A stretch of DNA of 64,000 bases from positions 2,170,001 to 2,234,000 of the forward strand of contig NZ_JACBZS010000001.1 in the NCBI RefSeq assembly GCF_013408305.1, in the 5' to 3' direction. The position numbers were made by a program, and so were the translations under genes. Shown piece after piece: positions 1 to 64,000 of the stretch; positions within the stretch are counted from its first letter, which is position 1; every line of letters begins with the position of its first letter. The stretch comes from Naumannella cuiyingiana. Lineage in GTDB: Bacteria > Actinomycetota > Actinomycetes > Propionibacteriales > Propionibacteriaceae. The notes beneath the pieces are model-generated. The model was not told the DNA's origin. It worked only from the letters and a program-made list of their open reading frames with translations, and did no database searches.

Positions 1-302
1 AACGCCGCGACGGGCAGCGATTTGTCGCCGATGTGACCTGCTGGCTGGACCTTTCGCCGGCCGCCGCGAGCGATGATCTTGCCGACACGATCGACTACGC
101 TGGCTTGGCGCAGGCCGTGGTGGCAGACATCGAAGGCGAGCCGCTCGACCTGCTGGAAGCTCTCGGCGCGCGGATTGCGGCGAGTTGTCTTGCCGATTCC
201 CGGGTACGCCGGGTCTCGGTGACCGTCCACAAACCGGATGTCGACATGCCGGTGCCGGTGACCGACGTCGCCGTCACGATTCAGAGGAGTGCCGATCGAT
301 GA
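1..302 (+). CDS. folB: Dihydroneopterin aldolase, C-terminal part (cut by window start)
   Basis: FolB converts 7,8-dihydroneopterin to 6-hydroxymethyl-7,8-dihydropterin and glycolaldehyde in folate synthesis. The open frame runs in from the left edge (frame from base 3), so the true start lies outside the window. What remains, about 100 residues, begins RRDGQRFVADVTCWLD, a strand typical of the family, followed by the DDLADTIDYAGLAQAV segment and the C-terminal SVTVHKP strand. The usual length is about 120 residues, so only the first ~20 are missing. Its stop overlaps the folK start (ATGA), and the two enzymes act in consecutive steps. The family assignment rests on these motifs and on folK next door. 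Confidence 0.88.
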   Translation, partial: RRDGQRFVADVTCWLDLSPAAASDDLADTIDYAGLAQAVVADIEGEPLDLLEALGARIAASCLADSRVRRVSVTVHKPDVDMPVPVTDVAVTIQRSADR

Positions 303-859
303 CCAGCCCCAATCCCTTCGCGATCGACGCCGACACGTTGAGCGGGATGAAGCCCATCCGACAGGTGGTGTTCTCGCTGGGTTCCAGCCTGGGGGACCGG
401 CAGGCGACTCTTTCCGGCGCGGTGCAGGCGCTGGAGGACACGCCCGACCTGCGGGTGGTCGACATATCGTCGGTCTATGAGACGACGCCGGTCGGCGGCG
501 GGGAGGGCGATCCCGACTTCTACAACATCGTGGTGATCGCCGACACCACGATGGAGCCGCGCACGCTGCTGGAACGCGCCAACGCGATCGAGGACGCGTT
601 CGGCCGGTCCCGCGAGGACGAGCAGAACGCGCCGCGCACCCTCGACGTGGATCTGATCATGGTCGGCAAGGACCGAGTGGACGACGACACCCTGACCCTG
701 CCGCACCCGCGCGCGCACGAGCGCGCCTTCGTGCTGGTGCCGTGGGCCGAGATCGAGCCGGCGGGCGAGCTGCCCGGTCACGGTGCGATCGCCGAACTGC
801 TGACGTCGCTGGACGCCTCCGGGGTGCGCCGGCTCGACGACGTGGAGCTGGATCGCTGA
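299..859 (+). CDS. folK: 2-amino-4-hydroxy-6-hydroxymethyldihydropteridine diphosphokinase
   Basis: HPPK transfers pyrophosphate from ATP to 6-hydroxymethyl-7,8-dihydropterin, the step after FolB. The 186-residue product has the N-terminal SLGSSLGDRQATL motif (about residues 26-38), a SSVYETTPVGG loop, and the signature RTLDVDLIMVG (about 113-123), whose two Asp residues bind magnesium in the family. ATG at 299 overlaps the folB stop, so translation is probably coupled. It carries about 16 residues before a second in-frame ATG at 347 (MKPIRQVVFSLG), which fits the family start better; the first is kept for the overlap. A DUF3180 gene follows one base after the stop. Confidence 0.95.
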   Translation: MTSPNPFAIDADTLSGMKPIRQVVFSLGSSLGDRQATLSGAVQALEDTPDLRVVDISSVYETTPVGGGEGDPDFYNIVVIADTTMEPRTLLERANAIEDAFGRSREDEQNAPRTLDVDLIMVGKDRVDDDTLTLPHPRAHERAFVLVPWAEIEPAGELPGHGAIAELLTSLDASGVRRLDDVELDR

Positions 860-860
860 G

Positions 861-1379
861 ATGACGGACCCGGGCTCGGCACCGGGCGGGCCCGAGCCGG
901 GCCCGGAGGGCGGCCGGCTGCAGCCCACGTCCACGCGGGTGCTGATCATCGCCGCGGTGCTGGGCGGGGCGGGAGCGTTCGCGCTGGGCAAGCTCGCCGA
1001 GCTGATCACCGGCGTACCCCTGCAACTGTCGTGGGCCGGCCCGGTCGCGCTGCTGGCGATCGCCGGCTGCGTCGCGGCCATCGCCATCGGCGCGTGGCGG
1101 CGGCTGCGGACCGATCGGCGGCCGGTCGAGCCCGAGCGTGCCGTCGCCCTGCTGGCGCTGGGCAAGTCCGCCGCCCTCGCCGGGGCGCTGCTGGCGGGCG
1201 GCTATCTCGTGTTCGCGCTGCTGTCGCTGGGCGCCATTGCCGCACCGGCCCCGCGACTTCGGGTGATCACCTCGCTGGTCGCCGTGGTCGGGGGAGTGGG
1301 AATCATGATCGCCGGGCTGGTGCTGGAGCGGGCCTGCCGCGTACCCGATGACGACTCAGCGAACAATCAGGAAAATTGA
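861..1379 (+). CDS. DUF3180 family membrane protein
   Basis: A 172-residue protein with a Pro/Gly-rich N-terminus (about 25 residues) and four hydrophobic segments, around residues 28-48, 56-78, 95-125 and 135-155. Size, four-segment topology and position directly after folK match DUF3180 proteins of actinobacteria, whose function is unknown. The start is one base after the folK stop, so it belongs to the folB-folK operon. The C-terminus is short, polar and acidic (DDDSANNQEN). Nothing in the sequence indicates an activity; the conserved neighbourhood is the only clue. Confidence 0.75.
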   Translation: MTDPGSAPGGPEPGPEGGRLQPTSTRVLIIAAVLGGAGAFALGKLAELITGVPLQLSWAGPVALLAIAGCVAAIAIGAWRRLRTDRRPVEPERAVALLALGKSAALAGALLAGGYLVFALLSLGAIAAPAPRLRVITSLVAVVGGVGIMIAGLVLERACRVPDDDSANNQEN

Positions 1380-1424
1380 GCCCGCACGAGGCCGAGTCGC
1401 GCTGTCGTTCGGTGAATCACGTGA

Positions 1425-1430
1425 CACAAT
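1425..1430 (+). promoter_or_regulatory. Candidate -10 element for the downstream coiled-coil gene
   Basis: CACAAT ends six bases before the GTG start at 1437. The spacing matches the leaderless -10 boxes seen elsewhere in this window. No convincing -35 hexamer is visible. Confidence 0.3.
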
Positions 1431-1436
1431 GCACTC

Positions 1437-2117
1437 GTGAGCACACCACGCAACAGTGCCCCCGCAGCCATCCGATGGACGGCGCTGGTCGTCCTTGCCG
1501 CCGGCGCGATCCTGGCCGCCGTCGCCGCGATCGGGGAGGTCTGGGTGGTCCGGGCCGGAGTCGCGATCGCGATCATCGCCGGTGCCGCCGCCCTCTGGCT
1601 CGCTGCCCGGCAGGCCCGCGCGGCCCTGAAGCGTTCGGCCGACGCGAGTCGCGAGGCAATCCGGACCGAGGTCGCCGCCCGCAGCGCCGAGCGCAAGGAT
1701 GCTCGCGAGGTGCTCGACACCATGTCGGCCTACAACGACGAGCTGGCGGCGAGCAATGACCGCCTCGAGGACCAGCGTCGCCGGGCGCACCAGGAGATCA
1801 CCGGGTTGAAGCGCCGGATCGGCAGCCTGCAGTCGGAGGTCTCCGGCCTGCGCGGCAACAACACGGCGCTGAAGATCGAGCTCGCCGACCGCATCGCCAA
1901 CCTCGAGGCGCTGCAGGACGCGCTCGTCGCCAAGGAAGCCGAGCTCGCCGAAATGCGCGGTGAGGAGCCCGGGCCGGCCGGTGCCGTGCTGGCCATCGCG
2001 GCCGCGCCGGCGACGGACGAGGACGGGGACGAGGAGCATCCGACCGTTGCCAATATGGCGGCGGTGAAGGATGCCGAGCGCGAAGCGGCGCAGCAGCCGC
2101 GGGCCCGCGAAGCCTGA
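1437..2117 (+). CDS. Membrane-anchored coiled-coil protein of unknown function
   Basis: I do not recognise this 226-residue protein. It has two predicted membrane segments close together at about residues 14-34 and 38-58. An Ala/Arg/Glu-rich stretch from about 60 to 175 with heptad-like spacing (for example NDRLEDQRRRAHQEI and LADRIANLEAL) should form a long coiled coil. An acidic, disordered tail follows. This layout suggests a cytoplasmic coiled coil tethered by an N-terminal hairpin, perhaps a scaffold or envelope-associated protein; that is inference. GTG at 1437 is chosen because it precedes the first membrane segment and follows a -10-like box. A clear intrinsic terminator follows at 2143. 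Confidence 0.7.
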   Translation: MSTPRNSAPAAIRWTALVVLAAGAILAAVAAIGEVWVVRAGVAIAIIAGAAALWLAARQARAALKRSADASREAIRTEVAARSAERKDAREVLDTMSAYNDELAASNDRLEDQRRRAHQEITGLKRRIGSLQSEVSGLRGNNTALKIELADRIANLEALQDALVAKEAELAEMRGEEPGPAGAVLAIAAAPATDEDGDEEHPTVANMAAVKDAEREAAQQPRAREA

Positions 2118-2142
2118 GCCCGTCGACCCAATTCAGCAATAG

Positions 2143-2170
2143 CTCCCGCCCACAACGGGCGGGAGTTTTT
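2143..2170 (+). terminator. Intrinsic terminator after the coiled-coil gene
   Basis: CTCCCGCCC (2143-2151) pairs perfectly with GGGCGGGAG (2157-2165) around a 5-base loop, followed directly by TTTTT. It separates the upstream unit from lsr2. Confidence 0.9.
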
Positions 2171-2184
2171 GCGTACCTTCCGAT

Positions 2185-2215
2185 TTGTGGTGGTTCGGAT
2201 GACGCGTGTTATGTT
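2185..2215 (+). promoter_or_regulatory. Candidate lsr2 promoter
   Basis: TTGTGG at 2185-2190 and TATGTT at 2210-2215 are spaced by 19 bases, giving a plausible -35/-10 pair about 48 bases before the lsr2 start and just past the preceding terminator. Confidence 0.4.
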
Positions 2216-2262
2216 TGCCGCGGACAAACGATCTCGGGGGGCTCCGAGATGGGGAGGAAAAG

Positions 2263-2592
2263 ATGGCTCAGCGTGTGCAGGTAATCCTCGAAGACGACAT
2301 CGACGGCGGCGAGGCCGCCGAGACCTTGCGATTCGGTCTCGATGGCGTCGATTACGAGATTGATCTTTCGGAGAAGAATGCTGGCAAGCTGCGCGACGCT
2401 TTGGCGCCGTGGGTTGCCCATGGTCGGCGGACCGGCGGGCGTCGCCGCACCGGCCGCTCGACGGCATCGTCCGGCTCGCGGAATTCGCGGGCCGGCGAGA
2501 TCCGCGAATGGGCCCAGGCCCAGGGCATGAAGGTCTCGGCCCGCGGGCGGATCTCCGCCGAGATCCAGGAGGCCTACGACCGCGCGCACTGA
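2263..2592 (+). CDS. lsr2: Lsr2 family nucleoid-associated protein
   Basis: Lsr2 is the H-NS-like protein of actinobacteria: it binds AT-rich DNA, bridges it and silences horizontally acquired genes. The 109-residue product has the N-terminal dimerisation strands (AQRVQVILEDDIDGGEA, then LRFGLDGVDYEIDL), a basic Gly/Ser/Arg linker, and the C-terminal DNA-binding domain. That domain holds the minor-groove RGR triplet in SARGRISAEI. ATG 2263 is chosen over an earlier in-frame start because GGGAGGAAA lies just upstream and MAQRVQ matches the family start. In Mycobacterium lsr2 also sits next to clpC. AT-richer genes in the polysaccharide locus (about 21-26 kb) would be natural targets; that is inference. 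Confidence 0.96.
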   Translation: MAQRVQVILEDDIDGGEAAETLRFGLDGVDYEIDLSEKNAGKLRDALAPWVAHGRRTGGRRRTGRSTASSGSRNSRAGEIREWAQAQGMKVSARGRISAEIQEAYDRAH

Positions 2593-2645
2593 GGCGGCGC
2601 ACAGTCTTTGGCAGTTGGAGCTCTTGAGCAGTTGGTACGCCACGG

Positions 2646-2675
2646 CGGCCGGTCCCGGACAGGGGCCGGCCGTTT
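2646..2675 (+). terminator. Probable terminator after lsr2
   Basis: An 11-bp stem (2646-2656 with 2662-2672, one T-G wobble) with a 5-base loop is followed by TTT. The U tract is short, but the stem is strong and lies 50 bases after the lsr2 stop. Confidence 0.6.
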
Positions 2676-2710
2676 GGCGTACCGACCGCCCGCGGGCGCG
2701 CCCGGTCGCG

Positions 2711-2728
2711 ATTGCGCCAAGGGCGAAC
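2711..2728 (+). promoter_or_regulatory. Candidate ClgR binding site upstream of clpC
   Basis: ATTGCGCCAAGGGCGAAC matches the Corynebacterium ClgR consensus WNNWCGCYNANRGCGWWS, as I recall it, at every position except the fourth. ClgR activates clp genes in actinobacteria, so a site about 45 bp before the candidate clpC -10 box is well placed. Confidence 0.5.
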
Positions 2729-2771
2729 GGCTCCGGCATCCGGGAACACTTCGGCGGACCGGAGCGCTCAC

Positions 2772-2777
2772 TAGACT
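2772..2777 (+). promoter_or_regulatory. Candidate clpC -10 element
   Basis: TAGACT lies 77 bases before the clpC start and downstream of the ClgR-like site. No good -35 hexamer is present at the usual distance, as expected for an activator-dependent promoter. Confidence 0.4.
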
Positions 2778-2854
2778 GTTCGTACGCTGCCGGGACCGGG
2801 CCGCCGCCGAGTGGGGCGGGCCGGAAGTCCCCCGGCAACCGATGAGGAGACCAG

Positions 2855-5398
<2,544 letters not shown>

Positions 5399-5414
5399 TC
5401 ACCGAGCGCGAGGA

Positions 5415-5449
5415 GGGCCCCGCGGAGCTGATGCTCCGCGGGGCCCTTT
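5415..5449 (+). terminator. Strong intrinsic terminator after clpC
   Basis: A perfect 13-14 bp stem (5415-5428 with 5433-5446) closes a 4-base loop (TGAT) and is followed by TTTC, 17 bases after the clpC stop. Confidence 0.92.
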
Positions 5450-5470
5450 CTCGTCCGTGGTTTGGCAAGT

Positions 5471-5518
5471 GTTTGTACCGACGTCTGCGTCAATAGTGAC
5501 GCAAACGTCGGTACAAAC
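5471..5518. repeat. 48-bp near-perfect palindrome between convergent clpC and galE
   Basis: Two 22-base arms (5471-5492 and 5497-5518) with one mismatch flank the 4-base centre ATAG. The right arm ends one base from the galE stop codon. The arms start GTTTGTACCGACGT and are clearly less GC-rich than the surroundings. No T tract follows on either strand, so it is not a standard terminator. It could be a protein-binding site, a bidirectional transcription barrier or a copy of a dispersed palindromic repeat. Confidence 0.85.
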
Positions 5519-5519
5519 C

Positions 5520-6515
5520 TCAGGAAGTGGTCGCGGACTTTGCTGCCTCGGCGGCCGCCCAGGCGCTGGCGACCATGTCATCGAGGGTGTGGCGCATCTT
5601 CCAGCCCAGATCGCGGGCGGCGAGCTGGCCGCTGGCGACGATCCGGGCCGGGTCGCCCGGGCGTCGCGGCGCGATCTCGGGCGTGAAGTCGATGCCGGTG
5701 CCCCGGGCCATCGCGGTCATGATCTCGCGCACCGACGAGCCGGTGCCGCTGCCCAGGTTGTAGACCGGCTCGAGCTGATCACCGGCCGCCAGCCGCTGGG
5801 CCGCCACCACGTGGGCCTGCGCCAGATCGGCGACGTGTAGGTAGTCGCGGACCGCGGTGCCGTCGGGGGTGGGGTAGTCGTCGCCGTTGATCATGGGGGT
5901 ACGCCCGGCGAGCAGCGCCTCGAACACCTTGGGAAAGAGGTTGTGCGGGGAGGCGTCGTGGATCTCCGGCGTACCCGATCCGACGACGTTGAAGTAGCGC
6001 AACGAGGTGTGCTGCAGCCCCGTCGCCCGCGCCGCGTCGGCCAGTAGCCATTCACCGATCAGCTTCGACTCGCCGTAGGGCGATTCGGGCCGGGTCGGCG
6101 TCTGCTCGGTGACCAGATCGGTGTCGGGGGTGCCGTAGGTGGCCGCCGAGGAGGAGAAGACGATCTTGTCGACACCCTCGTCGGCCATCGCCTGGAGCAG
6201 GCTGACCGTGCCGGTCACGTTCTGGGTGTAGGTGTGCAGCGGCCGCTCGACCGACACGCCCGCGTACTTGTAACCCGCGATGTGGATCACGCCGGCCGCG
6301 TCGTGCTCGCGCAGCGTGTCGCGGACCAGATCGGTGTCGGTGATGCTGCCGCGGACGAGCGGTACGCCGTCGGGCACGAACGCCGCGAACCCGCTCGACA
6401 GGTCATCGAGCACCACCACGCCGAGGCCGGCGTCACGCATCGCGCGGACGACATGCGCGCCGATGTAGCCGGCGCCGCCGGTGATCAGCCAGGTGTGGTT
6501 CGGATCGGGGGTCAT
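5520..6515 (-). CDS. galE: UDP-glucose 4-epimerase
   Basis: GalE interconverts UDP-glucose and UDP-galactose using tightly bound NAD. The 331-residue product has the Rossmann motif GGAGYIG near the N-terminus, the VIHIAGYKYAGVSVE loop, the SSSAATYG strand, the catalytic YGESK (YxxxK), and the RYFNVVG segment, all typical of GalE. SD-like GAGAGGAC precedes the ATG. It is transcribed towards clpC and ends one base from the 48-bp palindrome. The large polysaccharide locus begins about 1 kb away, so UDP-Gal supply to that pathway is a reasonable inference, although Leloir metabolism is equally possible. Confidence 0.94.
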   Translation of the reverse strand: MTPDPNHTWLITGGAGYIGAHVVRAMRDAGLGVVVLDDLSSGFAAFVPDGVPLVRGSITDTDLVRDTLREHDAAGVIHIAGYKYAGVSVERPLHTYTQNVTGTVSLLQAMADEGVDKIVFSSSAATYGTPDTDLVTEQTPTRPESPYGESKLIGEWLLADAARATGLQHTSLRYFNVVGSGTPEIHDASPHNLFPKVFEALLAGRTPMINGDDYPTPDGTAVRDYLHVADLAQAHVVAAQRLAAGDQLEPVYNLGSGTGSSVREIMTAMARGTGIDFTPEIAPRRPGDPARIVASGQLAARDLGWKMRHTLDDMVASAWAAAEAAKSATTS

Positions 6516-6548
6516 CGGGGTCCTCTCGGCCGTTCGGGTACGCCGGTC

Positions 6549-6602
6549 AGCCTACGGCCCGGGCGACTGTCGATCGGAGATTGAGGGTCGCTGGGGTAGA
6601 AT
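6549..6602. promoter_or_regulatory. Divergent -10 elements for galE and the Gly-rich membrane protein
   Basis: On the minus strand TAGGCT (6554-6549) lies 33 bases before the galE start. On the plus strand TAGAAT (6597-6602) lies 40 bases before the GTG at 6643. No -35 is recognisable for either. Confidence 0.4.
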
Positions 6603-6642
6603 CGCCGGGATTTCGGATCGGGGATCAACCACGGGGAGGGCC

Positions 6643-7560
6643 GTGACGGAGGAGACGAGGGACGAGGCGGACGAGATCCTCGACCGGCTCGCCAACCCTG
6701 ACGTCCTGGCACGCGGTTCGGGATGGAAGATCGCGCCGGGTCTTCTCGCGCTGGTCGCCTATGCCGCGGCCTGCGGGTGGCTGGTCGGTCCTTGGTTCGC
6801 GTTGCTGATGCTCGCCATCATCCCGCTCGGGCTCGGCATCTTCACCTGGGCGCGCCGTGCCGCGAAGGGTGGACGACGTCCGGGCCCCGTGCAGGTCGGC
6901 CTGATCGGCGTGGGGCTCGCGATGCTCGTCGCCAGTTCGGCCCTCGGCCTCGGTCTCGGCCAGGCGGCGCCGATCCCGGCGGTCGTCGCGACGCCGTCCC
7001 CGCGACCGACCCCCAGCGAGACGCCGACGCCGAGCGAATCCCCGACTCCCACCCCGACTCCGAGCCCGACTCCGAGCCCCAGCCAGACCTCGGACAACTC
7101 GGGCGGGGGCGACGACGAGGCGGATGCCGATTCCGGCACGGGCTCCGGCGGCCAGGGCGACTACGACGAGCCCGCGCCGCGGCCGCGGCAGCCGGACTCC
7201 CAGCGGTCCGACAACGGTGGCGGCGACAGCAACTCCGATGACGACAAGGGCAGCGGCGGTTCGGGCAACGGTGACGGCGGCTCGGGGAATGGCAGCGGCT
7301 CGGGCAACGGCGACGGTGGCTCCGGCAATGGTGACGGCGGCTCCGGTTCCGGCAACGGCGACGGCGGTTCGGGCAACGGCGGCGGCTCCGGTGATGGCAG
7401 CGGCGCCCCGGACCCGGGCGGCGGCGATCCCGGTCCCGGCGATGGCGGCGGGGATCCGGACCCGGGCGACGGCGGCGGAGACCCCGGCACCGGTGAGACC
7501 GGCGGGGCTGGCCCGGGCGAGCCCGGGGCCACGGACGAGATGGTGGCGCCGACTCCCTGA
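6643..7560 (+). CDS. Membrane protein with Pro/Thr/Ser linker and Gly-rich repeat tail
   Basis: I do not recognise a family. The 305-residue product starts with an acidic cytoplasmic region (about residues 1-35), then three hydrophobic segments (about 36-54, 55-72 and 85-106). A Pro/Thr/Ser stretch (about 110-150) and a low-complexity acidic Gly/Ser/Asn/Asp tail built from GSGNGDG-like units fill the rest. Proline-rich linkers of this type often cross the peptidoglycan, so the tail is probably outside the membrane. GTG 6643 follows GGGGAGGG and is preferred to an in-frame start 162 bases earlier inside the galE promoter region. It lies next to the polysaccharide locus but shares no operon with it. 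Confidence 0.75.
   Translation: MTEETRDEADEILDRLANPDVLARGSGWKIAPGLLALVAYAAACGWLVGPWFALLMLAIIPLGLGIFTWARRAAKGGRRPGPVQVGLIGVGLAMLVASSALGLGLGQAAPIPAVVATPSPRPTPSETPTPSESPTPTPTPSPTPSPSQTSDNSGGGDDEADADSGTGSGGQGDYDEPAPRPRQPDSQRSDNGGGDSNSDDDKGSGGSGNGDGGSGNGSGSGNGDGGSGNGDGGSGSGNGDGGSGNGGGSGDGSGAPDPGGGDPGPGDGGGDPDPGDGGGDPGTGETGGAGPGEPGATDEMVAPTP
7249..7410 (+). repeat. Coding minisatellite for GSGNGDG units
   Basis: Imperfect tandem repeats of about 18-21 bases, always in frame, encode the Gly/Ser/Asn/Asp tail. Such tracts can change length by slippage. Confidence 0.75.
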
Positions 7561-7567
7561 ACCCGGG

Positions 7568-8281
7568 TCAGCGCGTCAGGGCATCCAACTGGTTGGTGAG
7601 GTCGCGGTAGACGTCCTCGGTGTAGTGGAACGGCGCGAGGCCCCACTGGTGTCCCGGGCGGGCGCGGACCCGGTCCCGCGGACGGATCATCGTCAGTTCC
7701 GGCGCGGCGTCCATGATCGCGCGCTGATAGCGAAACGTCGCGGCATTCGCCGCCTCCGCCGACAGCCCGAAGCTGACCGGGGTGGGATGGTCCTCCGTGG
7801 TGATCGCGGCCCACGGCACCTGCAGGAAGACGGTCCGCCCGAGCAGATCGCGGTCGGCCAGGGCGCCGATCCAACGGGGCAGCGCGCGTGACCAGGCCGC
7901 GAAGTGCTCATCGGTCCCGTAGGCGACATGCGGCAGTCCGGCCGGGTAGAAGTCGGCGCCGATGCCCTCGATGGTCCGGGTGAACCACCCGTCCCCCGCA
8001 CGATGGGCGCCGAGCCGCTCGTCGGTGAGGTCCCACAGCACCAGGTCGACGGTGCCCGCGGCGTCCAGTTGATCAATGGCATTCCCGGCCAGGTCACCGG
8101 CGAGCATCCGGCGCTGGAAGGCGCTGTCCAGTTCGGCGTACGGCAGCGTCGAATCGGGCACCGGGCGGCCCACACTGACCAGCGACTGGCGGGCGACGTA
8201 ACCGGCCAGGCGAAACCGCTCCGGCAGGTGTTCGAATGTGTCCCGGGACACGCACGAGCCCATGATGAAGGTGCGCGTCAC
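7568..8281 (-). CDS. DUF6270-like protein of the polysaccharide locus
   Basis: The 237-residue product opens MTRTFIMGSCVSRDTFEHL; the GSCVSRD motif at residues 8-14 is the hallmark I associate with DUF6270 proteins of capsule and exopolysaccharide clusters. A later WDLTDERLG segment and a conserved GLAPFHYTEDVYRDL near the C-terminus fit the same group. The Gly-Ser-Cys and later His resemble an SGNH-like hydrolase or acyltransferase layout, but activity is not known to me. GTG 8281 overlaps the stop of the ATP-binding gene (GTGA), so the two are coupled. It is the last gene of the 5-gene unit wbuB-like GT, GT, wzm, wzt, DUF6270. Confidence 0.6.
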   Translation of the reverse strand: MTRTFIMGSCVSRDTFEHLPERFRLAGYVARQSLVSVGRPVPDSTLPYAELDSAFQRRMLAGDLAGNAIDQLDAAGTVDLVLWDLTDERLGAHRAGDGWFTRTIEGIGADFYPAGLPHVAYGTDEHFAAWSRALPRWIGALADRDLLGRTVFLQVPWAAITTEDHPTPVSFGLSAEAANAATFRYQRAIMDAAPELTMIRPRDRVRARPGHQWGLAPFHYTEDVYRDLTNQLDALTR

Positions 8282-9132
8282 GCCTCGATCTCCTGCTCGG
8301 CCGCGAACTGCGCCCGGGCATCGGCGAGCAGTTTGTCGGCCACCTCCGGCTTGTCCTGGGCGATGTTGTGCGCCCACCAGCGGTACTTTCGCGCGGTCTC
8401 GCGCGCCGGCCCGTCCGCGATCATCTCGCCGTTGTGCAACCAGATCGCGCGGGTGCAGGTGTCCTCGACCGTCTTCGCCGCGTGCGAGACGAGGAAGATC
8501 GTTCCGGCGCTCTCCCGGAGCCGCTCGATCACCTTCTGGCTGCGGTTCGCGAATGCCGCGTCGCCGGTGCCGAGGGCCTCGTCGATCAACAGGATGTGCG
8601 GGTTGTACGCCGCCGCGATCGCGAACCGCAGCCGCGCCGCCATGCCGGAGGAGTAGGTGCCCATCGGGCGCTTCAACGCGGGGCCGATGCCCGCGAGGTC
8701 GGCCACCGCCGGCATCAGAGCCTGGACCTGCGGCGGCGACATGCCCAGCGACAACAGCCCGAGCCGGATGTTGCCCTCACCGCTCAGCGAGTTGATCAAC
8801 GCGGCGTTCACCCCCAGCAACACCGGAGTCGAGGTCGAACGAACCTCACCGCTCGTCGGCGGCTCCACGCCCGCGATGATGCGCAGCAGGGTGCTCTTCC
8901 CGGAGCCGTTCTGGCCCATGATCCCGACCTGCTCGCCCTCGTGCACGGCGAACGAAACCCCCTTGACGGCGTGCACCTGGGTGGTGGGTGAGATGCCGAA
9001 CGTCCGACCGATCCGGGCCCGGATCCGGTGGCGCTTGGCCACCTGGGAAAGCGAGGTGGTCCGGCTGCTGTAGGTGACCTTGACGTTGTCCACCTCGACG
9101 GTGCGGTGCAGGCGTACGTCACGCTCGGCCAT
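8278..9132 (-). CDS. Polysaccharide ABC transporter ATP-binding protein (Wzt/TagH type)
   Basis: This subunit powers export of a lipid-linked glycan across the inner membrane. In 284 residues it has Walker A GQNGSGKST (73-81), the signature YSSGM (160-164, the variant typical of polysaccharide exporters instead of LSGGQ) and Walker B HILLIDE (179-185), with a switch His in LVSHAAKTVE. The first 50 residues are the usual leading extension of this group. It ends soon after the nucleotide-binding fold, so the C-terminal glycan-binding domain of some Wzt proteins is missing; TagH-like simple recognition is likely. It overlaps the permease gene by 14 bases. Confidence 0.92.
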   Translation of the reverse strand: MAERDVRLHRTVEVDNVKVTYSSRTTSLSQVAKRHRIRARIGRTFGISPTTQVHAVKGVSFAVHEGEQVGIMGQNGSGKSTLLRIIAGVEPPTSGEVRSTSTPVLLGVNAALINSLSGEGNIRLGLLSLGMSPPQVQALMPAVADLAGIGPALKRPMGTYSSGMAARLRFAIAAAYNPHILLIDEALGTGDAAFANRSQKVIERLRESAGTIFLVSHAAKTVEDTCTRAIWLHNGEMIADGPARETARKYRWWAHNIAQDKPEVADKLLADARAQFAAEQEIEA

Positions 9133-10012
9133 AGTTCACCTCGCCCCGCCAGAAGTAGACGAAGCCGATCAGGAACAAGACGACCGACCACGCCGCCAGG
9201 ATGATCCACGACCGCGGCTCGGGCATCGTGTCGTAGATCAACAACTTGCGCGAGATGTCGAGCACCTGGAAGGCGGGATTGATGTTCAGGATGATCTCGC
9301 CGTAAGGAAGTCGCAGCACGCGCTCGGGCCCGAACATGACGCAGGAGACGAACAACCACAGCCGGGTCACGAAGCCGATGATCTTGCGCAGGTCCGGTAT
9401 CGCGTCGGTGATCCGGGCAACGATGAAGCTCAGACCGAGGTTGAACACGGTCTGGATGGCGATCACCGCCGGGAACAGGAGCCACAGCGGGGTCGGGTAC
9501 GCCTGGGGAGGCTTCAGGATCAGGATGACCAGCAACACGATCAGGGTCGGGATCGTGCTGAACAGGTTGCGCGCGGCCAAGCCGATCAGCAGCGCCGCGC
9601 GGGGAAAGGCGAAGGCGCGGATCAGGCCCTTGTTGCTGGACACGATGCCGGCGCTCTGGTTCATGGCCCGGCCGGTATAGCCGAACATGAACACGCCGAT
9701 CAGCAGGTAGCCGACGTAGTTTGGGATGCCGCGACTGACGCCGAGGATCACCTGGAAGATCAGGTAGTACATCAGCGCGTCCAACAACGGCTGCAGAATC
9801 AGCCACAGATTGCCGAGGAGCATCCTGCCGTTCGCGGTGATCGTCTGTGCCCGCGCCTGCGCTAGCGCGAACGGCCAGCGCTGGATCAACTGCGCGATGT
9901 AGACGCCCAACGGCGGCCGACCGCCGACCGGGAGAAGGATGGGCGCCGCGCCTGCGGACCGGCGAGGCGGATCGGTCGCCAGGTCGGGCCGAACGATGTC
10001 AGCTTCGGGCAT
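9119..10012 (-). CDS. Polysaccharide ABC transporter permease (Wzm/TagG type)
   Basis: The partner membrane subunit, 297 residues from ATG 10012, has about six hydrophobic segments after an N-terminal cytoplasmic region. The amphipathic LAQARAQTITANGRMLLGNLW entry helix and a LWLILQPLLDALMYYLIF first membrane segment are family features. GGGAAAAG lies just before this ATG, and the start overlaps the preceding glycosyltransferase stop by 14 bases, so I prefer it to an in-frame start 120 bases upstream. With Wzt it defines an ABC-dependent, rather than Wzx/Wzy, polymer pathway: the chain is finished in the cytoplasm and then exported. Confidence 0.92.
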   Translation of the reverse strand: MPEADIVRPDLATDPPRRSAGAAPILLPVGGRPPLGVYIAQLIQRWPFALAQARAQTITANGRMLLGNLWLILQPLLDALMYYLIFQVILGVSRGIPNYVGYLLIGVFMFGYTGRAMNQSAGIVSSNKGLIRAFAFPRAALLIGLAARNLFSTIPTLIVLLVILILKPPQAYPTPLWLLFPAVIAIQTVFNLGLSFIVARITDAIPDLRKIIGFVTRLWLFVSCVMFGPERVLRLPYGEIILNINPAFQVLDISRKLLIYDTMPEPRSWIILAAWSVVLFLIGFVYFWRGEVNYGRA

Positions 10013-11699
10013 CTTTTCCCAGGATGGTTCGGTACAGGTCGCCGTAGGTCTGTGCTGCGGCCTGCCAAGTACGCCGTAGCGCGAGTTGCCTACCCGCGTA
10101 ACCATAGCGGTCGCGCTCGTCGGGATCGGCAAGCTCGCCCAGTGCCCGCGCCAGATCGGCGGGATCGCCCGGGCGCGCGAGCGTACCCGCCCCGCCGATG
10201 ATCTCGGCCAGCGCGGGCAGGTCGCTGCCGATCACCGGGCGGCGCAGCGCCATCGCCTCCAGCGGCTTGACCGGCGTGACCATTCGGCAGACCGGGGTGT
10301 CGCGGCGCGGCACCGCGAAGACATCCAGCGCCTCGTACCAACGCAGCGCCTCGGCGTGCGGCACCCGCCCCGGCAGCAGCACGTGCTCACCCAACCCCAG
10401 CCGGTCCACCCTTGCCACCAGCTCCGGGCGCGACACCCCGTCGCCGACGATCGCGCCGCGCACGTCGAGCCCCGCCGCCCGGGCGGCGGCGATCGCGTCG
10501 ATCAACACGTCGAGACCCTCGTAGCCGACCACCGACGTGATCGAGCCGACCCAAAGCCCGGCGCGCGGCAGGCCGAGCGCGGCGCGGGCGTCCGCGGGCT
10601 CGACCGGCGGCCGGGCCAGCACCGCCTCGTCGACGGCGTTGGGGATCACGGTGATCGCGTCGGCCGGTACGCCGCGGGAGACCAGGTCGGCGCGCTGCGT
10701 CATCGACAAGGCGACGACTGCGTCGGCGGCCGACGCCAGGTCGGCCTCGCGGGCCCGGAGCAGGCGTACCCGCTCGCTGTGTTCGGCATCCTCCCGGTAC
10801 GCCGCCGGGCGCGACGCGAGCCAGGTCAGCTCCAACAATCCGCGCATCTCATACACCCAGGGCAGGCCGGTTGCGTCGGCGGCCGCCGCGGTGGCGACCG
10901 CATTGGTCCAGTCGGTGGTGGTGTGCAGGATCGCCGGATCATGCTCGGCGATCAGCGCCACGAGCTGCCGGGCCTGCGCGGCGAGCCGCTGGTCCAGCGC
11001 GGCGGGCAGGCCGAACGCCGGGAGGCGGTGATAGTTGACCCCGCCGATCCGCCAGTCGATCGCGCTACCGGGGCGGCCGATCGTCGCCGGGTAGCCGATC
11101 CGCGTCGCCGCGTCGACCCGTCGACCGCTCGCCGCGATCGCGTCGAACACGTGCTGGGACCGGAAGGTGTACCCGCTGTTGGTGTGCGGCTGCGCATTCG
11201 TCAGCACGGCCAGCACCCCGCCACCCGCCGGTCGAGCAGGGGTCGCACGGCCGAGGGCGAGCCGGGATCTCGGGCGCATCAACCCCAGCTCGGACTCCAT
11301 CCGCGTCCGCAGTCGGCTGCGCCGCGTGCCGCCCAACAGCTCGACCGCCTCGGTCATGGCGCCGCGCTGCCAGGCGGCGCGGGCTCGCGCGCGGCGGCCG
11401 GCTCCGGGCCCGAGCGGTACGCCGAGCTCGACGGCCAGCAGATCCCGCAGGGCCCGGGCGGGCCGGGCGCGCGGGCGTACCCCGGAAAGAATGCGTCGCG
11501 CGTCGGCCGGCCGGTCCTGGACGAAGGCGGCGAGCGCGCCGCCCAGCCCGCGTCGCGGACCCCAGGAACCGCGCGCTCGGGGCAGGAATCGTCGCGCCCC
11601 CTGGACGACGAGATGCATCGGATCCTCGACGGCCAGCGCCAGCGCCGTCCGGCCCATGAGAACCAGATCGCCGGCGCGGTGCCGCCGGTCAGCGGCCAT
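9999..11699 (-). CDS. Glycosyltransferase family 4 protein with N-terminal extension
   Basis: The 566-residue protein has a poorly conserved Arg/Ala-rich N-terminal region of about 170 residues, then a GT-B fold. The donor half contains IPNAVDEAVL, VGSITSVVGYEGLDVLIDAI, VGDGVSRPEL, LPGRVPHAEALRWYEALDVF and the conserved VTPVKPLEAMALRRPV, a GT4 E-x7-E-like region. Acceptor specificity cannot be read. ATG 11699 overlaps the stop of the upstream transferase by 11 bases; ATG 11657 is an alternative. It is closely parallel to the 17804-20308 protein (same PHxNxGY...R opening and PxKPxEAM box), suggesting that the two arose by duplication. Confidence 0.85.
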   Translation of the reverse strand: MAADRRHRAGDLVLMGRTALALAVEDPMHLVVQGARRFLPRARGSWGPRRGLGGALAAFVQDRPADARRILSGVRPRARPARALRDLLAVELGVPLGPGAGRRARARAAWQRGAMTEAVELLGGTRRSRLRTRMESELGLMRPRSRLALGRATPARPAGGGVLAVLTNAQPHTNSGYTFRSQHVFDAIAASGRRVDAATRIGYPATIGRPGSAIDWRIGGVNYHRLPAFGLPAALDQRLAAQARQLVALIAEHDPAILHTTTDWTNAVATAAAADATGLPWVYEMRGLLELTWLASRPAAYREDAEHSERVRLLRAREADLASAADAVVALSMTQRADLVSRGVPADAITVIPNAVDEAVLARPPVEPADARAALGLPRAGLWVGSITSVVGYEGLDVLIDAIAAARAAGLDVRGAIVGDGVSRPELVARVDRLGLGEHVLLPGRVPHAEALRWYEALDVFAVPRRDTPVCRMVTPVKPLEAMALRRPVIGSDLPALAEIIGGAGTLARPGDPADLARALGELADPDERDRYGYAGRQLALRRTWQAAAQTYGDLYRTILGKDARS

Positions 11700-12924
11700 C
11701 GGCAACGCTACGCAGCGCCTCCAGGTAGCGCCGCGGCAGTTCGTCCCGGTCGGCATGTGCGGCGACCCATTCGGGTCCGCGGCTGCCCGTGTCCAGCAGC
11801 GACCGGTCGTTGGCGAGCGTGGTCCAGAGCTCGGCGAGTGCCTCCGGGTCTTCGGGCGGGACGACATGTCCGGCACCCGTCTCCGAGACGATCTCGGCGG
11901 ATTCGCCGGGCGCGGAGACGGTGATGTGCCGGCCGCTGCTCAGCGCCTCGTAGAGCTTGGAGGGCACCGACCAGCCCATCGACTCCCAGGCGCGCAGGCT
12001 GATCAGCACCGTGTCCGCCCAGTCGTAGTGCTCGGCGACCTGATCGATCGGGACCCGGTCGAAGATTTCCGCCGGCTCGCCCAGCCGGTGGTTGAAGGTA
12101 CGCATCGCCTCGGCCTCGGCGCCCGTGCCGAAGATCCGCAGCCGCACCGGTACGCCGGCGCGGTGGCACAGCGACGCCGCACGGATGGCGGTGGCGAGGT
12201 GTTGCGCGCGCCCGATGTTGCCGGCGTACAGCACCTGCAGGGAGTTGCCCGGTCGGGGCGGCGGTGCCGGCAGCCGCTCCTTGATCGCCATGTTGGTGTT
12301 GCGGATCACGGTGATCGGCGGCATCCGTCGACCGCCGAGGACGCGCGCCCAACTGTCGGTGGTGGTGACGATCAGGTCGGCCCCGCGTTGCAGCGCGGAG
12401 TAGGCCCGCCGCACCAGGGGCGCCCCGACGCCCATCAACGAGGCCGCGACGCCCGCCGGCGTTCGCGCACGGGTCGCGGTGCCGGTGTCGCCCCAGGTCT
12501 GCCACTCCTGGACCAGATCGGGCCAGGCGTCGCGCATCTCGGCGACCACGGGCCGGCGCGCGCGGCGGCCCAGCGCGACCGCGACCGGCAACGTCGGGAG
12601 CGACGGGACGGTCCCGATGATCACGTCGGGGTCGGGGCATTCGCGCCGGGCCAGGCGGTATGCCGCTGCGGCGGTCAGCAGCTCGTTGGCGATCCGTCGG
12701 GTGAGTCGCAGGCCGCGGATGCGGGCGGTGGTCTCGTGCACGGTGATGCCGTCGCCGGGGTCGCGGTCGGGGTGGCGCCCGTCGTCACCTGCCGAACGCC
12801 AGCGCGGGACGACCACGTCGACCCGATGGCCCAGCTCGGCGAAGCGCCGCGCCAGCCAGCCCCACCGGTACGCGTGCGGCCCCTCCTCGGGAGGGAAGTG
12901 TTGCGTCAGCAACAGGATGCGCAT
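11689..12924 (-). CDS. Glycosyltransferase family 4 (WbuB-like)
   Basis: A 411-residue GT-B glycosyltransferase beginning MRILLLTQHFPPEEGPHAYR, the classic opening of WbuB-like N-acetylfucosamine/hexosamine transferases. The C-terminal half has VLYAGNIGRAQHL, a FGTGAEAEAM loop, and VPSKLYEALSSGRHITVSAPGESAEIV, which is the nucleotide-sugar binding region with its E-x7-E-like pair. ATG 12924 is preceded by GGAGCAG. It is the first gene of a five-gene minus-strand unit ending at 7568 that also encodes the exporter. Donor and linkage are unknown; the WbuB likeness is an inference from the motifs. Confidence 0.88.
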   Translation of the reverse strand: MRILLLTQHFPPEEGPHAYRWGWLARRFAELGHRVDVVVPRWRSAGDDGRHPDRDPGDGITVHETTARIRGLRLTRRIANELLTAAAAYRLARRECPDPDVIIGTVPSLPTLPVAVALGRRARRPVVAEMRDAWPDLVQEWQTWGDTGTATRARTPAGVAASLMGVGAPLVRRAYSALQRGADLIVTTTDSWARVLGGRRMPPITVIRNTNMAIKERLPAPPPRPGNSLQVLYAGNIGRAQHLATAIRAASLCHRAGVPVRLRIFGTGAEAEAMRTFNHRLGEPAEIFDRVPIDQVAEHYDWADTVLISLRAWESMGWSVPSKLYEALSSGRHITVSAPGESAEIVSETGAGHVVPPEDPEALAELWTTLANDRSLLDTGSRGPEWVAAHADRDELPRRYLEALRSVADGR

Positions 12925-12960
12925 GGGACGGACTGCTCCTGACCGGTCGGGACCGCGCTT

Positions 12961-13013
12961 AGGATATGCGCAGCAGCGGGGCGGTGCGAACCCGGACGCC
13001 GCCCCGATAGGTT
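12961..13013. promoter_or_regulatory. Divergent promoter region between two glycosyltransferase units
   Basis: Minus strand: TATCCT (12966-12961) lies 36 bases before the start at 12924. Plus strand: TAGGTT (13008-13013) lies 37 bases before the start at 13051. The 126-base gap therefore drives both directions. Confidence 0.45.
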
Positions 13014-13050
13014 CGGCCGCTCGGGCCCGTGCGTGTGTGAGGGAGGTTCG

Positions 13051-14910
13051 GTGGCGCTGGATGAGTTGCGTCGTCAGCTGTGGCACTTGCGACACGGCGG
13101 CCCGGGTCAGTGGCGGCGCTACCTGAGGCGCCGCCTGAGCGCCGGACCCGACTCGGTCCGATCCGGCACCGCCGGCATCGAGTACGCGGAGTGGCCCCTG
13201 CCCGAGCGTGCACCCGCGAGGGGTGTCCGGGTCGCGGTGATCGCCGACGACTTCACCCGGCTCGCCCTCGGATACGAGTGGGAGCAGGTCGAGATCACAC
13301 CGGAGGACTGGCGCGAGCTGACCCTGGACGGAGACCGGCCGATCGTCGACCTGTTGTTCGTGGAGTCCGCCTGGCACGGCAACGGTGACGCCTGGCAGTA
13401 CCACCTGACCGGCACGAGCGCGCCGCGGCCCGCCTTCGTCGAGCTCGTCCAGACGCTGCGCGGCGCGGGCGTACCGACCGTCTTCTGGAACAAGGAAGAC
13501 CCCGTGCACTATGCGGACTTCCTGGCCAGCGCCCGGCTTTTCGATCATGTCTTCACCACCGACAGCAATCGGCTGGCGGACTACCGCCGCGATCTCGGTC
13601 ACGACCGGGTCGGGGTCCTCCCGTTCGCGGTGCAGCCCGCGATCCACAACCCGATCCGGCCGAGGTCCGGGCACGCCAGCCGCGACATCGGCTTCGGCGG
13701 CATGTACTTCGCTCACAAGTACCCGGAGCGGCGCGAGCAGATGGACCTGCTGCTGGGCGCTGCCGATCGGGTCAGCCCACGGATGGCGCACGGGCTGGAG
13801 ATCTTCTCCCGCTATCTCGGCGGCGACGAGCGCTATCAGTTCCCGTCACCCCTGGACGAGCGGGTCGTGGGCTCGCTCGACTATCGCCAGATGCTCAGCG
13901 CGTACCGGGCGTTCAAGGTCTTCCTCAACGTCAACTCGGTGGTCGATTCGCCGTCCATGTGCGCCCGGCGGGTGTTCGAGATCACCGCCTGCGGTACGCC
14001 TGTCGTCTCGACCCCGTCCCCGGCGATCGAGAACTTCTTCCCGCGTGACGAGGTCATCCAGGTCGATGATCAACAAGACGCCGAGTGGATGCTGCGGGCC
14101 CTGGTTCGCAGCCCCGAGCTGCGCGACCGGATGGTGCACGCCGCCCAGCGCCGGATCTGGTCCGAGCACACCTACGGACATCGTGTCGACGACGTGCTGA
14201 CCGCCGCCGGGGTGGCGGCTCCGCGGGTCGCGCTCCCCCCGGTCTCGTTGTTGGTGTCGACCAACCGCCCGCACCAGTTGCGGCACGTGTTCGAGACGGT
14301 CGCCGGCCTCGTGGACGTGGAGGTCGAGTTGTGCCTGCTCACCCACGGTTTCGATCCCGCCGACGGCCTGGCCGGGCTGCGCGATGAGTTCGGAGTCGAG
14401 AACCTGCGGCACGTCGTCGGGCCCGCGGAGTGGCCGCTGGGGCGATGCCTGAACGAGCTCCGGGGAATCGCCGACGCCGAGGTCGTCGCCAAGATCGACG
14501 ACGACGATGACTACGGGCCGCACTACCTGCGTGATCAACTTTTCGCGCTCGCGTACTCCGGGGCCGACGTCGTCGGGAAGCAGGCGCACTACGTCCACCT
14601 GGCCGGTCGGGAGCTGACCGCCCTGCGTTTCCCGGAGCGAGAGCACAAGTTCACCGATCTGGTGATGGGGCCGACGATCGTGACGACGCGATCGGTCCTC
14701 GCGGAGCACCCGTTCGCGGAGGTCGGGCGCGGCGAGGACACCGCGATGTTGCGGGCGGTCGGCGCCGCGGGCGGCCGGATCTACTCGGCCGATCGGTTCA
14801 ATTTCGTGCTCGAGCGACGAATCGGCACCGTGCATCGGCACACCTGGGACGCCGCCGACGCCGAGATCCTCGCCAATGCCGACGTCGTCGCGGCGTCCTC
14901 GAAGGCCTGA
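13051..14910 (+). CDS. CgeB-like glycosyltransferase fused to a GT2-like domain
   Basis: A 619-residue two-domain protein. Residues about 50-370 resemble CgeB/DUF3880-type GT-B enzymes: FWNKEDPVHYADFLASAR, DHVFTTDS, RSGHASRDIGFGGMYFAHKY, and MCARRVFEITACGTPVVS with ENFF. From about 395 a second domain starts with PPVSLLVSTNRPHQLRHVFE and holds KIDDDDDYGPHYL (the Asp cluster of GT-A enzymes) and GRGEDTAML. Two transferase folds in one chain suggest sequential sugar addition. GTG 13051 is chosen because GAGGGAGG lies 5 bases upstream. It pairs with the methyltransferase at 14960 as a plus-strand island within an otherwise minus-strand locus. The protein at 21358 has the same architecture. Confidence 0.82.
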   Translation: MALDELRRQLWHLRHGGPGQWRRYLRRRLSAGPDSVRSGTAGIEYAEWPLPERAPARGVRVAVIADDFTRLALGYEWEQVEITPEDWRELTLDGDRPIVDLLFVESAWHGNGDAWQYHLTGTSAPRPAFVELVQTLRGAGVPTVFWNKEDPVHYADFLASARLFDHVFTTDSNRLADYRRDLGHDRVGVLPFAVQPAIHNPIRPRSGHASRDIGFGGMYFAHKYPERREQMDLLLGAADRVSPRMAHGLEIFSRYLGGDERYQFPSPLDERVVGSLDYRQMLSAYRAFKVFLNVNSVVDSPSMCARRVFEITACGTPVVSTPSPAIENFFPRDEVIQVDDQQDAEWMLRALVRSPELRDRMVHAAQRRIWSEHTYGHRVDDVLTAAGVAAPRVALPPVSLLVSTNRPHQLRHVFETVAGLVDVEVELCLLTHGFDPADGLAGLRDEFGVENLRHVVGPAEWPLGRCLNELRGIADAEVVAKIDDDDDYGPHYLRDQLFALAYSGADVVGKQAHYVHLAGRELTALRFPEREHKFTDLVMGPTIVTTRSVLAEHPFAEVGRGEDTAMLRAVGAAGGRIYSADRFNFVLERRIGTVHRHTWDAADAEILANADVVAASSKA

Positions 14911-14947
14911 TCGCCAGACACCCTGTGCGAACCCGGTGCGGACGCCC

Positions 14948-14953
14948 TAGGTT
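14948..14953 (+). promoter_or_regulatory. Candidate leaderless -10 element for the methyltransferase
   Basis: TAGGTT ends six bases before ATG 14960. Transcription would start at or next to the start codon. No Shine-Dalgarno sequence is visible. Confidence 0.45.
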
Positions 14954-14959
14954 GTCGGC

Positions 14960-16318
14960 ATGGTGATCAGCGGTGACGCTCCTGACCGAGTCGACACACC
15001 CCCACGGCCGGGTGGCGAGCCGGCCAAGCCGTCGTGGGGCATTCCGGGGCGTTACGCCCGCGTCCTGCACCCGCGGAAGCTGGCCGAGCCGCCGCGCGAG
15101 CGCGAGGTGAGCGACCCGGGTGAGGCGGCGGCCGTGCGATCCGGGTGGCTCCTGGTCGACATGCACGAGCGGCTGAGCACCGGCGCGATCCGGTTGGCGC
15201 TCGGGCACGAGAACGAGCTGTGGTACCGCTACGCGGAGGAGAACCTGGTCGAGCTGAAGCACCCGTCCGGGATGTCGCTCAAGAGCCACGAGAGCAAGGC
15301 GAACAAGCTGCGCTACCGCCGCACGATGGACTTCGCGCGCGAGGGCGACCGGATCTTCGACGTCGGGTTCGGCCAAGGCTACCTGGCCGCGCAGTTGCTC
15401 CGCGGTGTGGGCGTCGCGAGTTACCACGGCATCGACCTCGTGGACACGTTCGTGGGGCGGTGCGGCCGGCTCTTCGCCGCGAACGGCCTCGAGGACGCCG
15501 ACATCCAGTTGGAGATCGGCGACCTGTTCGACCTGACGCGCGAGCGGGTCGAGGCCGCGGGAGCGTCGCTGGTCATCTGTTGTGAGGTCCTTGAGCACGT
15601 GCCTGACCCCGAGCGCGCGCTGCGCGTGCTGGCCGATGCGCTGCCCGACGGCGCCGAGCTGGTGTTCTCGGTGCCGCTGCATGGCCGGATCGAGAACATC
15701 TGGGGACATCTGACGGTGTTCGATGTGGCCCGGCTGAAGAGCATGGTGGAACAGGCCGGCCTGTACGTGCACCACGTCGAGCCGCTGGCCAACGTCTGGT
15801 CGTTCGTCGTGGTCTCGCGCTCGCCGGAGCGGTCGGAGCGCGTCGCCGAGGCGGCGCGTCGGCCGGCGGTCAGCTCGGCGGTGCCACTGTCGCGGACCCG
15901 GGACTTCGTGCCCGTCCCGGCCGCCAGCTTCGAACTGGTGCCCGATGCGGTCGCCGTCAAGGACGAGTACTTCGTGGCCTGCAGCGTCTCGCCCTACGAC
16001 AAGATCTCGTTCCCCGTCGAGGGGCTCGAGGCGCTGCGGTTGGCCTTCGAGTTCCGGGACTTCGACGCGGCCAAGCGCGTCGTCGTGACCGCCAAGGCGG
16101 GCGAGGAGGAGACCGGCCGATGGTGGTGGAAGGTGCCCGCGGGCCACGGGTCGTCGAGGAAGAAGCATGCCTTCTCGCTCCGCCCCGGCGAGCTCACCGC
16201 GACGTTCGTGTCCGAGGCCCACAAGAATCTGCTGAACTCAGATCGCGTGATCATCACCGTGGAGACCGACGAGGACGCCGAGGTCGCCTTCGACCTCCGG
16301 GCGGCGTACCTGCCGTGA
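14960..16318 (+). CDS. Class I SAM-dependent methyltransferase of the polysaccharide locus
   Basis: The 452-residue protein has a Rossmann-like methyltransferase core: IFDVGFGQGYLAAQLL is motif I (Gly-rich SAM loop), HGIDLVDTF the acidic ribose-binding position, and LVICCEVLEHVPDPERAL motif IV with the EHVPD signature of ubiE-like enzymes. The N-terminal 100 residues and the C-terminal 170 residues are additional; the latter has beta-rich sequence and may bind the glycan. Probable role: methylation of a sugar in the polymer, either as decoration or as a chain-terminating cap, a common length-control device in ABC-exported glycans. The capping role is inference. Confidence 0.82.
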   Translation: MVISGDAPDRVDTPPRPGGEPAKPSWGIPGRYARVLHPRKLAEPPREREVSDPGEAAAVRSGWLLVDMHERLSTGAIRLALGHENELWYRYAEENLVELKHPSGMSLKSHESKANKLRYRRTMDFAREGDRIFDVGFGQGYLAAQLLRGVGVASYHGIDLVDTFVGRCGRLFAANGLEDADIQLEIGDLFDLTRERVEAAGASLVICCEVLEHVPDPERALRVLADALPDGAELVFSVPLHGRIENIWGHLTVFDVARLKSMVEQAGLYVHHVEPLANVWSFVVVSRSPERSERVAEAARRPAVSSAVPLSRTRDFVPVPAASFELVPDAVAVKDEYFVACSVSPYDKISFPVEGLEALRLAFEFRDFDAAKRVVVTAKAGEEETGRWWWKVPAGHGSSRKKHAFSLRPGELTATFVSEAHKNLLNSDRVIITVETDEDAEVAFDLRAAYLP

Positions 16319-16361
16319 GTGCGTTTCGCGCACCCGGTCGATGTGGGCGGAACTTCGGCGA

Positions 16362-17807
16362 TCAGTCGGCCGACGGCGCGGAGCCCGCCGGGGACGACTG
16401 AGCCGGCGAACCGGCGAGCGCCTGCAGCACGTCCACCCGATCCTCGAGCGTCCGGACCCGGCGCTGCATCGACCGGAGCTTCTGGTCCCGATCGTCGTCG
16501 CTGCGTGCTGCGCTGAACCGGAGCAGCTCGTGCATCAGGGCCAGTCGATCGTCCGCCAGCGGTCCGGCCCCCCGGGGCCTGCGAGTCTCGGGACGATCGA
16601 GCCAGCCGACCGCGTCCGCCTTCAGTTCCTGTACGCGACCCTGCACTCGCGCGAAACCGTCCATCGCCGCGGGCAGCACCGCCAACACCTCCTCGCCCAC
16701 GCTCTCGGCGATCCGGTCGCCGATGATCACCGCGCCTTCGGGGAAGCCGAGGCTGCGGTACAGGCCCGGCATCTTGGGGCCGTGGCTCGGGGTGTAGGTC
16801 CCGATGGCGGGCACACCCTCGGCGATCGCCAGGATGCAGGCGTGGAAGCGGGACGCGATGACCAGTTCCTGCTCTCCGAGGACGCGTCGAAAGCCGTGCA
16901 GGCTGCCCGGATCCGCGACCCGGATCTGGTCCGGGAACTGCTCCGCCAGATCGTCGTGCAGGTTCTGGGTGAGCCCGCGGTCGGCCATCGTCTGGACGAT
17001 CAACGTGATCTGCGTGCCCCGCTCGGCCAGGCGCCGGGCGATGTCGCGGAACGCTCCGAACGCCTTGCTGTCGCGATGCCCGCTGGTGCGCATCCGGGCG
17101 CTGATCTGGGCGCTGCGCTGCTTGCCCGCCCGGAGGCCGAAGTTCTCCAGCCGCAGCACGAGCCCGACCCGGGCCGGAAACTCGTTGCCGGTCCGGGTCG
17201 GCTCGCCTTCCCCGGACGCGTCGCAGAAGAAGGCCGGGTCGAGCAACCGGGCCGGCTCGGCGCCGAACGAATCGACCAGGTAGTCGAAGGAGTTGTCCTC
17301 GCGGGTGGACAGCTGGGTCGCGGCGCGCAGGGTCTCGATGATCTGGGTGCCGAAAGCGGTGCGGAACGGTCCGACCGTCGCCGGCATCTGAACGGCGGCC
17401 AGGCCCGCCTCGGCCGCGGCGATCGCCGGCAGGACGCGCCAGATCAGATCGAGGGTGTTCGCCCCGTTCTCCGCCTCGAAGAGGTGCTCGCCGGAGTTGA
17501 GTGCGACGAGATCGACATCGTCGAAGCCGGCGTCGGAGAGGAACGCGCTGGGCTCGCGCAGGTAGCGCGCCAGCAGCGCCGCCTCGGCATCGGCGTCGTC
17601 GTCGGTGATGATCACCCGCACGCCCGCCGAACCGTCACGCAGCGAGTCGAACAACGCATCGGAGTACGCGTCGCGCAGCCGAAGCACGGCCACGCGATGC
17701 AGGTCGAGATCGTCGCTCGCCGCGCACATCGCCTGCACACCCTCGTTGATCGCGATATCGCCATAGTTCGACGCCGCGTGCCCGAACGCCAGGCCGACCT
17801 TGGTCAT
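16362..17807 (-). CDS. Polysaccharide pyruvyl transferase family protein
   Basis: The 481-residue product begins KVGLAFGHAASNYGDIAINEG, the N-terminal Asn-x-Gly-Asp element of the family, and carries SRFHACILAIAEGVPAIG followed by YTPSHGPKMPGLYRSLG, which corresponds to the SRxHA...xGxP box of CsaB/WcaK enzymes. These transfer a ketal-linked pyruvate from phosphoenolpyruvate to a sugar. A C-terminal region of about 70 residues is coiled-coil-like. The start overlaps the preceding GT4 stop (ATGA). Its presence predicts acidic, pyruvylated residues in the polymer. The target could be a ManNAc-type sugar, given wecB/wecC in the locus; that is inference. Confidence 0.85.
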   Translation of the reverse strand: MTKVGLAFGHAASNYGDIAINEGVQAMCAASDDLDLHRVAVLRLRDAYSDALFDSLRDGSAGVRVIITDDDADAEAALLARYLREPSAFLSDAGFDDVDLVALNSGEHLFEAENGANTLDLIWRVLPAIAAAEAGLAAVQMPATVGPFRTAFGTQIIETLRAATQLSTREDNSFDYLVDSFGAEPARLLDPAFFCDASGEGEPTRTGNEFPARVGLVLRLENFGLRAGKQRSAQISARMRTSGHRDSKAFGAFRDIARRLAERGTQITLIVQTMADRGLTQNLHDDLAEQFPDQIRVADPGSLHGFRRVLGEQELVIASRFHACILAIAEGVPAIGTYTPSHGPKMPGLYRSLGFPEGAVIIGDRIAESVGEEVLAVLPAAMDGFARVQGRVQELKADAVGWLDRPETRRPRGAGPLADDRLALMHELLRFSAARSDDDRDQKLRSMQRRVRTLEDRVDVLQALAGSPAQSSPAGSAPSAD

Positions 17808-20308
17808 CTCGTCTCCTCCCCGCCGCGCATGAGCTCGCGGAGGTAACCCTCGAAGGATTGCGCGACCCGGTCCCAGGTGCGCTGTGTGCGGACCCAGTCG
17901 TGGGCGACATCGCCGACCCGGGCACGTAGCTCGCGATCGGTGAGCAGCCGGCGCAGGGCGGCGGTCAGCTCACTCGCCGAGCCCGCCGTGAAGGTGAGCC
18001 CGCGATCCTCGCCGACGATCTCCGCCAGCGCGGGGACATCGGAGACGACGACGGCCTTGCGCGCCAACATCGCCTCGAACGGCTTCATCGGCGAGACCGC
18101 CACCGTGGCGGGATTGCGCAGGCGGGGGAACGGTGCGATGTCGATCGCGGCGTACCAACCGGGAACCTCGTCGTGAGGCACGCGCCCGGGCAGCAAAACC
18201 CAGTCGCTCATTTCCAGCTCGTCGACGGCGGCGCGTACCGATCCCCACACCGAGCCGTCGCCGACCAGGATCGCCCGGAACTGGTGGCCCTCGTCGCGAA
18301 GCCGGCGCAGCACGGGAACGAGCATCTCCAGCCCCTCGTACTGCGGGAACGAGCCGACGTAACCGATCACCGGCACATCGGGCGGGAGTGCGAGCACCTG
18401 GTCCGGAATCTTGGCCGGGCGGTCGTCGTCGAACAGCTCGGCCGGCACCGCGTTGGGAAGCAGGGCGACCTTGGCCGGGTCCGCCCCGCGCTCGATGATC
18501 AAGGTGCGCATCGCATCGGTCAGCGTGACGACCTTGTCGGCATGCTGCGCGGCGAGGGTCTCGAGCCTGGTCGCCCGGGCGCGCTTGCCCTCCATGCGCG
18601 CGGTGCGTTCGCCTTCGTAGACCAGCTCCCACAGGCCCGACACCTCATAGATGGTCGGGATGCCCAACTGCTTGGCGGCAATCAGGCCGGGGATCGCGGT
18701 GAGGTACGTGGAACGCAGGTGCACCACCTGCGGGCGTTCGGCGAGCATGATCTCGCGGTAGTGGTTGATCGAGGCGACCATGTAGCCCTCCTCGCGGCCC
18801 GAGGAGCGCCGGAAGGCGTCGGAGTGGCGGTAGCGCACGTTGTCCACGTCGGACACGCCGTCCTCCGGCAGCGGGTGGTTGTGCCGGGCGAGATCGTAGG
18901 GATAGCCGGGCCGGGTGTGCGCGACAACGTCCCAGCCGCTGGCGCGCAACTGGCTGAGCAGCCCCTGGGCGCGCACGGCGTACCCGCCGTTCTGGTGTGG
19001 TTCCGAGGCGTGCAGGATCGTCAGTACGCGCCCCTCCACCGGCATCGGGCGCGGCTCGGCCGGCGTCTGCTCGGTGGCCGGTTCGCCGCTGCGCTCGAGG
19101 GAGCGGATCAACGACCGGCCCGCCCGGGCGGCGCCGACGAGTGCCTTGGCGCTGGTCGGAAGGCTGGCCGCGGCGCGCCCGACCCGTAGCGCGTTCTCGT
19201 AGTCGCCCATCGCGTAGTAGGCGGTGACCCTGCGGCCTTCGTAGTAGGTGGAGCCCGCCTTGCCCGCGGTCGCGTCGAGCGCACGGATGGACAAGGCGTA
19301 GTACCCGGCAGTCTGGAGCGCCACCGTCCAGCGCCACAGCGCGTCCGGAAGCCAGGTCGCGCGGTACCGGTAGCGCAGCGCGAACTCCAGTTCGGTCCAG
19401 AACGTGTCGCCGTACAGATGGGGCTCCACGGGAGCCAGCACGCCCGCCAGCCAACTCGACACCGCCATGTTCAGCGGCGCCAGCAGCTCGGTCAGCCGGG
19501 CGAACCGGAAGGCGAGTGCATATCGGACGACCTGGTCCTTGGTCAGCGGCCCGGACGGGAATGTCACGGGCAGCTCCGGCGCGCGACGGGGGATGTCGAG
19601 CAGTCGGAACTCATCGATGCCGTTCGCGTCGACCAGCAACTCCACCGGTGGGTGCCAGGCGCTGGCGGTCGTGGCATCCCCGGCCGATTCTCCGGCCTCG
19701 GCCGAGCGCACCCGGACGACCGCGGCGTTCACCAGAGCCGCGGCGAGCCGGATCGAGCCTTCGGCCACCGATCCGGGCGGATGGTCGTGGAACCAGACGA
19801 ACGACAGGCCCGGATGATCCTCGCCGGCTTGTGCGACGAATGCCTGTACGACGGCCAGCGCGCCGGCACTCACGTCCGCCGCGCCGGCCAGCCCGGGGAC
19901 GACCAGGGCGTCGGGCGGCGCCCACGCGGCGGACGGCTCGGCGGCGAACGCGCTCACCAGAACCGGCGGCGCGGTCGCCGGAACAGCCTCCAACGACTTG
20001 CGAAGTGCGCGCCGCTGCCAGTCCTTGGGTGCGTTCGCGACGTCGGCGCCGCTGGCGGCGATCTGGGCGAGCAGCGACAGTCCCTCGCGGTGGAACAGCG
20101 TGTGTGCGAACACCGCCTTGCTCGGGTCGGGGGAGTGCTCGAGCAGCCCGAGCAGGAATTGCCGGGCGACGAGTGTGTCCGCGTGCTCGCGGACCACCGC
20201 GCTGGCGCGGGTCCACAACTGATCGCCGTCGGAGGCCGACTCATGAGCATCCAGCAGTGCGGAGACGGTGCTCGTTGATCCGGGCGCGGGGGCCAGTTCA
20301 CTGTGCAT
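17804..20308 (-). CDS. Large glycosyltransferase family 4 protein with N-terminal domain
   Basis: An 834-residue protein. The first ~430 residues are Ala/Leu-rich and helical without a recognised domain; they include YYEGRRVTAYYAMGDYENAL, which looks like a TPR-type helical pair. From about 440 there is a GT4 enzyme: ILHASEPHQNGGYAVRAQGL, LLPNAVPAELF, IGYVGSFPQYEGLEMLV, LVGDGSVW, LLPGRVPHDEVPGWYAAIDI, and VSPMKPFEAMLARKAVVVS. The same core appears in 9999-11699. It overlaps both neighbours by a few bases, so it sits in one translationally coupled run with the hydrolase and pyruvyl transferase. Confidence 0.85.
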   Translation of the reverse strand: MHSELAPAPGSTSTVSALLDAHESASDGDQLWTRASAVVREHADTLVARQFLLGLLEHSPDPSKAVFAHTLFHREGLSLLAQIAASGADVANAPKDWQRRALRKSLEAVPATAPPVLVSAFAAEPSAAWAPPDALVVPGLAGAADVSAGALAVVQAFVAQAGEDHPGLSFVWFHDHPPGSVAEGSIRLAAALVNAAVVRVRSAEAGESAGDATTASAWHPPVELLVDANGIDEFRLLDIPRRAPELPVTFPSGPLTKDQVVRYALAFRFARLTELLAPLNMAVSSWLAGVLAPVEPHLYGDTFWTELEFALRYRYRATWLPDALWRWTVALQTAGYYALSIRALDATAGKAGSTYYEGRRVTAYYAMGDYENALRVGRAAASLPTSAKALVGAARAGRSLIRSLERSGEPATEQTPAEPRPMPVEGRVLTILHASEPHQNGGYAVRAQGLLSQLRASGWDVVAHTRPGYPYDLARHNHPLPEDGVSDVDNVRYRHSDAFRRSSGREEGYMVASINHYREIMLAERPQVVHLRSTYLTAIPGLIAAKQLGIPTIYEVSGLWELVYEGERTARMEGKRARATRLETLAAQHADKVVTLTDAMRTLIIERGADPAKVALLPNAVPAELFDDDRPAKIPDQVLALPPDVPVIGYVGSFPQYEGLEMLVPVLRRLRDEGHQFRAILVGDGSVWGSVRAAVDELEMSDWVLLPGRVPHDEVPGWYAAIDIAPFPRLRNPATVAVSPMKPFEAMLARKAVVVSDVPALAEIVGEDRGLTFTAGSASELTAALRRLLTDRELRARVGDVAHDWVRTQRTWDRVAQSFEGYLRELMRGGEETR

Positions 20309-21365
20309 CGCTGTCTCCCTCCAACCGCCGCAGCTCGTCGTTGATCGCCCGGATCGTCTGCTCCTTGCCGAGCGGGCTGTGGCCGGCCGCCTTGTCCCAG
20401 TAATAGCGGAGCGTCAGCGGCGCGGTCAGGTGCGGGGCGATCCGGGTCAGGCTCGCCTGCAGCGCCCGGACGTCGCGGGTCATGTCGCTGCGGCTGGCCG
20501 CATTCACGAGATAGGTGATCTCGGGCACCCGCGCGAGCAGGGTGTACAGCGAGGTCGGCGAGACCCGGTCCGGGTACGCCGCGGCGAACTCGGCCTTGGA
20601 CAGGCCGTCATAGACCGTGTCCAGAACCCTCGACACCTCCTTGGTGCCGACGTAGTTCGTCCACACGATCTGCGGGTTGTTCACCAGGACTCGGCTGCCC
20701 GGATCGAGTCCCGCCAGGATCAGGCTCTGGAATCCTCCGCCGCAGGACCCGTAGTAGAGCCGGCGCTCGGGACGCTCGACCCCGATGGCCGCCGCGTAGT
20801 TGCGGATGACCGAGCTGGCGGCGGTCAGGAAGAACTCTGCCGCGCTGCCCTGACCCCAGCCCAGACCGATGCGTGCTGCGCGGTTGACGGTGGAGTCGGA
20901 GAGGAACAGGCAATTGGCGTCGATCTGGTCGGCCCACGAGCTGCGCTGGAAGATCTCGTCGGGGTTCTTGGCTGTCGACAGCCGCACCGCGCCGTTGGCG
21001 AAGACGGCGAGGCGGTCCGAGCCGGGTCTCAGCACGAGCAGGGTACGTACCACCGTTCCCCCGATCCGGACATCCAGCCGACCATCGGCGACGGGGCGCG
21101 TGGAAAGCTCCCCGATGAACACCTGTGGCGGCGGAGGCACCTCCTCCTCATCCTCGTCCGGGGCGGATGGCATGGGCACCGCGGACGCCTCGTCACCGGG
21201 CGGTTGCTCGAACGGCAATCCCTCGTCGGCGACGACATCGTCGGGGAACACTTCGTCGTCGGGCAGGTCGTCGTCCTCCGGAGCCTGATCGACGGCGAGC
21301 GACTCGTCCTCGGCGAAGGCATCATCGTCCGGGCGGAGTGCGTCGGCAGACGTCGGGTCAGTCAA
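20298..21365 (-). CDS. Putative alpha/beta hydrolase with Cys at the nucleophile elbow and acidic N-terminus
   Basis: The 355-residue protein begins with about 80 very acidic, Pro-rich residues with no predicted structure. It then carries a hydrolase-like region whose elbow reads YYGSCGGGFQSL, with Cys208 where Ser is usual, followed by VNNPQIVWTNY. Proteins with a GSSGGGF elbow occur in other glycan loci. Whether Cys208 is catalytic, or the neighbouring Ser, cannot be decided here. A role in deacylation or transfer of an acyl group on the polymer is possible. The start overlaps the upstream CgeB-GT2 gene by 8 bases, and the stop lies 11 bases inside the GT4 gene. Confidence 0.6.
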   Translation of the reverse strand: MTDPTSADALRPDDDAFAEDESLAVDQAPEDDDLPDDEVFPDDVVADEGLPFEQPPGDEASAVPMPSAPDEDEEEVPPPPQVFIGELSTRPVADGRLDVRIGGTVVRTLLVLRPGSDRLAVFANGAVRLSTAKNPDEIFQRSSWADQIDANCLFLSDSTVNRAARIGLGWGQGSAAEFFLTAASSVIRNYAAAIGVERPERRLYYGSCGGGFQSLILAGLDPGSRVLVNNPQIVWTNYVGTKEVSRVLDTVYDGLSKAEFAAAYPDRVSPTSLYTLLARVPEITYLVNAASRSDMTRDVRALQASLTRIAPHLTAPLTLRYYWDKAAGHSPLGKEQTIRAINDELRRLEGDSDAQ

Positions 21366-24015
21366 GGTCGGCTCCCTCGGTTTGCGTCACCGGTGCCTCT
21401 GCGAGCTCAGCGCGCAACTCGTCCAGGCGCGTGGCGATCGCGGGATCGTTCCAGCTCGACTTGCCGTACATGGCGAGAATCTGCTCCAACAGCGCAAATG
21501 CCTCGGCCCGCTCGTCATCGCGCACCTCGTTGAACTTCTGCAGGTACCAGCCCCGGGTGAACTGTTCGAGCCGCTTGTCGTTGTAGGCATCGAGAAGGCC
21601 GTTGTGCACCAGCCAATCCGCTCTCGCTGCTTCGAGCGGGAGGTACTTGCGGAAGAACTTGGCCCCGATCGCGTTCACCGTCGAGTTGGCAACGCCGGCG
21701 AAGTACACGTGCACAGGGTCGTCGAAGATCGAGATCCGCTGCGCGTAGTGGATCATCTGCTGGAAGAAGTAGGTGTCCTGCCCGACGCCGCCCACCGGTT
21801 GTTCGAGTCGCAGCGACTTCAGCCAAGCGGTGTCGGCGACGAGCGCCTGGATGCTCATCGGACGGAACTCGAGGGTTTCCAACACGCCCGGGGGGACGTG
21901 CCACACATTGGGCCAGTTCTCGTCGCGCTGCAGCACCTGCCTCAGGTAGACGACGTTGTTGATGATCTTGCGCGACGTGCTGAAGCGAAGCATGTTGCCG
22001 ATGGCGAAGTTGGTGTCGTTCTCGCGGACCAGCTCCACCAGCCGCGCGTAGGCGTCGTTCATCGCCTCGTTGTCGGGGTCCAGGTAGGTCACATAGGGCG
22101 CGGAGGCCAGCTCGAGTCCCTGATTGCGTGGCCGCGACGCGCTCCCCGAGCCGCCGACGGGGTTGCGGTGGACGACGGCGTTCGGCAGCTCTCGCTCGAG
22201 GCGGTCCACCACGGCGACCGTCTGCGGGTCGGACGAACCGTCGTCGACGAGGATCACCTCCATCCGGTCGAAGATCGAGCTCCGTCGCAGCGAGGCCAGG
22301 CACTTGTACTCCAGGTGGCGCCCGTTGTTGTAGATCGGCACGACGACCGACAACAGCGGGCGCGCGGCGGCCGAACCCGTGCTGACGCGGACCGGTGTTG
22401 CCTGTTCGACCAAGCCGCGTTGCACGGTGTAGCCGGTGGCGGTTCGACCGCCCGCCAGCCAGGTGAGACTGGCGGCAGGTGCCTGCTCGACCGGCCCGAA
22501 GTTGTGTTCGACCGGGTTGGCGATCGGTCCGGCGAAGTCGATCGGGGCGCTGATCCGGTCCGCATTGACGTACTTGAACGCATTGGCGAGGTCCTGGACG
22601 AAGTACGGCGCATACCGCCAAGCGGGGTCCGGCTCGGTGATCGCGACGGCGCCGCCGGCGGCGGCCGCCGCCTCGTCGGGGAACGCGCGCAACTCGATCG
22701 TGGGATCCGTGGTGATCTGGCTGTCCAGGAATCCGGCCGTGACGGCGGGGTCACCGATCGCGCCGATCACCACGTCGCGCTGAGCCACGGTGAGGCCCAC
22801 GGTCGCGCACAGAAAGGCCATCCGGTCGAAGTTGGTGTTGCCGCTGTAGGCATTCCTGATTCCCTGCATCTGCGTGGTCCGCAAGACGTCATCGGTCATC
22901 GTGTCGATGAGGTCTCGGGTGTCGGCGCGGGTGTCGGGCATGTACACATTCGGGAACAGGCTGTTGAGGCCCTTGTTGTAGGACGAGATCAGGCAGCCGC
23001 CCATGCCTTGAACCTCGATGGCACGATTGGCGAACATCGTGTCGCTCGCCGGCACCGAGTTGAGATTGATGCTGATCTCGGTCGCCTTCTGCAGGCGTAG
23101 CAGCACATCGTGCGCGATCGCTGGATTGATGTTACGCAGGAACTGCTCAGGAAAGGCATAGCGGAGGCGTCGTTCGCCAGAGTTTCGGTCGACGATGCAG
23201 AGATCGCGGACCGAGTCGTCGACGCCCATCAGGATGCGCATGCCGTGCGTTCGGCGCGTTGAGTACTTCCGGTTGTGCCAGCTTCCGGCGAAGAGAACCT
23301 CGGGTATACGTACTACCCTGCTGCCGACGGGGTTGTGATGCTTCGCAGAAACCGAGAAAGGGAGCACGCTCACCGACGCGAGGTTGGGGCAGTCTCGCTC
23401 GTATTTCGCCACGCACTCCGCGGCGGAGGTGAACGCAAAATCGCACAGGCGGGCGAGGTGCAAGAACTTTGTGTAGTTGGGCGGATCTTCTTTCGAGTAG
23501 TACGCCACAGGCTTGCCGTGGCGCCGAAACTCGGGAATGACGAGGTCGTTAAGGCGTCGCCAAGAATAGCTTCCCTTTGAGCCAAGCAGCAGCCATTCCT
23601 TGTCGATTCCACGCCACGTCGTGGTGACGAGCAGCAGGTCGCACCGCTCGGCCGCTTCCTGATAGTTCTCCGGAGTGATCCGGATCAGCCCTACCGAACC
23701 TTCGAAGCTGGCATAGAGAAAGTCATCACAGATGATACCGATGGTGTAGGAAAGCGGCTCGAACCAGCGCTGCCCGTTGGAATCGGGAAGTTCACCGAGT
23801 TGCGCTGCGTATTCGTCGAGCAGCGTGGGGCGGGAGGCCAGTTGGTCGTACCGCTCGAAGTACTGGCCGTGCGTCGCCGCACGAACCAGCCCGGCGCTGC
23901 CCGTGTCAATGGCGTCGCGAAAGTACCGTGAACTGTAGAACGACTCCGGATCCTTGAGAAGGTCGAGCTGATCCTCGAGAACTGTGATCCGTCGCCTGGC
24001 CTCGTTGGGCTTCAA
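21358..24015 (-). CDS. CgeB-like and GT2 two-domain glycosyltransferase
   Basis: An 885-residue protein. Residues about 85-420 are CgeB-like: YYSKEDPPNYTKFLHLAR, DFAFTSAAECV, VLFAGSWHNRKY, and FANRAIEVQGMGGCLIS. Residues from about 540 form a GT2 enzyme: PLLSVVVPIYNNGRHLEYKC, VILVDDGSSD, YLDPDNEAMND (DxD-like), and GGVGQDTYFFQQM. A coiled-coil-like N-terminus (RRRITVLEDQLDLLKD) precedes both. Base composition of the 5' third is unusual: positions 23461-23580 are only 52-55% GC by direct count. The architecture repeats that of 13051-14910, with an extra intervening segment of about 120 residues. The start overlaps the small coiled-coil gene (4 bases). Confidence 0.85.
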   Translation of the reverse strand: MKPNEARRRITVLEDQLDLLKDPESFYSSRYFRDAIDTGSAGLVRAATHGQYFERYDQLASRPTLLDEYAAQLGELPDSNGQRWFEPLSYTIGIICDDFLYASFEGSVGLIRITPENYQEAAERCDLLLVTTTWRGIDKEWLLLGSKGSYSWRRLNDLVIPEFRRHGKPVAYYSKEDPPNYTKFLHLARLCDFAFTSAAECVAKYERDCPNLASVSVLPFSVSAKHHNPVGSRVVRIPEVLFAGSWHNRKYSTRRTHGMRILMGVDDSVRDLCIVDRNSGERRLRYAFPEQFLRNINPAIAHDVLLRLQKATEISINLNSVPASDTMFANRAIEVQGMGGCLISSYNKGLNSLFPNVYMPDTRADTRDLIDTMTDDVLRTTQMQGIRNAYSGNTNFDRMAFLCATVGLTVAQRDVVIGAIGDPAVTAGFLDSQITTDPTIELRAFPDEAAAAAGGAVAITEPDPAWRYAPYFVQDLANAFKYVNADRISAPIDFAGPIANPVEHNFGPVEQAPAASLTWLAGGRTATGYTVQRGLVEQATPVRVSTGSAAARPLLSVVVPIYNNGRHLEYKCLASLRRSSIFDRMEVILVDDGSSDPQTVAVVDRLERELPNAVVHRNPVGGSGSASRPRNQGLELASAPYVTYLDPDNEAMNDAYARLVELVRENDTNFAIGNMLRFSTSRKIINNVVYLRQVLQRDENWPNVWHVPPGVLETLEFRPMSIQALVADTAWLKSLRLEQPVGGVGQDTYFFQQMIHYAQRISIFDDPVHVYFAGVANSTVNAIGAKFFRKYLPLEAARADWLVHNGLLDAYNDKRLEQFTRGWYLQKFNEVRDDERAEAFALLEQILAMYGKSSWNDPAIATRLDELRAELAEAPVTQTEGADLD

Positions 24016-24332
24016 GCCTTGCCGCCTCTCCGGAGCGATGTACGTAGTCGCCAGACCCTGCGCTGCAGCCGGCCCAGCTTGGATTTCTCCAAGGGGGTCG
24101 AGCGCGCTACCTGGCGCTCGAGTGCTTTGAGCCGTTTGCTCAGTCGCGAAATGTCATCGTGCTGCTTGGCGATCAAGGACAGCAACTCGATGCGGCTCGA
24201 CTGCGCCTCGGACAGGCGGCGCGACAACAGTGAGCAGTTCACCATCAGCGCCCGTTCGATCTGCTTGACCGAACCGACCTGTTCGCCGTCGGGAGTCGCT
24301 GCCGTCGCCGTCGTGGACTCGTGCGGGTTCAT
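24012..24332 (-). CDS. Small coiled-coil protein of the polysaccharide locus
   Basis: A 106-residue protein with no family I recognise. After about 20 Thr/Ala-rich residues it is almost entirely helical with heptad-like Leu spacing (SRIELLSLIAKQHDDISRL, SKRLKALERQV) and ends in an Arg-rich helix. ATG 24332 has GGAG six bases upstream and is preferred to a GTG at 24458 that would overlap the preceding gene. It is coupled to the CgeB-GT2 gene, whose N-terminus is also coiled-coil-like, so the two may pair as a scaffold. That is inference. Confidence 0.6.
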   Translation of the reverse strand: MNPHESTTATAATPDGEQVGSVKQIERALMVNCSLLSRRLSEAQSSRIELLSLIAKQHDDISRLSKRLKALERQVARSTPLEKSKLGRLQRRVWRLRTSLRRGGKA

Positions 24333-24444
24333 CTGACTCCATGGTTGGGCTGAGAGCGGCGCGCGGAGAAGGCTTCCGACGGCGCTGAGCAGTAGCAGAC
24401 TAGGCCAAGGGGGGCGGTTGTGCACTCTCGTGGCGGCCGTGAGG

Positions 24445-25647
24445 TCACGCCCGGTCACGGGCGACGACGTGGAGGCGATAGTCGATGCGGTTGGCGATCT
24501 CGTCGCCCACGAGTTGCCGGAACGAGGCGCTCCAGGTGGCTGCGCTCAGCGTGGTCTGCATGCTCCACTCGCCGGTGACCGGGTCGCACGTGGTTGACCG
24601 GTAGAGCTTCGGGTCGCGCTTTCCGGCGAGCCAGAACTCGATCCGGGATCCGGGCAGCCCCACGCCCTTGATCGTGATCTTTCCCGCGCGTACCGATGTC
24701 CGTGGGCGCGGGGACAGCAGGTAGAAGAACGGGCGCTGGTCATCGAACAGGTGACTGTTGATGTCGACGAGCTTCTTCTTCACCTCGGTCGCGCGATCCT
24801 TGAGGTCGCTCAGCTCGAGCTGCTGCGGTTGGGTCCGGCGCCAGGTCAGGCCCAGCGTGGGTGGGACACTCCGGCTCATCTCGATCGCTGCGTGGAATGC
24901 ATCGGCATCGATTCCGAACGATGTCAGGAGTTCAGCAGTCAACGGGCCGTAGTCGGGTGACGCGCGGAGCCGCTCAGATCGATGCTCGTATGGTCCGTCG
25001 CCCTGCCCGTGGTAGAGGTACAGCCAAAGTGCGCGGTCGGACTCGATTGTCGTGGCGCGGCCCCCTGCGGCCTGAGCCCGGGCGAGCCATGTGGTGTGCG
25101 CCACGCGCATGACGCTGGACACCTGCCCGGCGTTCCCGTAGAAGGTCGTGTTGAACGGAAACGTGGTCAGACCGATCGTCCCGGCGACGTTCTTCGGAGC
25201 GTCGATGGCTGTACCGGTCGATGTCGTCACCACCTGCACGTGCTTGAATGCCTGGTCAATCTCGGCCAGGTGTCGATCATGGAGTTCGGGGCAGGTGGCA
25301 TCATCGTCGTCCAGAATCTGGACCAATCCTCGGCGCGACGGGCCGAAGTAGCTTCGCACACCGTCGCGCATGGCAGAACCCAGGTACGCATTGCTGGTCA
25401 CGAACTGAAAATTGGTATGTTCGGCGAGGCCGTGGCGTTCGACGATCTTGACGATCTTGTCGAAAATTGGGTTGGCGAGGTCGCCGTCCAACAGGATGGT
25501 CCACCTGAATCGGCGACCGATAAAACGCGAAACGCTTGCGGCTGTGATGGCATCGAAAAGCGCGAGTCTTGCCTTCCACCAGAGGGGGTCGAATACGCCG
25601 ATTCCCATCTTCGTGAGAATCAACGTTCGCAGCGGGTCCGACGCCAT
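24445..25647 (-). CDS. Putative rhamnosyltransferase-like glycosyltransferase
   Basis: The 400-residue product resembles the 'putative rhamnosyl transferase' group: a TKMGIGVFDPLWWKARLALF opening, RRFRWTILLDGDL (first Asp motif), and LVQILDDDDATCPELHDRHL as a GT-A Asp cluster, with ESDRALWLYLYHGQ later. The C-terminal 100 residues form a beta-rich add-on (GKITIKGVGLPGSRIEFWLAG). ATG 25647 is chosen because GGAG precedes it at good distance; an in-frame start 45 bases upstream lacks one. The sugar transferred is uncertain. It is the first gene of the run that continues to 16362, separated by 113 bases from the small coiled-coil gene. Confidence 0.65.
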   Translation of the reverse strand: MASDPLRTLILTKMGIGVFDPLWWKARLALFDAITAASVSRFIGRRFRWTILLDGDLANPIFDKIVKIVERHGLAEHTNFQFVTSNAYLGSAMRDGVRSYFGPSRRGLVQILDDDDATCPELHDRHLAEIDQAFKHVQVVTTSTGTAIDAPKNVAGTIGLTTFPFNTTFYGNAGQVSSVMRVAHTTWLARAQAAGGRATTIESDRALWLYLYHGQGDGPYEHRSERLRASPDYGPLTAELLTSFGIDADAFHAAIEMSRSVPPTLGLTWRRTQPQQLELSDLKDRATEVKKKLVDINSHLFDDQRPFFYLLSPRPRTSVRAGKITIKGVGLPGSRIEFWLAGKRDPKLYRSTTCDPVTGEWSMQTTLSAATWSASFRQLVGDEIANRIDYRLHVVARDRA

Positions 25648-25728
25648 GCAGTCTCCTACGGCCGTGCGTATGTCTGCTGCCATTTCTATCATGTTCGCCG
25701 GGTGCGACGCGTGATCTGCGGCTGGCTA

Positions 25729-27318
25729 TCAGTCCACGACATCGAATCGGATCAGCGTTGCAGTGCCGCCGGAAAGGCGGGTCGGGCTGTCCCTTGTCGG
25801 ACCGAGCAGCGTGAGCCGGGCGGTGTCGCGAGCGGCGAGGCCGCCGCTGTCCAGCCGCGAGATCTGGCTGACCTTCAGATCCTTGTCGCCGCGCCACCTG
25901 ACGGCGTACCTCGCCGAAGATTCGTCCATCGCGATGACAACGACGTCAACCCCGCTGCGTGACCGCGTCGCATAGGCGCGAACTCGCTCGCTCCCGGACA
26001 CCCGGACGGGCACAAGCTCGCCGGCCCGGACCTGGCCCGCGAACAGCAGCGCCAGGTAGTTCGAGCGGCCGACGACCCGGGGATCGTTGTCGACGGATCC
26101 GTCGGCACCGCAGACGACGCTCATCGGCGGCCCCCCGCGGCAACTGGCGAGGCTCGAGTGAAGGTTGAGGCGGTCGGCACCGAGACCCGCGGCCTGCAGC
26201 GCGATCTCGACGGTCCACAGCGCCTGAGCGCCGGTGCGGGAGGTCTCGCCGGTGCCCGGGCACGAGGTGGGGCCGATCTCCTCGATCCAGAACGGCAGAT
26301 CGTTGTCCCGGGCGATCTCGGCACCGACACCGAGGGTCGAGGACGTCCGATCGGGCAGGTCCGGCGACGCGAGATTGTCCACCGATGGGGCGGCATCCGC
26401 GTCGGTGTCGCCCTTCCGCCCCGGGCACGACCACAGCGGATACCAGTGCTGGGTGAGCGCCCGGGTGTTCGTCAGCTCCGCATCGGCGAAGGCGCGCAGC
26501 CAGCGCGCGTCGTAGGCGCCGGGCCCGGCCAGGGGAAGGTCGGGCACCTGGTTGTGGATCGCCTGCTCGTACTTCCGTGCCTCGTCCACCCACTTCTCGG
26601 GGGACCAACCCCTGCCCCGGATGCGGTACTGGGGCTGCGACTCGAGCCGGAAGCCGTTCGGCTCGTTGCCGATCGCAACGGCGACCAGTCGCTCACCCAG
26701 CGCGCGCCGGGCGTACTTCGCCATGTCGGCCGCCCGATCGGGATCGAAATGCCCGAGCGGCAGCGCCATGGTGACGGTCGCGTCGGTGGCGTCCGCGAAC
26801 CGCCCGAGCCGTGCCATGTCGTCCGGACCGATGGTGACCTCGGCCCATTCGGGAGCGGGCTCGCCTCGAGAGGTCCACCACACCCTTCGATCGACCGAGT
26901 TCCCGCCGAAGCGCAGCGACGGCTTCCGCAACGCCTTGACCAGCGTCTCCAGGCTCGACGAGCCCGGCTCCCAACGTGGATCGGCAAGATCGCTGGCCTC
27001 GAACGACAGGCCGACGCTCGTCCGACGGAAGGTGCCCGGCGGATCGTCGCCCGCGCCGAGCTCGATCGTGATGGTCTTCGCCCCGGCCGGTTCACCGCTC
27101 GACGTGTCGACAGGAGTGCCGGCCGGCCGAAGCCCGGGCGCGAAGTCCTCGAGCTCGGCCCACGGATCGGGCGACGGGGTTGCCGACGGCTCAGCGGGAG
27201 TCGGTGGGACGGTAGCGGGTGGGGTCGGGGTCAGGGCGGAGCAGCCGCCGAACAGGCTCGCCGCAATCGCGGCCGCGGCGAGCCGGTGCACCACCCACCG
27301 TCTCCCGGCGACGGTCAT
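25729..27318 (-). CDS. Secreted GH79-like glycoside hydrolase
   Basis: A 529-residue exported protein. A signal peptide (about residues 1-26) ends at FGGC, a weak lipobox, and is followed by a Pro/Thr/Ser linker. The catalytic region has LRFGGNSVDRRVWW, then GNEPNGF with Glu219 as likely acid/base, and FWIEEIGPTS with Glu346 or Glu347 as likely nucleophile. This arrangement is that of clan GH-A, best matched by GH79 (beta-glucuronidase/heparanase-like). A beta-rich C-terminal domain follows. It lies 22 bases after wecC, so it is co-expressed with enzymes making a uronic acid sugar. It may trim or release the locus's own polymer; the substrate is inferred. Confidence 0.75.
   Translation of the reverse strand: MTVAGRRWVVHRLAAAAIAASLFGGCSALTPTPPATVPPTPAEPSATPSPDPWAELEDFAPGLRPAGTPVDTSSGEPAGAKTITIELGAGDDPPGTFRRTSVGLSFEASDLADPRWEPGSSSLETLVKALRKPSLRFGGNSVDRRVWWTSRGEPAPEWAEVTIGPDDMARLGRFADATDATVTMALPLGHFDPDRAADMAKYARRALGERLVAVAIGNEPNGFRLESQPQYRIRGRGWSPEKWVDEARKYEQAIHNQVPDLPLAGPGAYDARWLRAFADAELTNTRALTQHWYPLWSCPGRKGDTDADAAPSVDNLASPDLPDRTSSTLGVGAEIARDNDLPFWIEEIGPTSCPGTGETSRTGAQALWTVEIALQAAGLGADRLNLHSSLASCRGGPPMSVVCGADGSVDNDPRVVGRSNYLALLFAGQVRAGELVPVRVSGSERVRAYATRSRSGVDVVVIAMDESSARYAVRWRGDKDLKVSQISRLDSGGLAARDTARLTLLGPTRDSPTRLSGGTATLIRFDVVD
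26151..26169 (+). repeat. 19-base sequence also present at 30025-30043
   Basis: GGCTCGAGTGAAGGTTGAG inside the GH79 gene (antisense of codons for LNLHSSL) recurs exactly in the gap between wecB and the LCP gene. A chance 19-base match in 64 kb is unlikely but not impossible. Confidence 0.6.
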
Positions 27319-27340
27319 GGCGTACCGCGTGGCCGGGTTC

Positions 27341-28585
27341 TCAGCGCCAGACGCCGCGTGTGTCGATCACCGGCTTGTCGCCAAGCTTCGCGCGGTCGAC
27401 CGCCTTGAACTCGGAGTGATCAACGAGCATGGCGATCGCCGACGCGCGGTCCAGCGCCGAGTCGAGATCGGTGAGCTCGACATTGTCCAGATCGCGCAGC
27501 GCGGCCGGCATTTCGTGCACATTGGGCTCCACGGCGAGGATCGTCGCGTGTGGCAGCTTCTCGGCCAGGCGGCGGGTGATGTCCAGGGCGGGCGACTCGC
27601 GCAGGTCGTCGATGTCGGGCTTGAAAGCCAGGCCGAGCGCCGCAACCACCGGCTTGCTCTCACCGTCGGCCGCAGCGACCACCTTGTCGATCACGATGTC
27701 GGGCTTGGAGTCGTTGACCAGGCGCGCCTGCTTGATCAACTTCGACTCGTCCGGCGCCGAGGACACGATGAACCACGGGTCGACGGCGATGCAATGGCCG
27801 CCGACGCCGGGCCCCGGCTGGAGGATGTTCACCCGCGGATGCAGATTGGCCAGCTCGATCAGCTCCCAGACGTCGATGCCGAGCCGGTCGCAGATGATCG
27901 ACAACTCGTTGGCGAACGCGATGTTCACGTCGCGGAAGGAGTTCTCGGTGAGCTTGGCCATCTCCGCGGTGCGCGCATCGGTCAGCGGCATCTGCCCCTC
28001 GCAGAACGAGGCGTACAGGTCGCGGGCCAGCTCGGCCGCCTTCGGCGTGACCCCACCGATCACCCGGTCGTTGGTGGTCAGCTCGACCATGATCCGGCCG
28101 GGCAGCACCCGCTCCGGGCAGTGCGCGAAGTGCACGATCGGCCGGTCCTGCGAGCCGTCCGCCGACAGGTCGGGCCGCTCGGCAAGGATCACGTCGGCCA
28201 TCCGCTCGGTCGTTCCCGGGGCGGTCGTGGACTCCAGGATCACCAGGGCGTCGGGCCCCAACTTCGGCGCCAGCGACTTCGACGCGGCGTCGATGTAGCG
28301 CATGTCGACCTGGTGGGCATCGTCATGCGGCGTCGGCACCGCCACGATGTAGGCATCAGCCTCCGGAATGTCTGCCTGGGCGGTCAGGTTTCCCGACGAC
28401 ACGGCCTCCGACAGCAGCGTCTCCAGGCCGGGCTCGACGAATGGCAGCTCGCCGCGGTTCACCGCGTCCATCCGTTCGGTGTCGAGGTCGACCCCGATCA
28501 CCCGATGGCCCTTGCTGGCCAGAATTGCGGCGGTCGGGAGGCCGATGTAGCCCAGGCCGATGACTGCGACGGTCTGCTTGTTCAC
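27341..28585 (-). CDS. wecC: UDP-N-acetyl-D-mannosamine dehydrogenase
   Basis: WecC oxidises UDP-ManNAc twice with NAD to give UDP-ManNAcA. The 414-residue protein has the Rossmann motif GLGYIGLP (10-17), VAVPTP, the ESTTAPGTT segment, LTENSFRDVNIAFANELS, and the catalytic Cys265 in GVGGHCIAVDPWF, followed by LAFKPDIDDLRESPA. The GTG start overlaps the wecB stop (GTGA), so product passes between coupled enzymes. Among sugar-nucleotide dehydrogenases the neighbouring wecB points to ManNAc rather than glucose as substrate. The resulting acidic sugar is presumably a main component of the exported polymer. Confidence 0.93.
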   Translation of the reverse strand: MNKQTVAVIGLGYIGLPTAAILASKGHRVIGVDLDTERMDAVNRGELPFVEPGLETLLSEAVSSGNLTAQADIPEADAYIVAVPTPHDDAHQVDMRYIDAASKSLAPKLGPDALVILESTTAPGTTERMADVILAERPDLSADGSQDRPIVHFAHCPERVLPGRIMVELTTNDRVIGGVTPKAAELARDLYASFCEGQMPLTDARTAEMAKLTENSFRDVNIAFANELSIICDRLGIDVWELIELANLHPRVNILQPGPGVGGHCIAVDPWFIVSSAPDESKLIKQARLVNDSKPDIVIDKVVAAADGESKPVVAALGLAFKPDIDDLRESPALDITRRLAEKLPHATILAVEPNVHEMPAALRDLDNVELTDLDSALDRASAIAMLVDHSEFKAVDRAKLGDKPVIDTRGVWR

Positions 28586-29829
28586 TTCGCTCCTGCGGGG
28601 ATTGCGGTCAGGCTTGCGAGATCGGTCGGAGACAGCGCTTCGGCGACCTCTTCGTCAACGGGTGCGGCTGCGGTGCCGGTCTCGTCCGTCCCGAAGTCCG
28701 GGAGGCGATCGCCGAGCCCGAACAGATGCTCGATGGCCGCGACGGTACGGTCGGCCGCCCGGCCGTCGCCGTAGGGGTTCACTGCATTCGCGATCGCGTC
28801 GTACCACCGCTGATCATGGATCAGCCGCGACACCTCGTCGACGATGCGCTGCTCGTCGGTGCCGATCAGTTGCACGGTGCCGGCGACCACGGCCTCGGGG
28901 CGTTCGGTGTTCTCCCGCATCACCAGCACCGGCTTGCCCAGCGACGGCGCCTCCTCCTGCACGCCGCCGGAGTCGGTCAGCACGATCCGGCACGCGGACA
29001 GCAGATGGGTGAACTGGTCGTAGGGCAGCGGCTCGGAGATGATCACATTCGCGACATCGGTCACCTGCGGCAGGACGGCCTCGCGTACCAAGGGATTGCG
29101 GTGGGCCGGCAGCACGATCATCCACTCCGGATTCTCCAGCGCGATCCGGCGCAGCGCCCGGCCGACGCCCTCCATCGCGCTGCCCCAGTTCTCACGGCGG
29201 TGCGTCGTGACGAGCACGATGGGCCGGCCCTGGGCGACCGCGTCCGCGATCCGCTCGTCCTCGAACGGGGCCTCCGCCCGCACGGCCTGCAACAAGGCAT
29301 CGATCACGGTATTGCCGGTCACCGCGATGGTCGCCTCGCTCGTGCCCTCGCGGAGCAGGTTCATCCGAGCCGTCGACGTGGCCGCCAGATGCAGGCTGGC
29401 CAACTGGCTGACCAGTCGGCGGTTGGCCTCCTCCGGGAACGGGGAGAACAGGTCACCGCTGCGCAGGCCGGCCTCGAGGTGGATCACCTTGATGTCCTGG
29501 TGGAAGGCGGCCTGGGCGGCGGCCACCACCGTCGAGGTGTCGCCCTGCACGAGCACGGCGTCCGGGCGGTCGTCGGCGAGCACGCGGTCGAGCCGGGTGA
29601 ACATCTTGCCCATCAGCTCGTTCAGCGACTGGCCCTGGGCGAAGACGTCGAGATCGTGGTCGGGCGTGATGCCGAAGAAGTCATTCACCTGGTCGAGCAT
29701 CTCGCGATGCTGGCCGGTCACCAGGGTGACGGAATCGAGCTTGCCCGAGCCCTCCAGGGCACGGATCACGGGCGCCACCTTGATGGCCTCGGGACGCGTA
29801 CCGTAGATCGTCATGATTCGAGCGGTCAT
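28582..29829 (-). CDS. wecB: UDP-N-acetylglucosamine 2-epimerase (non-hydrolysing)
   Basis: WecB interconverts UDP-GlcNAc and UDP-ManNAc in the cytoplasm. The 415-residue product has GTRPEAIKVAPVI at the start, VQGDTSTVVAAAQAAFH, HLEAGLRSGD, THRRENWG, TDSGGVQEEAPSLGKPVLVM and RENTERPEAVVAGT, all diagnostic. ATG 29829 follows GAGGAG at 7 bases and is preferred over a start 24 bases upstream. It has about 45 additional Ala/Glu-rich residues at the C-terminus compared with the core family. It heads the wecB-wecC-GH79 unit. Confidence 0.95.
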   Translation of the reverse strand: MTARIMTIYGTRPEAIKVAPVIRALEGSGKLDSVTLVTGQHREMLDQVNDFFGITPDHDLDVFAQGQSLNELMGKMFTRLDRVLADDRPDAVLVQGDTSTVVAAAQAAFHQDIKVIHLEAGLRSGDLFSPFPEEANRRLVSQLASLHLAATSTARMNLLREGTSEATIAVTGNTVIDALLQAVRAEAPFEDERIADAVAQGRPIVLVTTHRRENWGSAMEGVGRALRRIALENPEWMIVLPAHRNPLVREAVLPQVTDVANVIISEPLPYDQFTHLLSACRIVLTDSGGVQEEAPSLGKPVLVMRENTERPEAVVAGTVQLIGTDEQRIVDEVSRLIHDQRWYDAIANAVNPYGDGRAADRTVAAIEHLFGLGDRLPDFGTDETGTAAAPVDEEVAEALSPTDLASLTAIPAGAK

Positions 29830-30099
29830 CGGAATCTCCTCGCTGTCGCGCATGGAGCATGGGCGGCTTTGATGACCACACGGTTAACAACCCGTCGTGC
29901 AGACGCGAGCAACCATCACCGAAGCCGGCCGAGAACCCGATCCCCCTATTTCCAACCCTCGTCCCTTACCCCGCGCGCAGGCTAACCAGCGCCGGGCCCG
30001 ATAGTCCACCCGTGTGACGGGTGGGGCTCGAGTGAAGGTTGAGCCTTCCGAGGTTGCGTGATGCCTGCCCCTGTGCTCGGCGAGCGGTCACCCCGGGCG
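29830..30099. other. 270-base gap between wecB and the LCP gene
   Basis: No gene is visible. It must contain the wecB promoter (both genes read on the minus strand, so it also holds the end of the LCP unit). At 30007-30025 CCACCCGT/ACGGGTGG forms a perfect 8-bp stem with a 3-base loop but no T tract, about 75 bases after the LCP stop; it is a weak terminator candidate. The 19-base repeat at 30025-30043 abuts it. Confidence 0.5.
30025..30043 (+). repeat. Second copy of the 19-base sequence found in the GH79 gene
   Basis: Identical to 26151-26169. It lies in non-coding DNA beside a hairpin, so it may be a relic of a rearranged copy of the GH79 region or a coincidence. Confidence 0.55.
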
Positions 30100-31179
30100 T
30101 CACCCTTCGGGATACTTGGAGACATATTCGTCGACCTTGTCATCGCGCAGCGCCTGCGCGAGTTCGGCCATCTTCTCCTCGTCCGGCAACGCGATGCTGG
30201 CATTGGTACGCGGGTCCCGGCCGAAGCCGGTGATCGGCGCCTCCAGCGAGACCATCGAGTTGTTCTGTCCCGCCAGGTCGCGGTAGTCCATGGCCTGTTG
30301 GGTGATCTGGTCGGAGGTGAAGCCCTGGTCGACCGTGACGTACTGCGAGACCGTGTCCACCACCAGCGCGAACCGCCCGGGATTGATCAACGTCTCGGGG
30401 CTCATCGTCTTCTTCATGATCCCCTGCAACACCGCCCGGTGGTTGGCATCGCGGCTGATCGCCCCGTCCGGCAGCTTCTTCCGCTCCCGGGCAAAGACCA
30501 GGGCGCAGTCGCCCTGCACGGTGATCTTCCCCTCCGGGAAGTCGCAGTTGACGCCCCCGACACTGCGCTGGAAGGCATTCGCGTTCTGCACCTCGATGCC
30601 GCCGAGTGCGGTGGTCAGGTCCTTGAAGGACTGGAAGTCGATGCTGGCGGCGTGATCGATTCGGAGGTCGAACAGCTTCTCGACGCTCTGCACGCTGAGC
30701 CCCATACCGCCATAGGCGTAGGCGTGGGTGATCTTCTCCTTGCCGCGCCCCGGGATCTCGGCGTACAGATCGCGGGGGATGGAGATCAGGTAGATCTTGG
30801 ACCGGTCGGCCGGGATGTGGGCGATCAGCAGCGCGTCGCTGCGGCCCGGGTCGTCCGGCGACACCGATCCCTTGTCGGTTCCGATCAGCACATAGTTGCG
30901 CGCGACCGAGCCGTCCGGGTTCGGCGAGGTCGCCGGCGGGCGGTTGGGGTAGTTCGGGATGTCCTCGCGGGCGAAGTTGTTGGTCGCGCCGCGCAGCGTT
31001 GCCGCGTAGTACGCCGCGACCGCGCCGACCGCGAGCACCAGCACACCGGCGATCACCAGCAGGATCAGCAGCGGACGGCCTCGCCGGCGCCGCTCCCCAC
31101 CGCCTTCGGCGTCCGCCGCGGCACGTCGCGGCTCCTCCTCGCGGTCGTCCATCAGGGACAGCCCCTCGTTGTCACTCAT
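30100..31179 (-). CDS. LytR-CpsA-Psr (LCP) family transferase
   Basis: LCP proteins transfer undecaprenyl-linked glycans onto peptidoglycan. The 359-residue product has an acidic/basic cytoplasmic N-terminus, one membrane anchor (about residues 37-59) and an extracellular LCP domain. The latter has RSDALLIAHIPADRSKIYLISIPRDLY, the conserved Arg/Asp framework that binds the polyprenyl pyrophosphate, and INHAY-like ITHAYAYGG, FQSFKDLTTALGGIEV, and ARERKKLPDGAISRDANHR. ATG 31179 follows GGGGCGAG. Its position at the edge of the locus, next to the ABC exporter pathway, makes it the likely wall ligase for this polymer. No LytR_C domain follows. Confidence 0.9.
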   Translation of the reverse strand: MSDNEGLSLMDDREEEPRRAAADAEGGGERRRRGRPLLILLVIAGVLVLAVGAVAAYYAATLRGATNNFAREDIPNYPNRPPATSPNPDGSVARNYVLIGTDKGSVSPDDPGRSDALLIAHIPADRSKIYLISIPRDLYAEIPGRGKEKITHAYAYGGMGLSVQSVEKLFDLRIDHAASIDFQSFKDLTTALGGIEVQNANAFQRSVGGVNCDFPEGKITVQGDCALVFARERKKLPDGAISRDANHRAVLQGIMKKTMSPETLINPGRFALVVDTVSQYVTVDQGFTSDQITQQAMDYRDLAGQNNSMVSLEAPITGFGRDPRTNASIALPDEEKMAELAQALRDDKVDEYVSKYPEG

Positions 31180-31284
31180 CGTCTCGCCCCTGGTGTGTGG
31201 TCCCTGTCGGTCGTCTGGGTACGCCAACCCCCGATGGCGCCGCGACGATGCTACGTGAGCGGGGTGCGGTGGCACACTCGCCGC

Positions 31285-32154
31285 GTGGCAAAACGTCCCG
31301 AAGTCGTACCCGACATCCTCGACTGGTACGCCGAGAGTGCGCGGGACCTGCCATGGCGCGCCGCCGATCGGACCCCGTGGGGCGTCCTCGTCTCGGAGTT
31401 CATGCTGCAGCAGACGCCGGTCTCGCGGGTGCTCCGCCCGTGGTCGGCCTGGCTGGAGCGCTGGCCGGCGCCCGCGGCGCTGGCGGCCGAGCCAGCCGGC
31501 GAGGCGATCCGCGCATGGGGCCGGCTCGGTTACCCGCGCCGGGCGCTGCGGCTGCACGCCGCGGCCGTGGCGATCACCGAGCGGCACGGCGGCGAGGTGC
31601 CCGATGATCACGAGGCGCTGCTCGCGCTGCCCGGGGTCGGCGCCTACACGGCGGCCGCCGTGGCGAGCTTCGCCTTCGGCCGTCGGCACGTGGTGCTGGA
31701 CACCAATGTCCGCCGGGTCCTGGGCCGGGTGATCGGCGCGACGGCGTACCCGCCGAATCACCAGACCGCCACCGAGCGCGACCTGGCCGAGCAGCTCGTG
31801 CCTGCCGATCCGGCGCGCGCAGCGCGCTGGGCCGCTGCCTCGATGGAGCTGGGTGCGATCGTCTGCACGGCCCGGAACCCGGCGTGCGGCCGCTGCCCGG
31901 TGGCCGACCGCTGTGCCTGGCTGGCCGCCGGCCGGCCCGACAACGCCCCGCCGCGGCGGGGGCAGTCCTACGCCGGGACGGACCGCCAGTGCCGCGGTGC
32001 GCTGCTCGCCGTGCTCCGCGATGCCGATGAGCCCGTCGTCGGCGAACGGCTCGATCTCGCCTGGCCGGCAGCGGTCCAGCGCGAGCGCGCGCTGGCGGGC
32101 CTGCTGGCCGACGGTCTGGTGGTCCGGGTCGGCGAGCGGTACGCCCTGCCGTGA
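31285..32154 (+). CDS. mutY: A/G-specific adenine glycosylase
   Basis: MutY removes adenine mispaired with 8-oxoguanine. The 289-residue product shows the catalytic Glu38 in SEFMLQQTPV, the helix-hairpin-helix LPGVGAYTAAAV (about 115-126), Asp139 in VLDTNVRRVLG, and four Cys (194, 201, 204, 210) in the C-x6-C-x2-C-x5-C array that binds a 4Fe-4S cluster. After the cluster only about 80 residues remain, so the NUDIX-like 8-oxoG recognition domain of longer MutY proteins is short or absent, as in several actinobacterial forms. GTG 31285 is the first start matching the family; it lacks a clear SD. In Mycobacterium mutY also lies near disA and radA. Confidence 0.93.
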   Translation: MAKRPEVVPDILDWYAESARDLPWRAADRTPWGVLVSEFMLQQTPVSRVLRPWSAWLERWPAPAALAAEPAGEAIRAWGRLGYPRRALRLHAAAVAITERHGGEVPDDHEALLALPGVGAYTAAAVASFAFGRRHVVLDTNVRRVLGRVIGATAYPPNHQTATERDLAEQLVPADPARAARWAAASMELGAIVCTARNPACGRCPVADRCAWLAAGRPDNAPPRRGQSYAGTDRQCRGALLAVLRDADEPVVGERLDLAWPAAVQRERALAGLLADGLVVRVGERYALP

Positions 32155-32169
32155 TCAGGCCCGGCCCGA

Positions 32170-33036
32170 TCAACCCTTGTCGGCGCCGGCGGTGAGTCCT
32201 TCGGTGAGCGCGCGCTCGGCGATGCCGTAGAGGATCACGATGGGCACCGTCAACAGCACGCTGCCGGCCATCAGCACGGTCCGCGAGACCTCCTGGCCGT
32301 CGGCCAGCCGGGTCAGCCCGAGCGAGACGGTCCACAGGTCCTGGTGGGCCGACAGGAACAGCAGCGCGAACAAGAACTCGTTCCACGCGATCATGAACGA
32401 GTACAGCGCGGTCGACATGATCGTCGGCATCGCCAGCGGCACGATGATCCGGGTGATCAACTGCCAACGGCTGACCCCGTCCATCAGCGCGGCCTCGTCG
32501 ATCGACTTCGGGATGCCGGACAGATAGGCGCGCAACATGTGCACCGAGACCGGAACGGTCAGGGCGATGTAGGCGATCATCAGTCCGAACAGGCTGGAGC
32601 CCAGTCCGATCAACTGGAAGCCGACGAAGATCGGCACGGCGATGATGATCGTCGGGAAGAAGTAAACGGCCAGGAACAGCGCCGAGACCTGCCGGCGACC
32701 GAAGAAGTCCAGCCGGGACACCGCATAGGACGCCGGTATCGCGAACACCATGGTCAGCACGGTCGCGCCGATCGCCACGACCGCCGAGTTGCGCATGAAC
32801 AGGCCGAAGCCGTAGCCGTCCTCGGACTCCGGCGCCAGCACCTGTTGATAGGTCTCGGTGGTCAACTGTGCGAGGTCGGGGAAGATCCGCAGCGGATTGC
32901 GCTGCAGCTCCTCGATCTGCACGAAGCTCAGCACGAGCATGTAGTAGAAGGGGAACACTGCCGCCAGCACCAGGAAAACGATCACCAGCCAGCGCGCCAC
33001 CCGCAGGGCACGCTCCTGGAAGCGCACGCTGCTCAT
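32170..33036 (-). CDS. Carbohydrate ABC transporter permease (MalG-like)
   Basis: The 288-residue protein has six hydrophobic segments and the cytoplasmic EAA loop in DEAALMDGVSRWQLITRIIVPLAMP, which contacts the ATPase. A VPVSVHMLRAYLSGIPKSIDEAA stretch is the usual MalG-side sequence. ATG overlaps the stop of the partner permease (ATGA). It is the last gene of a binding protein, permease, permease unit with no ATPase; a shared MsmK-like ATPase elsewhere is presumably used. It converges on mutY with only 15 bases between stops. Confidence 0.93.
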   Translation of the reverse strand: MSSVRFQERALRVARWLVIVFLVLAAVFPFYYMLVLSFVQIEELQRNPLRIFPDLAQLTTETYQQVLAPESEDGYGFGLFMRNSAVVAIGATVLTMVFAIPASYAVSRLDFFGRRQVSALFLAVYFFPTIIIAVPIFVGFQLIGLGSSLFGLMIAYIALTVPVSVHMLRAYLSGIPKSIDEAALMDGVSRWQLITRIIVPLAMPTIMSTALYSFMIAWNEFLFALLFLSAHQDLWTVSLGLTRLADGQEVSRTVLMAGSVLLTVPIVILYGIAERALTEGLTAGADKG

Positions 33037-33965
33037 GGCTGCCTCTCGTTCCGGCGCGAGGCCCGCAGGAAGATCACCAGGCCGACCGCGAGGAAGACCG
33101 CCAGCACTACGGCATTCGCGCTGGCCGCGCCGATGTCGCTCGATCCGACGAGCTGGTCATAGACGCGCACGGCGGCGACCTGGGTCCCGGCCGCGCCGCC
33201 GGTCAGCAGATAGATGTCGTCGAACTTGTTGAAGGTCATCACGAGCCGCAGCAGGCTCAGGATCGCGATCGTCGGAAGCAGCGCCCGCAAGATCACGTAC
33301 CAGAACGTCTGAACCGGGGTCGCGCCGTCGACCGCGGCCGCCTCTTCCAGCTCGCGGTTCAGGCCGGTCAGGGCGGCCGCGAGGAACATGAACGCGAACG
33401 GGAAGTAGCGCCAGATCTCGAAGGCGATCACCGTGAGCAGGGCGAGCGGTCGCGTACCGAGGAAGTTGATCGGATACTCCCAGCCCAGCAGGCGGGTGCC
33501 CACGGCATTCACGATCCCGAACTGGGGGTGCAACATCACCTGCCAGACGAAGGCCGCGGCGACGACGGGCGCGACATAGGGCAGCAGCATCAGCGCGCGC
33601 AGCGGGCCGCGGCCACGAAACCGCGACCGGAACGCGAGTGCGGCGATCAGGCCGAGGACGATCGAGCCGGCGGTGGTGGCGATCGTGTAGACCACGGTGG
33701 TGCCGAGGGACACCCAGAACCCGCGCGAGGTGAACACCGCGATGTAGTTGCCCAGCGTGAACCGGTTGAAGATCCCGTTGCGGGCGACATCGGCGTAGCG
33801 GGCCTCCTGGAACGACAGCACCACCGTCCAGGCGATCGGCACGATGATGATCGCGGTGATGATCAACACGATCGGCGCAACCATGGTCAGCCCGTCCCGG
33901 CGCTCCTGCCGGGCCATCGCCTTCCGGCTGGGTACGCCTGGCTGAGCCGCCGCCACGCTCGCCAT
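33033..33965 (-). CDS. Carbohydrate ABC transporter permease (MalF-like)
   Basis: A 310-residue membrane protein with about six segments; the N-terminal PIVLIITAIIIVPIAWTVVLS helix is followed by periplasmic sequence and the EAA motif in EEAAAVDGATPVQTFWYVIL. Start ATG 33965 sits one base after the solute-binding protein stop; a longer frame upstream would overlap that gene. It forms the heterodimeric channel with the next gene. The substrate is unknown; family members of this type carry mono- or oligosaccharides. Confidence 0.92.
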   Translation of the reverse strand: MASVAAAQPGVPSRKAMARQERRDGLTMVAPIVLIITAIIIVPIAWTVVLSFQEARYADVARNGIFNRFTLGNYIAVFTSRGFWVSLGTTVVYTIATTAGSIVLGLIAALAFRSRFRGRGPLRALMLLPYVAPVVAAAFVWQVMLHPQFGIVNAVGTRLLGWEYPINFLGTRPLALLTVIAFEIWRYFPFAFMFLAAALTGLNRELEEAAAVDGATPVQTFWYVILRALLPTIAILSLLRLVMTFNKFDDIYLLTGGAAGTQVAAVRVYDQLVGSSDIGAASANAVVLAVFLAVGLVIFLRASRRNERQP

Positions 33966-33966
33966 C

Positions 33967-35343
33967 TCAGCGCTCCGCCATCTCGACCACGGATTCCTGC
34001 ATCTGTTGCTGCGCCTCGGCGGGACCGATCGCACCGCTGGTCATGTCGGCGATCACCCGGCTGATCGGCAGTTCGGCGCTGAGCGGACCGAGCACATCGC
34101 CGCGGCCCTGGGCGAGCGCCCACCGGTCGAGCTCGGACGATCCGGTGACGAGCTGATCGATCACCTCGGGCGGGTAGACCTCGCGCAGCGGCAGCTCGGT
34201 GTCCACGCCGGCCGGCAGGTCGGCCCAGGCGTCGAGATAGCGGCGCGGATCGTCGGGCTCGCCGAGGCGTACCGGCACCTTGCCCTCCGGCGCCATGTCC
34301 AGCCAACCGGCATAACCGTCGGTCAGCATGAACCGGACCAGCTCCTCGGCATCGGCCGACGAGGCCTGGCTGGTGATCGCCCACGATGTCACCTCGCCGT
34401 AGGGTGCCGCGTCCCCGGCGGCATCGGGCCCGCTGACCAGCGGCACGATTCCGGTATTGCGGGCGAGCCAGGTCCGTTCCTCGCACTCCGGGCAGCTCGG
34501 CATCGCATCGTCGCGGAGGCCCGCGAGCTCGTCGAGCAGGAACGACGACCACAAGATCATCCCCGACTGTCCGGCGAAATAGCTGGCCCGGGTGCTGTCG
34601 ACGCTCTGCGTGCCGGGTGGGGAGAAGTCCCTGCCGAGCTGGTCGTAGAGCTCGATCGTCGCGGCACACTGAGGGCTGTCCAGGGTGACCGCCCCGGCGT
34701 CGTCGACGAGCTGGCAGTCGTTGCCGAGCGCCAGCATCTCGAAGGTCTGCTGGGTGAAAGCATCCGAGGCGTCGGTGGCGATCGAGATCCCGAACCGGCC
34801 GCCGCCGGTCAGCCGCTCGGCCGCCGTGCGGACCTTCGCGTAGTCCGTCGGGGCGACCAGGCCGGCCTCGCGGAACAGGTCGGTGCGGTAGGCCAGCAGC
34901 ATCGGGTACCCGTCGCTGGGGACGACGATCTGCTCCTGGCCGCGCCGGGTCAGCGCCAGCGAGGAATCGGTCCAGGTCTTCGGCCCGAGCGAGTCGATCA
35001 CCCGCGTGCTGGCCGCGGTGTCCAGGAACTCGTCCTCGGCGAAGGACCAGGCCAGACCGAGCGGCAGCGCGGTGATCACGTCCGGCATCTCTCCGGCCAG
35101 CGCGGCGGAGGCCAGCAACTGGCCGACCTGGGCGTCCTCGACCGGCACGAGATCGACGCTGATGCCGGTCCGTTCGGTGAACCGCGCAAAGACCCGCTCG
35201 GTCGCCTCGATCCGGTCGGGCTGGACCTCCATCGACCAGACCAGCAGCGTGTTGTCGTCCGGATTTCGCGCCCCGCGGGTGCCGCAGGCGGTCGCAACGA
35301 GGGCACAGACCAGCGCGATCGCGGCCACCCGCATCATCCGCAT
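33967..35343 (-). CDS. Sugar ABC transporter substrate-binding lipoprotein
   Basis: The 458-residue product has a lipoprotein signal peptide (VAAIALVCALVATAC, Cys20 as the acylation site) followed by a GTRGARNPDDN spacer and a solute-binding fold: LLVWSMEVQPDRIEATERVF, IPxx-like DVITALPLG, and YAGWLDMAPEGKVPVR near the end. ATG 35343 has GGAGGGG 7 bases upstream. It heads the uptake unit with two permeases. A pair of Cys in MPSCPECEERT may form a disulfide. The ligand cannot be deduced; in the family it is usually a sugar or oligosaccharide. Confidence 0.9.
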   Translation of the reverse strand: MRMMRVAAIALVCALVATACGTRGARNPDDNTLLVWSMEVQPDRIEATERVFARFTERTGISVDLVPVEDAQVGQLLASAALAGEMPDVITALPLGLAWSFAEDEFLDTAASTRVIDSLGPKTWTDSSLALTRRGQEQIVVPSDGYPMLLAYRTDLFREAGLVAPTDYAKVRTAAERLTGGGRFGISIATDASDAFTQQTFEMLALGNDCQLVDDAGAVTLDSPQCAATIELYDQLGRDFSPPGTQSVDSTRASYFAGQSGMILWSSFLLDELAGLRDDAMPSCPECEERTWLARNTGIVPLVSGPDAAGDAAPYGEVTSWAITSQASSADAEELVRFMLTDGYAGWLDMAPEGKVPVRLGEPDDPRRYLDAWADLPAGVDTELPLREVYPPEVIDQLVTGSSELDRWALAQGRGDVLGPLSAELPISRVIADMTSGAIGPAEAQQQMQESVVEMAER

Positions 35344-35393
35344 GTCGAGCCCCCTCCGTCCGTCGCGCCACACTGCGCGGGACCGGCGAGCGA

Positions 35394-35399
35394 ACTATA
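35394..35399 (-). promoter_or_regulatory. Candidate -10 element for the sugar uptake unit
   Basis: Minus-strand TATAGT lies about 50 bases before the binding-protein start, directly after the end of the EamA gene, in a short AT-rich patch (CTATACCTATAT). No clear -35. Confidence 0.4.
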
Positions 35400-35400
35400 C

Positions 35401-36261
35401 CTATATCGACTTCGATCGGCCAGAGAATCGGGTGGCGCCGATGCTTGCGGCCACGACGCAGGCGATAGCGACCCACTCGATCACGCCGAGCACCTCGCCC
35501 AGCAGCGCCAGCGCGAACACGGCCGCGGCCGCCGGCTCGAGGCTCATCAGGATGCCGAAGACCTTGGGTGGCATGGTCCGCAGCGCGGTGATCTCCAACG
35601 AGTAGGGGATCACCGAGGAGAGGATGCCGATCGCGATGCCGATGCCGACGACCCACAGTTGCAGCTCGGTCAGCTCGCCCCGGACGGTCACCAGCACGGT
35701 CATCCCGAGCGCGGCGAAGGCGCTCGCCACCGTCAGCCCGGACAGCCCCGACCAGCCGCGGCCGAGGCGGGCGCCGAGCAGGATGTAGCCCGCCCAGCAC
35801 GCGCCGGCGAGTGCGGCGTACCCCACCCCGATCGGGTCGAGCCGGACCGGGCCGAAGCCGAGCAGCACGACACCGGTCGCGGCCAGCACGACCCAGATCA
35901 CGTCCCGCAGCCGTCGCGAGCCGATCAGGGCGACCCCGAGCGGTCCGAGGAACTCGATGGTCACCGCCAGCCCGAGCGGGATTCGGGCGAAGCTCTGGTA
36001 GATCGCCCAGTTCATCGTGCCGAGGCAGGCGCCGAAGGCCAGCACGAGCAGCCAGTCCCGACCGGTACGCCGAGAGAGCCCGGGGCGGGCGATGAGCAGC
36101 AGCAGCGTCGCGGAGGTCGCCAGCCGGAGCCAGACGATCACATCCGGGCTGGTCACCCCGAACAGGCCCTTGCCGAGCGCGGCGCCGAGCTGCACCGAGC
36201 AGATCCCGGCGATCACCAGCCAGGTCGCGGGTATGCGTCGCAGGGCGGCGAATCGGGACAC
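35401..36261 (-). CDS. EamA family transporter (RhtA-like)
   Basis: A 286-residue protein with ten hydrophobic segments arranged as two EamA repeats. The SVQLGAALGKGLF opening and TIEFLGPLGVALIGSRRLRD at the end of the first repeat match RhtA-type threonine/homoserine exporters; LEPAAAAVFALALLGE is the equivalent in repeat two. It is transcribed in the same direction as disA upstream and the sugar uptake genes downstream, with 37 and 57 bases between. Substrate is probably an amino acid or related metabolite. Confidence 0.8.
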   Translation of the reverse strand: MSRFAALRRIPATWLVIAGICSVQLGAALGKGLFGVTSPDVIVWLRLATSATLLLLIARPGLSRRTGRDWLLVLAFGACLGTMNWAIYQSFARIPLGLAVTIEFLGPLGVALIGSRRLRDVIWVVLAATGVVLLGFGPVRLDPIGVGYAALAGACWAGYILLGARLGRGWSGLSGLTVASAFAALGMTVLVTVRGELTELQLWVVGIGIAIGILSSVIPYSLEITALRTMPPKVFGILMSLEPAAAAVFALALLGEVLGVIEWVAIACVVAASIGATRFSGRSKSI

Positions 36262-36298
36262 CCGAACAGCCTCGCAGACGGCGCCGGTCCTCCGGTGG

Positions 36299-37357
36299 TC
36301 AGTCCATCTGGTCGGCGTAGGCCGACTCGGCCAGCCGGACCAGCCCGTCCCGGATCACCCGGGCCCGCTGCTCGCCGATGCCCTCGACGGCCAACAGGTC
36401 GTTGATCGTCGCGGCGAACAGCTCCTGCAGGCTGCCGAAGTGATCGATCAGTCGGCTCGCGAAAGAGGTCGGCAGGCGGTTGATCTGGGCGAGCTGGCGG
36501 TAGCCGTGCGTGCTCACCCGGGTGTCGAGATGATCATTCCCGCCGAAGCCGAGCGCGCGGGCGGCCTGCACGGGTTCCAGCAGGTCGGCCGCGGACAGCT
36601 CGGTGAGGCCGTCCAGGTGGATGCGGTGCTCCGGATCGGAATAGTCGAGCTCGAGCAGGTCGCCCAGCTCGTCGAGGCGACCGGTCAACTCCTGGCGTTG
36701 CATCTCCAGCAGCCGGCCGAGCGTACCGAGCTCGATCACGTAGGCCGCGGTCTCGGCGTCGAGGCGGCGCACCATCTCCAGCCGCTGGGCGACGAAGGTC
36801 ACGTCCTTGACCGTGACCTGGTCCTGCACCTCCAGCGAGGACAGCTTGTTGGTCTGCTCGAACAGCCGGGCGCGGTAGCGCTCCATCGTCTGCAGGGCGA
36901 GATTGGCCCGGGCGAGCAGCACCTCGCTGCGCTCCAGCACCCGGGTGGTTCCGCGCAGGAAGAGCGTGATCGTCGACATCGCCGCCGAGACCGTGATCAC
37001 CGGCTTGCCGGTCTGCTGGGAGACCCGGTCGGCGGTGCGATGCCGGGTCCCGGTCTCCTCGGTCGGGTAGGAGGCGTCGGGCATCAGGTGCACGCCGGCG
37101 GTGACGATCCGCTCGGCCTCCCCGGACAACACGATCGCGCCGTCCATCTTGGCCAGCTCGCGCAGCTTGGTCGGGGTGAAGGACACATCGATGCTGAACC
37201 CGCCCGTCGAGACCTGGTCCACCGCGCGGTTGTGGCCGAGCACGATGAGTGCGCCGGTGCGGCCCTTGAGGATCCGTTCGATGCCGTCGCGCAGCGGCGT
37301 ACCCGGCGCGAGCATCGCCAGATATCGATGCAGCGTCTCGGGGTCGGGGGTCTCCAC
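36299..37357 (-). CDS. disA: DNA integrity scanning diadenylate cyclase DisA
   Basis: DisA makes c-di-AMP from two ATP and reports on branched DNA. The 352-residue protein has the N-terminal DAC domain with DGA (72-74, MDGAIVLSG) and RHR (105-107, GTRHRTA), a central helical region with coiled-coil character (about 145-290), and C-terminal HhH DNA-binding motifs (LLAVEGIGEQRARVIRDGL). All key residues are present. GTG 37357 is preceded by a -10 box at 7 bases and no SD, so the mRNA is probably leaderless. In many actinobacteria disA abuts radA in the same orientation; here radA is 4.7 kb away on the opposite strand. Confidence 0.96.
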   Translation of the reverse strand: METPDPETLHRYLAMLAPGTPLRDGIERILKGRTGALIVLGHNRAVDQVSTGGFSIDVSFTPTKLRELAKMDGAIVLSGEAERIVTAGVHLMPDASYPTEETGTRHRTADRVSQQTGKPVITVSAAMSTITLFLRGTTRVLERSEVLLARANLALQTMERYRARLFEQTNKLSSLEVQDQVTVKDVTFVAQRLEMVRRLDAETAAYVIELGTLGRLLEMQRQELTGRLDELGDLLELDYSDPEHRIHLDGLTELSAADLLEPVQAARALGFGGNDHLDTRVSTHGYRQLAQINRLPTSFASRLIDHFGSLQELFAATINDLLAVEGIGEQRARVIRDGLVRLAESAYADQMD

Positions 37358-37364
37358 GCGATCG

Positions 37365-37370
37365 AACGTA
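37365..37370 (-). promoter_or_regulatory. Leaderless -10 element of disA
   Basis: Minus-strand TACGTT ends 7 bases before the disA GTG start, so transcription should begin at the start codon. Confidence 0.5.
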
Positions 37371-37414
37371 GCAGCGGATCAGGTCCGCCCCGGACGGAAT
37401 CGGCGACCGGCCGG

Positions 37415-37450
37415 TCTGACCTGTCTGACCTGTCAGATATGTGATAGGTT
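37415..37450 (+). promoter_or_regulatory. Operator and -10 region of the sialic acid operon
   Basis: TCTGACCTG is repeated directly (37415 and 37424). The second copy forms the inverted repeat TCTGAC-CT-GTCAGA (37424-37437). TAGGTT (37445-37450) follows and ends six bases before the GntR start. The inverted repeat would cover the spacer, a good place for repression by the GntR protein encoded next. Confidence 0.5.
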
Positions 37451-37456
37451 CACGGC

Positions 37457-38137
37457 GTGACGAAGGTGTTGTTCGAGGCCGTCCAGGACCAGCTCCTGGA
37501 GCTGATCGCCGACGAGCGGCTGCGGGCCGGTGACGCGCTGCCGCCGGAGGGCGAGCTGGCGGTCCGGCTCGGCGTCAGCCGAGGGTCGCTGCGCGAGGCG
37601 ACCAGGAGCCTGCAGTCGATGGGCGTGCTGGAGGCCCGCGCGGGAAAGGGACTGTTCGTGCAGGCCTTCTCGCTGCATCCGGTGATCCGGATGCTGCCCT
37701 ACCGGGCCATCGCCTCGGGAGCAGAGCTCAAGGAACTACTGGAGCTGCGAGCGGCCCTCGAGCGCGGGCTGATCGACCGGGTCGCCGCCGAGCTGACCGA
37801 CGACAAACTGGCCGAGCTGGACGCGATCGTCGACGAGATGGATGCCCTCGAGCGGGCCGGCCGTGCCTTCCCCGAGCAGGACCGCCGCTTTCACCGGGCG
37901 CTCTATGTGGTCGTCGGCAACCGATTGGTGCTGGACGTGCTCGACACCTTCTGGGAGCTCAGCACCCGGATGCGCCGAGAGCTCCCGCCGCTGCGCTATG
38001 ACGATCTCGCCGAGCGGCACCGCGCGATCGTCCGCGCGCTCCGGGGCGACGGAGACCCGGTCCGGGCAATGGACGAGCACTTCACCGACATCCAGGCCCG
38101 GGTGACCGAGATGACGTCGGGGGAGGACGCCTCGTGA
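37457..38137 (+). CDS. FadR/GntR family transcriptional regulator
   Basis: The 226-residue product has an N-terminal winged helix (about residues 5-70, DALPPEGELAVRLGVSRGSLREATRSL, GLFVQ at the wing) and a C-terminal FCD all-helical effector domain (about 85-215). The metal-binding Asp/His positions of FCD are suggested by DRRFHRALY and ERHRAIVRALRGD. It overlaps nanA (GTGA), so it regulates its own operon; sialic acid or a derivative is the probable effector, by analogy with NanR regulators of this family. The start is next to a -10 box (leaderless). An inverted repeat at 37424 is the likely operator. Confidence 0.9.
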   Translation: MTKVLFEAVQDQLLELIADERLRAGDALPPEGELAVRLGVSRGSLREATRSLQSMGVLEARAGKGLFVQAFSLHPVIRMLPYRAIASGAELKELLELRAALERGLIDRVAAELTDDKLAELDAIVDEMDALERAGRAFPEQDRRFHRALYVVVGNRLVLDVLDTFWELSTRMRRELPPLRYDDLAERHRAIVRALRGDGDPVRAMDEHFTDIQARVTEMTSGEDAS

Positions 38138-39027
38138 GCGCTCCGGCCCCGCTGGATCGCGCCAAGGGCATCGTTCCGGCGCTGCCGACGCCGTACGCCG
38201 CGGACGGTGCGCCCGACCTGCGCGTGTTGGCTGCGCTGACCCGCGACCTGCTGGACGCCGGCGTCGACGGCTTCTACGTCGGGGGCAGCACCGGCGACGG
38301 CATCATGCAGACCCACGACGAGCGCGTCGCCTGCATCGCGGCGGTGGCCGCCGAATGCGGGGGTCAGGTGCCGGTCATCGCCCATGTCGGTACGCCGGAC
38401 ACGGCCTCGACGATTCGACTCGCCCAGGCCGCCGCTGACGCGGGCGCGAGCGCCGTGTCCGCGATCGCACCGCCGATCCCGTTGGAGCGCGCCGAACTTC
38501 TCGGCTACTTCACCACTGTGGCCGACGCGGCGCCGGTGCCGTTCATCCCCTACTACTTCCCGAAGCGGTCCGGGGTCGAGTTCGACCTGGCGTTCCTCGC
38601 CGAAATGGTCGCTCCGGCGTCGGTGGCCGGCGTCAAGTTCACCTCACTGGACCTCTACACGCTGAATCGGCTGACCCGGCTGCGCGGCGGCTCGCTGATC
38701 GTCTGGAACGGCCACGACGAGGTCTTGTTGGGCGGCCTGGTGGCCGGCGCCGCCGGCGCGATCGGCTCGACGTTCGGCGTCGCCCCCGGGCTGTACACCG
38801 AGCTGCTCCGGGCGTACCGCGCCGGAGATCTGTCCACCGCCCGGGCCCTGCAGGACCGTGTCACCGACCTGGTCGCCGCGCTCGTCGGCGTCGGAGTGAT
38901 GCCCGGCCTGCGGGAACTGCTCCGCCTGAGCGGGTACGCCATGGGCGAGCCCCGTCCTCCGCACCGCGGCCTCGGTGCACCCCAACGCGAACAGGTCGCC
39001 GACCTGTGGCGCGCACTGCGCGCCTGA
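38134..39027 (+). CDS. nanA: N-acetylneuraminate lyase family aldolase
   Basis: NanA splits sialic acid into pyruvate and N-acetylmannosamine through a Schiff base. The 297-residue TIM barrel has GGSTGDG (50-56, carboxylate-binding loop; lyases have GGSTGE), YYFPKRSG with Tyr140/141 as the catalytic Tyr region, Lys168 in GVKFTS as the Schiff base Lys, and GHDEV (193-197), corresponding to the substrate-contact loop. It is closer to lyases than to dihydrodipicolinate synthase, and operon context with a GntR regulator and a carbohydrate importer agrees. Other 2-keto-acid aldolases of the DapA superfamily remain possible. Confidence 0.8.
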   Translation: MSAPAPLDRAKGIVPALPTPYAADGAPDLRVLAALTRDLLDAGVDGFYVGGSTGDGIMQTHDERVACIAAVAAECGGQVPVIAHVGTPDTASTIRLAQAAADAGASAVSAIAPPIPLERAELLGYFTTVADAAPVPFIPYYFPKRSGVEFDLAFLAEMVAPASVAGVKFTSLDLYTLNRLTRLRGGSLIVWNGHDEVLLGGLVAGAAGAIGSTFGVAPGLYTELLRAYRAGDLSTARALQDRVTDLVAALVGVGVMPGLRELLRLSGYAMGEPRPPHRGLGAPQREQVADLWRALRA

Positions 39028-39054
39028 TCACCACGCCAACCGAAGGAGTCTGAC

Positions 39055-40302
39055 GTGAACCCGATGCCGTTGTCTGCCATGTCTCGACGCACCCTGCTCG
39101 CCGCCACCCTCGGCGCTGCCGCCGCGGGCGCACTCGGTGCCTGCGCGCCGCGGGGCGGGAGCGCCCCGGCGCCCGCCGGCGAGGGCGATGGCTCGCTGAC
39201 CTTCTGGCACTACTACGGCGGCGGGGCGACCGCGCCGCTGGAGAAGCTGTTGGCGCGCTACAGCGAGGAGTCCGGGGTGCAGGTCACGCCCCGGCTGATC
39301 CCGTTCGGTGACTTCAACCGGACGCTGCTGCAGGCGGCCACCGCCGCCGGGCTGCCGGACATCGCCCTGGTCAATGCCTTCGACACCGCACTGTTCGCCC
39401 AGTCGGAGATGATCACCGACGTGTCCTCCCGGGTGAACACATGGGGGCAGAGCGACCAGTACTTCAGCGGCCCGTGGGCCACGACCCAGGTCGGTGGGGC
39501 GACCTACGCCGTCCCGCACGTGGCCGACACCTATTCGCTGTGGATCAACAACGAGCTGCTGCCGGATGCGGGCGTCGAGACCTGGTCCGACGTCGAGCGC
39601 GCCGCCGGCTCGGTCGCCAAGGACGGCGTGAGCGGGCTCGCGTTCAGCGGGATCGAGGGCGTCGAGGGCTCGACCGCGTTCATCCTGCGATTCCTGGCCG
39701 CGGGTGGCGACATCCGCAAGCTCGACTCCGAGGCCGGACTGGCGGCGTTGGAGTCGCTGCGCGGCATGGTCGAGTCCGGGGCGGTGAGCGAGGGCGTGCT
39801 GACCTGGATCGAGGACGATGTCACGACCCAGTTCCAGAACGGCACGGCGGCAATGATGATCAACAGCGCGTCCTACCTGTCGGGGCTGCGCGAAGCCGGC
39901 GTCGACCTGCGGGTGGCTCCGATGCCGGCCGATCGGGAGCAGGTGTCCTTCCTCTCCGCGGAGAATCTGACGATCACCCGCGACTCGGGCAATCCCGACG
40001 CCGCCTGGGAGTTGATCACCTGGTTGCAGCGACCGGAGGTGATGAACGAATACCTGCCGGAACGCAACAAGCTGCCGGTGCGTTCGGACACCGCCGAGGA
40101 CCCCCAGTGGTCCGACCCGACGATCCGGGTCTTCGTGGATCAGTTGGATGTCGCCTGGGCGCCGGACGAGGAGACCGCGCCGGCATCCGCCGAGATCTTC
40201 ACCGCGGCCCAGGGCGCCTTGCAGGCGGCCCTCTCCGGTAGCAGTTCCCCGGCGGATGCGCTCGCGCGGGCGCAGGCGACCGTGGACAAGGCGCTGGCCT
40301 GA
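39055..40302 (+). CDS. Tat-exported sugar-binding lipoprotein of the nanA operon
   Basis: The 415-residue product starts with a twin-arginine signal (SRRTLLAATLG, residues 10-20) ending in a lipobox with Cys30 (GALGAC). The mature part is a family 1 solute-binding protein: LTFWHYYGGGATAPLEKLLARY, FNRTLLQAATAAGLPDIALV, and GTAAMMINSASYLSGLREAGV. AAGGAG stands 7 bases before the GTG. Gene order (regulator, lyase, binding protein, two permeases) suggests uptake of sialic acid or a sialylated oligosaccharide. Tat export implies folding in the cytoplasm before transport. Confidence 0.88.
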   Translation: MNPMPLSAMSRRTLLAATLGAAAAGALGACAPRGGSAPAPAGEGDGSLTFWHYYGGGATAPLEKLLARYSEESGVQVTPRLIPFGDFNRTLLQAATAAGLPDIALVNAFDTALFAQSEMITDVSSRVNTWGQSDQYFSGPWATTQVGGATYAVPHVADTYSLWINNELLPDAGVETWSDVERAAGSVAKDGVSGLAFSGIEGVEGSTAFILRFLAAGGDIRKLDSEAGLAALESLRGMVESGAVSEGVLTWIEDDVTTQFQNGTAAMMINSASYLSGLREAGVDLRVAPMPADREQVSFLSAENLTITRDSGNPDAAWELITWLQRPEVMNEYLPERNKLPVRSDTAEDPQWSDPTIRVFVDQLDVAWAPDEETAPASAEIFTAAQGALQAALSGSSSPADALARAQATVDKALA

Positions 40303-40310
40303 GGTCTGCG

Positions 40311-41234
40311 GTGACCAGCACAGCGCCGGCAGTGCCCGAGCGCCGCAGGCGGCCGCGAACGCGCGGGCTCGGCCGCTATCTCTACCTGGCGCCGGCGGTG
40401 CTGTTCGTCGCCGCCACCACGATCTACCCGCTCTACTACAACGTCAGCCTGAGCCTCTACGACGCGACGATGCAGAACTTCGTCGCGGGTCGGCTCTCCT
40501 ACATCGGCGCCGCCAACTACGCCACGGTGCTGGCCGACGGCAGCCTGTGGGTCGGGTTGCGGACATCGCTGATCTACACCCTGGGCACCATCGTCTTGAT
40601 GTTGATCATCGGGATGGCACTGGCGTTGTTGCTGCAGCGCCCCTATCCGGGCCGCAACCTGATCCGAGCCATGCTGTTCCTGCCGTATGTGCTGCCGTCG
40701 GTGGTCGGCGCCAATGTCTGGCGATGGCTGCTCGACGGCTCCTACGGCCTGTTCAACGAGCTCTTGCTGCGGATCGGGATCATCCGCGCCCCCGTCTTCT
40801 GGCTGGGCAACCCCGACACCGCGCTGCTCGCGGTGATCATCGCCACGGCCTGGACGATGGCGCCCTTCGCGATGCTGCTGCTGGTGGCCGGACTGCAGGG
40901 CATCCCGGCGAGCCTGCACGAGGCAGCCGCGCTGGACGGCGCCGGGGCGATCCGGCGGTTCTTCGCCGTGACGCTGCCGCTGCTGCGCCCGGTGACCCTG
41001 GTGGTCGCGCTGCTCGGCTTCATCTACACCTTCCGGACCTTCGACACGATCTTCATCATGACCCGCGGTGGCCCGGGCGATGCCACGACGGTGCTGCCGA
41101 TCATGGCGTACCAGCAAGCGTTCGTGAGCTTCGATCTCGGCAGCGGCGCCGCGATCAACACGCTGATGCTGATCATCCCGACGGTGCTCGCGCTGCTCTA
41201 CTTCCGCGCCACCCGTAGCGAGGACGTCCGATGA
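40311..41234 (+). CDS. Carbohydrate ABC transporter permease, nanA operon (MalF-like)
   Basis: A 307-residue protein with six hydrophobic segments, an Arg-rich N-terminus, and the EAA loop in HEAAALDGAGAIRRFFAVTLPLL. FIMTRGGPGDATTVLPIMAYQQAF is the conserved segment before the last helix. It starts 8 bases after the binding protein and overlaps the next permease by 4 bases. No ATPase gene follows, so the transporter needs an ATPase encoded elsewhere. Confidence 0.92.
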   Translation: MTSTAPAVPERRRRPRTRGLGRYLYLAPAVLFVAATTIYPLYYNVSLSLYDATMQNFVAGRLSYIGAANYATVLADGSLWVGLRTSLIYTLGTIVLMLIIGMALALLLQRPYPGRNLIRAMLFLPYVLPSVVGANVWRWLLDGSYGLFNELLLRIGIIRAPVFWLGNPDTALLAVIIATAWTMAPFAMLLLVAGLQGIPASLHEAAALDGAGAIRRFFAVTLPLLRPVTLVVALLGFIYTFRTFDTIFIMTRGGPGDATTVLPIMAYQQAFVSFDLGSGAAINTLMLIIPTVLALLYFRATRSEDVR

Positions 41235-42052
41235 TGCGCGCCCGCGTGGTGCAGGTCGTCGGACTGCTGGTCGCGCTGGTGTACCTGGTGCCGGTCTACT
41301 GGATGGTCGCCACGTCGCTCAAACGCAGCGAGGACGTGTTCGCCATCCCGCCGGCCCTGGTGCCGAACCCCCCGACGACCCAGGCCTACGTCGATGCGGT
41401 ACTGGACAACGAGGCGGTGCTCCAGGGGATCCGGTCCTCCATCGCGATCACCGTGCCGACCCTGGTGCTGACCCTGCTGCTGGCCGTGCCCGCCGCCTAT
41501 GGCTTGGCCCGTTTCAGATTGCGCGCCGCCGGGGCGGTGATCTTGTTGATGCTGCTGGCGCAGATGCTGCCGACGATCAGCCTCGCGCTGCCGATGTTCG
41601 CGATCTTCAGCGAATGGGGGCTCGTCGACAGTTACGCCGGACTGGTGATCGCGAACACCTCCCTGGCGCTGCCGTTCGCGGTGATCATGCTGCGGCCGTA
41701 CATGCTGGGCATTCCGCAGGATCTGATCGAGGCCGGGATGCTGGACGGCTGCACCGGGTGGCGGGCATTCCTGCAGATCGGGCTGCCGCTGGTCCGGCCG
41801 GGGTTGATCATGGTCGCGACGCTGACCTTCGTGATGACCTGGGGCGAGTTCGTCTTCGGCCTGACCCTGGCCACCAGCGACGCCACCCAGCCGGTCACGG
41901 TGGTACTGAACCGCTTCATCGCACAGTTCGGCACCCAGTGGACGAATCTGATGGCGGTGTCGACCGTGATCGCCATGCCGATCGTGATCGGGTTCATCGT
42001 GCTGCAGCGCTTCGTCGTGGCGGGGATCTCCGAGGGCGCCATCAAGGACTGA
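41231..42052 (+). CDS. Carbohydrate ABC transporter permease, nanA operon (MalG-like)
   Basis: A 273-residue membrane protein with six segments and an EAA-type loop in IEAGMLDGCTGWRAFLQIGLPL, where the second Ala of EAA is Gly. The LVPVYWMVATSLKRSEDVF N-terminus is typical. ATG overlaps the preceding stop (ATGA). It closes the operon; 60 bases then separate it from radA, which has its own -10 box. No terminator-like hairpin was seen, so read-through into radA is possible. Confidence 0.92.
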   Translation: MMRARVVQVVGLLVALVYLVPVYWMVATSLKRSEDVFAIPPALVPNPPTTQAYVDAVLDNEAVLQGIRSSIAITVPTLVLTLLLAVPAAYGLARFRLRAAGAVILLMLLAQMLPTISLALPMFAIFSEWGLVDSYAGLVIANTSLALPFAVIMLRPYMLGIPQDLIEAGMLDGCTGWRAFLQIGLPLVRPGLIMVATLTFVMTWGEFVFGLTLATSDATQPVTVVLNRFIAQFGTQWTNLMAVSTVIAMPIVIGFIVLQRFVVAGISEGAIKD

Positions 42053-42099
42053 CGCGGCGCCCGGCGCGCCGAGCGGCCGGCGATGTCGGTGGCACGACC

Positions 42100-42105
42100 T
42101 AGGGT
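42100..42105 (+). promoter_or_regulatory. Leaderless -10 element of radA
   Basis: TAGGGT ends 7 bases before ATG 42113. Confidence 0.5.
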
Positions 42106-42112
42106 GCAACCC

Positions 42113-43513
42113 ATGGCGAAGGCAGCGGCGAAACCGGGTTTCAGGTGCAGCGAGTGCGGGTGGGCCACCGTGCGCTGGGTCGGTCGGTGCGGGGAGTGCC
42201 AGGCGTGGGGGAGCGTGCAGGAGGTCGGCGCACCGAAGCTGCGTGAGGTGCGCGCCCAGGCGCCCACCTCGGGCGCGGTGCCGATCGCCCGGGTGCCGAG
42301 CGAGGGGTCGGCCCGGGCGCTGACCGGCGTCGGCGAACTGGACCGGGTGCTCGGTGGCGGCCTGGTGCCGGGGGCGGTCGTGCTGCTCGCGGGAGAGCCC
42401 GGCGTCGGAAAGTCGACGCTGGTGCTGGAGGTTGCGGCGCGCTGGGCGCGCGCCGGGCGGCGCACCCTCTATGTCTCGGGCGAGGAATCGGCGGCGCAGG
42501 TGCGCCTGCGCGCGGGGCGTACCGATGCCCTCGCCGACGAGCTGTATCTGGCCGCGGAGACCGATCTCGGCACGGTGCTCGGCCACATCGAGCAGACCGA
42601 CCCGAGCCTGCTGGTGGTCGACTCGGTGCAGACGATCGGTACGCCGGATGCCGACGGCTCGCCCGGCGGCGTGACCCAGGTCCGCGAGGTGACGGGCGCG
42701 CTGGTGCGGATCGCCAAGTCGCGCGGGATGGCGGTGCTGATCATCGGTCACGTCACCAAGGACGGCAGTATCGCCGGTCCGCGGCTGCTGGAGCACCTGG
42801 TCGACGTCGTGTTGGCGTTCGAGGGCGACCGGCACTCGGGCTTCCGGATGGTGCGGGCCTCGAAGAACCGTTTCGGGCCGGCCGACGAGGTCGGCTGTTT
42901 CGAGCTCGTCGACGCCGGGATCGCCGAGGTGCCCGATCCCTCGGGCCTGTTCGTCTCGCAGTCGGTGGCGGTGCCCGGCACGGCGATCACGGTGACCATG
43001 GAGGGCCGCCGGCCGCTGCTGGCGGAGGTCCAGGCGCTGGTCACCCCGACCCCGCAGCAGAATCCCAGCCGGGTCAGTGCCGGCCTGGACCGGCAGCGCC
43101 TGGCGATGGTGTTGGCGGTGCTGCAGAAGCGCTGCCGGATGCCGCTGCACAACCAGGACTGCCACGCCTCGTCGGTCGGCGGGGCGCGGGTCACCGAGCC
43201 GAGCGCCGACCTCGCGCTCGCGGTCTCCATCGCCTCCAGCTACGTCGACGCCGCGCCGGTCGGGGTCGGCCGGGTGGTCGCGCTGGGCGAGATCGGGCTG
43301 GCCGGCGAGCTGCGCCGGGTGCCCGGGCTCGAGCGGCGGATCGCCGAGGCCGGCCGGCTCGGCTTCGACACCGCGATCGTGCCCGCCAGCCTCGACCTGC
43401 CGCCCGGCCGCGGTCACCGCGACGAGCGCCTCGGCATCACGATCAAGCCGGTCGCCACCGTGATGGAGGCGATGGAGGAGCTCGGCTTCCCGGGGCGGCG
43501 ACGCGCGTCATGA
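42113..43513 (+). CDS. radA: DNA repair protein RadA
   Basis: RadA is a RecA-like hexameric helicase that helps branch migration in recombination. The 466-residue protein has an N-terminal C4 zinc finger (Cys12, 15, 26, 29), a RecA core with Walker A GEPGVGKST (94-102) and Walker B LLVVDSVQTI, the RadA-specific KNRFG motif (about 251-255), and a C-terminal Lon-like domain (SVGGARVTEPSADLALAVSI, ALGEIGLAGELRRVPG). ATG 42113 is chosen over a start 30 bases upstream because of the leaderless-type -10 box and the family N-terminus. Its usual partner disA lies 4.7 kb away across the sialic acid operon. Confidence 0.96.
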   Translation: MAKAAAKPGFRCSECGWATVRWVGRCGECQAWGSVQEVGAPKLREVRAQAPTSGAVPIARVPSEGSARALTGVGELDRVLGGGLVPGAVVLLAGEPGVGKSTLVLEVAARWARAGRRTLYVSGEESAAQVRLRAGRTDALADELYLAAETDLGTVLGHIEQTDPSLLVVDSVQTIGTPDADGSPGGVTQVREVTGALVRIAKSRGMAVLIIGHVTKDGSIAGPRLLEHLVDVVLAFEGDRHSGFRMVRASKNRFGPADEVGCFELVDAGIAEVPDPSGLFVSQSVAVPGTAITVTMEGRRPLLAEVQALVTPTPQQNPSRVSAGLDRQRLAMVLAVLQKRCRMPLHNQDCHASSVGGARVTEPSADLALAVSIASSYVDAAPVGVGRVVALGEIGLAGELRRVPGLERRIAEAGRLGFDTAIVPASLDLPPGRGHRDERLGITIKPVATVMEAMEELGFPGRRRAS

Positions 43514-43569
43514 CCCGCTGGCCCCGATGCGATTCATCTTCTGATTGTGTTCTGAAGTAAGGTGATGCC

Positions 43570-44019
43570 ATGTCCGGTCGCCGCAAGATGTTCCAGTCGT
43601 CTGAGTTGTCCCGTCATCCCGCGCCCGTGTTCGACGCGGCCGAAGACGCGCCCGTGGAGGTGACCCGTCGCGATGGGCGACCGCTGGTGCTGATGTCTGC
43701 CGACGAGTCCGACGAGCGCGATGAGTTGCTCGCCCTGGCCGGGCAGATCATCGCGATCACCACCCGCGCCGGCGAAGATTCGCTCGGGGATCGGTTCGCC
43801 GAGCGCTTCGACTGGATGCTCGCCCTCGATGCGGACGATCGGGAGCGGTGCGCCGGAGCTCTGGTCGAGGCGTCCAGGGCGGCGTTCGCGACGGGACGCG
43901 CGCATCTGGCCGTAGCCGAGCTGGCCTCGTGGCGATCCACCGCGATTGCCCTGGCCGAAGGCCTGCGCGCCACGGAACTCGACTGGCTCGCCGAGCCCTT
44001 GCCGGTCGAGCGGCCCTGA
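43570..44019 (+). CDS. Phd/YefM-like antitoxin
   Basis: A 149-residue protein. Its N-terminus (MFQSSELSRHPAPVFDAAED, then VEVTRRDGRPLVLMS) matches the Phd/YefM fold, where a short helix-strand unit binds the operator. The remaining 100 residues are helical, longer than in classic Phd and probably include the toxin-neutralising part. The gene is 12 bases upstream of a RelE-like gene, the usual antitoxin-first order, and TAAGGT at 43556-43561 is a possible -10. The pair probably autoregulates. It directly follows radA. Confidence 0.75.
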   Translation: MSGRRKMFQSSELSRHPAPVFDAAEDAPVEVTRRDGRPLVLMSADESDERDELLALAGQIIAITTRAGEDSLGDRFAERFDWMLALDADDRERCAGALVEASRAAFATGRAHLAVAELASWRSTAIALAEGLRATELDWLAEPLPVERP

Positions 44020-44031
44020 GCAGGGGCCGAC

Positions 44032-44367
44032 GTGGGAAGGAAGGGCGCGGTCCCCAGGCCGGTTCGGACCACCGAGTACGCCATCGTGTTCGGCACGCGG
44101 CAGGCCGAGCGCGGGTGGCAGGCGCTGCTGGCCAACCAGCGCAACAGGTTGGCGGAAGCCTGGGATGACCTGGTCCGGGACCCGAACGCGATCACGCCCA
44201 CGATGCACCCGCTGAGGGGTGCGCTGGCCGACATCGAGCGGGACGGCCGGGCACACCAACGCAGACAATATGAGCTCTCCGGAGGTGCGCGGATCTGGTA
44301 CTTCGTGACCGAGCGCACCGTCGTGCTCGAGAACGTGCACACTCGGCATCCCAACCAGACCAAGTAG
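44032..44367 (+). CDS. RelE/ParE-like toxin
   Basis: The 111-residue basic product has the RelE/ParE layout: an N-terminal Arg/Glu-rich helical half (RQAERGWQALLANQRNRLAE) and a beta-rich C-terminal half with RRQYELSGGARIWYFVTERT and VVLENVHTRHPNQTK, where Tyr, Arg and the terminal His/Lys positions correspond to the mRNA-contacting residues of RelE-type nucleases. GTG 44032 is 12 bases after the antitoxin stop. Whether it cleaves mRNA or targets gyrase like ParE cannot be told. Convergent hisC ends 28 bases downstream. Confidence 0.75.
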   Translation: MGRKGAVPRPVRTTEYAIVFGTRQAERGWQALLANQRNRLAEAWDDLVRDPNAITPTMHPLRGALADIERDGRAHQRRQYELSGGARIWYFVTERTVVLENVHTRHPNQTK

Positions 44368-44395
44368 CGATACCGGCCGTGCTCGTCTCGCCCGG

Positions 44396-45478
44396 TCAGC
44401 GCGGCAGCGTGCGGGCCACCTCGACGGCGAGCCGGTTGGCCTCGGGCTCGCCGACCGTGATCCGGATGCCGTCGAACGCATCGCCGGCGAGGTAGCTGCG
44501 GACCATGATCCCGGCGGCGGTGAACGTCTCGCCCCACTCGGCGGTCCGCTCACCCGCGGGCAGCCAGACGAAATTGCCCTGGCTGTCCGGGACCTCGAAG
44601 CCCGCATCGCGCAGGCCGGCGCCGAGCGTTTCCCGCTCCGCGACGATCGCCGTCACCCGCTCCAACAACTCCGCCTTCGCGGCCAGCGATGCCGCCGCGG
44701 CGACCTGGGCCGGCAGGGACACCGAGAAGGCCGGGGTCAGCGCCCGCGCCGCCGCGGCGACTTCCGGCGTACCCACACAGAATCCGACCCGCAGGCCGGC
44801 CAGGCCGTATGCCTTGGAGAACGTCCGCAGCACGACCACATTCGGGTAGCGCTCGGCCAGCTCCAGCCCGCGCGCCGCTTTCGGGTCCGTGACGAACTCG
44901 ACATAGGCTTCGTCGATCATGATCAACACGTGATCGGGGACATCCGCGATGAACGCCTCCAACTCGGCCTGCGGCACCGTCGGACCCGTCGGGTTGTTCG
45001 GCGTGCAGATCATGATCACCCTGGTCCGGTCGGTGATCGCCTCGCGCATTCGGTCAAGATCATGCACGGCTCCCGGGCCGAGCGGCACCTGCACGGGCAC
45101 CGCGCCGTGACTCAGCACCGTGATCGGATACGCCTCGAACGACCGCCACGCGAAGATCACCTCGTCGCCCGGTTCGCACACCGCGCCGACCAGGTGTCCG
45201 ATCACCGACACCGACCCCGTGCCGAGCGCCAACTGGTCCGGCGCGACGCGAAGATCCTCGGCGAGCGCCGCCGTCAGGTCGACATTCGCCATGTCCGGGT
45301 AGCGGTTCATCCGCTCCAGCGCGGCATGCGCCTCGGTGAGCACTCCCGGCAGCGGCGGATAGGGATTCTCGTTGCTGGACAACTTCCACGACACCCCGCC
45401 CGGCCCGAGCGGGGCGGGCTTGCCCGGGCGGTAGGGCGGCAGCGCGGCGATCGCCGGCCGGATCCGGACTCCGCTCAC
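44396..45478 (-). CDS. hisC: Histidinol-phosphate aminotransferase family protein
   Basis: A PLP-dependent aminotransferase of 360 residues. It has KLSSNENPYPPLPGV near the start, CTPNNPTGPTVP, IDEAYVEFV, and the PLP Lys in TFSKAYGLAGLRVG, the HisC pattern. It probably converts imidazole-acetol phosphate to histidinol phosphate, or acts on aromatic amino acids (the actinobacterial Pat branch of the same family). No other his genes are near, so the aromatic option stays open. GTG 45478 overlaps the VOC gene stop (GTGA). Confidence 0.8.
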   Translation of the reverse strand: MSGVRIRPAIAALPPYRPGKPAPLGPGGVSWKLSSNENPYPPLPGVLTEAHAALERMNRYPDMANVDLTAALAEDLRVAPDQLALGTGSVSVIGHLVGAVCEPGDEVIFAWRSFEAYPITVLSHGAVPVQVPLGPGAVHDLDRMREAITDRTRVIMICTPNNPTGPTVPQAELEAFIADVPDHVLIMIDEAYVEFVTDPKAARGLELAERYPNVVVLRTFSKAYGLAGLRVGFCVGTPEVAAAARALTPAFSVSLPAQVAAAASLAAKAELLERVTAIVAERETLGAGLRDAGFEVPDSQGNFVWLPAGERTAEWGETFTAAGIMVRSYLAGDAFDGIRITVGEPEANRLAVEVARTLPR

Positions 45479-46110
45479 AGCCGGACCGGCCCGGCAGGGG
45501 TCTCGAAGTGCGCGGCCAGGATCCCGGGCTGCCCGTTCGGCGCGACCCAGTCGATCTCCAGATCGGCCATCAACGAGTCGACCGGGCCGCCCATCCAGTC
45601 CTCCAGCCGCGCCCGATCGCCGGCGATGTCGAGCTTGATCAGCTTCACCTCGCTGTGCAGCGCGCTCGGCAGCACCGAGGCCTCGCTCAACCAGCTCAGG
45701 AAGAACGGCAACTGCGGGTCGGCCTGGGTGCCCTTGACGCCGATCTGGCGCCACTCCAGCTTGCGGCCGTCCGGCAGGTGGCGGCTGCCCGGCACGGACT
45801 CACGGCCGAGCCGGTCCTCGAAGGGGGAGAGATCGTCGACCGAGACCACCCAGCCGATCCAGCCGCCGCCGAGCTCGGAGCGGGCGCGGACGATCTGGCC
45901 GTAGGGCGCCTTCTCCGCCGCCGGATGATCAAGGACCTCCACGACCTCGACGTAGCGGGAGTCGGTCAGCGGGATGAGCCGGTTCCGGGTGCCGAACCGC
46001 GGGTGGAAACCACCGTCTCGGGAGTCGGTGCCGAGTGTCTTGCTGAGCTGATCCGCCGTGGCCTGGAGACCGTCCGGACCGGCGGCAAAGGAAAGATGGT
46101 CCACACGCAT
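45475..46110 (-). CDS. VOC (glyoxalase-like) family protein
   Basis: The 211-residue product begins MRVDHLSFAAGPDGLQATADQL and has two beta-alpha-beta repeats, RLIPLTDSRYVEVVEVLDHP and KLIKLDIAGDRARLEDWMG, matching the glyoxalase_3-like subgroup of the VOC superfamily. Metal ligands are suggested by His5 and Glu residues (EVVEVL), but substrate is unknown. ATG 46110 is chosen over ATG 46119 because a CACAAT -10-like box lies 7 bases before it and the family starts MRVDH. It is coupled to hisC. Confidence 0.75.
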   Translation of the reverse strand: MRVDHLSFAAGPDGLQATADQLSKTLGTDSRDGGFHPRFGTRNRLIPLTDSRYVEVVEVLDHPAAEKAPYGQIVRARSELGGGWIGWVVSVDDLSPFEDRLGRESVPGSRHLPDGRKLEWRQIGVKGTQADPQLPFFLSWLSEASVLPSALHSEVKLIKLDIAGDRARLEDWMGGPVDSLMADLEIDWVAPNGQPGILAAHFETPAGPVRL

Positions 46111-46117
46111 GACCGTC

Positions 46118-46123
46118 ATTGTG
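46118..46123 (-). promoter_or_regulatory. Candidate leaderless -10 element of the VOC gene
   Basis: Minus-strand CACAAT ends 7 bases before ATG 46110. The same hexamer precedes the gene at 1437. Confidence 0.3.
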
Positions 46124-46229
46124 GCCGGGAACGTTTCGGCCAGATTTCCGGGGTCGCTTCGAGCCGGCGGAGCGATGTGATACGCGCCACGTTCTCGCGG
46201 CGCCCGACGGTGCCCGCCGGCCGGGCCGA

Positions 46230-46991
46230 TCAGCGGCGCCGGACGGTGGCCGGATGGCGCATCCCGGCACCGCGGGCGGCCTCGAAGCGCTCGCAGTGCC
46301 CGACCAGTTCGGCGTACCCCTGCGAACCCATCAGCTCGGTCAGCTCGTCGGCATTGGCCAGATAGACCGGCTCCTTGCCGCCGTGCGCCTCGGTGTTCGA
46401 GGTGCAGTACCAGTCCAGGTCGTGGCCGCCGGGACCCCAGCCCTCGCGGACGTACTCACCGATCGAGACCTCGGTGTAGGAGGTTCCGTCATTGCGCTCG
46501 ACCTCGCGGAACTGCCGGCGGATCGGCAGTTGCCAGCAGACGTCCGGCTTCGTCTCGACGAAGCTGCGGCCCTCCTCGATCGCGAGCAGGTGCAGCGCAC
46601 AGCCCGAGCCCGCCGGGAAACCCGGGCGGTTGTGGAAGATGCAGGCGCCGTCCACCACCCGCGTCTTGCGCTCGACCGAGCCGTCGTCGGACTTCTCCTC
46701 CTCGACCCAGCCGCCGCGCCTGCCCTCCTTGCGGAACTGCCACAACTCCGGTGTCAGCCGCTTCACCGCCTTCGCCACCCGCCGCTCGTCGTCGCGGTCG
46801 GCGAAATGCGCGCCGAGCGTGCAACACCCGACGTCGGGCGCGTCGGCATAGATCCCGGGACAGCCCTGCCCGAAGATGCAGTTCCAGCGCGAGGTCAGCC
46901 AGGTCAGGTCGCACCGGAACACCTGCTCGTCATCGGCCGGGTCGGCGAACTCGACGAAGGCGCGGGGGAAGTTGGACGACACCTCGGGCAT
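46230..46991 (-). CDS. Conserved Cys-rich actinobacterial protein of unknown function
   Basis: A 253-residue protein I cannot name with certainty; similar proteins in Streptomyces and relatives are annotated as hypothetical or DUF3109-like. It has clustered Cys: [42 protein letters not shown], and KPDVCWQLP, plus [13 protein letters not shown] near the C-terminus. This pattern suggests a metal or Fe-S binding site like that of YkgJ-type proteins. ATG 46991 is chosen because TACGCT ends 7 bases upstream (leaderless pattern) and [15 protein letters not shown] fits the start of the family. It is divergent from ppx over a 60-base gap. Confidence 0.65.
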
Positions 46992-46998
46992 GCCGGCC

Positions 46999-47043
46999 AG
47001 CGTAACGGTGTCCAGCACCGTCGCCGATGATCAACGCTAGGGT
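46999..47043. promoter_or_regulatory. Back-to-back leaderless promoters of the Cys-rich gene and ppx
   Basis: Minus strand: TACGCT (47004-46999) ends 7 bases before ATG 46991. Plus strand: TAGGGT (47038-47043) ends 8 bases before ATG 47052. The start codons are only 60 bases apart, so the two -35 regions must overlap. Confidence 0.5.
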
Positions 47044-47051
47044 GAGCGGCC

Positions 47052-47969
47052 ATGCGGCTCGGCGTACTCGATGTCGGTTCCAACACCGTGCATCTTCTTG
47101 TGGTGGACGCGCGCCACGGCGGTGCGCCCGCCCCGGCGGCCTCCGACAAGTGGGTGCTGCGGTTGTCCGAGCACATCGATGACGACAACCGGATCGCCCC
47201 GGCCGCCGTCGACGCCCTCGTCGCCACGATCGAGCAGGCCCAGCGACGCGCGGAGGACTCCGGCTGCGCCGACCTGCTCGCGTTCTGCACCTCGGCGATC
47301 CGGGAGGCGACCAATGGTGAGCAGGTGCTCGAGGCGGTACGCCGGCGCACCGGGCTCGACCTGGAGGTGATGACCGGCCGGGACGAGGCGCGGGTGACGT
47401 TTCTCGCGGTACGCCGGTGGTTCGGCTGGTCGGCCGGACGGCTCGCCGTCTTCGACATCGGCGGCGGCTCGCTGGAGATCGCCGGCGGCCCCGACGAGGA
47501 CCCCGAGATCGCCCTCTCGGTGCCGCTCGGTGCCGGCCGGCTGACCCGGGAGTTCGGCACTGACCTGGCCGGGATGCGCCGCCACGTGCGGGCCGGGATC
47601 GGGGCGGTGATCGGCGATCTGTCGCGGCGCGGCCCCTACGACCGTGCGGTCGGCACGTCGAAGACCTTCCGAACCCTCGGGCGGCTGACCGGAGCGGCGC
47701 CGAGCAGCGAAGGGCCGTTCGTGCCGCGGTTCCTGGATCGCGCCGAACTCGCCGAGTGGTTGCCCAGGCTTGCCGAGATGAAGCCGGCCGAGCGGGCCAA
47801 GCTGCCCGGCGTCTCCGCCGGCCGGGCGGGCCAACTGCTGGCCGGCGCGGTCGTGGCCGACGCCGTGATGGACCTCGCCGGCGTGGATCGGCTCGAGCTG
47901 TGCCCGTGGGCGCTGCGCGAGGGCGTACTGCTGCGGCACATGGATCACCTGACCAACGGTGCGGGCTAG
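47052..47969 (+). CDS. ppx: Ppx/GppA family exopolyphosphatase
   Basis: The enzyme hydrolyses polyphosphate or (p)ppGpp-type substrates. The 305-residue product has the ASKHA phosphate-1 motif [28 protein letters not shown], and the second phosphate loop [15 protein letters not shown], with [13 protein letters not shown] in the second domain. It lacks the C-terminal HD domain of long Ppx proteins, like the short actinobacterial Ppx type (Rv0496). It and the next gene keep the Rv0496-Rv0498-like order. ATG 47052 follows a leaderless-type -10 box. Confidence 0.9.
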
Positions 47970-47972
47970 TCT
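47967..47972 (+). promoter_or_regulatory. Leaderless -10 element overlapping the ppx stop codon
   Basis: TAGTCT uses the ppx TAG stop as its first three bases and ends six bases before GTG 47979. Confidence 0.45.
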
Positions 47973-47978
47973 GGACCG

Positions 47979-48908
47979 GTGAGCCACAGCTACGGCCCGG
48001 ACAGCGCCGGCGACACCGCGGCAACCCCGGACGGTGCGGCACCGGCCACGGCCGCGGGCAACGGTTCGGTTCCCCGGCGCCGGCCGAATCCGGTCGGGCT
48101 CTCCAATTCCTCGGTCTACCCCGAGGGCACCGCGACGGCATTCGAGCTGGCGGGCCGGCTCGGCTACGACGGCGTGGAGATCATGGTCGGCATCGACGCC
48201 GCGTCGGTGAGCGAGGACGAGGTCGAGCGGCTGCGCGACTACCACCAGGTGCCGATCTTGTCGATCCATGCGCCCTGTCTGATCTTCACCGTCCGCACCT
48301 GGGGCACCGATTCGTGGGAGAAGCTGCGCCGATCCGCGCGCGCCGCGCAGCGGTTCGGCACCGACGTGGTCGTGGTGCATCCGCCGTTTCGCTGGCAGCG
48401 GGGGTACGCCGAGACGTTCGTTCGTGGGGTTCGGGAGCTGCACGAGGAGACCGGCGTGAAGTTCTGCGTCGAGAACATGTACCCGTGGCGGGCGCCGAAA
48501 CAGGGGCTGCACGGCGGCCGCAAGTTCAAGGCCTACAAGCCCGGTTTCGATCCGACCCACCACGATTTCGATCACCTGACACTCGACCTGTCGCACGCCT
48601 CGACCGCCCATCAGAGCTCGGTCGAGCTGGCCCGCGCCTGGGGCCCGCGGCTGCAGCACGTGCACCTGACCGACGGCCGCGGATCGATCAAGGACGAGCA
48701 CCTGCTGCCCGGGCACGGCGACCAGCAGGCCGACCGGGTGTTGCAACTGCTGGCCGCGGAGGGGTACGCCGGGCAGGTGGTGCTGGAGGTGAACACCCGC
48801 CGCAGCGGCAGCCGCGAGCAGCGCGAGAATGACCTCGGCGAGGCGCTGGCGTTCACGCGTACCCATCTCGCGGCGGGTGCACCCCCGAAGGTTCCCGCCG
48901 CGCGCTAG
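47979..48908 (+). CDS. Sugar phosphate isomerase/epimerase family protein (TIM barrel)
   Basis: A 309-residue xylose-isomerase-like TIM barrel. After a disordered N-terminus of about 35 residues it reads NPVGLSNSSVYPEGTATAFELA, GYDGVEIMVG, ILSIHAPCLIFTVRTWG, VVVHPPFRW, FCVENMYPW, LTLDLSHAST and HVHLTDGRGS, giving the ring of Glu/His/Asp metal ligands expected of AP_endonuc_2-fold enzymes. Substrate is unknown. The orthologous position in Mycobacterium (Rv0498) is also next to ppx and proC. GTG 47979 has a -10 box six bases before it. Confidence 0.85.
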   Translation: MSHSYGPDSAGDTAATPDGAAPATAAGNGSVPRRRPNPVGLSNSSVYPEGTATAFELAGRLGYDGVEIMVGIDAASVSEDEVERLRDYHQVPILSIHAPCLIFTVRTWGTDSWEKLRRSARAAQRFGTDVVVVHPPFRWQRGYAETFVRGVRELHEETGVKFCVENMYPWRAPKQGLHGGRKFKAYKPGFDPTHHDFDHLTLDLSHASTAHQSSVELARAWGPRLQHVHLTDGRGSIKDEHLLPGHGDQQADRVLQLLAAEGYAGQVVLEVNTRRSGSREQRENDLGEALAFTRTHLAAGAPPKVPAAR

Positions 48909-48972
48909 CATCCGCCGGTCGGCGCGTGGCCGAGTACGACACAGGCCGCGGGCCCGGCCGGGAAGGACTGAG

Positions 48973-49902
48973 GTGGCCAACCAGTTTCTGATCATGTTGT
49001 CCCGGGCGAAGGGTGTGCGCGATATCGCCACCCGGCTGCCGATGACCCGGTCGGTGGTGGATCGATTCGTGGCCGGCGAGACGACACCGCAGATGGTGGA
49101 GGTGTGTCGGCGGCTGACCGACGACGGGCTGCTGGGCACCGTGGACTATCTGGGCGAGGACACCGCCGATCTGGGGCAGGCCGCGGCGGTCACCTGGGAG
49201 TATGTCGGCGCGCTGGCCGCCCTGGCCGAGGCGGGCATCGCCGATCGGGTCGAGGTGTCGCTGAAGCTGTCGGCCATCGGACAGTTCCTCGGTCGGGACG
49301 GCGAGAAGGTCGCGCTCGACAACGCCCGCCAGATCTGTCAGGCCGCCCGGGAGGCGGGCACGACGGTGACCCTGGACATGGAGGACCACACCACCACCGA
49401 CTCGACGCTGGGCATCCTGCGCGAGTTGCGCGCCGACTTTCCCGACACCGGGGCGGTGATCCAGGCGTACCTGCGGCGCAGCGAGGCCGACTGCCGCGAC
49501 CTGACCCACGCCGGCTCGCGGGTACGCCTGTGCAAGGGCGCCTATGCCGAGCCGGAGTCCGTGGCCTACCCCGATGAACGCGATGTCGAGCTGTCCTATG
49601 TGCGCTGCCTGAAGGTGCTGATGTACGGCGAGGGCTATCCGATGGTCGCCACCCACTCGCCGCGGCTGATCGCGGTCGCCCAGGACATCGCGCAGCGCGC
49701 CGGTCGCGGCAACGACGACTTCGAGTTCCAGATGCTGCGCGGGGTACGCCCGAATGCCCAGACCAAGCTGGCGGGGCTCGGCCACCGGATGCGGATCTAT
49801 GTGCCCTATGGCACGGACTGGTACGGCTATCTGGTCCGCCGGATGGCCGAGAAGCCCGCCAATCTCGGGCTCTTCGTGCGGGGCCTCGTTGACCGCAACT
49901 GA
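48973..49902 (+). CDS. putB: Proline dehydrogenase
   Basis: This FAD enzyme oxidises proline to pyrroline-5-carboxylate. The 309-residue monofunctional protein has the TIM-barrel motifs: VSLKLSAIGQFLG, TLDMEDHTTTDSTL, VIQAYLRRSEAD, VRLCKGAYAEPESVAY, MVATHSPRLI, FEFQMLRGVRP, and YVPYGTDWYGYLVRRMAE near the end, the substrate-binding Arg pair. GTG 48973 follows GGAAGGA. No pyrroline-5-carboxylate dehydrogenase is adjacent. proC, which works in the opposite direction, is 6.4 kb downstream. Confidence 0.92.
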   Translation: MANQFLIMLSRAKGVRDIATRLPMTRSVVDRFVAGETTPQMVEVCRRLTDDGLLGTVDYLGEDTADLGQAAAVTWEYVGALAALAEAGIADRVEVSLKLSAIGQFLGRDGEKVALDNARQICQAAREAGTTVTLDMEDHTTTDSTLGILRELRADFPDTGAVIQAYLRRSEADCRDLTHAGSRVRLCKGAYAEPESVAYPDERDVELSYVRCLKVLMYGEGYPMVATHSPRLIAVAQDIAQRAGRGNDDFEFQMLRGVRPNAQTKLAGLGHRMRIYVPYGTDWYGYLVRRMAEKPANLGLFVRGLVDRN

Positions 49903-50671
49903 CGATCGCGCCACCCGCGGTTTCGGCATCGAGATCGCGATCGTCCTGGCGCTGTCGCTCGGACGCTCGGCGACCTATGCCGTCCTGAACCTGATCGAGC
50001 GCCTGACCCGGCCGGAGGCGTTGTCGGAGCAGACGACGTCGATGAACCAGGCGATCACCCCGGACCGGCCGTGGCTCGATCTTGCCTATCAGCTCGCCCA
50101 GATCATTTTCGCGCTGGCGCCGGTGGCGCTGGTGCTCTATCTGTTGGTCTTCCGTGCCGGACCGATGGTCTGGGGCATGACTCCGCGCCGCGCGCTGGGA
50201 TTTGATCTTCGTCGGCCCGGCTTCGATCTCAGTCGTGGCGTGTTGATCTTCGCTGCGATCGGCATCCCCGGGCTGGGGTTCTATCTCGCGGCGCGCCAGC
50301 TCGGTTTGAACACCACCATCGCCGCAGCGAACCTGTCCGATGCCTGGTGGTCGATTCCGGTGCTGGTACTGGCCGCGGCCCAGAACGGCGTACTCGAGCA
50401 GGTCGTGATGATCGGCTACCTGCTGATCCGGGCCCGCCAGCTCGGCTGGGCGTGGTGGCAGATGTGGCTGCTGGCCGCGGTGATCCGCGGCGGGTACCAC
50501 CTCTATCAGGGATTCGGGCAGGGCGTCGCGAACTTCCTGATGGCGTTGATCTTCGGGCTGCTCTACTACCGCTGGAAGCGGATCGGCCCGCTCGTCGTCG
50601 CGCACACCCTGCTCGACATCGCCTCCTTCGTCGGGTACGCCCTCGCCGCGCCGTACCTCGACTGGCTGTGA
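49889..50671 (+). CDS. CPBP-like intramembrane protein with altered motif 1
   Basis: A 260-residue membrane protein with about seven segments resembling CPBP (Rce1-like) proteases. Motif 1 should be EExxxR; here it reads LEQVVMIGYLL, with Gln171 after Glu170. Motif 2 is recognisable in RGGYHLYQGFGQG and motif 3 in VVAHTLLDIASF. Loss of the second Glu questions proteolytic activity. The only in-frame start near the membrane region is TTG 49889, overlapping putB by 14 bases, which suggests translational coupling; a GTG/ATG alternative is not available without losing the first helix. Confidence 0.8.
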   Translation: MTATDDRATRGFGIEIAIVLALSLGRSATYAVLNLIERLTRPEALSEQTTSMNQAITPDRPWLDLAYQLAQIIFALAPVALVLYLLVFRAGPMVWGMTPRRALGFDLRRPGFDLSRGVLIFAAIGIPGLGFYLAARQLGLNTTIAAANLSDAWWSIPVLVLAAAQNGVLEQVVMIGYLLIRARQLGWAWWQMWLLAAVIRGGYHLYQGFGQGVANFLMALIFGLLYYRWKRIGPLVVAHTLLDIASFVGYALAAPYLDWL

Positions 50672-50702
50672 CCCCGGCGTCGATCGATCACGATCGCGGG
50701 GA

Positions 50703-52142
50703 TCAGATCCGACGTCCGTTGATCGGGTGCTCGAGAACCTCGGGCCACGCGCCGCGGATGATGGCGTGGAAGGTCTCCCATTCGGCACGCTGCTTCGTCG
50801 GCACGGACAACAGGGTGCGGATGATTCGACGCGAATTGATCGGGATGACGGTGTCGAAGGCGACGTCGGACTCGATCAGCATGTTCTGCATCCAGCCGCC
50901 CAGGCGGGTCTCCCAGTAGAACATGTCCTGCACCGCGTACTCCTCGGGCACGGCGGCGTAGTCGGAGAAGTGCAACTGGTCGGAGTAGTCGGCGATGACG
51001 GAGGCGTCGACCGACCGCCCCTTGAGCAAGCGGGTCGCCATCCATTCCGCGATCGGTGCGTCGATCGGGAACGCGCCGTAGTAGAAACGGCCGAGCTCGT
51101 AGAGGTTCGACCGCACGTGGATCGCGTCCAGCGGGAACGTCGCCGCGTACTTCACCGACACCTGTCGGCCGTGTTGGCGATGCGTGTTTCTCGCGAAGAT
51201 GGCCGCTTGCGCCTTCGTCGGCCAGGAATCGGACAGGTCCAGGACCCGATGATCGAGCCCGAATCGCGCCGCCAGCTCGGTCGCCACGGTCACGTCACGG
51301 TCCACGTCGGCCTGCATGGTGGGCCGCTCGAGCTGGTAGGTGAACCACGACATCCGCTCCGCCGTGCGTCTGGTCAGTGCCAAGGTGACCCGACTGTCGA
51401 ACCCCGCCGTGAGCGAGGCGACGATCGGCCGTTCCGTGCGGCACAGTTGATCAAGGAACCGGCCCGCTTCGTCCCGCACCTTGTCGGCGGCGTCGTCGAC
51501 CGTGGATGGCGTGTGGGGCACGGGGCCGACCCGCCTCGCCGTCCGGCCGCGGAGCTCCAGTTCCACGTTCGGGCCGAGGCGCCAGACATTCAGCATCTGG
51601 GTGCGCCGTCCCGGCGTGGTCCACACCTTGGGTGAGGTCTCCCGCTGGCCGTAGTAGGAGGGACGCACGTCATCGACGGCTTCGGCGACCAACCGCGGGT
51701 TGCCGCCGGCGACGGGCTCGTGTGCGTGCCAGTAGATCCCGCGCATGGCGACCGCGTCCGACTGGAGCCAGAAGCCGTCCGCGTTCCAGTACGCACAGAC
51801 ATAGCGGCCGTTGAGGCGGTCCAGATGATCATCGAGGCTGCCCGCGTGCCAGGCCGCCGACAGGCGGTCGATCAGGTCGGTCTGATCGGTGAGGTCGGGA
51901 TCGATGGCCAGTCCGAGCAGTGCCATCCCGCGGTCGTGATCTCCTGCGACCCGGACCTCGAGGCACGGATCGTGCCACAAGGCGGCGGGGCCGAGCGCCC
52001 GCTGGACCCAGAACGAGCCGATCGACTTGGACAAGATCGCGGGAGGCCCGAGCGAGAGAACCCAGCTTCGGGCGAAGGGCACCACCCCGCCATGTGCTCC
52101 CGCCACGACTGAGCGGCGTTCAAGCGCATCGTCGTCGCCCAC
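50703..52142 (-). CDS. Orphan asparagine-synthetase-like protein
   Basis: A 479-residue protein. Residues about 35-200 look like a degenerate class II glutaminase half (GRYVCAYWNADGFWLQSDAVAMRG) without the catalytic Cys2. From about 210 there is an Asn_synthase-type AMP-forming domain: PIVASLTAGFDSRVTLALTRR (PP-loop), YQLERPTMQADVDRDVTVATEL, and GLDHRVLDLSD. Members of this group amidate or cyclise peptides and glycans; loss of Cys2 means ammonia, or another amine, rather than glutamine would be used. GTG 52142 is favoured by a -10 box ending 7 bases before it; GTG 52106 is an alternative. It stands alone, with no precursor peptide visible. Confidence 0.75.
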   Translation of the reverse strand: MGDDDALERRSVVAGAHGGVVPFARSWVLSLGPPAILSKSIGSFWVQRALGPAALWHDPCLEVRVAGDHDRGMALLGLAIDPDLTDQTDLIDRLSAAWHAGSLDDHLDRLNGRYVCAYWNADGFWLQSDAVAMRGIYWHAHEPVAGGNPRLVAEAVDDVRPSYYGQRETSPKVWTTPGRRTQMLNVWRLGPNVELELRGRTARRVGPVPHTPSTVDDAADKVRDEAGRFLDQLCRTERPIVASLTAGFDSRVTLALTRRTAERMSWFTYQLERPTMQADVDRDVTVATELAARFGLDHRVLDLSDSWPTKAQAAIFARNTHRQHGRQVSVKYAATFPLDAIHVRSNLYELGRFYYGAFPIDAPIAEWMATRLLKGRSVDASVIADYSDQLHFSDYAAVPEEYAVQDMFYWETRLGGWMQNMLIESDVAFDTVIPINSRRIIRTLLSVPTKQRAEWETFHAIIRGAWPEVLEHPINGRRI

Positions 52143-52149
52143 GGGCAGG

Positions 52150-52155
52150 ATGCTA
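52150..52155 (-). promoter_or_regulatory. Candidate leaderless -10 element of the asparagine-synthetase-like gene
   Basis: Minus-strand TAGCAT ends 7 bases before GTG 52142. Confidence 0.45.
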
Positions 52156-52285
52156 TGCCAGCCCGATCGTTCGGCACACCGTCGCCACGCGGGATAGCTC
52201 CGCGTTTCCCGTGGGCCTCGACGGCGTTGTCCGACTTCGTGATCAGCAGGCGATCGGGTGGACCCGGCGCCGGCCTGTCCCGGCT

Positions 52286-53152
52286 CTACGCACCGCCTGC
52301 GGCCAACCGCTCCGCGGCGTCCACGCAGTTCTTGAACAACATGGCGATGGTGGTCGGGCCGACGCCGCCGATCCGGGGGGTGATCGCGCCGGCCACCTCG
52401 GCGACGGACTCGTCCACATCGGGCAGCAGCCTGCGCCCGGCGTACCGCACTCCGCCGCTGACGACCACCGCACCCGGCCGCACATGCTCGGGCCGGACGA
52501 TCCCCGGCACGCCGACGGCGGCGATCACGATGTCGGCCCGGCGGGTGTGCTCGGCCCAGTCCGGTACGCCGGTGTGCACCACGGTCACCGCCGCATTCGC
52601 CGTCGGCCGCTTCTGCGACAACAGCAGGGCGAGCGGCCGGCCGAGCGTCGTGCCGCGGCCGAGGATGCAGACATCGCGTCCGGAGACCTCGATCCCGTGG
52701 TGGGCGAGCAGGCGCTCGATCCCCGCCGGCGTACACGCGACCATGCCGGGCATGCCGAGCGCGAGCCGGCCCATGTTCACCGGGTGCAGGCCGTCGACGT
52801 CCTTGTCCGGGTCGACGCGCAGCATGGCGGCCTCGAAGTCGATCTGCGGCGGGGTCGGATGTTGGACGAGTACGCCGGTCACCTCGGGGTCCTCGTTCAG
52901 CGCGCGTACCGCATCCTCGACCTCGGCCTGGCTCGCGTCGTCGCCGAGGTGGATGTGCGGGGCGGTCATGCCCAGCTCCTCGGCCTTGTCGATCTTCATC
53001 CGGATGTAGCCGGCCGAGGCGTCGTCCGAACCGACGAGCAGGGTGCCCAGCCCGACCGGATGACCGGCCTCGCGCAGGGCGGCAATGCGGGGGCGGATCT
53101 CGGCGAAGACGGCATCGGCGACGGGGCGGCCGGAAAGCAACTGAGCAGGCAT
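52286..53152 (-). CDS. folD: Methylenetetrahydrofolate dehydrogenase/cyclohydrolase
   Basis: FolD interconverts methylene-, methenyl- and 10-formyl-tetrahydrofolate with NADP. The 288-residue product has YIRMKIDKAEELG (YxxxK active-site pair), a VLVQHPTPPQID loop, DVDGLHPVNMGRLALG, the CTPAGIERLL segment, GRGTTLGRPLALLL (nucleotide binding, where GRSxxVG is more usual) and GGVGPTTIAMLFKN. It is divergent from purU, which acts on the same 10-formyl-THF, so the two control one-carbon flow from a shared 272-base region. A leaderless-type -10 box precedes ATG 53152. Confidence 0.94.
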   Translation of the reverse strand: MPAQLLSGRPVADAVFAEIRPRIAALREAGHPVGLGTLLVGSDDASAGYIRMKIDKAEELGMTAPHIHLGDDASQAEVEDAVRALNEDPEVTGVLVQHPTPPQIDFEAAMLRVDPDKDVDGLHPVNMGRLALGMPGMVACTPAGIERLLAHHGIEVSGRDVCILGRGTTLGRPLALLLSQKRPTANAAVTVVHTGVPDWAEHTRRADIVIAAVGVPGIVRPEHVRPGAVVVSGGVRYAGRRLLPDVDESVAEVAGAITPRIGGVGPTTIAMLFKNCVDAAERLAAGGA

Positions 53153-53159
53153 CGCGGGC

Positions 53160-53165
53160 AGGATA
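53160..53165 (-). promoter_or_regulatory. Leaderless -10 element of folD
   Basis: Minus-strand TATCCT ends 7 bases before ATG 53152. Confidence 0.5.
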
Positions 53166-53348
53166 TCGGGGCCTCGGCGCCCCGGCTCCGCACCATCCTG
53201 ACTCTCGCGGACCGGCCGGCCGATCGATCCCGCGCCACCGCGCGGTCGCAGGCCGCGGGAAGGCGCGCGAGCGCCAGATTGGTGCGCCGCGACCGCGACG
53301 ATCGACCCCGCATCGCGGACCTGTTCGCCCCGCGCCGGCCCGGGCGCC

Positions 53349-53354
53349 TACGAT
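53349..53354 (+). promoter_or_regulatory. Candidate -10 element of purU
   Basis: TACGAT lies 70 bases before the purU start, in the shared folD-purU intergenic region. No riboswitch-like structure was recognised in the 272-base gap. Confidence 0.35.
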
Positions 53355-53390
53355 CCGAGCGACCCGCCGATCCGGACGCCGGGCGCACGA

Positions 53391-53415
53391 GACGAACAAG
53401 ACGAACAAGACGAAG
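53391..53415 (+). repeat. Short tandem repeat in the purU leader
   Basis: GACGAACAA occurs twice in tandem, followed by GACGAAG, ending ten bases before the purU ATG. Confidence 0.8.
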
Positions 53416-53424
53416 GGCACGGGC

Positions 53425-54303
53425 ATGGCAGGGGAGACCGCGGGCGCCGAGCAGGTCGACCACGCGCGGCTGGTCGTCTCCGGCGACGACCGGGCGGGCA
53501 TCGTCGCGGCCGTCTCCGGCCTGATCACCGAGCTGGGCGGCAACATCGTCGCGCTGCACCAGGCGAGCTCGGACCGCTCGGGCGGCCGGTTCTTCCAGCG
53601 GACGGTGTTCTACCTGCCCGAGCTGGCCCGGCGCCGCGACGAGGTGGCCGACGCGATCGAGCGGCGCATCGTCGGCGGCCTCGGCATGCAGGCACGGCTC
53701 GTCGATGCCGGCGAACGCAAGCGCGTGGCGATCTTCGCCTCGAAGTCCGATCATTGCCTGCTGGACCTGCTCTGGCGCCAGCGCCGCGGCGAGATCGAGA
53801 TGACCGTCCCGCTGGTGATCTCCAACCACCCCGATCTCGGCGACGACGTCCGCGGCTTCGGCATCCCCTTCGTGCATGTCCCGGTGGGCGGCGACAAGGC
53901 GGCCGCCGAGGCCGAACACCTCCGGCTGCTCGACGGCCAGGTGGACCTCGTGGTGCTGGCCCGCTACATGCAGATCCTGTCCGGCGACTTCCTGGAGCGC
54001 GTCGGCGTACCCGTGATCAACATCCACCACTCCTTCCTGCCGGCGTTCGTCGGCGCCAATCCCTACCAACGGGCCAAGGAGCGCGGCGTGAAGTTGATCG
54101 GCGCCACGGCGCACTACGTCACCGAGGACCTCGACGAGGGCCCGATCATCGAGCAGGACGTGGTACGCGCCTCGCACGAGGACACGGTTGCCGACCTGCG
54201 GCGCAAGGGCGCCGGGGTGGAGCGCTCCGTGCTGTCCCGCGCGGTCACCTGGCACTGCCAGGACCGGGTTTTCCGCGACGGCAACAGCACCGTCGTGCTC
54301 TGA
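53425..54303 (+). CDS. purU: Formyltetrahydrofolate deformylase
   Basis: PurU hydrolyses 10-formyl-THF to formate and THF. The 292-residue product has an N-terminal ACT domain (RLVVSGDDRAGIVAAVSGLI, about residues 15-90) and a formyltransferase-fold catalytic domain with ISNHPDL, VLARYMQILSGDF, INIHHSFLPAFVGANPY (catalytic His and Asn region) and GATAHYVTEDLDEGPIIEQD (catalytic Asp). The ACT domain probably senses methionine or glycine as in the E. coli enzyme; that is from the family. A GAAGGG stretch precedes the ATG. Confidence 0.95.
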   Translation: MAGETAGAEQVDHARLVVSGDDRAGIVAAVSGLITELGGNIVALHQASSDRSGGRFFQRTVFYLPELARRRDEVADAIERRIVGGLGMQARLVDAGERKRVAIFASKSDHCLLDLLWRQRRGEIEMTVPLVISNHPDLGDDVRGFGIPFVHVPVGGDKAAAEAEHLRLLDGQVDLVVLARYMQILSGDFLERVGVPVINIHHSFLPAFVGANPYQRAKERGVKLIGATAHYVTEDLDEGPIIEQDVVRASHEDTVADLRRKGAGVERSVLSRAVTWHCQDRVFRDGNSTVVL

Positions 54304-56216
<1,913 letters not shown>

Positions 56217-56218
56217 TC

Positions 56219-57373
56219 ATGGTCGCCCGGCTGATCCACTCCCCGGATCTGGAGCGCTACCACTTCGGTCCGGACCATCCGATGGGGCCGGGCCGGGTCC
56301 AGCTCACCCTGGCGCTCGCCCGCGAGCTCGGCATCCTTGATCAACTCCAGGTGGCGCCGGAGCCGGCCGCGAACGAGGATCTATTGCGTGCGGTGCACGA
56401 CGAGCTCTACATCGCCGCGGTGAAGGCGGATCGGACCTCGACGATCTTCGGGATCGGTACGCCGGACAACCCGCTCGTGGTCGGGATGCACGACATCGCC
56501 GCCGGGATCAGCGCCGCGACCACCGAGGCGGCGCGCGCGGTCTGGAGCGGCGAGGTCGCGCGCGGGATCAACATCGCGGGCGGACATCACCACGCGATGC
56601 CGATGGGCACCAGCGGGTTCTGCGTCTACAACGACATCGCCGTGGCGATCCGCTGGCTGCAGTCGGCCGGTGCGAAGAAGATCGCCTATGTCGACGTCGA
56701 CGCCCACCACGGCGACGGGGTGCAGGCGATCTTCTACGACGACCCGAGTGTGCTGACCGTCAGCCTGCACGAGTCCCCGGCGTACCTCTTCCCCGGCACG
56801 GGCTACCCGACCGAGACCGGCGGTTCGGGCGCCGAGGGGTCGGCGGTGAACGTGGCGCTGCCGCCGGGGGTGGGCGATGCCGGTTGGCTCCGGGCCTTCG
56901 AGGCGGTCGTGCCGCCGGTGCTGGAGGCCTTCGCGCCCGACATCCTGATCACCCAGCACGGCTGCGACTCCCACGCCGCCGATCCGCTGACCGATCTGCA
57001 GCTCACCCTGGGCGGCCAGGTGGCCAGTTATCGGCGGCTGGCCGAACTGGCCGAGCGGTACGCCCACGGAAGGTGGGTGATCACCGGCGGCGGCGGGTAC
57101 GCGATGCCGTGGGTGCTGCCGCAGGCCTGGGCCCAACTGCTCGGGGTGGCCGCCGACGTCGAGGTGGACCCGGCGACGCCGCTGCCGAGCGGCTGGCTGC
57201 CCGAGGATTGGCGCGAGCGCTCCGGCCCGCCGCCGGCGACCGTCGGCGATCCGGCGCCGGAGTTCACCCCGATCACCGAGGGGCTGGACCCGTCGAGCCG
57301 GGTCGATCAGGCGATCCTGGCGACCCGCCGAGCGGTCTTCCCGGAGCTCGGCCTGGACCCGGACGTCTTCTGA
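56219..57373 (+). CDS. acuC: Acetoin utilization protein AcuC (class I/II histone-deacetylase fold)
   Basis: A 384-residue zinc-dependent deacetylase-like protein. The signature residues are HHHAMPMGTSGFCVYND, the charge relay and ligand set VDVDAHHGDGVQAIF (Asp, His), LHESPAYLFPGTG, and TQHGCDSHAADPLTDL, plus GGGGYAM near the C-terminus. AcuC proteins deacetylate acetyl-CoA synthetase in Bacillus. No acs or acuA gene is nearby, so the target is unknown. ATG 56219 lies two bases after the proC stop, so it belongs to the asd-proC-acuC operon. Confidence 0.93.
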   Translation: MVARLIHSPDLERYHFGPDHPMGPGRVQLTLALARELGILDQLQVAPEPAANEDLLRAVHDELYIAAVKADRTSTIFGIGTPDNPLVVGMHDIAAGISAATTEAARAVWSGEVARGINIAGGHHHAMPMGTSGFCVYNDIAVAIRWLQSAGAKKIAYVDVDAHHGDGVQAIFYDDPSVLTVSLHESPAYLFPGTGYPTETGGSGAEGSAVNVALPPGVGDAGWLRAFEAVVPPVLEAFAPDILITQHGCDSHAADPLTDLQLTLGGQVASYRRLAELAERYAHGRWVITGGGGYAMPWVLPQAWAQLLGVAADVEVDPATPLPSGWLPEDWRERSGPPPATVGDPAPEFTPITEGLDPSSRVDQAILATRRAVFPELGLDPDVF

Positions 57374-57441
57374 ATCGCGCAGACACGCCGGTTCGTGACG
57401 AATCTGTGATCTTTCCTCTTCCATCTGTTCACACGGGCCAC

Positions 57442-57447
57442 TAGGCT
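57442..57447 (+). promoter_or_regulatory. Candidate -10 element of the BldC-like gene
   Basis: TAGGCT lies 83 bases before ATG 57531. The leader between them contains a good SD (GGGGGAG). Confidence 0.4.
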
Positions 57448-57530
57448 CACGCCTGCAGACCGAGTCGTTCCGGCTCTGCCCGCCTTGCACGACGAGCATG
57501 CAATCCGGACCACGCACCCAGGGGGAGCCG

Positions 57531-57737
57531 ATGACTGACCGTGAGCCCGTGAGTGGCATCAATGCCAAGTTCCTCACGGTGGCCGAGGTCGCATCGCTGA
57601 TGCGGGTCTCGAAGATGTCGGTCTACCGGATGATCCATGCGGGCGAGCTCGAGGCGGTCCGCTTCGGCCGCAACTTCCGGGTCCCCGAGACGGCGGTCGA
57701 CGCCTACCTGCGCGGCGCGTACTACGACGTCGGCTGA
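57531..57737 (+). CDS. BldC-like helix-turn-helix protein
   Basis: A 68-residue MerR/excisionase-type DNA-binding protein: FLTVAEVASLMRVSKMSVYR is the helix-turn-helix and MIHAGELEAVRFGRNFRVPE the wing. Its size matches BldC, but it lacks BldC's C-terminal extension and its wing sequence matches the sister group found next to bS22 in many actinobacteria (Rv0500A position). ATG 57531 follows GGGGGAG. Its last 16 bases overlap the 3' end of the convergent EamA gene. Targets are unknown. Confidence 0.9.
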   Translation: MTDREPVSGINAKFLTVAEVASLMRVSKMSVYRMIHAGELEAVRFGRNFRVPETAVDAYLRGAYYDVG

Positions 57738-58672
57738 ACGTCGACCGGAGTCTCGCGCGCCCGCGGTTCCGCGAGGCGGACCAGTAACACGCCCACGATG
57801 ATCACGACCCCGCCCGCGAGCTGGGTCGGGCGCAGCGACTGACCGAGTAGCAACCACGCCCACGCCGCCGCGAACAGCACCTCCGTCAGCCCGACGAACG
57901 ACGCGAGCCGCGAGCCGAGGTGCCGGGTGGCGATGATCCCGGTCAGGTACGCCAGCGCCGTCGCGAGCAGGCCGAGCCCGAGCACGGACACGGGGGCCGG
58001 AACGGTGGTGTCTGCGATCGTCACCGGGTCCAGTGAGGCACGCATCGGCAGCAGCCCGAGCGCGCCGACGAGGCCGACGCCGGCGGCGCCGACGAGCAGC
58101 CCGCCCGCGGCCAGCGTCAGCGGGGGCAGCTCGACCGGGCTGTCGGCCGAGATCACGAAGTAGGCGCCCAGGCAGGCCGCCGCGCCGAGCCCGAAGAGCA
58201 CCCCGAGCGGGTCCACGCGTACCTCACCGAACACGTCGATCACTCCGAGCAGGCCGGCGATCGCGAGCAGCGTGCCCACGCCGACCAGCACGCCCGGCCG
58301 GACCCGCGTCGTCGCCCAGGTCCACCCGACGACCAGCACCGGTGCCAGGTACTCGATCAGCAGCGCGATGCCCACGGGCAGCCGGGTGATCGCCAGGAAG
58401 AACAGCAACTGGGTGCCGGCACAGGCGATCAGGCCGAAGGCGGCGATCGTCCGCCAGTGCCGGGTCAGGGTGGCGTACCGGCCGCGGAGCTGCCAGGCCG
58501 CGATCGGAGCCAGCAGCAGGCCGCCGAGCGCCAGCCGGACGGTCGTCGTGGCGGCGGGCGTCCAGCCGGCCTCCATCAGCGCGGAGGCGAAGCTGCCCGC
58601 GGTGCCGAAGCCGGCCGCCGAGACCAGGGCCACGACCAGCCAGGTCGCGGGGTGTGGGGACGCCGCACGCAT
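57722..58672 (-). CDS. EamA family transporter
   Basis: A 316-residue protein with ten hydrophobic segments forming two EamA repeats. The first repeat ends VGIALLIEYLAPVLVVGWTW, the second LASFVGLTEVLFAAAWAWLLLGQ, both with the Glu/Pro pattern of drug/metabolite transporters. ATG 58672 has GAGGTG just upstream and is preferred to a start 39 bases earlier. It interrupts the otherwise plus-strand HTH-bS22 block and its end is antisense to the last 16 bases of the BldC-like gene. Substrate is unknown. Confidence 0.82.
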   Translation of the reverse strand: MRAASPHPATWLVVALVSAAGFGTAGSFASALMEAGWTPAATTTVRLALGGLLLAPIAAWQLRGRYATLTRHWRTIAAFGLIACAGTQLLFFLAITRLPVGIALLIEYLAPVLVVGWTWATTRVRPGVLVGVGTLLAIAGLLGVIDVFGEVRVDPLGVLFGLGAAACLGAYFVISADSPVELPPLTLAAGGLLVGAAGVGLVGALGLLPMRASLDPVTIADTTVPAPVSVLGLGLLATALAYLTGIIATRHLGSRLASFVGLTEVLFAAAWAWLLLGQSLRPTQLAGGVVIIVGVLLVRLAEPRARETPVDVQPTS

Positions 58673-58808
58673 GGTCACCTCGTCTCGTTCGGGGCCGGAT
58701 GTCAGGAGCAAAACCGTTGTTGACTGCTAACGCTAGGCGGCCGCCGGTCATGAGTCAATGGGCGGGTTGCCCCTGTCGCCGGGTACGCTGGGGCGGCGAG
58801 GAGGACCG

Positions 58809-59351
58809 ATGACATTCGCCCACGACACGATGCTCGCGCTGCGGGCCGGCGCGGCGCTGGTCAACTCCGCCGAACCGCCGGACACGCTGACCGACCTCGA
58901 CGACCTGGACGCCTTCCTGGCCCAGCACCCGTTCACCGGTCGGCGCGACGCCACCGACGCCGAACTGCGCGAGGTCCGCGCGCTGCGACCCGTGCTGCGC
59001 GGATTCTGGGTCGACGACGAGGAGCTGCTGGTCGAGCGGGTCAACGCCGTGCTGGCCGAGTACGCCGCGCTCCCGCAACTGACCCGCCACGACGGATTCG
59101 GCTGGCACATCCACGCCACCGCCGCCGATCGCCCCCTGGCCGCCCGGATCGCCGTGGAACTTGCCATGGCAATGACCGATGTGTTGCGTGCCGGCGAGCG
59201 GGACCGGCTCGGATTCTGCGCCGCCGATGACTGCTCCGGCGTGGTCGCCGACCTGTCCCGCAACCGGTCGCGACGCTACTGCGAGAGCGGTTGCGGCAAC
59301 CGGGTCAATGTCGCCGCCTATCGCGCGCGACGCTCCGCCGCGGCCGGCTGA
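58809..59351 (+). CDS. CGNR zinc finger / ABATE domain protein
   Basis: A 180-residue stress-associated transcription factor candidate. The N-terminal ABATE domain (about residues 10-120) is alpha-helical, and the C-terminal CGNR treble-clef reads [19 protein letters not shown] and [19 protein letters not shown], giving four Cys and the CGNR tetrad. GGAGGA precedes ATG 58809. It is divergent from EamA over 136 bases and sits between the HTH and bS22 genes. Its ligand and targets are not deducible. Confidence 0.9.
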
Positions 59352-59523
59352 GAGCGGCCCGCGATTGGGCGATCCGCGCCGGGCGCGGGTACGCTTGCGC
59401 ATCGGCCGGTCGGCGCCGACGCCCGGGGCACCCCGGCGCGAGGCACCGGCAGCCGACACCGACCCTGCGGCGCGCGCCGATCCCGGCGTACCCCGCACAT
59501 CGAAGATACGAAAGAGGCTCCAC

Positions 59524-59625
59524 GTGGGTTCTGTGATCAAGAAGCGCCGCAAGCGGATGGCGAAGAAGAAGCACCGCAAGCTGCTCAAGCGCACCCGCAT
59601 CCAGCGCCGCCGCGCCGGCAAGTAA
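59524..59625 (+). CDS. Small ribosomal protein bS22 (AURKAIP1/COX24 domain)
   Basis: A 33-residue, extremely basic protein, [20 protein letters not shown] and then [13 protein letters not shown], that matches the actinobacterial bS22 family of small-subunit ribosomal proteins (Rv0500B). GTG 59524 is chosen because AGAGG lies upstream and the family begins at this point. It is too short for many gene callers. TACGCT at about 59391-59396 could be its -10. The SDR-like gene starts 19 bases downstream. Confidence 0.88.
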
Positions 59626-59644
59626 CTCCCCCTCGCGGGCGGCC

Positions 59645-60682
59645 ATGTCGCGGGTAGTCCTGGTCACCGGAGTCGCGCGTCCCGCCGCGCTGGCCTGCGC
59701 GCGCGCCCTGTCGCGGCTGCCCGATGTCGAGGTGATCGGCGCCGATCTGGCCGCACCCGCGGGCCCTGCCCGGGAGATCCGGACGATTCGCGTCGACATC
59801 CGCAGCCCCGCCATGCGGCGGGTGCTGGCCGCCAACGATGTCGACACCCTGGTGCACCTGGCCACGGCCGACGGCTCGACGGGCCACGGCCATGTCGGCG
59901 GCGGCCAGCGCGCGGCCGTCAAGGAGGCCAATGTCATCGGCGCGATGCAGTTGCTCGCCGCCGCGCACCGCGCGCCGAGCATCCGGCGCGTCGTGCTGGC
60001 CTCGAGCCCCGAGGTGTACCCGGCCGGGCCGCTCGCCCCGGCCGTCTTCACCGAGAACCTCGCCGGGGCAGCCGGCGCCCGCTCGGGCGGGATGCCGATC
60101 CCGTCGGCCCGGGTACGCCTGAGCGCACACGGGCGCGATGCGTTGGAGATCGAGTCCTATGCCCGTGATCTTGCTCAGCGGCGCAGCGATGTGGCGCTGA
60201 CCATCCTGCGTCCCGCGCCCCTGATCGGGGCCGGTGTGCGTACGGCGCTGACCGACCATCTGACCCAGGCCACGGTGCCGAGCGTGGCGGGATTCGAGCC
60301 GAGGCTGCAGTTCCTCCATCCGGTCGACGCGCAGCGGGCTTTTGATCTTGCCGTGCGCGGCGAGCTGGACGGCGTCTACAACGTGGCACCCGACGACGTG
60401 ATCACGCTCGGCCAGGCGTTGATCATTCTCGGCCGGCGGGATCTTGCCCTGCCCGGGCCGCTGGCCCCACTGGCGGCCGGGATCGGACGCCGGCTCGGGT
60501 TGACCTGCAGCACTGCGGCCCAGGTGCAGGCACTCGCCAGCCCCGCCGTGTTGGACTCGGCCGCGCTCCGGGCGGCAGGTTGGCGACCGCGCTACAGCTC
60601 TCGCGAGGCCGTCGCCGATTTCGCCCGGGCGGCGGGGCGGACGCGCCGGCCGGGCGCGTGGAACGATGGGGGCCATGGCTGA
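59645..60682 (+). CDS. SDR-like NAD-dependent epimerase family protein
   Basis: The 345-residue product has a Rossmann start (VVLVTGVARPAALACARAL) in which the second Gly of TGxxGxxG is missing. It continues with RVDIRSPAMRRVLAANDVDTLVHLA, VVLASSPEVYP and LTILRPAPLIGAG. The catalytic YxxxK is absent; the aligned region reads GRDALEIESYARDL. The same loss is seen in the mycobacterial neighbour protein Rv0501, so it is a family trait. It may bind NAD(P) and a nucleotide sugar without epimerase activity. It overlaps the acyltransferase gene. Confidence 0.82.
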   Translation: MSRVVLVTGVARPAALACARALSRLPDVEVIGADLAAPAGPAREIRTIRVDIRSPAMRRVLAANDVDTLVHLATADGSTGHGHVGGGQRAAVKEANVIGAMQLLAAAHRAPSIRRVVLASSPEVYPAGPLAPAVFTENLAGAAGARSGGMPIPSARVRLSAHGRDALEIESYARDLAQRRSDVALTILRPAPLIGAGVRTALTDHLTQATVPSVAGFEPRLQFLHPVDAQRAFDLAVRGELDGVYNVAPDDVITLGQALIILGRRDLALPGPLAPLAAGIGRRLGLTCSTAAQVQALASPAVLDSAALRAAGWRPRYSSREAVADFARAAGRTRRPGAWNDGGHG

Positions 60683-61691
60683 GCGCGACGGCACCCGGCC
60701 GGTCGACGAACCGGGCGACCTCGGAGAGCTGGTGGTCGATCTGGTCCGTGCGGGGCAGCGGCTCGCCGAACACGTCGCCGACCATCCGCCGGCCGAGTTG
60801 GCCCGGCTGGGCGACGACCCGCTCGGGGTGGTCGCCGCGATCGCCACGCAGCTCGGCGTGCAGTGGGAGCGGTCGCGGGAGGACCTGCTGGCCTTCGCGC
60901 GTACCCGGATGTCCGGCGACTATTCGGTCGACACCTTCGGTTTCGACCCGGAGTTCACCGAGCAGTTCTTCTTGCCCATGCTGCGGCCGCTGGTCGAGAA
61001 GTGGTTCCGGGTCGAGGTGCGCGGGCTGGACCGGTTGCCGCGCGACGGCTCCGCGCTGCTGGTCGCCAATCACGCCGGAGCGCTGCCGCTGGACGCGCTC
61101 GTCCTGCATTCGGTGGTGCACGACGCGATCGGGCGACATCCGCGGGTGCTGGCCGCTGACCTGGTGTTCAGCACCCCGTTCAGCCACGACTTCGCCCGTC
61201 GGATCGGCGCGACCGTGGCCTGCCAGCCCGATGCCACCCGGTTGCTCGAGACGGGCGAGCTGGTCAGCGTCTTCCCGGAGGGATTCAAGGGACTCGGCAA
61301 GCCGTACGCCGATCGCTATCGGCTGCGGCGGTTCGGGCGCGGCGGGTTCGTGGCGACGGCCATGCGTACCCGCTCACCGATCGTGCCCGTCTCGATCGTC
61401 GGCTCCGAGGAGATCTATCCGATGATCACCGGCGCGCCGGCCCTGGCGCGCGCCTTCGGGTTGCCCTATCTGCCGGTCACCCCGTTCTTCCCGTGGCTCG
61501 GGGTGCTCGGGATGATCCCGTTGCCGTCGAAGTGGATCATCGAGTTCGGTGAACCGCTCCCGGGCGATGCCTTCGATCCGGCCGACGCCGACGACCCGTC
61601 GACCGTGTTCGAGACCACCGATCGGGTGCGGGAGCTGGTGCAGAGCCGGCTGCACGTCCTGCTCGCCGAACGCGGGAACCCCTTCACCTGA
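60675..61691 (+). CDS. Lysophospholipid acyltransferase family protein (PlsC-like)
   Basis: A 338-residue acyltransferase. The catalytic block is NHAGALPLDA (a HxxxxxD variant of HX4D, typical of this actinobacterial branch) and FPEGFKGLGKPY, with VPVSIVGSEEIYPMI later. The first 90 residues are acidic and helical. ATG 60675 lies inside the preceding stop region; ATG 60666 nine bases upstream is equally possible. Rv0502 has the same place in Mycobacterium, following the epimerase. Acceptor and acyl donor are unknown. Confidence 0.85.
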   Translation: MAERDGTRPVDEPGDLGELVVDLVRAGQRLAEHVADHPPAELARLGDDPLGVVAAIATQLGVQWERSREDLLAFARTRMSGDYSVDTFGFDPEFTEQFFLPMLRPLVEKWFRVEVRGLDRLPRDGSALLVANHAGALPLDALVLHSVVHDAIGRHPRVLAADLVFSTPFSHDFARRIGATVACQPDATRLLETGELVSVFPEGFKGLGKPYADRYRLRRFGRGGFVATAMRTRSPIVPVSIVGSEEIYPMITGAPALARAFGLPYLPVTPFFPWLGVLGMIPLPSKWIIEFGEPLPGDAFDPADADDPSTVFETTDRVRELVQSRLHVLLAERGNPFT

Positions 61692-61708
61692 CCCGGCGGC
61701 GCCCGGCG

Positions 61709-61714
61709 TACCCT
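61709..61714 (+). promoter_or_regulatory. Candidate leaderless -10 element of the glutaredoxin gene
   Basis: TACCCT ends 8 bases before GTG 61723, immediately after the acyltransferase. Confidence 0.35.
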
Positions 61715-61722
61715 CGCGAAAC

Positions 61723-61968
61723 GTGAGCGAGGCACCCCGGGTCGAGATCTTCACGCGCGTCGGCTGTCACCTGTGCGAGGACGCCCTGGCGATCGTCCGG
61801 GACGTGTGCGCCGAGCTGGGGGAGCGGTACGCCGAGACCGACATCGACGCCGACCCCGAGCTCGCGGACCGCTTCACCGATCTGGTCCCGGTGACCTTCG
61901 TCGACGGGACCCAGCACGACTACTGGCGGGTCGACCCCGCCCGCCTGCGCGCCGCACTGGGCCCCTGA
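61723..61968 (+). CDS. Glutaredoxin-like family protein
   Basis: An 81-residue thioredoxin-fold protein with the CxxC site in RVGCHLCEDALAIV, then YAETDIDADPEL and the cis-Pro in LVPVTFVDG. It matches the short glutaredoxin-like family next to hemA in Mycobacterium (Rv0508). Electron partner is unknown; with rex next door, redox roles are likely. GTG 61723 starts 32 bases after the acyltransferase stop. Confidence 0.88.
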   Translation: MSEAPRVEIFTRVGCHLCEDALAIVRDVCAELGERYAETDIDADPELADRFTDLVPVTFVDGTQHDYWRVDPARLRAALGP

Positions 61969-61972
61969 CGAC

Positions 61973-62219
61973 GCGGGCTCGATCGCCAGCCGCGGGCTCA
62001 AGCGGCATCCGCGGGTGGTGCAACGTTCGCATCTGCCGTTTCGGTTCGCGGTTGGGGCGGGTTGGTGCCAGCCGCGGGCTCAATCGGCAGCCGCGGGCTC
62101 GATCGGCAGCCGCGGGTTCAACCGGCAGGTGCGGGTTCATCCGGCAGCCGCGGGCTCGATCGGCAGCCGCGGGTGGTGCAACGTTCGCATCTGCCGGTTC
62201 GGTTCGCGGTTGCGGCGGG
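61973..62219 (+). repeat. Compound tandem repeat: 19-bp units and duplicated 51-bp block
   Basis: The 355-base gap 61969-62323 has no gene. It holds two 19-bp units (61973-62010), a 51-bp block (62011-62061), five 19-bp units (62074-62168; consensus GCGGGCTCGATCGGCAGCC) and a second 51-bp block (62169-62219) that differs from the first at two positions. The 19-base period is not a multiple of three, so it is not a coding repeat. Right of it are the rex promoter (62238-62266) and leader. Confidence 0.9.
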
Positions 62220-62237
62220 GGGACAGGGCGCCCTGCT

Positions 62238-62266
62238 TTGTTCCCGCGTTCACAAGGTCATAACAT
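62238..62266 (+). promoter_or_regulatory. rex promoter with overlapping Rex operator
   Basis: TTGTTCCCGCGTTCACAA (62238-62255) matches 15 of 18 positions of the Rex site TTGTGAANNNNTTCACAA, with the right half perfect. TTGTTC (62238-62243) is also a good -35 and TAACAT (62261-62266) a -10, 17 bases apart. Rex bound here would block RNA polymerase; NADH would release it. Confidence 0.8.
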
Positions 62267-62323
62267 GGCAAGCGGCCCGGTGCCCATGACCCGGGTGACG
62301 TCAGCAGGTCGAGGAGGCGCCGG

Positions 62324-63055
62324 GTGAGCGAGCCGGATGCGCACATCCCGGATGCCACGGTCGCCCGACTCGCGGCCTATCTCGGGGTGCTGACCCGGCT
62401 GTCCGACCAGGGCGTCACCACCGTCTCCAGCAATGAGCTCGCCGAGGCGGCCGGCGCCAACCCGGCGCAGTTGCGCAAGGACCTCTCCCATCTCGGCTCC
62501 TACGGGGTCCGGGGGGTGGGCTACGACGTGGCGTACCTGCTGGTCCAGCTCGACCAGCATCTCGGCGCCGGCCCGGATGTCCCGGTGATCATCGTCGGCG
62601 TCGGCAATCTCGGCCGCGCGCTGGTCAACCACGCGGGCTTCTCGTCCCGGGGCTTCCGGGTGGTCGGCCTGGTGGACTCGGATCCGGCGCTGGCGGGCGA
62701 GCGGGTCGAGGGCCTGCCGATCGCGCCCGAGTCCGCGCTCGAGGAGCTGATCGCCCAGACCGGGGCGAGCATCGCCGTGATCACGACGCCGGGGCAGGCG
62801 GCCCAGTCGGTCACCGACCGGCTGGTCGCGAGCGGCATCACGGGCATCCTGAACTTCGCGCCGGCGGCGCTGTCCGTTCCCGATTCCGTGACGGTACGCA
62901 AGGTCGACCTCGGCTCCGAGCTGCAGATCCTCGCCTACCACCATCGGCGCGGCCCCGCCTCGCGTACCGCCGTCGAACCGATCACCGCCAGCCTGCCGCC
63001 GGTCGCGGCGAGCCAGGTCGAACCGAGCCAGAACGTGAGCGTGCCGAAGCCATGA
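62324..63055 (+). CDS. rex: Redox-sensing transcriptional repressor Rex
   Basis: Rex senses the NADH/NAD ratio and represses respiratory genes when NADH is low. The 243-residue product has a winged-helix N-terminus (about 10-80: VARLAAYLGVLTRLSDQG, SSNELAEAAGANPAQLRKDL, GVRGVGYDV) and an NAD-binding Rossmann domain (VIIVGVGNLGRALVNH, VVGLVDSDPALAG), followed by the domain-swapped C-terminal helix (GILNFAPAAL, LGSELQILAYH). GTG 62324 follows GAGGAGG. It overlaps hemA (ATGA), giving the rex-hemA operon known from Streptomyces, and its own promoter carries a Rex site. Confidence 0.97.
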   Translation: MSEPDAHIPDATVARLAAYLGVLTRLSDQGVTTVSSNELAEAAGANPAQLRKDLSHLGSYGVRGVGYDVAYLLVQLDQHLGAGPDVPVIIVGVGNLGRALVNHAGFSSRGFRVVGLVDSDPALAGERVEGLPIAPESALEELIAQTGASIAVITTPGQAAQSVTDRLVASGITGILNFAPAALSVPDSVTVRKVDLGSELQILAYHHRRGPASRTAVEPITASLPPVAASQVEPSQNVSVPKP

Positions 63056-64000
63056 GCGTCCTCGTCCTCAGCGCCTCCCATCACACCGCGTCGGTGGAGC
63101 TGCTCTCCGCGCTCACCCTCGACGCGCCCGCCCGCGGCAAGCTCGCCACCGAGGTGTATGCCAGCGAGTTCGTGGACGAGGTGCTGGTCCTGTCCACCTG
63201 CAACCGCACGGAGATCTATGCGGCGGTGTCGAAGTTCCACGGCGGCCTCGAGGAGGTGACGACCGCGCTCGCGACCGTCTCCGGCGTACCCCTGCACCGC
63301 CTGCAGGACGCCTGCGCCGTCTCCTACGACGAGCGTGCCGTGCAACACGCGTTCTCCGTCGCCTCCGGGATGGCGTCGATGGTCCGCGGCGAGCAGCAGA
63401 TCCTCGGCCAGGTACGGGCCGCGCTCACCGAGTCCCAGCAGGCCGGAACGGTCGGCACCGCCTTGAACGCCCTGTTCCAGCAGGCCCTGCGCGTCGGCAA
63501 GCGGGTCCAGCACGAGACGTCGGCCGGTTCGGCCGGCCGATCGTTGATCACGGCCGCGCTCGACCGGGTGCCGACCGTCGCCGGCCGTCGGGTCCTGATC
63601 GTCGGCGCCGGCGCGATGGCCTCCCTGGCCGCCCGCACCGCCTACGCCCGCGGCGCCGAGATCGGATTGGTCAACCGCACCCGCAGCAAGGCCGAGAACC
63701 TTGCGGAATCCGTTGCCGGCAAGGTGTTCGCGCTCTCCGAGCTGCGCACCGCCGTCGCAGAGGCGGACGTGCTGATCAGTTGCACCGGCGGCCGCGATCC
63801 GCTGTTGCGCCCCGATGATCTTGCCGGCAGCGCCGTCCGCCATGCGATCGACCTCGGCCTGCCGGCCGACATCGACCCGGCAGTCGCGCAGTTGCCCGGG
63901 GTCGAGTTGATCAACCTGGAGAGCTTGGCCCACGGCGGCTTCGACACCGCCTCCGATGCCGAGCTCGCCGACGCGGAGCGCCTGGTCGCCGACGAGGTCA
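63052..64000 (+). CDS. hemA: Glutamyl-tRNA reductase (runs off the window end)
   Basis: HemA reduces glutamyl-tRNA to glutamate-1-semialdehyde, the first step of C5 heme synthesis. The 316 residues seen include the catalytic Cys50 in VLSTCNRTEIYA, GMASMVRGEQQILGQVRAAL, GKRVQHETSAGS, and the NADP-binding GRRVLIVGAGAMASLAARTA, followed by IGLVNRTRSKAENLA and VLISCTGGRDPLL. No stop codon is reached; about 100 residues are missing. ATG 63052 overlaps the rex stop, so redox control by Rex extends to heme synthesis. Confidence 0.97.
   Translation, partial: MSVLVLSASHHTASVELLSALTLDAPARGKLATEVYASEFVDEVLVLSTCNRTEIYAAVSKFHGGLEEVTTALATVSGVPLHRLQDACAVSYDERAVQHAFSVASGMASMVRGEQQILGQVRAALTESQQAGTVGTALNALFQQALRVGKRVQHETSAGSAGRSLITAALDRVPTVAGRRVLIVGAGAMASLAARTAYARGAEIGLVNRTRSKAENLAESVAGKVFALSELRTAVAEADVLISCTGGRDPLLRPDDLAGSAVRHAIDLGLPADIDPAVAQLPGVELINLESLAHGGFDTASDAELADAERLVADEV

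Follow-up and report, generated by a model that had tools for sequence, protein, structure and literature searches.

Within the window (the whole 64,000-nucleotide stretch of DNA that was analysed), a repeat array at 61973–62219 is neighboured by a glutaredoxin-like DUF836 gene, rex, and hemA. The glutaredoxin-like gene (PF05768; 61723–61968) lies upstream with its stop 4 bases before the array, and rex, recognised by its domain matches (PF06971 and PF02629), occupies 62324–63055, both being on the plus strand, as are the parts of the array and the operator-like site. A Rex-operator-like site (TTGTTCCCGCGTTCACAA; 62238–62255) is located 18 bases downstream of the array, which is the distance given in an earlier, sequence-only reading of this DNA. 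Further upstream of rex, at 59524–59625, a very basic protein is encoded by a short gene, which G001, a genome of the same genus and the nearest available relative, likewise has upstream of its rex.

Anatomy of the array

In order, the array comprises 2 × 19 bp, a 51-bp block, 12 bp, 5 × 19 bp, and a second 51-bp block. The left arms of the first module are two 19-bp units (61973–61991 and 61992–62010; read from the sequence), after which comes block 1 (62011–62061; repeat finder and sequence), which contains the start of a further arm unit, the loop GGTGCAACG, a 19-bp right arm in inverted form (CTGCCGTTTCGGTTCGCGG), and the opening bases of the spacer. The rest of the inter-module spacer (12 bp; 62062–62073; read from the sequence) leads into the five 19-bp arm units of module 2 (62074–62168; TRF and sequence), and these are followed by block 2, with its own loop and inverted arm (62169–62219; read from the sequence). 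The 19-bp period was recovered independently by TRF (score 147), and the repeat finder is concordant. Here, the compound 19-bp/51-bp layout (2 × 19, 51, 5 × 19, 51) proposed in the sequence-only reading is confirmed, with the addition of the 12-bp spacer that it did not mention, and the two 51-bp blocks, for which only two differences had been claimed, do differ at exactly 2 positions. That reading was also right in viewing the array as not coding and as a segmental duplication on top of slippage, though it missed the inverted 19-mer within each 51-bp block, with each unit-block module being a hairpin.

Two 72-bp quasi-palindromic cores are matched by our covariance model R1, the first at 61985–62056 (E=3.2e-11) and the second at 62143–62214 (E=3.9e-12). 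As the distance from one core to the other is 158 bp, or 82+4×19, the ‘2, 51, 5, 51’ layout corresponds to two modules with differing numbers of extra arms. An assembly artefact, which had been named beforehand as an outcome that would overturn the earlier reading, is an unlikely source of the array, since the copies have diverged, are contained in one 3.49-Mb contig, and have an architecture common to 22 other loci. Elsewhere in the window (7254–7488), there are complex 21/27/39/87-bp tandem repeats with GGC-rich units.

A dispersed repeat family and its relatives

When used as a query against its own genome (3.5 Mb in two contigs), the array DNA gave about 40 matches at about 20 places, with a best E of 8.6e-32, and is thus not a product of chance. 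With R1, a 72-bp covariance model applied at a cut-off of E<1e-3, we found 44 cores at 23 loci in this genome. A side-by-side reading of the genome matches revealed that every 51-bp block ends with an inverted copy of the 19-mer, and that the quasi-palindrome follows a common plan, in which a 19-bp arm repeated n times is followed by an 8-nt loop and one inverted arm. The arm CCGCGGGCTGAACCGGCAG is followed by another short arm, then by a loop (e.g., GTTACTC, GATACTC, or GTTGCACC), and lastly by the inverted arm GTGCCGGTTGGGTTCGCGG. The basic module measures 82 bp. About 60 bp of this is the quasi-palindrome, in which a 19-bp left arm and a short left half-arm precede the 8-nt loop and the inverted right arm, and the remaining 22 bp or so is spacer. 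At nearly every multi-core locus, the cores are spaced 82, 120, 139, or 158 bp apart and so obey an 82+19n rule, the departures being three 1-bp deviations and one exception (L013, 333 bp), and the number of 19-bp units differs from locus to locus. At L013 (2000–2525), the cores 333 bp apart enclose the rule-breaking stretch, which could be an insertion between modules. An Rfam scan of the element gave no credible match to curated families, and no match to the array DNA was found in the plasmid and phage collections searched.

In G001, the Rex protein is 78% identical, and a short, array-free stretch that retains a predicted Rex operator (TTGTGCACAAGTTCACAA) separates the glutaredoxin-like gene from rex. 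This same-genus comparison is with one genome, whose intergenic DNA is too diverged to place the exact insertion ends, and it speaks for an insertion of the array upstream of a promoter that would work without it. The search of the repeat in its own genome and in relatives, as had been suggested earlier, gave 23 loci in the former, while the element is absent from G001, the one genome of the same genus, and from its rex locus. The sequence-only reading had also considered the array as a rex-specific regulatory spacer of variable length, or a protein-binding array, that tunes rex-hemA expression. The closeness of the array to the operator-like site fits with this, as does the locus-to-locus difference in the number of 19-bp units, which makes length variation plausible. 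However, the same type of array lies beside unrelated genes at 22 other dispersed loci, the G001 promoter and operator are kept without it, and its start just past the preceding stop codon is a typical position for a 3′-end repeat. We therefore hold a role in tuning rex-hemA to be very improbable, and the array is probably neutral for rex rather than a rex switch.

Among 199 genomes of the bacterial family, the R1 search identified distant cousins in five (G137, G148, G017, G108, and G197), and G137 contains both 19-bp arm arrays and a whole-module triplication. With R2, a mixed model, the carriers number 17 of the 199 genomes, counting the own one, and belong to 7 of 29 genera. Several of these have at least 20 matches among those listed, where a palindrome can be listed on both strands. 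Outside the family, R2 matches occur in 3 of the 395 sampled genomes of the class (own excluded), all belonging to other families. Among carriers, the skeleton GCG-N16-GCG-N14-CGC-N16-CGC is invariant or nearly so, and the arms between the skeleton positions differ among genera with their complementarity kept. In six genomes, 21 of 29 pairs have changed on both sides (151 cells vs. 72 ± 7 in shuffles; 0/500), with the caveat that the sequences compared are related. Within the own genome, there is no covariation between the arms (below shuffles), which gives no support to current selection for hairpin pairing there. Our search of open-licence papers for such repeats in Propionibacteriaceae, Microlunatus, and other actinobacteria returned nothing relevant.

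Gene neighbourhoods and orientation to the replication fork

None of the copies in the own genome lies inside a called gene (simple codon-usage gene caller), and the flanking genes are unrelated housekeeping ones, such as infB/rbfA, nusB, rpiB, groEL, and that for a PASTA-domain protein kinase. A Pfam scan of 20 flanking proteins found no transposase adjoining the copies, those that could be named being housekeeping. When the element positions were classified (24 from 23 loci, as L013 was entered twice), 12 of the 24 were between convergent genes, compared with 7 convergent pairs among the 58 gene pairs of the window (Fisher p=0.0005). This excess at convergent gene ends, together with a hairpin foldable on either strand, is what would be expected of bidirectional transcription terminators or mRNA 3′-end stabilisers that have been duplicated around the genome. 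Yet, no T-run is found 3′ of the core, 2 of the 24 positions are between divergent genes, and the arms lack covariation within the genome. Moreover, at L009, L014, L017, and L019, we noticed by eye that an ordinary GC hairpin adjoins the element and could already end the gene. Taken with these points, a terminator or stabiliser function is quite unlikely.

At one divergent position (L027, 1880–2100), two cores are situated upstream of a groEL gene, and adjoin inverted motifs of the TGGCACTC/GAGTGCCA type, similar to HrcA/CIRCE sites.

More conspicuously, the cores share one orientation relative to the replication fork. The replichores were set by dnaA at 1,761,046, with ter assumed to lie opposite, near 14 kb. 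Read on the leading strand, which has the same sequence as the lagging-strand template, the 44 cores contain 224 G:T vs. 34 A:C mismatches, and 100 G:G vs. 8 C:C. The excess of G:T over A:C is seen in 22 of 23 loci (p=6e-6) and in 10 of 10 convergent ones. In leave-one-out profiles, each of the 23 loci agrees with the leading-strand orientation, and flipping loci at random did not once in 4000 trials give an alignment as coherent as that of the leading strand. In DNA folding, the leading-strand sequence is more stable than its complement by a mean of 3.3 kcal/mol, and in 34 of 44 cores. The loop is found in both orientations relative to the arms, and thus either the loops flip or the arms acquire their bias in place.

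Two readings were rejected. Ordinary genomic strand skew as the source of the G:T bias is one, since the GC and TA skews are 0.19 and 0.31 in the cores (0.185/0.313), though only 0.05 and 0.02 in the intergenic flanks and 0.00 and 0.07 at four-fold sites, both of which are thus nearly unskewed. The other is a selected RNA hairpin in the own genome, because arm covariation falls below that of shuffles and the bias tracks replication rather than gene strand (at tandem sites, the gene strand agrees with the orientation in 3 of 9).

A further explanation, then, is that the repeats, with the rex copy included, are polar functional signals of the chromosome (for replication, segregation, recombination, or nucleoid-protein binding) held in one fork orientation. 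The coherence of all 23 loci, the G:T excess, the near-absence of skew in the flanks, and the failure of gene strand to account for the orientation at tandem sites are each in keeping with this. On the other hand, there are only about 23 sites in 3.5 Mb, these are unevenly spread and not conserved in G001, and in five other host genomes the orientation test fell short of significance (P 0.17–0.38), though near-perfect palindromes leave it with low power there. On balance, we regard polar signalling as unlikely.

Comparison with known repeats and a proposed origin

The BIMEs of Escherichia coli are clusters of palindromes with regular spacing. The array likewise has clustered, regularly spaced palindromes, though its spacing is 82+19n and there is no RAYT. 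The REP/REPIN elements of Pseudomonas and others are extragenic, dispersed palindromic doublets of about 70–100 bp that fold into hairpins, in which some positions are conserved, the stem varies, and changes compensate one another from copy to copy (PMC3116915; PMC2817692). The array family is similarly extragenic, dispersed, palindromic, and high in copy number, and is an inverted doublet with compensating stem changes across genera, if not within its own genome. Unlike REP/REPIN, however, its arms can be extended by 19-bp tandem steps, it shows a coherent fork orientation in its own genome, and the six carriers searched lack a RAYT. In fact, PF01797 (the Y1 domain of RAYT transposases) had 0 matches in the seven genomes searched (the six R1 carriers, i.e., the own genome and its five cousins, plus G001), with 5 control genomes being positive, and the element is thus REPIN-like, yet fails the RAYT part of the REPIN definition. 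As for the GTAG-/CGTC-tagged palindromic repeats (PMC3733652), shared features are tandem reiteration, G:T pairs that are common in the stems, and placement between genes that converge or run co-directionally, but the array core is longer (72 vs. 20–40 bp), its G:T pairs track replication rather than transcription, and by eye no GTAG or CGTC tag is seen at the ends of the aligned cores, which are CATCCGCG/CGCGGATG-like. BOX elements of Streptococcus pneumoniae (PMC3049150) are also modular and intergenic stem-loops, with variable internal tandem units between flanking modules. In the array, by contrast, it is the hairpin arm that serves as the internal unit, and the element is GC-rich, the comparison with BOX being one of modular plan.

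Altogether, we consider it probable (roughly 70%) that the array represents a single locus of an extragenic, dispersed, REPIN/BOX-like non-autonomous element that lacks a RAYT and has been enlarged by slippage. Such an element would have spread as a mobile sequence recognised by its hairpin, via some mobilising enzyme, with its left arm being repeated in 19-bp steps and the whole 82-bp module duplicated. Slippage during replication, along with unequal exchange at the palindrome, may then have enlarged the arrays, and the rex copy would have inserted between the rex promoter and the glutaredoxin-like gene, with little or no part in Rex control. We found neither a transposition event nor a target-site duplication nor an enzyme that would mobilise the element, and strict fork orientation, which is not a known REPIN property, could point to function instead of a dispersed element. 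More speculatively, and at low odds, the copies might represent a family of dispersed hairpin repeats in actinobacteria, fixed in their 19-bp geometry and spread or maintained through single-stranded DNA of the lagging-strand template by a non-RAYT enzyme, and with every copy laid down or kept in one fork orientation.

For the dispersed element that we favour, the finding concerns a family spread over the genome instead of a single promoter, and in hosts free of RAYT one must ask what mobilises the REP-like hairpins. Moreover, the fork orientation in nearly skew-free DNA is directly testable, and the outcome would tell single-strand spreading apart from a polar function in the chromosome. The skeleton, together with the 82+19n period, offers a usable search model for GC-rich actinobacteria.

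Other palindromic repeats were seen in two of the genomes compared. In G001, there is a different dispersed palindrome of about 60 bp (CATCTGTTCCGCAG...CTGCGGAACAGATG), found at L162, L170, L180, and L198, with 5 clear pairs in the 0.72 Mb sampled. G017, a host of the R2 family, has dense palindrome clusters with CCTTGAGCCTGTCGAAAGG/GTTTCGACAGGCTCAAC that make up another repeat family (L154, 13600–13900; L158, 2400–2660; and L160, 6700–6870).
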